A stretch of 32,787 bases of DNA from Candidatus Aciduliprofundum sp. GTDB taxonomy: Archaea; Thermoplasmatota; Thermoplasmata; Thermoplasmatales; Aciduliprofundaceae. Both the position numbers and the translations under genes were made by a program. The DNA is taken from positions 1-32,787 of the forward strand of contig WAPW01000067.1 of NCBI GenBank assembly GCA_015520565.1, given 5' to 3'. The notes below the pieces were generated by a model, which saw only the letters and a program-made list of their open reading frames with translations, ran no database searches and was not told the origin of the DNA. Positions 1-32,787 of the stretch are shown piece after piece (position 1 is the first letter of the stretch; the number at the start of each line of letters is the position of its first letter).

Positions 1-322
1 GATATTGCTTAACTATGTACTTACCTTGGCCTGCAGGCACAGTTTTTATTATTGGCGTATTTGGGTCCTCCTCATTTGGAAAAACAAGGATATCTTCAAG
101 CTCTTCCCGGGGGAGAAAGTCAACCATACTTTGAGCAAGCATACTCTTTCCTGTGCCTGGGTCTCCAATCAATATAACATGCCTCTTTTGATTTGCAGCT
201 TTCTTTATGACCTCAACAGCTTCATCTTGTCCAATAACCTGGTCAACAAGCTTTGGAGGGACTTTAATATCCTTGGTAGTAACGAAATTTTGTTTCTTTA
301 TCCACTCATCAACACTTTCCAC
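1..322 (-). CDS. lonB: Archaeal Lon protease LonB, N-terminal part (cut by window edge)
   Basis: About 107 codons read without a stop from 322 down to base 1. The protein contains the motif [19 protein letters not shown], then Walker A GDPGTGKS, then [19 protein letters not shown]. These match the N-terminal AAA+ part of archaeal LonB, the membrane-anchored ATP-dependent protease; the membrane helices, Walker B and S16 protease domain would lie beyond the left edge. No in-frame ATG exists upstream. GTG at 322 is the best start ([13 protein letters not shown]), because a TTTATCTA-like box around 341-351 sits about 25 bases upstream, as expected for a leaderless transcript. It is divergent from the dioxygenase-fold gene at 394. 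Identity is confident from the motifs; the exact start is less so. Confidence 0.85.
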
Positions 323-393
323 ATTAGCGAGAATGGAAATTAATAGATAAATTTTTTGAAAAATTTTTTATCTTTCTTTTCTCTTTCTTTATT
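323..393. promoter_or_regulatory. Divergent promoter region lonB / LigB-like gene
   Basis: This 71-base A+T-rich gap holds two back-to-back TATA-like boxes. One on the minus strand (about 341-351) serves lonB. One on the plus strand (TTTTTATC, about 364-372) lies about 26 bases before the ATG at 394. Neither gene has a clear SD site, so both are probably leaderless. No operator-like repeat was noticed. Confidence 0.5.
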
Positions 394-1170
394 ATGCTCA
401 CCTTAGCAGCAATTGTGCCCCATGGGGATGAAATATTAGTTCCAGAGGATAACTCCATTAGATTGCACAATGCAATGAAAGTGCTTGCAAAAAGAGTAAA
501 GGAGAAAAAAGTGGAGGAGTATATCTTCGTGTCTCCTCATCATCTCAGAATTGATACGCATATTGCAATAATTCTAACTGAGTATCTTGAGGGCTCTTGG
601 AAATACAAAAATCTTAAATTTAGAAGGAAGGTGAAATGCGATAAAGAATTAGCGTTGGAAATTTATGAAGAAGCAAGAAAGAATCTGCCAGTGGTGGGAG
701 TGAATTTTGGAGCTTTAGAAGGAGAATTATCCAAGATTTGTCTTGACTGGGGAACTTTGATTCCATTGTATTTCCTTCCAAAGAGAAAGATGGTCTTAAT
801 AACCCCAGCTAGAGGCATACCCTTTGGCTCTCTGATAGATTTTGGCAAGATAGTGGGAAAAATAGTAAGGGATAGCAAGAAGAGAATAGGAGTGATAATA
901 AGCGCAGACCATGCGCATGCCCATAGAGAAGATGGGCCCTATGGATACCATCCTGACGCAGATTACTACGATAAATATGTAATGGAAAATCTTGATAATC
1001 TTGAGAATTTATTAGGATTGAAAGAAGAAACCATTGAAAATGCAAAGCCAGATAGCTTCTGGCAACTGCTCATATTGCTTGGCATTCTGAAAGAAAATCC
1101 GTTGAAATTGAAGAGGAAGGAGTACGCATGCCCAACATATTTCGGTATGGCTGTTGCATGGTACGAATAA
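394..1170 (+). CDS. LigB-type (class III extradiol dioxygenase superfamily) protein
   Basis: A 258-residue protein resembling the LigB/MEMO-like fold of class III extradiol dioxygenases. Candidate metal-site residues are in expected places: PHG with His10 near the N-terminus, SPHH (His49, His50), and the histidine-rich stretch SADHAHAHRED (His173, His175, His177) followed by PYGYHPDAD (His186). In characterised members these hold a non-haem iron that cleaves aromatic diols. Archaeal members of this superfamily often have unknown substrates, and nothing nearby suggests an aromatic degradation pathway, so the reaction is left open. The gene starts at an ATG with a TATA-like box about 26 bases upstream and is followed by its own intergenic gap, so it is probably monocistronic. 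Confidence 0.7.
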   Translation: MLTLAAIVPHGDEILVPEDNSIRLHNAMKVLAKRVKEKKVEEYIFVSPHHLRIDTHIAIILTEYLEGSWKYKNLKFRRKVKCDKELALEIYEEARKNLPVVGVNFGALEGELSKICLDWGTLIPLYFLPKRKMVLITPARGIPFGSLIDFGKIVGKIVRDSKKRIGVIISADHAHAHREDGPYGYHPDADYYDKYVMENLDNLENLLGLKEETIENAKPDSFWQLLILLGILKENPLKLKRKEYACPTYFGMAVAWYE

Positions 1171-1278
1171 GCTTGAAATTATCTTCATGTTATACAAGGA
1201 CACGATGTAATTGAATAATGTTCTAGAAAATGATATATACGATGAAAATCATATCTTTTGTCCTAAGGAGGCATAGTG

Positions 1279-2418
1279 ATGCTCAAGAAGACCAAAATAA
1301 TCTTGGCTGTGGTGCTTCCCATCGTGCTTGTTGTAGGCGGAGGTGGATTTTACTACTTCGCAAGTGATTCTCCATCACCTCAAAATAATTCACAAATTCC
1401 AGTGCAGGAAATCTGGGTGGATAATAGGACTGCTGTATATCATAACCCCCAATATTCGCACAATTCCTACGCGGACTCAGAGTATGATAATATAATTAGC
1501 TATTGGTATAATCTATGGAGGCATAATAATTACTACAACTTCACAGAAGAATTGGTATACAAAGGAAAGAAGTATGCGGATATATCCACTAGCGTGTATC
1601 TTCAGGATTATTGTTCTGGTTTGGACTATAATTATCTGGTGAATTTCACATATCATGGTCATATCGGAAATCTTGTAAAATTCACAATGGGTTATACAGG
1701 TTACAAGCTTCCAGAGGTGGAGGAGTACGAAAGCAGTACTGATATGAGTTTTGAAGCTGGTCCTCCTCTTTCTGGTCCAGGAGTTATTTCTTTGGATGAG
1801 AATAAAACTGTGAATTACACAGCTTACATACAAGATGATGGGATATATTTAACAACACCCAATTCCTTTTGTACCTTACTCGGTCCCTGGGATAATCTTA
1901 CATACAACATAACCACGAGCGCGAAAAATCTTAAGATATTCACAAAGGAGTACTTTTCATCGGATTGGGTATCGCCAAATACAACACTATCTTATTTACG
2001 TGCTCCTGCAAAGCTCAGTTTTTGGATAAAAGATGGAAATAAAATACTTGAATTCTCAATGGGGTTCACTATAAAGGTACCACTTATTTTTTATGGCTTG
2101 GCTCTTCCAGAGCCGAAGGTAAATATAACCAAGATTGGAGAAAGAAGTGTTAAACTTGATATAGAGCCCACAAGCAATTACACGAACATTTATGTATTCT
2201 GGATGGACGGAAATCGGACTATCACGAGAAGCAAGGTGGTATGGCACAACTACACAAAGCCGGGAAAATATTCAATAATGGTATTCTATAGTTACAAGGG
2301 CAATGGTAGTTTCTATTTCTACCCCCCGAGCCATACTCTATGTAAGCTGCCTTTTGACAGATTTGAGTTGAGCCGTATTTGGAATTTTTATCCTCGTGTG
2401 GATGTGAGTATAGAATAG
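1279..2418 (+). CDS. Membrane-anchored extracellular protein of unknown function, many N-glycosylation sequons
   Basis: Function not recognised. The first 30 or so residues are KK followed by a hydrophobic stretch and glycines (IILAVVLPIVLVVGGGGF), which looks like an uncleaved signal anchor. The rest is hydrophilic, rich in Tyr, Asn and Ser, with many N-x-S/T sequons (for example NNS, NRT, NFT, NKT, NYT, NTT), typical of glycosylated archaeal surface proteins. No catalytic motif is visible. A strong SD site AAGGAGG (1265-1271) precedes two adjacent starts, GTG at 1276 and ATG at 1279; the ATG has the better spacing. A possible TATA box (GATATATACG) lies near 1231-1240. It resembles in style, but not obviously in sequence, the second glycoprotein-like gene at 21431. 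Confidence 0.75.
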   Translation: MLKKTKIILAVVLPIVLVVGGGGFYYFASDSPSPQNNSQIPVQEIWVDNRTAVYHNPQYSHNSYADSEYDNIISYWYNLWRHNNYYNFTEELVYKGKKYADISTSVYLQDYCSGLDYNYLVNFTYHGHIGNLVKFTMGYTGYKLPEVEEYESSTDMSFEAGPPLSGPGVISLDENKTVNYTAYIQDDGIYLTTPNSFCTLLGPWDNLTYNITTSAKNLKIFTKEYFSSDWVSPNTTLSYLRAPAKLSFWIKDGNKILEFSMGFTIKVPLIFYGLALPEPKVNITKIGERSVKLDIEPTSNYTNIYVFWMDGNRTITRSKVVWHNYTKPGKYSIMVFYSYKGNGSFYFYPPSHTLCKLPFDRFELSRIWNFYPRVDVSIE

Positions 2419-2614
2419 TAAGAAAAAATTAAAAAGTTGTAAATCTAATTAAAGCTCAAAAGCCACAATATAGTTTTAGTTTTCCATGTACAATATAGCG
2501 TTTTAAGAGATGCAAGACATGCCTCAAATTTGCAGATGCCAAGGATCACATGATTCAGAGAGTCTAAACTCAATAGAATATTTCAAATCCAATATTATAG
2601 AAAAACTAGCACAG
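2419..2614. other. Intergenic segment without a recognised gene
   Basis: A+T-rich gap of about 200 bases between the glycoprotein-like gene and tRNA-Phe. The only repeat seen is a short direct repeat ACAATATAG at 2465-2473 and 2490-2498, 25 bases apart. Reading frames crossing it run into the tRNA and do not look like protein. Confidence 0.5.
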
Positions 2615-2687
<73 letters not shown>

Positions 2688-2826
2688 GCAAATCCCATAA
2701 AGGAGAAGGTAAATTTAAAATTTGCGATTATGGCGAAAGATTTATTTTCTATATCTCTATAAAGGTTAATGCATTAGCAGGGTTAGATTAAGGGGAATAA
2801 TCCAAAAACACCTTGCAAAATTGTAT

Positions 2827-2947
2827 AGCGGGGTGGGGTAGCCAGGAAATCCCGCCGGGCTCATAAAGTCCCTTTGGAAAAGGTGCTTTACCCTTAAAAG
2901 GGGCTTGTGAGACCCGGAGATCGGTGGTTCAAATCCACCCCCCGCTA
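2827..2947 (+). tRNA. Initiator tRNA-Met (CAT) with a 46-base intron
   Basis: The exons form an archaeal initiator tRNA: acceptor AGCGGGG/CCCCGCT with the initiator-type A1:U72 pair, anticodon stem CCGGG/CCCGG containing three consecutive G:C pairs, anticodon CAT at 2862-2864, and T arm GGTGG-TTCAAAT-CCACC. The two halves of the anticodon arm are separated by an intron at 2866-2911, between positions 37 and 38. The splice region folds into a bulge-helix-bulge: 3-base bulge 2864-2866, a 4-position central helix (2860-2863 with 2906-2909, one U-U mismatch), and 3-base bulge 2910-2912. The CCA end is not encoded. The gene is transcribed away from tRNA-Phe. Confidence 0.93.
2866..2911 (+). other. 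tRNA intron (bulge-helix-bulge type)
   Basis: Predicted 46-base intron inside the initiator tRNA-Met, at the usual archaeal site 37/38. Cuts after A2865 and G2911 would each fall between the second and third bases of a 3-base bulge, as the archaeal tRNA splicing endonuclease requires. Inside the intron, 2867-2872 pairs with 2900-2905 to form the inner helix. Confidence 0.85.
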
Positions 2948-2951
2948 CTGA

Positions 2952-3386
2952 TTAGAAAATAGTCATAACTATTATACCAGCAATTATTATAAACATCCCT
3001 ACAAGTTTTCCTGCAGATAATTTTTCACCTATGGTAAAAAATGCTAGAACTGCTACAAGAAAAGCATTTGAAGCCGATATCGCAACTGTAGGGCCTGCAG
3101 GGCCCTTGGTTAAAGCAATTTTGATAGAATACATGCCTATGGCTAGGGCAATTCCCGCAAAGATTGGTAGAAGAAGATATATGGTAGGTGTATTTTTAAG
3201 ATTCTCCTGAAATGAACCTTGGTAAATGTAGTATCCTAAGAAAATTACTCCTACAATACCCACAGCAATCCACAATACGATTGATGTAAAAATGCTATCC
3301 ATATGATAATATCCAGCCAATTTTACTAAGAAATTGGTTATGCCAAACATCACCATCGTTATCGCTGCGTAAACCCACCACTGCAT
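2952..3386 (-). CDS. Small EamA/DMT-family membrane transporter
   Basis: A 144-residue protein with about five hydrophobic helices and little else. It opens MQWWVYAAITMVMFGITNFL, and the second half has SASNAFLVAVLAFFTIGEKLSAGKLVGM, the conserved GE-containing region of EamA (drug/metabolite transporter) domains. At one EamA unit it is half the length of the usual ten-helix transporters, so it probably works as a dimer, as small multidrug-resistance-like proteins do; that is inference. The substrate is unknown. The 3' end lies only four bases from the discriminator base of the initiator tRNA on the other strand. Confidence 0.75.
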   Translation of the reverse strand: MQWWVYAAITMVMFGITNFLVKLAGYYHMDSIFTSIVLWIAVGIVGVIFLGYYIYQGSFQENLKNTPTIYLLLPIFAGIALAIGMYSIKIALTKGPAGPTVAISASNAFLVAVLAFFTIGEKLSAGKLVGMFIIIAGIIVMTIF

Positions 3387-3463
3387 AAGGGGGAAATAAT
3401 GAGGTAGAATAAAAATTTAAGTAAAAGTGCGTTATATCCAATTGAACATAACGAGGTGAGGTG

Positions 3464-4447
3464 ATGAAAAAGGCCGTAGTATTTCTAGTGATATTATTTC
3501 TTGGCCTTGCTGGGGGCTATTATTACATAAACTCTCAAAATACCGCAAGAGGAAGTATAAAAGTTCTAGCTGCTGGAAGTCTTTCAATTCCACTTAAAGA
3601 GCTTGCTAATAGATTTCAAGAAAAATATGGTATAAAGGTGTATATTGAAACTTCTGGGAGTATAGAAACGGTTAAAAAAGTAAGTGAACTAGGTATAAAG
3701 GCAGATGTTGTTGCTGTGGCCGATTACAAGGCAATAGAATCTTACCTTATGCCAAACTATACAAATTGGTACATTAAATTTGCTAGTAATGAAATGGTAA
3801 TAGCATACACAAACCATAGCAAATTTGCAAATGAGATAAACAGTACAAATTGGATGAAGATATTAAGCAAAAAGGATGTTCGCATAGGATTTTCTTCACC
3901 TAATGATGACCCATGCGGATACCGTGCAGTTATGATGTTTTACCTTGCCCAATTAAAGTATCACAATGGAATTTTTAATGATATAATTCTAAACAACACC
4001 GGGATAAAGTTTGAGAATGGGGTAATTGTGGTTCCCAATGACGCTAAACTACTTGGTTCAACAGGGAAAATCTTTATAAAACGAAAATCAGTTGATTTAC
4101 TTTCGGATTTACAGGCAGGAGATATTGATTACGCAATAGAGTATCTATCTGTAGCTAAACAACACCATATAAATTATTTGAAATTACCTCCCGAAATTAA
4201 TCTATCAAATTCCACATTAATATCTTGGTACTCAAAAGCTGTAGTTAAACTCGCCGATGGGAGAGTGATGCATGGAGATGCCATAAATTATGGAGTAACT
4301 ATTCCAAATAACGCACCTAATAAAGAATTTGCATATCAATTTGTAAATATGCTTCTCAGCAAAGAAGGTAGAGAAATTTTGGAGAATTGTGGACAAAAAC
4401 CCATATTCATACCCGTGGGACAAGTACCTGAGGAGGTTAAACCTTGA
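3464..4447 (+). CDS. wtpA: Tungstate/molybdate ABC transporter, substrate-binding protein WtpA
   Basis: A secreted oxyanion-binding protein of the ModA/WtpA family. The N-terminus has KK and a hydrophobic stretch (residues about 4-23), with no lipobox Cys, so it is probably membrane-anchored by its signal. Family features follow: VLAAGSLSIPL near the mature start, TSGSIETVKKVSELGIKADV, FASNEMVIAYT, and DPCGYRAVMMFYLAQ, the last typical of archaeal WtpA. It begins with SD GAGGTGA (3453-3459), then GTG-ATG; the ATG at 3464 is preferred over the GTG at 3461. It heads the operon wtpA-wtpB-wtpC, and its stop overlaps the TTG start of wtpB. Whether it prefers tungstate or molybdate cannot be told from sequence. 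Confidence 0.9.
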   Translation: MKKAVVFLVILFLGLAGGYYYINSQNTARGSIKVLAAGSLSIPLKELANRFQEKYGIKVYIETSGSIETVKKVSELGIKADVVAVADYKAIESYLMPNYTNWYIKFASNEMVIAYTNHSKFANEINSTNWMKILSKKDVRIGFSSPNDDPCGYRAVMMFYLAQLKYHNGIFNDIILNNTGIKFENGVIVVPNDAKLLGSTGKIFIKRKSVDLLSDLQAGDIDYAIEYLSVAKQHHINYLKLPPEINLSNSTLISWYSKAVVKLADGRVMHGDAINYGVTIPNNAPNKEFAYQFVNMLLSKEGREILENCGQKPIFIPVGQVPEEVKP

Positions 4448-5421
4448 AAAGACAATTATTTCCTATATTGATAATTCTCCTAACATCTCTATTCTTTGGC
4501 TCTTATGCCTTCCTATTTACATCAATTGCCATTTTTATCTTGATTTTTTTGAAAGATAAGGATAGAAAATATCTGATTTTTTTAGCTTTAATATTCGTAG
4601 TGGTGATAAATCCCATACTGGGGATTGTTCCTGTAATAGTCCTTTTATTGATTATGGAGGAGGATAATTTTTACAGGATAGCATATATTCTCGGTTCTCT
4701 ATTTCTCGTATTTTTCATATTTCCAATTCTGAATCTTCTACTCTACTTCTCCCCAGAGAGCATATACGACAAAGCGCTTATAAATTCAATCATTGTGAGC
4801 TTTGTTGCAGCTACTATATCTACATTAATCGCCCTTGTTTTTGCATTGCCTTTGGGATATGTGCTTGCAAGAAGAGATTTCACAGGAAAGAGTTTTGTTG
4901 AAAGCATAATAGATTTGCCCATCGTCATACCCCACACAGTTGCAGGTATAATATTACTCTTAGTATTTGGAATATCTGGAATATGGGGAGCACCCTTGGA
5001 AAGGATTGGTATAAGATTTTATTACGCTATGCCCGGAATTATAGTAGCTATGCTATTTGTGAGCGCTCCATTTCTAATAAATCAAGTTAAAGAAGGAATA
5101 AAAAAGGTAGATGAGAGATACGAATACACGGCCATGAGCTTAGGAGCTAGTAGGTTTAGAACATTCATAGATATCATACTTCCACAAATTAAAGGAAACA
5201 TTCTTACTGGCTCTGTAAATTCATGGGCTCGTGCCCTAAGCGAGTTTGGTGCAGTTATTATGATAGCGTTCTATCCCATGGTAGCACCCACTTACATCTA
5301 TTTCCTTTACACAAACTACGGATTAAAGACGGCACTTCCTGCTACAGCATTTTTGCTCCTTTTAACTCTGGTTGTATTTGTAACATTAAAAATAGTCGGG
5401 GAGCGGATGAAAAATGCTTGA
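4444..5421 (+). CDS. wtpB: Tungstate/molybdate ABC transporter, permease WtpB, with N-terminal extension
   Basis: Integral membrane subunit. The permease core (from about residue 110) includes the EAA loop EYTAMSLGASRFRTFIDIILP that contacts the ATPase, and the WtpB/ModB-like segments DLPIVIPHTVAGI and ALSEFGAVIMIAFYP. In front of it are roughly 100 residues forming three or four extra hydrophobic helices; family members are usually about 250 residues, this one is 325. The start is TTG at 4444, overlapping the stop of wtpA and preceded by GAGGTT, so translation is probably coupled. A later ATG start would remove only part of the extension. Confidence 0.9.
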   Translation: MKRQLFPILIILLTSLFFGSYAFLFTSIAIFILIFLKDKDRKYLIFLALIFVVVINPILGIVPVIVLLLIMEEDNFYRIAYILGSLFLVFFIFPILNLLLYFSPESIYDKALINSIIVSFVAATISTLIALVFALPLGYVLARRDFTGKSFVESIIDLPIVIPHTVAGIILLLVFGISGIWGAPLERIGIRFYYAMPGIIVAMLFVSAPFLINQVKEGIKKVDERYEYTAMSLGASRFRTFIDIILPQIKGNILTGSVNSWARALSEFGAVIMIAFYPMVAPTYIYFLYTNYGLKTALPATAFLLLLTLVVFVTLKIVGERMKNA

Positions 5422-6472
5422 AATTCATAATCTCCAAGTAAAGCTTGAAAGCTTTAGGATAAAAATAGATGAAATTAGAATAGAAGATAAGGATTATCTT
5501 ATAATCGTGGGTCCCACTGGTGCAGGAAAAACCATACTTTTAGAGACCATTGCTGGCTTTCACACTCCAATATCTGGAAAAATAGTTCTCAATGGAAAAG
5601 ATATAACAAATTTACCTCCTAATAAAAGAAATGTGGCCATGGTGTATCAGGATTATATGCTGTTTCCCCATATGAGCGTTGAAGAAAATATAGCATATCC
5701 ATTAAAAATTAAGGGAAAAGAATGGAAAAAAGAGGTTAAAAAGTTCGCAAAACAGCTTGAAATAGAACATATTTTGCATAGGTATCCTAAAACTCTCAGC
5801 GGAGGCGAAATGCAAAGGGTAGCCATTGCTAGGGCCGTCATTACCAAACCCTCATTATTGCTATTAGATGAACCATTTAGTGCTCTTGACCCAAACATGA
5901 GAGATTCTGCAAGAAAGCTCATTGGAGATTTTTTGGAGAATATGAAAATAGATACAATTCATGTTACCCATGATTTCTCAGATGCTTGGATTCTTGGCAA
6001 CAAGCTAGCAGTTATGAAAGATGGGAAAATAATAAGGTTTGGAAGCGTAGAAGAGGTTTTTTCTAATCCTAAAGATGATTTTGTTGCAAATTTTTTGGGT
6101 TCCACAAATATTTTGAATGGAAAGGTTGAAAACAAGGAAAATGGGCTAACATTGATTAATGTTCAAGGAATAAAGATATATACTGTGGATGACGCGCCAA
6201 TTGGAAGAGAAATCTTGCTCTCAGTTAGGCCAGAGAATATAGTAATTTCAAAAAGAAAGACACAAAGCTCTCAGAGAAATTCAATTTTATTAAAAATAGT
6301 AGAAATGCGTAAAGAGGGACACATTGTTTGGATAGATTTATTAGGAGATGAAAAATTAAAATTAAAAGCCATGCTTACTCCAAATGCTGTAGAAGCTCTA
6401 AATTTGAAAAATGAAGATTATGTTTATGCCTCCTTTAAAGCAAGTGCAACGAAAATTGTGAGGATAATATAG
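5414..6472 (+). CDS. wtpC: Tungstate/molybdate ABC transporter, ATP-binding protein WtpC
   Basis: ATPase subunit of 352 residues with all ABC motifs: Walker A GPTGAGKT (33-40), Q-loop near MVYQD, signature LSGGE (128-132), Walker B LLLLDEP (148-154) and the switch histidine in HVTHD (186). After the nucleotide-binding domain comes a C-terminal segment (about 230-350) of the length and type of a MOP/TOBE oxyanion-binding domain, starting near NILNGKVENKENG; in some family members this domain senses molybdate or tungstate and inhibits transport. The ATG overlaps the end of wtpB by 8 bases. The stop codon is the first part of a hairpin element at 6472-6523. Confidence 0.92.
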   Translation: MLEIHNLQVKLESFRIKIDEIRIEDKDYLIIVGPTGAGKTILLETIAGFHTPISGKIVLNGKDITNLPPNKRNVAMVYQDYMLFPHMSVEENIAYPLKIKGKEWKKEVKKFAKQLEIEHILHRYPKTLSGGEMQRVAIARAVITKPSLLLLDEPFSALDPNMRDSARKLIGDFLENMKIDTIHVTHDFSDAWILGNKLAVMKDGKIIRFGSVEEVFSNPKDDFVANFLGSTNILNGKVENKENGLTLINVQGIKIYTVDDAPIGREILLSVRPENIVISKRKTQSSQRNSILLKIVEMRKEGHIVWIDLLGDEKLKLKAMLTPNAVEALNLKNEDYVYASFKASATKIVRII

Positions 6473-6523
6473 CCCGCCTTCGGGTAATCCTATCATTTTT
6501 CAAGGAATACCAGCCAGACGGGC
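6472..6523. other. Hairpin element directly after wtpC
   Basis: A 52-base segment with nested inverted repeats: outer GCCCG (6472-6476) with CGGGC (6519-6523), and inner GGTAATCC (6483-6490) with GGAATACC (about 6504-6511), which pair with a single mismatch. These leave an asymmetric internal loop (CCTTCG opposite AGCCAGA) and a 13-base end loop. A smaller hairpin CCCG-CCTT-CGGG (6473-6484) competes with it. It could be a 3' UTR structure, an mRNA stabiliser or terminator, or a small RNA on either strand. No long T-run follows, so it is not an obvious archaeal terminator. Confidence 0.5.
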
Positions 6524-6573
6524 AAGAAAGTATATGATGGGAAAACTTAAATTTTTTGTCATAATATCCACTT

Positions 6574-7116
6574 ATGAAGCCATATTTAATACTACAATTA
6601 ACAACCTTAGCTTTAGTAGTTATTGGCATAGGCATGTTTTACAGTGATTTAGCTAGCGGAAATTTTAATTTTCTTGTTGTCATTTATTTTGTCATTATAG
6701 CTATAGCTTATGTTGTGGTAATAAATAAATTGAATAGATGGGCAAAGACGATTTTTGAAAATGTAGCCAAAAAATTAAATTGCAAATTTATTGAAACGGG
6801 CAAATATGCCCTCACTCACTATATTAAATGCCCTGATATGGAAATTAAAATAAATCTCAGGGGAAGCTACACCCCTGCATCTCTATACTTCAAATTCTCT
6901 GGAAATTTCAACCAAGCAGACATAAGAGGCAGCGATGAAAACTCTCTAAAATTCATATCCTATCTTCAAAAATTACAAGAAAAATATAGAATCAAGGTTA
7001 ACGATGCATACATTTCAAAAAATGTGGCAGAGATGATAATAACAAAGTTCTCCTACAACGCAGATATATTGGCAAAGATGATAGAGGATGCTAAAGCAAT
7101 AATTTCTAAGGTATAA
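6574..7116 (+). CDS. Hypothetical protein with two N-terminal membrane helices
   Basis: Not recognised. The 180-residue protein begins with two hydrophobic helices (about residues 5-26 and 32-51) separated by a short loop containing DLASGNFN. A soluble domain of mixed charge follows, with no cysteine cluster or catalytic motif. It has its own promoter-like box (AACTTAAATTTTTT, about 6544-6557) shortly before the ATG, so it need not belong to the wtp operon. Its last 11 bases overlap the 3' end of the radical SAM gene on the other strand. Confidence 0.65.
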   Translation: MKPYLILQLTTLALVVIGIGMFYSDLASGNFNFLVVIYFVIIAIAYVVVINKLNRWAKTIFENVAKKLNCKFIETGKYALTHYIKCPDMEIKINLRGSYTPASLYFKFSGNFNQADIRGSDENSLKFISYLQKLQEKYRIKVNDAYISKNVAEMIITKFSYNADILAKMIEDAKAIISKV

Positions 7117-8176
7117 TCTCTGTGGTGTTGTTGAAAGGTGGATAGTAAAAATCTTCCTTTCTGTACTTTCCCTCTTGAATTAATTTTCCGATCTCCACCT
7201 TCGCTTTTTCCATTTCACTAACTAAATGACGAACGGTGCCGCAAATCTTGTAGAAGCCATCCATTCCCCAGAGGCGCTCTTTATTCGCGAATAGACATCG
7301 GCCTCCACAGATCGGGTATAAATCGCATGAGCGACATGGCTCATCTATTTCCACGGAATTTCTCACATCTTCCGGTTTTTTATCCCAAATATTTCCTAAT
7401 TCATTCCACTCGAATTCTCCGCCAATCGGACACGCCAAAATTCTTCCGTCGGTGGCAATCGCAAAGGCATCCCGACCCGCGCCGCACGGCACGCCGTTTT
7501 CAGGCCAGAACATTCTCTTTATCACTCCTTGAAATGGCACAATGCCCGGAATCCTGCCTTTTTTTATCTCCTCTATCCACCATTTCGCCAGCTTCGTAAT
7601 TCCGGGATTATAGGAATTCCTAACCCACGCGTCAAAATCATGCCAAGAGCCGTCCGGAGCCCACACCACATTGAGCTGCCAGTGCACGTGATCGAACGGG
7701 AGAGAAAGAAGATGCATGACATCGCGATAAATATCGCTCTCTTCGCTCACGGCCATCCTCGCAATCAGATCCCCTTTGTACTTTTCCCTTATCTTTTTCA
7801 CTCTATCTACGACGATTTCGTAAACCCCGTTGCCCCGATAACAATTCGTCACCTCCGGAACTCCATCGATGGATACCAAAATTGCATCAATTCGATTCAA
7901 ATACTCTTCCGGGATTTTGTGAAGGAAGAACCCGTTGGTTTGCACCACGAATCTTTTCGCATTCACATTGTCCATTATTTCTTTCATTTTATCGATTCTC
8001 AAAAGAGGTTCCCCTCCATAGAAAGCGATTATCGCCTCCTCATCTCTTTCTACAAAATTTTTCAAATCTTGTATTTCATACTTAATTTCGTGGGGCATTA
8101 CCTCTTCTGGAATGGAGCCGCCGCAGTACCTGCAGTTCAGATTGCAAACTCCTGTGAGAAATACTATGTAGAGCAT
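7106..8176 (-). CDS. Radical SAM enzyme with SPASM-type C-terminal cysteines (AF0577-like)
   Basis: A 356-residue radical SAM protein. The iron-sulfur motif CNLNCRYC supplies Cys11, Cys15 and Cys18, followed by FYGGEPLL, the usual GGEP SAM-binding motif. The C-terminal third has seven more cysteines (231, 249, 281, 284, 290, 294, 312) in the spacing CX2CX5CX3C, the hallmark of SPASM domains that hold auxiliary Fe-S clusters in peptide- and protein-modifying enzymes. It resembles the archaeal AF0577 family, described as putative peptide-modifying; the target is unknown, and no small precursor peptide was seen next to it. The gene is clearly richer in G+C than its neighbours (about 65% in 7441-7500) and uses CGG, CGC and GCG codons they mostly avoid, suggesting transfer or different selection. 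Confidence 0.85.
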   Translation of the reverse strand: MLYIVFLTGVCNLNCRYCGGSIPEEVMPHEIKYEIQDLKNFVERDEEAIIAFYGGEPLLRIDKMKEIMDNVNAKRFVVQTNGFFLHKIPEEYLNRIDAILVSIDGVPEVTNCYRGNGVYEIVVDRVKKIREKYKGDLIARMAVSEESDIYRDVMHLLSLPFDHVHWQLNVVWAPDGSWHDFDAWVRNSYNPGITKLAKWWIEEIKKGRIPGIVPFQGVIKRMFWPENGVPCGAGRDAFAIATDGRILACPIGGEFEWNELGNIWDKKPEDVRNSVEIDEPCRSCDLYPICGGRCLFANKERLWGMDGFYKICGTVRHLVSEMEKAKVEIGKLIQEGKYRKEDFYYPPFNNTTEIIP

Positions 8177-8207
8177 CCCGTGGAGATAGAAAAAAGGTAT
8201 TAATTAT

Positions 8208-9029
8208 TTATCCCAAAGAGGCATTCTCCCTTATAGCATTGAATCTATTTTTCAATCTCTTTATGGCGTATTCAAGGGTATCTAAGGCAGTTAAGCTACC
8301 ATCAGTTTCAAATTCAAATATGAACCAAGAATCGTCCTCAATTATTTCTGGATTCTCAAAGGAAAGTATCTCGGCAAGCGCTTTGCAGGGTATATCATCG
8401 GTGAAAACTATGAATTCATCATCCTCTTTAACTACATTCTTCGGGCAAGCATTTTTAACTTTTTCCCACAACTCGCTCTCTTTTTTATTCACTTTTATTT
8501 CTCTATGGTACTTGTAAGCTACTCCACTTGTAACCTGCCACTTGGCATGCTCTTTTGCAGTGCCCATAATAGCTTCGGCCTCAAGAAGTATGGCTTGATG
8601 CTCTTTTAGTTTCACAATTGGGATTAGAGGATCCACAGGCTTGAATTTCTCATCCCCTACAGGAATTAAATCTCCCGAATATACTGTGGCAGGGCCATGC
8701 TTATTTAAAGTATATGTGACTGTACATAATGGGCATCCTTCATCTGGAGGATGATCGCATTCGTCTCTGAATTTCATATTTAAATCTGTGGGCAGAGGAA
8801 TCAATCCAAGGCGATGTGCTATAATCTCATCAAATAAGGGTGTGGAAGAATCATACACATTTCCTTCCATATCTCTTATTTGCCCGTGATGGAATATGAC
8901 CTTGTGTATTGCGAGCTTTGGAATATCGTTTATAAGAGTTCTTCTCAAAGCATTGGCTATTGGGGGTGTTATGCCTTTAATTTCAAATTTTATGTACCTA
9001 TCCTGCACTTCCAATATATGAAATTCCAT
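8208..9029 (-). CDS. rpoD: DNA-directed RNA polymerase subunit D (Rpo3)
   Basis: Archaeal counterpart of the bacterial alpha subunit N-terminal region, which dimerises with subunit L and nucleates polymerase assembly. The start matches the family: [38 protein letters not shown], with the ANALRR signature; later GLIPLPTD, and a C-terminal dimerisation segment ending [14 protein letters not shown]. Cysteines at 91, 99 and 102 ([12 protein letters not shown]) lie in the domain 2/3 region where some archaeal subunits carry Fe-S clusters; whether this one does cannot be decided. It is the last gene of rps13-rps4-rps11-rpoD, with SD GGAGGGT before its ATG and no gap after rps11. Confidence 0.96.
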
Positions 9030-9416
9030 TTAGACCCTCCTACCCCTTTTGCCACCAGGCTTTCTAGTGCTATCATGCGGGATCGGAGTTACATCTTCAA
9101 TGCGTAGAATCTTCATTCCTGCCCTAGCAAGAGCCCTTATGGCTGCTTGAGCACCTGGCCCGGGACTCATACTCCTGTTTCCACCGGGAGCGCGAACCTT
9201 AACTATGATTTCTTCAATCTCCTTCTCCTTCAACTGCTCAGCAACCATCTCGGCGGCTTTCATGGCAGCATAAGGAGATGCTTCCTCCCTATCTGCCTTA
9301 ACAACCATACCACCAGATGCCTTTGCAAAAGTTTCTGCACCTGTTATATCTGTGGCGGTTATTATAGTATCGTTATGGGATGAGAATATATGAACCACAC
9401 TAACCCTATTTGCCAT
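9030..9416 (-). CDS. rps11: Small ribosomal subunit protein uS11
   Basis: A 128-residue protein of normal archaeal length. It contains the uS11 core, [44 protein letters not shown], and the basic tail [20 protein letters not shown]. uS11 sits on the platform of the 30S subunit near the mRNA exit. It lies directly between rps4 and rpoD, with an SD-like GAGGGTGA before the ATG. Confidence 0.97.
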
Positions 9417-9418
9417 CT

Positions 9419-9985
9419 TTACTCACCCTCCTCTTTTACCTCTTCTTGCTCTCCTTCAACTACTTGAGGGCGCATAGGATGAATCTCATCTGCGAGAGGT
9501 GAGTACTTGTAATAATCCACGAGCTCTTCTTCTTCCTTCCTAACAAGATAACTTGGTATTGTAACCTTCTTATCCCCTATGGCAATATGGCCATGTACAA
9601 TAAACTGCCTTGCCTGCTTTGGAGTTCTTGCAAGACCTTTTAGATAAACAATTGTCTGCAATCTTCTCCTCAAGATATCCTCAACAGTAAGGGATAAAAC
9701 AGCATCCAAGGTGGCGTTTGAATCATTGAGTATACCCAACCTTATAAGCTTGTCAAAAAGCAATTTCTGCTCTTTCTCTGCCTGAGGATTTCCATACCTC
9801 AACTTTGCCTGAAGCTGCCTTGCCTGTCCCCTAAAATTCCTTAGCAGAGATTTTGCCTTCCATATCTCCCTTTTATTCTTGAGTCCATACTTCTTCTGAA
9901 GCTCCCACTCCTCTTTTATTCGCTCTGCTTCCCAAGGATGTTTAGGTGTCTCGTACTTTTTTCTATTAAACCTAGGATCTCCCAT
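9419..9985 (-). CDS. rps4: Small ribosomal subunit protein uS4
   Basis: A 188-residue archaeal uS4, a primary rRNA-binding protein that starts 30S assembly. The start [22 protein letters not shown] is typical of archaeal uS4. The S4 RNA-binding domain is visible near [32 protein letters not shown] short acidic tail ([12 protein letters not shown]) closes the protein. An SD site GAGGTGA precedes the ATG; four bases separate it from rps13. Confidence 0.97.
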
Positions 9986-9989
9986 TCAC

Positions 9990-10445
9990 TCACCTCGTTT
10001 TCTTCCTGCTAACTCCCACAGTCAAACCACTTCTGCCATTTGAACGAGTTCTCTGGCCACGAACAGGAAGGCCCTTCTCATGCCTAACTCCACGATAGCA
10101 TTTGATTCTCTTTAACCTATTAATATCATCCTGCTTCTGCAAATCTAAATCTGTGGATAAAATATGCCTATCCTCTCCCGTAAAATAATCCTTGCGGTGA
10201 TTCATCATCCAAGAGGGTAATACATCTTCAATTTTCTCTTCTATTAGGGCTCTAATCTCTTCAATCTGCTCATCGCTGAGCTCTCCAATCTTCTTTTTAG
10301 GATCCATATTTAAATCTTTGACTATGCCCTCAGCTACCCTGTATCCTATGCCCTTTATTCCCTGAATGGCGTATATTACTGGCCTATTTCCATCCAAGTC
10401 TGTATCGGCAATCCTGACAATATACTTGAATTCTGCCATCTTCAT
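9990..10445 (-). CDS. rps13: Small ribosomal subunit protein uS13
   Basis: A 151-residue archaeal uS13, which sits at the head of the 30S subunit and contacts the 50S. It has the helix-hairpin-helix region YAIQGIKGIGYRVAEGI and the conserved basic C-terminus RGVRHEKGLPVRGQRTRSNGRSG. It is the first gene of the operon. Two in-frame starts lie close together (10445 and 10439; MKMAEF). The upstream promoter may be the minus-strand box GATATATATG near 10484-10493, giving a short leader. Confidence 0.97.
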   Translation of the reverse strand: MKMAEFKYIVRIADTDLDGNRPVIYAIQGIKGIGYRVAEGIVKDLNMDPKKKIGELSDEQIEEIRALIEEKIEDVLPSWMMNHRKDYFTGEDRHILSTDLDLQKQDDINRLKRIKCYRGVRHEKGLPVRGQRTRSNGRSGLTVGVSRKKTR

Positions 10446-10664
10446 CGCCTTTATATATGGTGATATTGCCCCTAAACACCTTCACATATATATCAATTTT
10501 CCTTTATGCAGGTATAATAACAAAGTTTATAAACCCTGCTACAATAAACCTATGGGGAAAATGGTCATCCTCACCTCATCACATATCACGCTCACACACC
10601 TCACCAAAATGTCGATTCCCAGCATACGGGAGCGATGGCTATTTTCCCGAAGATTCAGGAGGTG
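10446..10664. promoter_or_regulatory. Divergent rps13 / dnaG control region with an SD-complementary leader
   Basis: The gap between rps13 (minus) and dnaG (plus). A plus-strand TATA box TTTATAAA at 10526-10533 predicts a dnaG leader of about 100 bases, unusually long for this window. That leader contains CCTCACCTC (10569-10577) and CACCTC (10597-10602), both complementary to the dnaG SD region GAGGTGA (10659-10665). They could sequester the SD, though the same bases read on the minus strand also look like GAGGTGAGG SD sites. A TATA-like box for rps13 lies near 10484-10493. Confidence 0.5.
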
Positions 10665-11861
10665 ATGCAATTGAATACGGACCCATATGCAGCAAAATAT
10701 TTGATAAGAGCCACTATTGAAACAGAAGGTATAGTGGAGAGACCAGATGTTGTTGGCGCTATTTTTGGCCAGACTGAAGGTTTGTTAGGCGATGAGCTTG
10801 ATTTGAGAGATTTGCAAAAGAGTGGAAGAATAGGAAGGATTGAAGTAGATATAAAATCCGAGAAGGGTAAATCTGTGGGTGAGATATTAATTCCCTCAAG
10901 TTTAGATCAGGTTGAGACTGCAATCCTAGCCGCAGCTTTAGAGACTATAGATCGTGTAGGCCCATGTCGCTCAAGAGTCAAGGTAATATCCATTGAGGAT
11001 ATAAGAGCAACAAAGAGGCAGAAGGTTGTGGATAGAGCAAAGGAGCTATTGCAGATGCTCTTAAAGCAAGGAAAGCAGGTTAGCGAGGATTTAATAAAGA
11101 CAGTGAGAGAAGCTGTGGAAATTGAAGAAGTTGTGATTTATGGCGAGGACCATCTCCCAGCAGGGCCAAATGTGGATAAATCTGAGGCAATAATAGTTGT
11201 TGAGGGAAGGAGCGATGTTATTAATCTCTTAAATTATGGTATTAAGAATGCCATAGCCGTGAATGGTACAAGTGTTCCGAAAACAATTGTGGAATTGAGC
11301 AAAAAGAAAATAGTCACTGCTTTCTTAGATGGTGATCATGGTGGAGATTTGATATTAAAAGAGCTCTTGCAAGTAGCAGATATAGATTTCATAGCAAGAG
11401 CCCCGCCGGGTTATGAAGTGGAAGAATTGACCTACAAGCAATTAATGAAAGCCCTTAGAAACAAGGTGCCAGTGGAACAATACTTGGCAACTCACAACAT
11501 TGAGATAAAGAAGGAGAAAAAGGAAGAGAAAAAAGCAGAGGAAAAGAAAGAGGAGAATGAGGAAGAAGTTAAAGAAAATGATATTGGTGCCTTATTCAAA
11601 GAATTGAATGCAAAAAAGGAAGCGGCTCTTCTAAAAGATAATAAAGTTGTAGAGAGAATACCATTAAATGAATTGATAGATAAATTAAAAGCTACGAAAG
11701 AAAAGGGAGACACACTCATAACTGGAGGAATAATATCCCAGAGACTTGTTGATGTGGCATCTGAGAAGGGAATAACGAAAATAATTGGGTATAAGATAGG
11801 GAATGTTACCAAGAAACCATTAAATATAAAGTTAATGACAAAAGATATGGTGAAGAAATGA
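10665..11861 (+). CDS. dnaG: Archaeal DnaG (TOPRIM-domain primase-like protein)
   Basis: Archaeal DnaG, a TOPRIM protein associated with the RNA exosome and reported to have primase activity. The N-terminus DPYAAKYLIRATIETEG matches the family. The TOPRIM catalytic motifs are VVEGRSD (Glu180, Asp184) and LDGDHGG (Asp222, Asp224). A highly charged Lys/Glu linker (about 281-305) separates the core from the C-terminal segment. Length is about 398 residues. ATG at 10665 follows AGGAGGTG directly; TTG at 10671 has better SD spacing, and an upstream in-frame ATG at 10635 gives 408 residues. The family sequence resumes just after these starts, so any is possible. The last base overlaps the start of the LonB-like gene (ATGA). 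Confidence 0.94.
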   Translation: MQLNTDPYAAKYLIRATIETEGIVERPDVVGAIFGQTEGLLGDELDLRDLQKSGRIGRIEVDIKSEKGKSVGEILIPSSLDQVETAILAAALETIDRVGPCRSRVKVISIEDIRATKRQKVVDRAKELLQMLLKQGKQVSEDLIKTVREAVEIEEVVIYGEDHLPAGPNVDKSEAIIVVEGRSDVINLLNYGIKNAIAVNGTSVPKTIVELSKKKIVTAFLDGDHGGDLILKELLQVADIDFIARAPPGYEVEELTYKQLMKALRNKVPVEQYLATHNIEIKKEKKEEKKAEEKKEENEEEVKENDIGALFKELNAKKEAALLKDNKVVERIPLNELIDKLKATKEKGDTLITGGIISQRLVDVASEKGITKIIGYKIGNVTKKPLNIKLMTKDMVKK

Positions 11862-13348
11862 TAGACCCAAAAAAAGGTTTTAGTTTGAAGGATTTTGAAA
11901 CCACTGCGGAGATAATGATTCCAAAAGACCCATTGGATAGGGTTATTGGGCAGGATGAAGCCATAAAAATAGCGAAGATTGCAGCAAGGCAGCATAGGCA
12001 TCTTCTCCTAGTAGGTCCCCCAGGAACCGGAAAATCCATGATTGCTCAAGCATTGGCTCTACATCTCAATCCCCCTACAGAGGAAATAAGAGTAGTGCAC
12101 AATCCACAAAATCCAGAAAGGCCTTTTGTTGAGATAAAAAATGAAAGAGAGGTAGAAGAGGAAAAGCTAGAGTTGAGGGCTGTTGAGGGAAAGGTTATTG
12201 ATCCAAGGGAAGCCCCTGATAATGTAGCCATCAAACTTGGCTTCAAATGCGCCAAGTGTGGTGCCTATTCTTCTCCCTCAGAGCCAGTATGTCCAAAATG
12301 TGGTGCTCCAAAAGTGGCTCAAACAACAGTAGGGCCCTTTGCAGATATATTTGGAGCAATAGGGGCTGCATTTGGCATATCCTCACTTCCACCCCGTGTG
12401 ACTACAACCGTATATGAAAACGGGGAAGAGAAGGTCATGGTTTACGAAAGAGATGGAGAGAAAATAAGGGTTTACGATGAAAAGACCCTTGAGAAAAGGA
12501 GAGCTATGGAGAAGAAGAAACCATACAAGGTTATTGTACCATTGAAAAGAAATCCATTTGTTATGGCTACGGGAGCAAGCGAGACAGAACTTCTTGGGGA
12601 TGTAAAGCATGATCCCTATGGTGGTCATCCTCAATTGGGCACACCTCCATACAAGAGAGTAGTAGCTGGCGCCATTCATGAGGCACATCAAGGCGTGTTA
12701 TTCATAGATGAAATAACGCATTTAGGGCCTCTACAAAGAAATATACTAACGGCAATGCAAGAAAAGAAGTTCTCAATTGCAGGGAGAAATCCCCAGAGTG
12801 CAGGTGCCAGTGTGCGCGTGGATGATGTCCCATGCGACTTTATTCTTGTGGCAGCCTGCAATATTCAGGACTTGCCAAATATCCTTTCTCCACTCCGCTC
12901 AAGAATAATTGGGGAAGGTTATGAAATTCTTGTAAAAACATCCATGCCTGATACAGAGGAGAATAGGGCAAAATACGCGCAGTTTGTTGCCCAAGAAATA
13001 GCAATGGATGGTCGCATACCGCATGCCACAAGAGATGCAGTTCTTGCAATAATAGAGGAGGGAAAGAGAAGAGCAAAAAGAATTGATGGTGAGAACGGAT
13101 TAACATTACGACTTAGAGAATTAGGAGGGTTAATCAGGGCTGCTGGAGATTTTGCTGTGTACAATGGAGATAAATTCATAGAGAGAAAGCATATAGAAGA
13201 AGCTCTAAAAATATCAATGCCCATTGAGGAGCAGATAAAAGAAAGGTATGGAACATATGAAGCAGGAGTTGCCAAAGATTTAAGCACATCTCAGAGCAAA
13301 ATGGTCTACAATTATTGGAATGAAAGTGATATAGATGGATACCAGTGA
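11858..13348 (+). CDS. LonB-like AAA+ ATPase with zinc ribbon and no protease domain
   Basis: A 496-residue protein that follows archaeal LonB through the AAA+ module and then stops. Walker A is GPPGTGKS (53-60), Walker B LFIDEI (281-286), then ILTAMQEKKFSIAGRNPQSA, PCDFILVAACN (sensor 1) and LRSRI (arginine finger), and the C-terminal lid LRLRELGGLIRAAGDFAV. The S16 protease domain with its Ser-Lys dyad is absent: the frame ends at 13348 and cytidine deaminase already starts at 13335. Between Walker A and B, where LonB carries membrane helices, there is a four-cysteine zinc ribbon (Cys131, 134, 145, 148) and only a weakly hydrophobic patch (about 150-168). It overlaps dnaG by 4 bases, so the two are co-translated. 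The role is unknown; an unfoldase or remodelling factor is inference. Confidence 0.88.
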   Translation: MIDPKKGFSLKDFETTAEIMIPKDPLDRVIGQDEAIKIAKIAARQHRHLLLVGPPGTGKSMIAQALALHLNPPTEEIRVVHNPQNPERPFVEIKNEREVEEEKLELRAVEGKVIDPREAPDNVAIKLGFKCAKCGAYSSPSEPVCPKCGAPKVAQTTVGPFADIFGAIGAAFGISSLPPRVTTTVYENGEEKVMVYERDGEKIRVYDEKTLEKRRAMEKKKPYKVIVPLKRNPFVMATGASETELLGDVKHDPYGGHPQLGTPPYKRVVAGAIHEAHQGVLFIDEITHLGPLQRNILTAMQEKKFSIAGRNPQSAGASVRVDDVPCDFILVAACNIQDLPNILSPLRSRIIGEGYEILVKTSMPDTEENRAKYAQFVAQEIAMDGRIPHATRDAVLAIIEEGKRRAKRIDGENGLTLRLRELGGLIRAAGDFAVYNGDKFIERKHIEEALKISMPIEEQIKERYGTYEAGVAKDLSTSQSKMVYNYWNESDIDGYQ

Positions 13349-13712
13349 ATTAATAGAAGAAGCAAAAAAAGCGGCGGGAAATGCCTATGCGCCATACTCT
13401 AATTTTAAAGTTGGGGCCGCAGTTCTTGCCTGCGGAAAGATTTTTACTGGATGCAATATTGAAAACTCCTCCTATGGATTGAGTATATGCGCAGAGAGAG
13501 TAGGTATATTTAAGGCAGTTAGCGATGGATGCAGAAATATTGAGAGAATCGCTGTGTATGCAAAGAAAATGCCATATCCATGTGGTGCATGCCTGCAAGT
13601 TATGGCTGAATTCTGCGAGGATGATTGCGAGATTATAGTTACTGATGGAGAGAAAGTAGAGAGATACAAATTATTTGAGTTGCTGCCCAAGAGATTTAAA
13701 CTAGAGAAATGA
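13335..13712 (+). CDS. cdd: Cytidine deaminase
   Basis: A 125-residue homotetramer-type cytidine deaminase that converts (deoxy)cytidine to (deoxy)uridine in pyrimidine salvage. The zinc site is complete: CAE (Cys52, Glu54) and PCGAC (Cys83, Cys86), with the substrate region YAPYSNFKVGAAV near the N-terminus. The length is typical. The ATG lies 14 bases inside the end of the LonB-like gene, so it is the third gene of the dnaG operon. Confidence 0.94.
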   Translation: MDTSELIEEAKKAAGNAYAPYSNFKVGAAVLACGKIFTGCNIENSSYGLSICAERVGIFKAVSDGCRNIERIAVYAKKMPYPCGACLQVMAEFCEDDCEIIVTDGEKVERYKLFELLPKRFKLEK

Positions 13713-13741
13713 TTAAATCTTTTGCACCCATATACAATTAG

Positions 13742-14887
13742 ATGGAGAAGTGGAAAATTTACTCTTCATTACTAATAATACCAGTAGTAGGAGGTACAGC
13801 TTCCCAATTACTACGCCTTGTTCTGGCATTTACATTGAGGGATTTAGGACTAACAGTATTTGAGATAACGATATTATCTTCAACATTCATGCTTGCAAGA
13901 GGATTAAGTGCTCCATTCATAGGTAAACTTGCAGATAAGGGATGGAGAAGATTTCTTATTATGTTTTTAGGATTTCTAGGACTCGCACTGGATTCATTCC
14001 TTTATCTTATAGTCCCATACCCTTGGCTTATTGGATTGAGGGCTCTTGATGGTATTTATGGAGCCATGGCATGGACAACAATGCAAGCAGTGGTTCATCT
14101 TGCCTCACCAGTAAAATTTAGGGGAAGGATAATGAGCTCATATTTTATGATGGGAGGAATTGGGGGCTCTGTTGGATACATATTTTACAATTACCTACTT
14201 GGAAATGTCTACCATGCCATTATAACTGTAGTAGCATTCTATCTCTTATCCATCATATTTTTAGTTCCACTCAGAAAGGTAAAAAATAAAGAGATAAAGA
14301 AGAAAATAAAATTGAAAAATGAAAATATGGACGTTTCTCTTTATACTCTTAATTTCTTTTATGGTATGTTTTTATCCCTCGGCTCTGAAGTTTTATGGTT
14401 CTATCTAGCAGAAGGTATGGGATTTGGAAAATATACAACTACTTTCATTCTATTTATATTCACTTTAGTAGCAATATTCGGAACATTTTTAATGGGCCAT
14501 ATCTCAGATAAAAAGAGCTATTTATATGCTATCAAACTTCTCTCTATATTATCTTTATTGTCAAGTATTCTTATAATAATTGATTATAGAGCCATAGTAC
14601 TAGCTGGAACTCTAATTTTCTACATTACTGGCCGTGGATTTATGCCTGTTGCTAGAAGCTTTGCTGCCTCAAAAACAAGAAGCTTGGGAACATCATTAGG
14701 TCTTGTAAATATGAGCTCTAACATAGGTTCTGTAATTGCCCCATTGATAGGTGGATTTCTCTATGATTACTTACATTCATATCATATCCTATTTTTCAAT
14801 ATGAGCGCAATAATATTTCTGATAATAGGAGTTGTAATATTTATAAACACATTCATAATGCTATCCAAGAAAAATAAAATACCCTAA
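13742..14887 (+). CDS. MFS transporter
   Basis: A 381-residue membrane protein with about 12 hydrophobic helices in two halves joined by a charged loop (KNKEIKKKIKLKNENM, about 180-195). The motif GKLADKGWRRFL after the second helix is the usual MFS loop 2-3 signature. The second half repeats it as GHISDKKSYL. The substrate cannot be inferred. A TTAAAT box about 26 bases before the ATG suggests a separate, leaderless transcript, despite the short 29-base gap after cdd. Confidence 0.85.
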   Translation: MEKWKIYSSLLIIPVVGGTASQLLRLVLAFTLRDLGLTVFEITILSSTFMLARGLSAPFIGKLADKGWRRFLIMFLGFLGLALDSFLYLIVPYPWLIGLRALDGIYGAMAWTTMQAVVHLASPVKFRGRIMSSYFMMGGIGGSVGYIFYNYLLGNVYHAIITVVAFYLLSIIFLVPLRKVKNKEIKKKIKLKNENMDVSLYTLNFFYGMFLSLGSEVLWFYLAEGMGFGKYTTTFILFIFTLVAIFGTFLMGHISDKKSYLYAIKLLSILSLLSSILIIIDYRAIVLAGTLIFYITGRGFMPVARSFAASKTRSLGTSLGLVNMSSNIGSVIAPLIGGFLYDYLHSYHILFFNMSAIIFLIIGVVIFINTFIMLSKKNKIP

Positions 14888-15201
<314 letters not shown>

Positions 15202-15283
15202 TTGAAGTAGGGAATGAGAGTTTTGTTTTTAAATTTTGTGGATATGGGCACAAATTTAATAGGAGCAAAGGGCATAAAGGAAT

Positions 15284-16210
15284 ATGGCTTCAACAATTCG
15301 CATAGTATTCTTTGGCACAGGCGGTTCTTGGCCCTCACCAGAGAGAAATGTGATGAGCATAGGTGTGCAAATTGATAGTGATGTGCTATTATTTGACTGC
15401 GGAGAAGGAACGCAAAGACAGATGATGCGCACAAACATGAGCTTTATGAAAATCAAGAGGATATTTATTACTCATTATCATGGTGACCATTTTCTAGGCC
15501 TCGCTGGATTAATTCAAACAATGACACTCAACGAAAGAAAAGAGCCCCTTGAAATTTATGGCCCTGAAAGGACGATAGATATTCTAACTAAATTTTTGAC
15601 CATTGGTTATTATTCTCCCTCCTTCAAGATAACTCTCTACGAGCTTAGAGGAAACGAGAATTTGAATTTTGGAGATTATGAGATTAAGGTTATGAAAACA
15701 AAGCATCCTGTGCCCTCTTTGGCATATGCTATAAAAGAGAAGGACATGCCAAGGATAGACAAGAACAAGGCAAAGGCATTGGGATTAAACAGCAGGGTAT
15801 TAGAGAAATTAAGAAAAAATGGAAGAATTGAATATGAAGGTAGAGAGATAACAATTGATGAGGTAAGTAGTGGAACAAGAGTAGGAAGAAAAATCGTTTA
15901 TTCAGGAGATACTGCACCTATGGAAGAGATGATTTCCTTTGCATCAAATGCCAATGTATTGATTCATGAGGCAACGGTGGAATCTTCTTTAGAAGAGCAG
16001 GCAAATCAATACGGGCACTCTTCTGCAAGGCAGGCAGCTAAAATCGCAAAAGAGGCAAATGTGGATAATTTACTTCTTGTGCACATAAGTCCGAGGTACA
16101 AAGACGCAAAGGTTATTGAAAATGAGGCAAAAAAGATATTTCCCAACAGCAAGGTAATGAATGACTTTGACGAATTCATAGTGAAGGTTAAAAAGATTCA
16201 ATCTTCATAA
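15284..16210 (+). CDS. rnz: Ribonuclease Z (tRNA 3' endonuclease)
   Basis: A 308-residue short-form RNase Z of the metallo-beta-lactamase superfamily, which removes the 3' trailer of pre-tRNAs so CCA can be added. This fits the three tRNA genes here, none of which encodes CCA. The zinc motif THYHGDH is at 63-69; further ligands are near His141 (KHPVP), Asp209 (SGDTAP) and His267 (VHISPR). The start FFGTGGSWPSPERN and the flexible-arm region (about 150-170) are typical. It begins just downstream of divergent tRNA-Val with an A+T box near 15252-15262. Its last 13 bases overlap the small minus-strand ORF. Confidence 0.95.
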   Translation: MASTIRIVFFGTGGSWPSPERNVMSIGVQIDSDVLLFDCGEGTQRQMMRTNMSFMKIKRIFITHYHGDHFLGLAGLIQTMTLNERKEPLEIYGPERTIDILTKFLTIGYYSPSFKITLYELRGNENLNFGDYEIKVMKTKHPVPSLAYAIKEKDMPRIDKNKAKALGLNSRVLEKLRKNGRIEYEGREITIDEVSSGTRVGRKIVYSGDTAPMEEMISFASNANVLIHEATVESSLEEQANQYGHSSARQAAKIAKEANVDNLLLVHISPRYKDAKVIENEAKKIFPNSKVMNDFDEFIVKVKKIQSS

Positions 16211-16311
16211 ATCACATATTCCTTTTCATCAATCTTCACAGAAATTTTTGAAGGCAAAACAAACGCCTCAATTCCCTCTCCAATTATGAAGGGCTTAGAA
16301 CTCATTCTCAT
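16198..16311 (-). CDS. Small ORF, 37 residues, unknown
   Basis: Reads MRMSSKPFIIGEGIEAFVLP, then a short segment ending in KEYVIYED. It is not recognised. The reasons to consider it real are a protein-like composition with alternating hydrophobic beta-strand character, a TTTAAATAT box about 25 bases before the ATG at 16311 (like the leaderless genes elsewhere here), and the fact that it fills the gap between trpS and the end of rnz. A second ATG lies at 16305. It lies downstream of trpS on the same strand with a 30-base gap, and overlaps the 3' end of rnz by 13 bases. Confidence 0.45.
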   Translation of the reverse strand: MRMSSKPFIIGEGIEAFVLPSKISVKIDEKEYVIYED

Positions 16312-16341
16312 CAAAGATAATAGAAATTTGATATTTAAAGT

Positions 16342-17649
16342 TCATTCCCAAGAGACCATTTCCTTAACCTTATCTTTTGCCTGCTCTCTCTTTTCTTGGA
16401 AATCTTTGAGCCAATTGTAAATTATATCCGCTGCCTCTCTCTTGCAAGGTCCACAAACTCTCTTTCCCTCCTTGCAGGACTCGTATATCTCTTTAAGGTA
16501 AGAATCATCCTCAATTAAATGATATACAAATAGCTCGTAAACTGAGCATATATCTGGGTTTCCACCATATTTCCTATGCTCTTCAAGAGTTGCTCCACCA
16601 CCTGTTTTTGCACGCATAACTTTCTTTCTTGCCTCTTCTGGAGAGTCCGTTAAGAATATGGCACTCTCGGGGATGGAAGATGACATCTTTCCTCCTGTTA
16701 GGCCTGTCATGAGGCGATGATAGGTAGCTGAGGGAGAATAAAATGTGTTTTCGTTGAATTCCTTCTCGTATGAGATTATAGCCCTATCAACTTTTATCCA
16801 ATCTTCTTTTTTTGAATCAAGAATGTAAAGCGCCTTATACGGCACATTTATTTTGAAATCAGAGAATCCTGCTGCCTCTAAATGAGGTATCAAACCTTTT
16901 AATTTCTTCTCAGCATCATTGCCCTTGTAGAATACTGCCAATGAAGAATCTTGCTGAGATATGCTAAACATTCTCCATCTTCCCACAATATCCCTAGTTA
17001 AACGCATATGAGGGTCTTGATCAACACCCACAGGCACAATAGTTGGCCTAGGTCCTCCAAACTTCTCAAGTTGCACATGCAGAATGTCTCCCACTTGCAC
17101 AAGCGGGGAAAATAAATGGCTCATATTGTCCTCTCCCGAAAACCCGTAAATTGCAAGGAACTCACTCATATTCACCTTCTTTGCAAGCTTCCAAGCAATG
17201 TCTTTCACTTCCTGCCTTCTAGATTGGAAATAAACTTCCGTTTTATTTGGGTCTAAACCTAAGGCAATATAGCTTGGCACATACTCTTCTAAAGCTATTT
17301 TCTCAGCGTCTTTTAAAGATATTCCGCGAAAGGCGTATGCTTCTATATCTGCAACAGCAATATGGACATCTGCACCTTGAGATTGGTAGTAGCGAACTTG
17401 CTCAATGGTCATCTTGTGCCCAAAATGCATCTTACCTGAGGGCATCAATCCAGTTAAAACCGCAAAATTTCTATTGTTCTTGATGGCATCATAAATATAT
17501 TCAAATCCCCTGTGCCCAAATATAACTCCCCTGCGGAAAAGAATTGGCGCATCGGGCAAGTCAAAGTTAAATGGAGATATGCCAAACTGGTCACGAAGCT
17601 TTGCATAATCTTTGTATTGCTGAGATGACCAAGGATTTATAAGCTGCAT
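16342..17649 (-). CDS. trpS: Tryptophan--tRNA ligase
   Basis: A 435-residue class I aminoacyl-tRNA synthetase of the archaeal/eukaryotic TrpRS type, charging tRNA-Trp with tryptophan. The nucleotide-binding HIGH equivalent is HFGH (75-78) within LMPSGKMHFGHKM; the KMSKS equivalent is KMSSS (321-325). GVDQDPHMRLTRD (208-220) is typical of TrpRS. Near the C-terminus a CGPC pair follows another Cys. The start MQLINPWSSQQYKDY fits the archaeal family. A 20-base gap separates it from the upstream TOPRIM gene. Confidence 0.95.
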   Translation of the reverse strand: MQLINPWSSQQYKDYAKLRDQFGISPFNFDLPDAPILFRRGVIFGHRGFEYIYDAIKNNRNFAVLTGLMPSGKMHFGHKMTIEQVRYYQSQGADVHIAVADIEAYAFRGISLKDAEKIALEEYVPSYIALGLDPNKTEVYFQSRRQEVKDIAWKLAKKVNMSEFLAIYGFSGEDNMSHLFSPLVQVGDILHVQLEKFGGPRPTIVPVGVDQDPHMRLTRDIVGRWRMFSISQQDSSLAVFYKGNDAEKKLKGLIPHLEAAGFSDFKINVPYKALYILDSKKEDWIKVDRAIISYEKEFNENTFYSPSATYHRLMTGLTGGKMSSSIPESAIFLTDSPEEARKKVMRAKTGGGATLEEHRKYGGNPDICSVYELFVYHLIEDDSYLKEIYESCKEGKRVCGPCKREAADIIYNWLKDFQEKREQAKDKVKEMVSWE

Positions 17650-17669
17650 ACTCGGGTAATGGGTTGCAT

Positions 17670-18065
17670 TTAAATAACTTTTTCAGAGAGCATTACTAAT
17701 TCTTCCACAGTTGATATATGAGAGCCAAGATAAAATCCAAGCTTTCTGCGGTATTCCATATCGCACATAACATCATTATCACGCAAAAGATTGAAAAGGC
17801 GTCCTGCAAGATAACTTCCCTTCTTATCCCAATCCGTCAAAATGATTATCTTCCTATACTTTTTTGAAATTCTATCTGCCAAACTTGCCAATGTATGACC
17901 AGAATTTAGCACAATTATCTTGCCTTCAAACCCGAGCTCTTCTAGAGCTTTTTTGTCCCTCTTTCCTTCAACTAAAATAGGCGTATTCTCATTATCCTCC
18001 TTCATTTCGTCAATTATTAGCAGAATCTTGGCTAAGAACTCTTTGGATATGCCAAGCTCATTCAT
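17670..18065 (-). CDS. TOPRIM-domain protein (UPF0292-like)
   Basis: A protein of about 131 residues consisting of little more than a TOPRIM fold. It has ILVEGKRDKKALEELGF, with the catalytic Glu, and IILTDWDKKG, with the DxD pair. Small archaeal TOPRIM proteins of this kind (UPF0292) resemble RNase M5 and DnaG cores, but their function is not established. ATG at 18065 (MNELGISKEF) overlaps the end of the methyltransferase gene by 8 bases and is preferred; a TTG at 18080 would add five residues. The overlap suggests co-translation with the methyltransferase upstream. Confidence 0.8.
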   Translation of the reverse strand: MNELGISKEFLAKILLIIDEMKEDNENTPILVEGKRDKKALEELGFEGKIIVLNSGHTLASLADRISKKYRKIIILTDWDKKGSYLAGRLFNLLRDNDVMCDMEYRRKLGFYLGSHISTVEELVMLSEKVI

Positions 18066-18771
18066 CTCTAAGCCCCACAACTATTATCCTTTCCGAATAC
18101 CCAGAGAATTCATTCATATCATAATCGCCAAAAATTGCTTCAATCTTGAAGCCCACATCTCTCATCTCATCCACGATTTCCTCTTTCTCTATGGGATAAA
18201 TTGTCATCTCTGCCACTTTTCTTCTCAAATTCTCTCCTTCTACAATATCATAAAAATACAGAATCTTCCAATGGTCATCCTTTCTTATGGGCACAAAGAA
18301 TCTGCTGTAAATTTTATCATCTTTGAATTTTGTATCCCCATGGTGCACAATACCCTCAACCATCTCAAAGGGATTTATTATATCAACTATCAATCTTCCT
18401 CCCTTGCGAAGATGCTGGTATGCGTTTTTCAATATCCTCATTCTATCTTCCTTTGGAAACATTATCAATGAGTTTATGCCTATGATTTCCAAACAAAATC
18501 TTTCTTCAATTTTGAAATTCCTTGCATCCCATTTGAGCAATTTCACATTCTTTCCCTCTAAATTTTTTCTGGCTAAAGAGAGCATCTTCTCGTTCAAATC
18601 TATACCATACATATTCGGATTGTCCAAATAGTACAAAATCCTTCCCGTTCCGCAGAAGAGTTCAAGCACATTCTCGCATCCATCTGCATATTTTTTGTAA
18701 AGAGGAATATCCTCCTTGAAATCAAAATAGAATAAATCGTATATCTCTGCTTCCACATCGTAGAAATCCAT
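18058..18771 (-). CDS. Class I SAM-dependent methyltransferase
   Basis: A 237-residue methyltransferase. Motif I is VLELFCGTGR (35-44), the acidic residue of motif II lies in YGIDLNEKML (Asp58), and the post-II region LLKWDARNF continues the Rossmann fold. The C-terminal half has beta-strand sequences ending in YSERIIVVGL. The substrate is unknown. It lies 4 bases after the adenosine-specific kinase gene and overlaps the TOPRIM gene, so the three form an operon on the minus strand. Confidence 0.82.
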   Translation of the reverse strand: MDFYDVEAEIYDLFYFDFKEDIPLYKKYADGCENVLELFCGTGRILYYLDNPNMYGIDLNEKMLSLARKNLEGKNVKLLKWDARNFKIEERFCLEIIGINSLIMFPKEDRMRILKNAYQHLRKGGRLIVDIINPFEMVEGIVHHGDTKFKDDKIYSRFFVPIRKDDHWKILYFYDIVEGENLRRKVAEMTIYPIEKEEIVDEMRDVGFKIEAIFGDYDMNEFSGYSERIIVVGLRDE

Positions 18772-18775
18772 AGAA

Positions 18776-19261
18776 TCACAGCTTGTATCCTATTTTACGC
18801 AAGAACTCTTTTCTCTCTTTTTTCTTTTCCTCATTCTCCACGCCAAGGGGTGTATAGCCATCCACTATTCCAAGTATTGCGTTTCCCTGCTCTGTCTTCC
18901 CTATTATTACCTGTAGGGGATTTGCACTTGCCACCATTATTCTGGTAATTTCCTGCACATTCTTCAGAGCGTTGAGAACATTTATTGGATAGGCATTGCG
19001 TAGAAGGATTATGAAAGCATGCCCAGCTCCAATATTTTTGCAGTTTTCAATTGCAAAATCGGTTAATTCTTCATCGGTACCCTCGTACCTTATCAACCTA
19101 TCCCCAGAGGCCTCACAGAATGCAAATCCAAATTTGATGTTAGGCATACTGGTAACTAAGGCCTCGTAGATGTCCTCTGCGCTCTTTATAAAATGCGTGT
19201 ATCCTATTATGACATTCACATTTTCTTCTGGCTTTTTTATATCTACCACATCAATTTCCAT
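18776..19261 (-). CDS. Adenosine-specific kinase family protein
   Basis: A 161-residue archaeal protein closely matching the adenosine-specific kinase family (PF04008). It has [61 protein letters not shown] and the C-terminal FLRKIGYKL. The assigned activity rests on one studied archaeal member and adenosine binding; its physiological role is not settled. It is first in the kinase-methyltransferase-TOPRIM run. Divergent glpK starts 74 bases away. Confidence 0.88.
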
Positions 19262-19334
19262 ACCCTATAATCTAAAAAATCATTCTTAATATTTTCTACC
19301 AAAATTAATATTCTGCGGGGCAATTCTCTTATCT

Positions 19335-20771
19335 ATGGGTAAAATTCTTGCACTAGATGAGGGCACAACAAATGTAAAGGCCTCTTTAATTGATGAAAAT
19401 GGAAATATTATAACCCATTCTAAAGAGTTCAGGCAGATATACCCGAAGCCGGGATGGGTTGAGCATGAGCCAGAGGAGATTTTTAGAACTCAAATTGAAG
19501 TTGCAAGAGAAATTGCTAAGGATGAGAAAATAGAGGCAATAGGCATAACGAATCAAAGAGAAACAATTGTAATATGGGATAAAGAGGGAAAGCCAATATA
19601 CAATGCAATAGTTTGGCAATGCAGAAGAACTGCAGATATGATGGAAGAAATAAAGAAAGAATATGGAGAGATGATAAGAGAGAAAACGGGGTTGATAGCA
19701 GATGCATATTTCTCTGCGAGCAAGATAAAATGGATCTTGGATAATGTACCTAGGGCAAGGGAAAGAGCTGAGAATGGAGAGCTCATGGCTGGCACGATAG
19801 ATTCTTATCTTATTTACAAACTTACGGGAGAGCATCTTACGGATCCTTCAAATGCCTCAAGAACTATGCTCTTTAACATAAAAAATGGAGAATGGGATGA
19901 TGAGCTTTTGGAATTATTTAACATTCCTCAAGGAATTCTTCCAGAGGTAAAGGACTCAAGCGATGTATTTGGATACACAAAATTGTTTGGAAGGGAAGTA
20001 CCTGTGGCAGGAGTTCTAGGTGATCAGCAAGCAGCATTATTTGGGCAAGTATGCATCAGCCCTGGGATGCTCAAAGTAACTTACGGCACTGGAAATTTCC
20101 TGCTGGCAAATACAGGAAATGATGCAATGTATTCTAAGAATCTGCTAACTACAATAGCATGGAGAATAAGAGGAGAAACTACATATGCCCTTGAGGGAAG
20201 TGTATTCATTACAGGAGCTGCATTAAAATGGTTAAAAAAATTGGGAATTTTGAAAAATTATGAAGAGAGCAAGAATATGGCAAAAAATTCCAAAGATAGA
20301 GATTTATTTTTTGTTCCTGCATTCTCAGGCCTTGGCTCTCCATACTGGGACCCATATGCAAGGGGCTTGCTCATAGGGATAACGAGAAGCACAGGAAAGG
20401 AGGATATTGTTAGAGCTGCTTTAGAATCAATAGCGTATCAAACAAGGGATGTTGTGGAAGAAATGAAGAAAAGTATGGATATAAAAGAAATTAGAGTGGA
20501 TGGCGGAGCTTCAAAGAATAATTACCTTATGCAATTCCAAGCTGATATTCTAGGCATACCCATTCTAAGGCCGAAAATTCAAGAAACCACATCCTTAGGA
20601 GCTGCATTCATAGCAGGCATAACAATGGGAATTTGGAAGATGAAAGATTTGCCTAGATTATGGAAGGAAGATGAGAGGTTTGAATCTAAAATGGATGAGG
20701 GAGAAAGGGAAAAATTATACGGCAAGTGGAAAGATGCAGTAGCAAGAGCTTTAGGTTGGGCTAAAGGGTAG
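19335..20771 (+). CDS. glpK: Glycerol kinase
   Basis: A 478-residue FGGY-family sugar kinase. It has the N-terminal phosphate loop [56 protein letters not shown], and [10 protein letters not shown], followed by [14 protein letters not shown] and the C-terminal [17 protein letters not shown]. These are hallmarks of glycerol kinase, which makes glycerol 3-phosphate. No glycerol facilitator or glycerol-phosphate dehydrogenase lies beside it. The phosphate loop reads DEGTT where bacterial enzymes usually have DQGTT, and the protein is about 20 residues shorter. A TTAATA-like box about 30 bases upstream suggests its own promoter. Confidence 0.88.
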
Positions 20772-20815
20772 AAGGTTTTAAATACATTCAATCCCTAATT
20801 ACAAAAGGGGTAAAA

Positions 20816-21361
20816 ATGGGAAAAGAAGAGATAGAAAGGAGGGCAAAAGAGATAATGAAGATTCTTGGCAAGGATAAGAATTTCAGTGAGGATTTTAAAA
20901 TTGAGTTATTTGGCAATAGGTATGTTCTATTATCCACTACTTATTTTCCATACGAGTGTATGAAAGATATGGAAGAGCTATTTGGCGGTGTTGGTGATTT
21001 TGTTCTCTATCGTGGAGGAAAGAGAGTTGGAAAAAAGTTAGTTAAAGAGTACAACGAGTATGTGAAAGATAAGTCATTGAATATTTACGATGTCTTGTCA
21101 GCAGTTGGCTGGTACTTTGGCTGGGCTATAGGAGAATACATAAGAGAGGGAGAGAATTTTAGAATGATTCTATACTATTCATTTGAAGCGGAAAGTTATC
21201 TGAAGAACGAGGGAAAGAGCGATAAGCCAGTGTGCCATTTTATGAGAGGCGTTCTAACAGGGATTGTAGAGGAGGCAGAAGGGGAGAAATACGAGGGAAA
21301 AGAGCTGAAATGTATGGCTCAAGGTTATAATTACTGCGAGTTTTTAATAGAAAAAGTGTAA
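20816..21361 (+). CDS. V4R-domain protein
   Basis: A 181-residue protein ending in a V4R (4-vinyl reductase-like) domain: CHFMRGVLTGIVEEA, then CMAQGYNYCEFLI, with the conserved cysteines of this small-molecule-binding fold. V4R domains sense hydrophobic ligands in regulators and occur alone in archaea; no DNA-binding or enzyme domain is attached here. A TTTTAAATA box (about 20777-20785) lies about 35 bases before the ATG, so it probably has its own promoter. The partner is unknown. Confidence 0.78.
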   Translation: MGKEEIERRAKEIMKILGKDKNFSEDFKIELFGNRYVLLSTTYFPYECMKDMEELFGGVGDFVLYRGGKRVGKKLVKEYNEYVKDKSLNIYDVLSAVGWYFGWAIGEYIREGENFRMILYYSFEAESYLKNEGKSDKPVCHFMRGVLTGIVEEAEGEKYEGKELKCMAQGYNYCEFLIEKV

Positions 21362-21430
21362 TTTTCCTCAAAATTTTTATATTTGTGCTTTTCATGTCAT
21401 TATTCAGAACTTATAAGGAGGTGATGTAAA

Positions 21431-22768
21431 ATGAAAAAGTTGTTAATAATAGGTATGGTGACTGTATTGCTTTTAAGCATTACGGCAGGCACAACATTTG
21501 CTAAAGCTAACTCTAACAGCTGGGGCTATAAACTTAACATAAATCTTCAGAAGGATGTAGAGCCATACCTAAAGGTGATAACTGATGTTCTAGTAACGCA
21601 TTACAACGATATGAACTCAACATACCAGATAAACTCTTATAATGTGGAGCTAAATGGAAATGTAAAGCTTGCAGGAGCTATGGAGAAAAATGGAAATGTG
21701 GTTAATTTTAATACAGCAGATTCTACAAACGCAAACTTGAAGTTTTATTTCAATGGTACATTTCCAAATTATGTAAATTCATCAGGCCTATTTGGACATT
21801 TTGAACCTAAGAACCTAAATATATCTGGTGTGGATAATTTAATAAAAACTAAGATTTCAAATGGTACAGCTACCACAGATGGTAATGGAAATGTATCTGC
21901 TATTGATTCCCAAACAAGTGAGCATATAAATCTGCATGTTAACGGCAAAAATTTGCCCGTGGCCTTAGAATTGTACGCTTTGCTCCATGGAAATTATAAC
22001 CTAAGTTATGCAAACGATTTTGCTCACCACATACCTTTGCAGTACTACAATCTAATAAGCAAATACCTAAACATTACAACCTATGATAATTTCAACTTTA
22101 CTGTAGAGGTTAAGTACTACGACCACACAATTACAACATTCTCTCCCGCTTTACAACTATTGCCAAAGCACGAGTACAATTCAACAATGAACATACAGGG
22201 CAACTATTCTGGAGTAATAAAGATAGTGGGACTGCAAGAGAAATATATAAAAATACTTGAGACGCTTCTTAACAAGACATTTGTTGTAAATGGTAATGTG
22301 GCAGAATATACCTTCCAAGGCAACATATCAAGGTCTGAGAATATAACAGTTCCATCTCTCAACATAATCGGTGAGATGAAGTATGGCGGTGAAAATGTGT
22401 ATGTGGTTCAAGTATTCAGCAGCGGAAAACAGCTAAGGAGTTCATCTAGAGCATTTGAAAATGTACAGTTCTACTATTTCTATTCTCCGTCTAAGAAGTT
22501 CATAGTAGGAGAAGGCATAAATATAGGCACTATGAGATTTGACACCCAGCCAACCACATATTCGGATGCAATGAATGAAATAAAATCCATAGAGAACCAA
22601 GAAAATTCTGAGAGCACAAGTCCAAATAATCCAACCGCTGCTACAATACCCTCATGGCTCCTACCCTTGTCCATTGGAATAGTCATAGTGGTTATTGTAG
22701 GTGCAGTCGTGGGAATTCTCGTAAAGAAAAAGAAGGAAGAACTAGAGAACGATGAGAAGGATGAGTAA
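21431..22768 (+). CDS. Secreted, C-terminally anchored glycoprotein-like protein of unknown function
   Basis: Not recognised as a named family. Residues 1-25 form a cleavable-looking signal peptide (KKLLIIGMVTVLLLS, then ending TFAKA). A long beta-rich, Asn-rich ectodomain follows with many N-x-S/T sequons (such as NGT, NIS, NFT, NKT, NYS, NIT). A Ser/Thr/Pro/Asn linker (ENSESTSPNNPTAAT) leads to one transmembrane helix (about 411-433) and a short KKKKEE cytoplasmic tail. That is the layout of archaeal surface glycoproteins. The start is secure: an AAGGAGGTGAT SD site precedes the ATG, and this strong site suggests high expression. A T-run terminator follows. Confidence 0.8.
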   Translation: MKKLLIIGMVTVLLLSITAGTTFAKANSNSWGYKLNINLQKDVEPYLKVITDVLVTHYNDMNSTYQINSYNVELNGNVKLAGAMEKNGNVVNFNTADSTNANLKFYFNGTFPNYVNSSGLFGHFEPKNLNISGVDNLIKTKISNGTATTDGNGNVSAIDSQTSEHINLHVNGKNLPVALELYALLHGNYNLSYANDFAHHIPLQYYNLISKYLNITTYDNFNFTVEVKYYDHTITTFSPALQLLPKHEYNSTMNIQGNYSGVIKIVGLQEKYIKILETLLNKTFVVNGNVAEYTFQGNISRSENITVPSLNIIGEMKYGGENVYVVQVFSSGKQLRSSSRAFENVQFYYFYSPSKKFIVGEGINIGTMRFDTQPTTYSDAMNEIKSIENQENSESTSPNNPTAATIPSWLLPLSIGIVIVVIVGAVVGILVKKKKEELENDEKDE

Positions 22769-22780
22769 CTACACTTCTCC

Positions 22781-22787
22781 TTTTTTT
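22781..22787 (+). terminator. Oligo-T terminator after the glycoprotein-like gene
   Basis: TTCTCC followed by seven consecutive T residues, 12 bases after the stop at 22768. Runs of T on the coding strand are the main intrinsic termination signal in euryarchaea. There is no hairpin, and none is needed. The next gene starts at 22824. Confidence 0.5.
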
Positions 22788-22823
22788 ATGAAAATATTTT
22801 TTTGGTGAGTTCCTTTTACCTTT

Positions 22824-23987
22824 ATGCTCTACTACGAGAATCCTTATTTGAAAAGCGTGGAAGTTGAAGTTAAAGAGAAGAAAGGTAATAAATGTCTCCT
22901 CTCAGATACCATTCTATACCCCGGTGGGGGAGGACAGCCGCCCGATGAGGGCATTGCAATTTGCAATGGAAAAGAATATCCCATAAAGCACATTGGCTCT
23001 CTATGGCATGAAATTGATGGAGAATGCAATTGCAAAAAAATAAAAATTATTTTAAATTGGGATAGAAGGTACTTGCTAATGCGTTCCCACACAGCTGAGC
23101 ACACATTTTTCAGATTTTTAGAAAACAAAGGTGCAAAGATGGGTAAGATTGCATTAGACGAGGTTTCATCAATAATTTTCCAAGGAGATATTAGCATAGA
23201 AGATATCTTGGATGCTGAAGAAAAAACGAGGAAATTGATAAAAGAAGGTAGAAAAGTCACTACATTCTGGATTGAAAGGGAAGATGTACCAAATTATCCA
23301 GAGCTGAGGATAAAGCTTGAGAGAATAAGAGATGAAAGAATAAGAGTGGTAAAAATAGAAGGACATGATTTGTCTGCCTGCAAAGGAGTTCATATTGCCA
23401 ATCTATCCGAGATAGAGGATTTCGCCGTGGTGCATTTTAGAATGGGAAGGAAAAAGGAAGTGAAATTTGTAATTGGTGAGAAGGCAAGAAATTACCATTA
23501 TAGAGCTTCTAAAGAGATGCGCAAATTATTATGGCAGAGAAATTTGGATATGGAGAAAATTGAGAATTATATTGAAAATTTAGAAGAGGAGAATGAAAAA
23601 ATGAGAAAAGCGTTGAGAGATGCAAGCAAAGATTCAAAATTCAATATGGAAATATGTGGTGAAATTGAGCTACATTACCTCTTTTTGCCCTATGCAGAGA
23701 GAAAGATAATTCAAAGGAAAGCATTGGATATAGCAAATCACAACAATGCAATAGTGATGTATGGGATTGGAGAGAACAATGTAGTTTGCATTGCGTATAA
23801 TCCATTGTACCCATGGGCAAGGGAAGAGTATATGAAACTCTTGAAGAAGATGAATGGCAAAGGTGGAGGCAAAGGAAATTTTGTAAGTGGGAGTGTAGAA
23901 GATGCCAAAAAATTCATTGAAGAATTGAAAAAGATTATATGCGAAAAAGCATTACAATTGCATGGTGATGAAAATGGACATAGTTGA
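22824..23987 (+). CDS. Alanyl-tRNA editing protein AlaX, long form with DHHA1 domain
   Basis: A 387-residue stand-alone editing factor that hydrolyses mischarged tRNA-Ala. It matches the C-terminal half of AlaRS: an N-terminal beta-barrel with TILYPGGGGQPPDEG, the zinc-site motif HTAEH (His89, His93), the second half ACKGVHI (Cys186, His190), a coiled-coil (about 228-262, ENLEEENEKMRKALRD), and a C-terminal DHHA1 domain with the glycine-rich NGKGGGKGNFVSG. The length with coiled coil and DHHA1 marks the long AlaX type. Its last 26 bases overlap the M42 peptidase gene, suggesting co-translation. Confidence 0.92.
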   Translation: MLYYENPYLKSVEVEVKEKKGNKCLLSDTILYPGGGGQPPDEGIAICNGKEYPIKHIGSLWHEIDGECNCKKIKIILNWDRRYLLMRSHTAEHTFFRFLENKGAKMGKIALDEVSSIIFQGDISIEDILDAEEKTRKLIKEGRKVTTFWIEREDVPNYPELRIKLERIRDERIRVVKIEGHDLSACKGVHIANLSEIEDFAVVHFRMGRKKEVKFVIGEKARNYHYRASKEMRKLLWQRNLDMEKIENYIENLEEENEKMRKALRDASKDSKFNMEICGEIELHYLFLPYAERKIIQRKALDIANHNNAIVMYGIGENNVVCIAYNPLYPWAREEYMKLLKKMNGKGGGKGNFVSGSVEDAKKFIEELKKIICEKALQLHGDENGHS

Positions 23988-24984
23988 TTTGCTCAGAGAT
24001 TTTGTAATGGTTCCCGGAGTGAGCGGCTTTGAGAGGCCAATTAGAGATTTTCTCCTTGAGAAATTAAAGGAGTTGAATCCAAAGGTGGATGCCGTTGGAA
24101 ATGTATATGTGAGCATAGGAGAAGGGGATGATCATATTGCAATTATGGCACATATGGACGAAATTGGATTTGTGACAACGCATATTGAAGAAAATGGCTA
24201 TGTTCGCTTTGCTCCCGTTGGCGGTGTTGATGACAGGATGCTCTATGGCAGGGTTGTGGAAATATTCACTCCGAGAGGTACAATTTACGGTGTCATAGGT
24301 CTAATTCCCCCACATCTTACCACAGGCGAGGATAGAAAAAAGAATCCTACTTGGAAAGAGCTGGCAATTGACATTGGTGCAAAAAGCAGAAAGGAGGCAG
24401 AATCTTTAGGAGTAGGACCTGTTATGCCTGGACGCTGGAAGAAAGATTTTGTGAGAATGGGTGATTACATAGTAACAAGGGGATTAGATGACCGCGTTGG
24501 CTGCACGATTCTCTTTGAAGTTCTGAATAGAGTAAAAAATAAAAAATTGAAAAAGAAGGTGACTTTCATCTGGACTGTACAAGAAGAGACAGGATTGAGA
24601 GGTGCGAGTGCAATAACAACAAGAAGAGAGTTTGATGAGGTCTATGCCATAGACACAATGACAACGGGAATGATGCCGAGAGTGCCATTCCATTTAAGCC
24701 CTGTAAAGATTGGTGAAGGCCCAGCAATAAGATTCTTTGACAGAAGGGGTGCAGCTTCAGAGTTTTTGAGGGATAAAATAATGAAATTAGCAAAGGATAA
24801 TGGCATACCTGTACAAATTGCAATCACAGGGGGCTCCACGGATGCTTCAGTTGCATTCAATCATGGCCTAAAAGCTCTACCCATATGCATACCCGTAAAA
24901 TACACCCATAGCCCAGTAGAAATGGCAAATATTAGCGATATAAAGAATGCCCTTGAGTTAATAGAAAAAATAGTGGAAGATTAA
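23962..24984 (+). CDS. M42-family metalloaminopeptidase
   Basis: A 340-residue M42 peptidase (TET/glutamyl aminopeptidase type; some are annotated as endoglucanase). The two-metal site is visible: AHMDEIGF (His64, Asp66), GLDDRVG (Asp176), the catalytic QEETGLRGA (Glu208, Glu209), AIDTMTTG (Asp231) and KYTHSPVE (C-terminal His). Homologues form dodecameric tetrahedra that trim peptides released by the proteasome. The start is uncertain: MVMKM offers ATG at 23962, 23968 and 23974. Because GGTGAT (23964-23969) looks like the SD, 23974 has the spacing used elsewhere here. It follows alaX with an overlap. Confidence 0.92.
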   Translation: MVMKMDIVDLLRDFVMVPGVSGFERPIRDFLLEKLKELNPKVDAVGNVYVSIGEGDDHIAIMAHMDEIGFVTTHIEENGYVRFAPVGGVDDRMLYGRVVEIFTPRGTIYGVIGLIPPHLTTGEDRKKNPTWKELAIDIGAKSRKEAESLGVGPVMPGRWKKDFVRMGDYIVTRGLDDRVGCTILFEVLNRVKNKKLKKKVTFIWTVQEETGLRGASAITTRREFDEVYAIDTMTTGMMPRVPFHLSPVKIGEGPAIRFFDRRGAASEFLRDKIMKLAKDNGIPVQIAITGGSTDASVAFNHGLKALPICIPVKYTHSPVEMANISDIKNALELIEKIVED

Positions 24985-24986
24985 AT

Positions 24987-26189
24987 TTACATCTCTTCTT
25001 TTATTGCATTTGCCAATCTCTTAACTCCCTCTTGTATTTCCTCTATAGAAGGATATGTAAAGTTCAATCTCAGTGTATTCTTATGGTCTCTATATGGGAA
25101 GAAAGCGGCACCAATGACAAATGCAACCTTGTTCTTTATAGCCGTTTCAAACAACTTCTGTGCGTCCATACTCTCAGGCAAAGTCACCCATAGGAACATT
25201 CCACCATTTGGCTTGGTCCATCTTACACCATCGGGGAAATAATCTTCAAGAGCATCAAGCATAGCATCTCTCTTCTCTTTGTAAAGCTTTATTATCTTTG
25301 GTATGTGCTCATCAAAGTATCCACCTTTTATGTACTCTTGTGCCACATACTGCAAAAATGGGCTAGTGCATAAATCAACACCCTGCTTTGCTAAAACTGC
25401 CTTTTGAATTATATCCTTGTGAGCCACCATATAAGCAATTCTCATTCCCGGGCTCAGAGTTTTTGAAAATGTTCCAAGATAAATAACTCTTTCATCCTTA
25501 TCCATTCTCTTTATCTGAGGCACTGGCTTTCCTGAGAAGCGTAACTCTTCATAGGGACCATCTTCCATTATTAACAAATCATACTCCTCGGCAAGCTCAA
25601 GAAGATACTTTCTCCTATCTTCAGACATAGTAACTCCTGCAGGATTCTGGAAAGTTGGTATGGTGTATATTAACTTTGGCTTTATACCTTTATTTTTTAA
25701 TTCTTTGAGCTTATCTTCTAGCATATCAACAATCATTCCATTATCGTCCATCTCAATCTGCTCATATCTTGGATTGTAAGATTGAAACGCTGTTAGAACC
25801 CCAACATAGGTAGGTGCTTCTACGATAACAGTATCTCCTGGATCTATGAAAATTTTAGCTGCAAGGTATAGACCCTGCTGAGAGCCAGTTATAACTAAAA
25901 TATTATCCCTTTCAATATTTTGAAAATTGTAGCGTGAGTTTAGGAAATCTGCAAGTGTATATCTAAATGTATTCACTCCTTCAGTAGAGCCATATTGAAG
26001 CATTTTATCTCCGTACCTATCCATCATATAAGAGACAATATTCTTTATCAAATCTATTGGAAATGCCTGCGGACTTGGAAGACCTCCAGCAAATGATATT
26101 ATATCTGGCTCTTGGGTAACTTTGAGCAACTCTCTAATCTCCGATGCTTTTAAATGCTTTGCAATTTCCGAAAATTCTTCATCCCACAT
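24987..26189 (-). CDS. Class I/II PLP-dependent aminotransferase
   Basis: A 400-residue fold-type I aminotransferase. The PLP lysine is Lys243 in GTFSKTLSPGMR; other active-site residues are Asn182 (PTFQNPAG) and Asp210-Tyr213 (EDGPYEE), with ISFAGGLPSPQAFP near the start. These fit the subgroup with aromatic, 2-aminoadipate and MocR-type aminotransferases; the substrate is not decided by sequence. The ATG follows GGTGATC, a good SD site. It is divergent from glnA, with a palindrome in between, so it is probably a glutamate-dependent step coordinated with nitrogen supply (inference). Its stop is 2 bases from the M42 gene, convergent. Confidence 0.9.
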   Translation of the reverse strand: MWDEEFSEIAKHLKASEIRELLKVTQEPDIISFAGGLPSPQAFPIDLIKNIVSYMMDRYGDKMLQYGSTEGVNTFRYTLADFLNSRYNFQNIERDNILVITGSQQGLYLAAKIFIDPGDTVIVEAPTYVGVLTAFQSYNPRYEQIEMDDNGMIVDMLEDKLKELKNKGIKPKLIYTIPTFQNPAGVTMSEDRRKYLLELAEEYDLLIMEDGPYEELRFSGKPVPQIKRMDKDERVIYLGTFSKTLSPGMRIAYMVAHKDIIQKAVLAKQGVDLCTSPFLQYVAQEYIKGGYFDEHIPKIIKLYKEKRDAMLDALEDYFPDGVRWTKPNGGMFLWVTLPESMDAQKLFETAIKNKVAFVIGAAFFPYRDHKNTLRLNFTYPSIEEIQEGVKRLANAIKEEM

Positions 26190-26292
26190 TTTTGATCACC
26201 AAGGGGGGTAATGCCAGCCCTTAATATTAAGTTTATTCTGTTACCAAAGTTGGTAAAGAAAAAGTTTAAATTTTCAAGAAACATTGGTTTCT
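26190..26292. promoter_or_regulatory. Divergent aminotransferase / glnA promoter region
   Basis: Two TATA boxes face outward: on the plus strand GTTTAAA (26264-26270), 22 bases before the glnA ATG at 26293; on the minus strand AACTTAATATT (about 26223-26233), leading to a short leader with GGTGATC before the aminotransferase ATG. A perfect 16-base palindrome lies between the two boxes, about 8 bases from each. Nothing else is in this region. Confidence 0.7.
26241..26256. promoter_or_regulatory. Perfect palindrome, probable operator shared by glnA and the aminotransferase
   Basis: TTACCAAAGTTGGTAA is a perfect inverted repeat (TTACCAA-AG-TTGGTAA). It sits just upstream of both TATA/BRE elements of the divergent promoters, at nearly equal distance from each. 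This suits one homodimeric regulator acting on both genes. The half-site does not look like the methanogen NrpR site GGAA-N6-TTCC; an Lrp/AsnC-family regulator is one possibility. Confidence 0.65.
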
Positions 26293-27606
26293 ATGCAGGA
26301 AGAAATTTTGAAAAAGGTGAGAGAGAAAGGAGTGAAATACATACATCTGCAATTTATGGACATCCTTGGGCAAGTGAAGAGTGTAATGATTCCTAATATA
26401 ATGCTAGAGAAAGCATTAAGCGAGGGTATAATTTTTGATGGCTCTAGTATCGCTGGCTATGCAACTATTGACGAAAGTGATATGCGTGCGGTTCCAGATG
26501 CAAATACTTTTCAAATAATGCCAGATGACCCCAAAACAGCCACAATAATATGCGATACCTACCTTCCAAATGGAAAAAGGTTTGAAGGAGACCCAAGGTA
26601 TGTTCTTCAAAGAGTTCTAAAGAAGGCAGAAGATAAAGGATTTAGATTCGTCACCGGCCCAGAGTTTGAATTCTTCCTATTTAAGATGAAAGATGGAAAA
26701 CCAACCTTGGAGCCAAACGACTATGGTGGATACTTTGATTTTGGACCCGTGGATAAGGGTGAGGAGGTACGCAAAGAAATAATAGGGATATTCACGGATA
26801 TGGATTATAAGCCTGAGGCAACTCACCACGAGGTAGCTCCTGGCCAGCACGAAATAGATTTACGCTATGGCTATGCTTTAACGATTGCAGATAGAATTTT
26901 AACCCTAAAAGCGATGATTAAGAGAGTTGCTTTGAAATATGGGTTGTACGCCACATTTATGCCTAAACCAATATTCGGTATAAATGGCACGGGTATGCAT
27001 GTGCATCAGAGCCTCCTATCTCTTGATTTTGAGAACAACAAATTTTACGACCCGAAGGGGAGATGGCAGTTAAGTGAGATTGCACTGTATTACATAGGAG
27101 GGTTATTGAAGCATGCCGATGAAACAACTGCCATTTTGAATTCTTGGGTAAATTCTTACAAAAGATTAGTACCTGGATATGAAGCTCCTGTTTATATCTC
27201 TTGGGCAAATCTGAATAGAAGTGCATTGATTAGGGTACCTGCTGGAAGGGGGATAAAAACGAGAATTGAGCTGAGAAATCCTGATCCTGCTGGAAATCCA
27301 TATTTGCAATTTGCGGTTATGCTCGCCGCTGGATTAGATGGAATTGAGAGAAAAATTGAACCTCCAGAGCCCATAGAAGAGAACATATATGCAATGAGCC
27401 CACAGGAAAGGATAAAGAAAGGTATTAAATCCTTGCCTGAGAGTTTAGGTGAGGCATTACATCATCTTAGCAGGAGTGAATTTATGAAAGATGTTCTTGG
27501 AGAGCACATATTCAACCATTTTCTCTATGTAAAGCGTAAAGAATGGGAAGATTACAGGGCTCAAGTAACGCAGTGGGAGATTGAAAATCTCTTACCCATC
27601 TTATAA
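26293..27606 (+). CDS. glnA: Glutamine synthetase, type I
   Basis: A 437-residue glutamine synthetase, making glutamine from glutamate, ammonia and ATP. Family signatures are present: FDGSSIAGY (about 48-56), GPEFEFFLF (122-130, metal-binding glutamates), HHEVAPGQHEID, KPIFGINGTGMHVHQS, the glutamate-flap region, and NRSALIRVPAG followed by ELRNPDPAGNPYL. The ATG at 26293 lies about 25 bases after the TTTAAA box, fitting a leaderless start; a TTG at 26284 would add three residues. It is divergent from an aminotransferase with a shared palindromic operator. No GlnB-type gene is nearby. Confidence 0.97.
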   Translation: MQEEILKKVREKGVKYIHLQFMDILGQVKSVMIPNIMLEKALSEGIIFDGSSIAGYATIDESDMRAVPDANTFQIMPDDPKTATIICDTYLPNGKRFEGDPRYVLQRVLKKAEDKGFRFVTGPEFEFFLFKMKDGKPTLEPNDYGGYFDFGPVDKGEEVRKEIIGIFTDMDYKPEATHHEVAPGQHEIDLRYGYALTIADRILTLKAMIKRVALKYGLYATFMPKPIFGINGTGMHVHQSLLSLDFENNKFYDPKGRWQLSEIALYYIGGLLKHADETTAILNSWVNSYKRLVPGYEAPVYISWANLNRSALIRVPAGRGIKTRIELRNPDPAGNPYLQFAVMLAAGLDGIERKIEPPEPIEENIYAMSPQERIKKGIKSLPESLGEALHHLSRSEFMKDVLGEHIFNHFLYVKRKEWEDYRAQVTQWEIENLLPIL

Positions 27607-27610
27607 TTTT

Positions 27611-28267
27611 TTATTTAACTTTTTCCCGTAAAATGCCTATTCCCTCAATCCAAGCTTCTATTTCATCACCACTCTCAATTCTCCCAACTCCACTGGGTGT
27701 GCCTGTGGCAATTACATCTCCCTTTTCAAGGGTCATTATAGAAGAAATGTATGAAATTATCTCAGGTATTTTGAATATCATTTGAGATGTGTTTCCCTTC
27801 TGCCTTATCACTCCATTTACTTTTAACCCTATCTCCAAATTATTTGGGTCTATTTCTCCCTTAGCAACAATCTTTGGCCCTATTGGTGCAAATGTATCGT
27901 ATCCCTTGCTCAAGGTCCATGGCAATCCCTTTCTCTTTGCATCGTCTTGCAAATCACGGGCAGTTATATCCAATAAGATGGTGTAACCAAGTACATAATT
28001 CATAGCATCTTCTATTTTCACATTTTTCGCTTTTTTTGATATTATAACGGCAAGTTCAACCTCATGATGAACATTATTGCTCTCTTTAGGCAAAATTATA
28101 GTTTCATTAGGTCCAATTAACGCGGATGGGGGCTTGAGAAAAATGACTGGTTTGCTTGGAATCTCGCTTTTCATTTCTCTGGCATGTTCCGCATAATTTC
28201 TACCTAAGCACACAATCTTTGTGGGCTTGATTTCCATATTATCATTTCCAAATTCAAGGGAGAGCAT
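27611..28267 (-). CDS. Fumarylacetoacetate hydrolase (FAH) family protein
   Basis: A short FAH-fold protein (218 residues) like the FAHD1-type acylpyruvate hydrolases and oxaloacetate decarboxylases. It has KIVCLGRNYAEHA, PVIFLKPPSALIGP, the metal-binding VHHEVELAVII (acidic ligands), GYTILLDITARDLQ, LSKGYDTFAPIGP and the closing VIATGTPSGVG. The exact reaction on 3-oxo-acids cannot be told. The start is open: ATG at 28267 fits a leaderless transcript from a TTTAAT box near 28291-28296, while ATG at 28237 (MEIKPTK) would match the usual family length. It converges with glnA, only 4 bases apart, across an A+T-rich stretch. Confidence 0.88.
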   Translation of the reverse strand: MLSLEFGNDNMEIKPTKIVCLGRNYAEHAREMKSEIPSKPVIFLKPPSALIGPNETIILPKESNNVHHEVELAVIISKKAKNVKIEDAMNYVLGYTILLDITARDLQDDAKRKGLPWTLSKGYDTFAPIGPKIVAKGEIDPNNLEIGLKVNGVIRQKGNTSQMIFKIPEIISYISSIMTLEKGDVIATGTPSGVGRIESGDEIEAWIEGIGILREKVK

Positions 28268-28354
28268 GAGAGAGCAATATAAGCGATGATTAAAGATTTT
28301 TCTGAAAAATTTTCCACAAAAAGATTAATATAAATTGAAGTACATTTAGAGTGC

Positions 28355-29515
28355 GTGAGTACCCTCATTCTCTGCGTTGACAGAGACGATGACCTTGGAC
28401 GAAAAGCTGGAATCAAAGGTCCAGTTATAGGTAGAAAAGAGAATATAGATGCTGCTACAGCACTGGCTCTGGCAGACCCCGAGGACTCTGATGCAAATGC
28501 AATATTCGCTGCGGTATCCCTTTACGATAGAATGAAAAAAGAGGGGAAAGATGTTGAGGTTGCCACTGTAACAGGTAATGAAAATGTAGGCATAAAGAGT
28601 GATGAAATAATAGCTAAGCAATTGGAGAAAGTAATTAAAAAATTGCATCCTAAGGATGTTATATTTGTTAGCGATGGAAGTGAAGATGAGTACATTCTCC
28701 CATTAATAACCTCAAGATTACCAATTGCTCATATGAGGAAGGTTATAGTTAGGCAATCAAAAAACATAGAGAGTACATATTATATCATAGTAAAAGCACT
28801 TAAAGATAAGAAATTGATGAAAAAAATTCTAGTGCCAATAGCTCTGATTTTTTTAGCGTATGCAGTTTCTTCCATATTGATAGCTGTGATAAGGTATGTT
28901 TTCCCAGGATGGAGCATAATGTCTCCAGGTACATTAGCGCTTACCATAATAACATTTACCTTAGGCCTGTATTTCTTAGTGAGAGCGTACGATTTAAGGC
29001 GTAAGACTGTTAATTTTGTACACAAAGTTAGAATGTCCATGGCTCAAGCAAAAATCACTATTGTATCCGATACAATTGCAGTTCTTCTTGGCCTTGTGGG
29101 AATAGACCTAGCTTATAATGATGCCCTTGCTGGAAGAGATATTATAGTTCAAGCCATAATATTCTTACACACTTTAGTAGTATGGTTTGTTTTTGCCGTG
29201 CTAATTAGAGAAGGCGGAAAGACATTTGATATATGGATTCACAAAGGAACCTATACACGCACATTCTGGATTGCTCTTCTATCCACACTTGCAACAGGGA
29301 TAATAATATATTCAGCTTTGGACTATTTAATGGTTCTTCTAAAAGCAAAAAGTGCTGCATCTCTAATTCCTATAACAATAATGGTTAGTGGTGGCGTTAC
29401 CTTAGCTATACTTGCAGCTCTTTTACAGAGACAACTGAAGGAAGAAGGGCTTATAGAGGAAATTGAGGAAGAGGAAGATAAAAATGATGTGGAAGAGATG
29501 GATGAAATTCTATGA
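28355..29515 (+). CDS. DUF373-family membrane protein
   Basis: A 386-residue archaeal protein of the DUF373 family, function unknown. The N-terminal soluble domain (about 1-145) has LILCVDRDDDLGRKAGI, NIDAATALALADPEDSDAN and VFVSDGSEDEYILPLI-type segments. Six to eight hydrophobic helices follow (about 162-355), then an acidic tail (EEIEEEEDKNDVEEMDE). The start is GTG at 28355, about 25 bases after a TTAATATAAA box, so it is probably leaderless. Its 3' end overlaps mptE, so the two are co-transcribed. Confidence 0.85.
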   Translation: MSTLILCVDRDDDLGRKAGIKGPVIGRKENIDAATALALADPEDSDANAIFAAVSLYDRMKKEGKDVEVATVTGNENVGIKSDEIIAKQLEKVIKKLHPKDVIFVSDGSEDEYILPLITSRLPIAHMRKVIVRQSKNIESTYYIIVKALKDKKLMKKILVPIALIFLAYAVSSILIAVIRYVFPGWSIMSPGTLALTIITFTLGLYFLVRAYDLRRKTVNFVHKVRMSMAQAKITIVSDTIAVLLGLVGIDLAYNDALAGRDIIVQAIIFLHTLVVWFVFAVLIREGGKTFDIWIHKGTYTRTFWIALLSTLATGIIIYSALDYLMVLLKAKSAASLIPITIMVSGGVTLAILAALLQRQLKEEGLIEEIEEEEDKNDVEEMDEIL

Positions 29516-30131
29516 AGAGATTGAGAGAGATTTTGGGTTTAAAAGGGAGAATGAAATTAAAGCAAGAAATACCTTATCAAATATACTTGGCGAAGATGTG
29601 ATTGGTGTAGAAGAACTGAAAAAAGTTGTGGGAAAAGAGGTATATGTGGTTGGCTTCTCACCCTCATTAGAAAGGGATGTAGAAAAAATACCTTATAACT
29701 CGGTTATTATTGCAGCTGATGATGCAGGGGTATTCTTATACGAGATTGGAATGAATCCCAAGATAGTTATGAGCGATTTAGATGGAGATATTGATGGGCT
29801 TTTAAGCATAAAAAATGCAATTTTCGGAATTCATGCTCATGGAGATAATATGGAGCTTATTCCCTATGCGAAGTTATTTGAGAGAAAATTTGGAACTACA
29901 CAAATAGAGCCATTACATAATGTTTATAACTTTGGAGGGTTCACAGATGGGGATAGATGCGTTTTTTTAGCAGCGCATTTCGGCGCAAAAATACATCTTA
30001 TTGGGTTTGACTTTGAGCATCCAAGAATAAAAAAGGGAAAAGATGTTGAGAGAAAAAGAAAGAAACTAAAGTGGGCAAAGTATCTAATTAATTATTTAGA
30101 AAGCACTGGAGCGCGTATAATTTGGGAATGA
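29484..30131 (+). CDS. mptE: 6-hydroxymethyl-7,8-dihydropterin pyrophosphokinase MptE
   Basis: Archaeal MptE (DUF115 family), which pyrophosphorylates 6-hydroxymethyl-dihydropterin on the way to folate or methanopterin-type cofactors. It has WMKFYEEIERDFGFKRE at the start, the ATP-binding VIIAADDAGVFL and VMSDLDGD, then HAHGDNMELI and LIGFDFEHP, all family hallmarks. It is about 215 residues. ATG at 29484 (next ATG 29487) is chosen because the family begins close to the W-x-x-YEEI region and GAGGAAG precedes it; an ATG at 29463 lies inside the acidic tail of DUF373. It overlaps the DUF373 gene by 32 bases. Confidence 0.92.
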   Translation: MMWKRWMKFYEEIERDFGFKRENEIKARNTLSNILGEDVIGVEELKKVVGKEVYVVGFSPSLERDVEKIPYNSVIIAADDAGVFLYEIGMNPKIVMSDLDGDIDGLLSIKNAIFGIHAHGDNMELIPYAKLFERKFGTTQIEPLHNVYNFGGFTDGDRCVFLAAHFGAKIHLIGFDFEHPRIKKGKDVERKRKKLKWAKYLINYLESTGARIIWE

Positions 30132-30163
30132 TTTATATTCATAGCACGAATATGGCATAGAAG

Positions 30164-30424
30164 ATGGTTAGAAGGATATTAAATGAGTACAAATGGCGGC
30201 AAGATAGGGATTTCAATCTCATTGAAGTGCATTACATAGACAGATTGAGCCCGAGGGGCTATGCAATTTTAAAGGGCGAGGATATAGAGGATATGGGAGA
30301 TAAGTTCATATTCACAAAGAATGGAATGATTCCATACCATAGGGTTATAAGAATTCTATACGATGGGAAAATCATTTACGAGAAAACTCATGGATATCAT
30401 AATAAATATAGTAAAAAACCATAG
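30164..30424 (+). CDS. DUF504 (UPF0248) family protein
   Basis: An 86-residue archaeal protein of the DUF504/UPF0248 family: RRILNEYKWRQDRDFNLIEV, HYIDRLSPRGYAILKGEDI and MIPYHRVIRILYDGKIIYEK. The function is not established; related small basic proteins are thought to touch RNA metabolism. A TTTATATTC box about 25 bases before the ATG suggests a leaderless transcript. Its last 53 bases overlap the end of the convergent DUF2085 gene. Confidence 0.85.
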   Translation: MVRRILNEYKWRQDRDFNLIEVHYIDRLSPRGYAILKGEDIEDMGDKFIFTKNGMIPYHRVIRILYDGKIIYEKTHGYHNKYSKKP

Positions 30425-30944
30425 ATGTAAAGGTTCCAACTAAATTTCCCGTGACTATTCTCATAAAATTAGTGCTCTCATATGAGCTAACAAGCTGAAG
30501 AAAACCATCAGCACCCATGATGAGAAGTATTAAAAAATAGAAAAATGTGCCAACACGAACCCGGAAAAGGGCTCCTATAAAAGCGCCAAAGGCCAAACCC
30601 ATAAATATTCCTGTGCATCTTGCACAAAATGGCATCTGATTTCCATTTATGAAGAATGAGCGATCTGCATGCTGGTGACACATCACATCCCCAATTAGAT
30701 AAATTCCTCTTATAAACGAATTGGACATATGTGAGTTTATGTATGGGGCATTATCCATCACACTCACCTTTCCCTCATTGCCCAGATAAACTGAGTTTGA
30801 GGGTAGAAGCATGGGAGATAAGAAGAGCAAGAGTATCCATACTAATGCAAGTATTGCTGGTAATAAGAGGATTATACTAACCTTCTCTTTCTTCTTTATA
30901 TCAATCGTTAGTGATTCCAATAACCGTTCCTTGACATTCTCCAT
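30372..30944 (-). CDS. DUF2085-family membrane protein
   Basis: A 190-residue membrane protein with about four helices (near residues 23-46, 109-128, 131-150 and 164-184). The signature lies in the middle: VMCHQHADRSFFINGNQMPFC, then ARCTGIFMG. The three cysteines and the histidines of this CHQ...CxRC pattern define DUF2085. They could bind a metal or be redox-active; the function is unknown. Its start lies 44 bases inside the UMP kinase gene, and its end overlaps DUF504 on the other strand by 53 bases, so both ends are unusually tight. Confidence 0.82.
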   Translation of the reverse strand: MENVKERLLESLTIDIKKKEKVSIILLLPAILALVWILLLFLSPMLLPSNSVYLGNEGKVSVMDNAPYINSHMSNSFIRGIYLIGDVMCHQHADRSFFINGNQMPFCARCTGIFMGLAFGAFIGALFRVRVGTFFYFLILLIMGADGFLQLVSSYESTNFMRIVTGNLVGTFTSMVFYYIYYDIHEFSRK

Positions 30945-31575
30945 CTAACATCGCCTTTTTCAGCTCTTCTATGCTCTTTCCTATTATACATATTTCTATC
31001 TTGCTCCTCTCTGCGATTTTTATAGATATTAAGTCAAAGGGCAAGTTTAGCCCTGCATTCATATCCCTATTTAGAAACATTTCTTGGGCATCCCTATAAC
31101 TCATCCTCCTTATAATTTCTGCATCTTTATACTTCCTTGGGTCTTTATCATAAACGCCTCCAACAGAGGTCATATTTATAACTCTTTTCTCCCCTACCCT
31201 TTCCGCAATGAGCAAAGAAACAGCATCCGTAGTGTGCCCAGGCTCTGTGCCTCCCATAAGCACCACAGGATAGTTCTTAGAGGCAATTACTGCCTCTTCC
31301 ACGCTCTCGGCAACTTTTGGATATGAATAATTCCCTATGAATAGAGAAGCATTGATCCTGCTAGCCATTATGCCTATTCTATCCTGCGAGAACTCATCCA
31401 TGCCTAGTTTAGAGGCAATGGAAATATAGTCCCTAGCGCTCTTGCCTCCTCCTACAACTAAGAATATTTTGGTATTTTTTGATTTCTCTTCTAAAAATTT
31501 GCGAAATGCGGAGATGTAATTGAAATCAATCATATCTCCATATACAATTGAACCGCCGAGGGATATTACGACCAT
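30901..31575 (-). CDS. pyrH: UMP kinase, archaeal type
   Basis: A 224-residue amino-acid-kinase-fold protein that phosphorylates UMP to UDP. It has VISLGGSIVYG (phosphate loop), FLVVGGGKSARDYI, GGTEPGHTTDAVSLLIAERV and INMTSVGGVYDKDPRK, typical of the archaeal UMP kinases. The ATG at 31575 follows a TTTTTTAATAC box by about 25 bases, suggesting a leaderless transcript. It overlaps the DUF2085 gene by 44 bases and is divergent from the P-loop ATPase at 31665. Confidence 0.93.
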   Translation of the reverse strand: MVVISLGGSIVYGDMIDFNYISAFRKFLEEKSKNTKIFLVVGGGKSARDYISIASKLGMDEFSQDRIGIMASRINASLFIGNYSYPKVAESVEEAVIASKNYPVVLMGGTEPGHTTDAVSLLIAERVGEKRVINMTSVGGVYDKDPRKYKDAEIIRRMSYRDAQEMFLNRDMNAGLNLPFDLISIKIAERSKIEICIIGKSIEELKKAMLDGECQGTVIGITND

Positions 31576-31664
31576 GGATGATTATCCCAATAGAGTATTA
31601 AAAAATTGTCATAACGAATATTTATGGCGAAAATTTAATATCTATTGCTCTCATTTAAAAATTT

Positions 31665-32787
31665 ATGAATTGGCCAACAGAGATTGAAAATTTTCTGGAG
31701 AAGAATGGAACTGTACTGTTGATTAGGGGCGAGCCAGGTACAGGAAAAACTCTATTTTCTCTCACTCTCATGAAGGACTTGAAAAACACTATTTTAATTG
31801 CCCCCAGGAAAGTTTATCAGGACATAATAAGGAACTATCCTTGGATTGATGAAGATACTAAGAATAGAATTTTGATAATTGATGAAAAATATGATTATGA
31901 GACAACGCACAAATTTGGAAATCTATTTTTCTTGCTTCCAGAGTCATTTCGCTTAGCTTTGAACAAGATAGAAGAGGGAAGCATAAATACGATAATCTTA
32001 GATAGCTGGTACACTCTGATTGAAGAGCTAAAGTACAAATCCATAGAAGAGCAAGAGAGAAAGGATATATACGACCCAGAGCGCTTCCTTTTAAACCTTG
32101 TTAAGCTCTCTGATTTGGGGGTTAATTTGATAATAAATAGGGAGGGAGATAAAGATGATACCCTTTCATATGTGGCAGACGGAGTTATAACCCTAAAGAA
32201 AAATGCTGAGAATGGTAGGCTCTATAGGTACTTAATTCTTGATAAGTTAAGGGGAGTGGAGATTAAGAAATCTGAATATTTTTTCACTCTTAAAAATGGA
32301 ATGGTGAATATACTAATATCCCATCCATTCAAGCATCCAAAGGAGATGGCTGAGATTCCAAAGAAAGATATAAAAATAGGGTATAGTGTGCCATCAATGG
32401 TGTTTGATGACATTTTAAGTTTTGAGAGGGGAAACACCGTCCTATATGATTTTGAAGAGTATGTGCCCAAGATTTATCATTTTATAACTCTTATGAGCAC
32501 AACTGCAAATTTCTTAAAAAATGGGATAAAGAGTATAATTTTACCCCCTAACGATATGGATATGAACGAGATAAAGTACCAAATTTACCTCTTTGGCCTT
32601 CAAAAATATATATCAAATATGAGAATAATTTATCCTGAAAAAGAGCTGGAGGATTTTGTGGTAAAGACTGATTTTTACAATGTAAAGAGCATAATTGAGA
32701 GTATGGAGAAATCCATAAGCGATGAAGACATGAACCCTCTCTTTATAATTGGCTATGACCGTCTCTTTAATTTCTTGGAAGAGCACC
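31665..32787 (+). CDS. P-loop ATPase, KaiC/GvpD-like (cut by window edge)
   Basis: An open frame of 374 codons runs to the right edge without a stop. The N-terminus has Walker A GEPGTGKT (residues 22-29) after NGTVLLIRG; a RecA/KaiC-type Walker B candidate is NTIILDSWYTLIEEL, preceded by a stretch of mixed helices. Archaeal proteins of this type are often named after GvpD, the gas-vesicle repressor, because of their P-loop domain. No gas-vesicle genes are here, so the label is structural only; a signalling or regulatory ATPase is more likely. ATG at 31665 lies about 25 bases after AAAATTTAATATC (31630-31642), suggesting a leaderless start. The C-terminal part is outside the window. Confidence 0.75.
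   Translation, partial: MNWPTEIENFLEKNGTVLLIRGEPGTGKTLFSLTLMKDLKNTILIAPRKVYQDIIRNYPWIDEDTKNRILIIDEKYDYETTHKFGNLFFLLPESFRLALNKIEEGSINTIILDSWYTLIEELKYKSIEEQERKDIYDPERFLLNLVKLSDLGVNLIINREGDKDDTLSYVADGVITLKKNAENGRLYRYLILDKLRGVEIKKSEYFFTLKNGMVNILISHPFKHPKEMAEIPKKDIKIGYSVPSMVFDDILSFERGNTVLYDFEEYVPKIYHFITLMSTTANFLKNGIKSIILPPNDMDMNEIKYQIYLFGLQKYISNMRIIYPEKELEDFVVKTDFYNVKSIIESMEKSISDEDMNPLFIIGYDRLFNFLEEH

Follow-up and report, generated by a model that had tools for sequence, protein, structure and literature searches.

A conserved operator-like palindrome in the divergent glnA/aminotransferase promoter of Aciduliprofundum recurs at the promoter of DNA polymerase D

The window, by which we mean the whole stretch of DNA analyzed (32,787 nucleotides of a contig from Candidatus Aciduliprofundum, a deep-sea, heat-loving archaeon whose nearest public genomes are Aciduliprofundum/DHVE2 MAGs), carries a minus-strand gene for a class I aminotransferase (24987..26189; annotated as PH0207-like, of the multiple substrate/2-aminoadipate type) divergent from glnA, which encodes a type I glutamine synthetase (26293..27606, plus strand, ATG at 26293; TIGR00653 above cut-off). 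The 103-bp intergenic region between the two genes houses a perfect 16-mer palindrome, TTACCAAAGTTGGTAA, at 26241-26256, in which 7-bp arms flank AG (TTACCAA-AG-TTGGTAA; not assigned to either strand), and a check of the window found both the sequence and the coordinates of the preliminary description to be exact. An 8-nt spacer, AGAAAAAG (26257..26264, plus strand), overlaps the BRE expected from its position and separates the palindrome from the glnA TATA box, TTTAAATT (26265..26272, plus strand). The TTTAAA that begins at 26265 lies 22 nt from the ATG, and the glnA mRNA is therefore probably leaderless. On the other side, sequence and alignment place a TATA-like box for the aminotransferase, TTAATATTAA (26221..26230, minus strand; ATATTAA as read on the plus strand), whose end lies 10 nt before the palindrome; the aminotransferase also has a Shine–Dalgarno sequence, GGTGATC (26194..26200, minus strand), which is mostly kept in the alignment of relatives. 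Both TATA boxes had been described as about 8 bases from the palindrome, a distance that is right for glnA and becomes 10 nt on the aminotransferase side. Rfam gave no match for an RNA element, and this reading of the site was rejected.

Symmetry alone was weak evidence for function because perfect 7-2-7 palindromes occur in the window at the expected rate (four seen versus 4.1 expected); the probability of one in the 103-bp intergenic region is ∼0.009, or 0.05 when loops of 0-6 nt are allowed. Conservation was strong evidence. All four Aciduliprofundum genomes have an identical core, TTACCA-N4-TGGTAA (12/12 positions), at this divergent promoter, while the four central bases vary within the genus (AAGT, AAAT, AATC). 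Between the most distant pair, the window's genome and G002, all 12 core positions are identical versus 59 of 87 other intergenic positions. In every genome of the genus, 8 nt separate the operator from the glnA TATA box, and the gap to the TATA-like box on the aminotransferase side is 10, 10, 20, and 19 nt in the four genomes. Each of these genomes contains one copy of the exact 12-base core, always at the glnA/aminotransferase promoter. These comparisons confirm the palindrome as a real conserved, operator-like dyad. Upstream of glnA in G001 (L097), the left half-site is duplicated beside the palindrome (10 bp, ATTACCAAAT), and this duplication lengthens the aminotransferase side only, by one helical turn.

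Outside the genus, two genomes of the sister genus g3 (G015 and G013) keep the glnA-proximal half, TGGTAA (TTTGGTAA or ATTTGGTAA), with the 8-nt gap and a degenerate left half; the glnA site is lost in the third g3 genome, and none was seen at the glnA promoter in g2, g4, or g5. At glnA, the site is confined to one genus, with half-sites in two genomes of its sister.

In the window's genome, the one-mismatch match located in a promoter lies between nadE (NAD synthase, short ammonia-type) and polC, which encodes the DNA polymerase D large subunit. The polC promoter carries an exact TTAYCA-N4-TGRTAA in all nine genomes of three genera (g1, g3, and g5), and G016 and G007 have two-mismatch matches at the same position. 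We had considered nadE as the second target and demoted it: the site persists at polC in G002, G013, G014, and G017, in which nadE lies elsewhere or was not found adjacent, and nadE has a site solely when it faces polC, being without one wherever the two genes are not neighbors. In other families, 27 polC promoters gave best matches with 3-5 mismatches, apart from one single-mismatch match near a start codon; judged from these promoters, the polC site is absent outside the family. The same motif therefore recurs at orthologous promoters across genera, at polC in 9/9 genomes of three genera and at glnA in 4/4 genomes of one genus plus the half-sites, and, by this comparison, polC is the other genus-wide conserved target besides glnA. 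Across all glnA and polC sites, 10 of the 16 positions do not vary, and the polC site of G015 has an exact glnA-type core (TTACCAGAGCTGGTAA). This identity of motif suggests that one protein would bind both promoters.

Across the 18 genomes of the family, a search for exact relaxed sites returned 44 forward matches versus five for the reversed control, and many of these sites fall in promoters. When one mismatch was allowed, two of the four genomes scanned gave matches close to background, and we drew no regulon from these scans for that reason. Sites inside ORFs (L198, L199, L202, L214, and L215) were set aside as a repeat of the same coding stretch and not operators. A TTATCA-N4-TGATAA variant separates a response regulator from a divergently oriented radical-SAM gene in G000 (L200), G006 (L216), and G010 (L217); since it occurs at this gene pair in two genera, the same or a related regulator probably has another conserved site here. 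At L219, L220, L207, L223, L210, L201, and L008, the same variant precedes a TTTAAA-type TATA box by ∼7-16 nt; these loci come from several family genomes and belong to KaiC-like, PAS, response-regulator, and unknown genes, and the arrangement looks like a promoter class. A literature search for the motif found no paper describing it in archaea.

We consider it rather likely that the palindrome is the operator of a putative homodimeric, bacterial-type regulator kept in Aciduliprofundum and its near relatives, one that would probably act next to the BRE as an activator of glnA and the aminotransferase, would also act at polC, and would have a very small regulon. In this reading, what was observed is that the motif is conserved, that its position is fixed, and that a second target exists. 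A dimer would bind TTAYCA-N4-TGRTAA at the upstream border of the BRE/TATA element and, most likely, help to recruit TBP/TFB as an activator of glnA, while on the other side the same dimer would activate the aminotransferase. The same regulator would also occupy the polC promoter, together with that of the divergent nadE in some species, and it would tune a very small set of growth-linked genes and not a nitrogen regulon. The earlier proposal that one dimeric regulator controls both divergent genes remains plausible, and it is weakened on the aminotransferase side by the sister genus, which keeps only the glnA-proximal half.

Known archaeal activators of the Lrp/AsnC family provide the closest parallel. 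Ptr2, LysM, and Ss-LrpB bind as dimers at a constrained distance of a few bp upstream from the BRE and contact TBP (PMC2995911); like the arrangement described here, they combine a BRE-adjacent dimer site with tight spacing and targets in amino-acid and central metabolism (PMC2995911). Unlike them, our regulator is a putative protein known from its site, and DNA polymerase D is not described as a target in the literature examined. The consensus sites of Ss-LrpB and Ptr2 differ in sequence from the palindrome. Our site adjoins the expected BRE at a fixed spacing (8-nt gap in 4/4 genomes), as Lrp-type sites do, and this position would suit an Lrp protein that binds the site and activates.

Position alone cannot distinguish an activator from a repressor, and a repressor that uses the same operator to block TFB/TBP at both divergent promoters is the strongest of the alternatives, although we think it unlikely. 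The window's site lies 8-10 nt from both TATA boxes, and a bound dimer could hinder contact with the BRE; the site overlaps neither a TATA box nor a start site, however, and polC operators are 9-10 nt from the TATA box in two genomes and 21 nt from it in most, the latter distance being too great for a simple steric block. When these gaps are compared with those of glnA (8 nt) and the aminotransferase (10 or 19-20 nt), they fall into two groups, around 9 and around 20 nt, which differ by about one helical turn (p ∼ 0.002, in a post hoc test of seven spacings that leaves out the 33-nt gap of G017, where the start is uncertain). Spacing conserved by about one helical turn favors protein–protein contact; the nadE gaps, at 15-18 nt, fit it poorly.

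The regulator is perhaps one of four Lrp/AsnC proteins, and both its identity and its ligand are putative. Profile matches identified six AsnC_trans_reg proteins in the window's genome, of which four are full-length with an HTH domain, two of these being closely similar to P. furiosus LrpA. No convincing promoter site was present at the AsnC-domain loci read in this genome, and we rejected an autoregulated Lrp gene on these grounds; across the genus, no transcription-factor gene was found with a convincing copy of the site. The existence of several Lrp paralogues also leaves some room, which we judge to be small, for two paralogous regulators, one for glnA (TTACCA...TGGTAA) and another for polC and the TTATCA-N4-TGATAA sites near the response-regulator and KaiC-like genes. 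Such a division would account for glnA sites that always have CC/GG while polC sites vary, and for the further group of intergenic TTATCA...TGATAA sites; the ten positions common to all glnA and polC sites and the glnA-type core at polC in G015 (TTACCAGAGCTGGTAA) count against it, and we retain one regulator for both promoters.

The preliminary description had also proposed that the palindrome might define a nitrogen regulon different from that of NrpR. The difference from NrpR was borne out. In M. maripaludis, NrpR operators (GGAAN6TTCC) lie upstream of nif, glnK-amtB, and glnA (PMC2723118); the dyad upstream of glnA is shared with this regulon, whereas the operator is not GGAA-N6-TTCC (PMC2723118), the NrpR domain PF01995 was found in 0/18 family genomes (with positive controls in M. 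jannaschii and M. acetivorans), and the amt upstream regions lack the motif. The nitrogen regulon itself was not upheld. When amt promoters were examined directly, they had no such site, and the second conserved target is polC; the genome-wide search that had been suggested recognized no amt, glnB, or glutamate synthase promoter among the sites read. Because amt lacks the site, NrpR is absent, and no other nitrogen-assimilation gene was recognized among the exact sites, the regulon is unlike one for nitrogen assimilation. A nitrogen-sensing regulator that controls ammonia assimilation through the palindrome is accordingly doubtful, less probable than either of the preceding alternatives. In its favor, glnA, the aminotransferase, and nadE all handle amino nitrogen, and Sa-Lrp binds glnA control regions of Sulfolobus acidocaldarius and responds to glutamine (PMC3584215). 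Sa-Lrp is thus similar in having glnA as a target, and it differs in binding gdhA and gltB as well and in belonging to a different phylum. Against it, the polC site remains where nadE is elsewhere, and in two genomes the amt promoters have a different tandem palindrome in place of the site.

This amt palindrome, TTGAACACTTGTTCAA (L231 and L236), is present as a tandem pair in G000 and as a similar pair in G001, and a related pair lies upstream of amt in G003 (L229); it is a candidate operator for ammonium uptake. A match upstream of amt in G002, TTATCACAGGTGATAA, was rejected, as it includes a Shine–Dalgarno sequence 3 nt before the ATG.

Finally, that the palindrome is a product of chance without function is very improbable. 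In its favor, such palindromes occur in the window at the expected rate; against it stand the conservation of the core, its constant spacing, its uniqueness within each genome, and a second target at orthologous promoters, and conservation by itself already contradicts it.

The papers searched contained nothing on how transcription is controlled in this archaeal family or on regulation of the DNA polymerase D promoter. A bolder and rather unlikely extension is that one regulator in this family couples glutamine or nitrogen status to DNA replication capacity, with glutamine synthetase and the replicative DNA polymerase D under a common operator. With its defined 16-bp site, a small regulon of glutamine synthetase and this polymerase offers a direct handle on the regulator protein, and it would reveal how glnA expression is set in a thermophile without NrpR and whether that setting is tied to replication.
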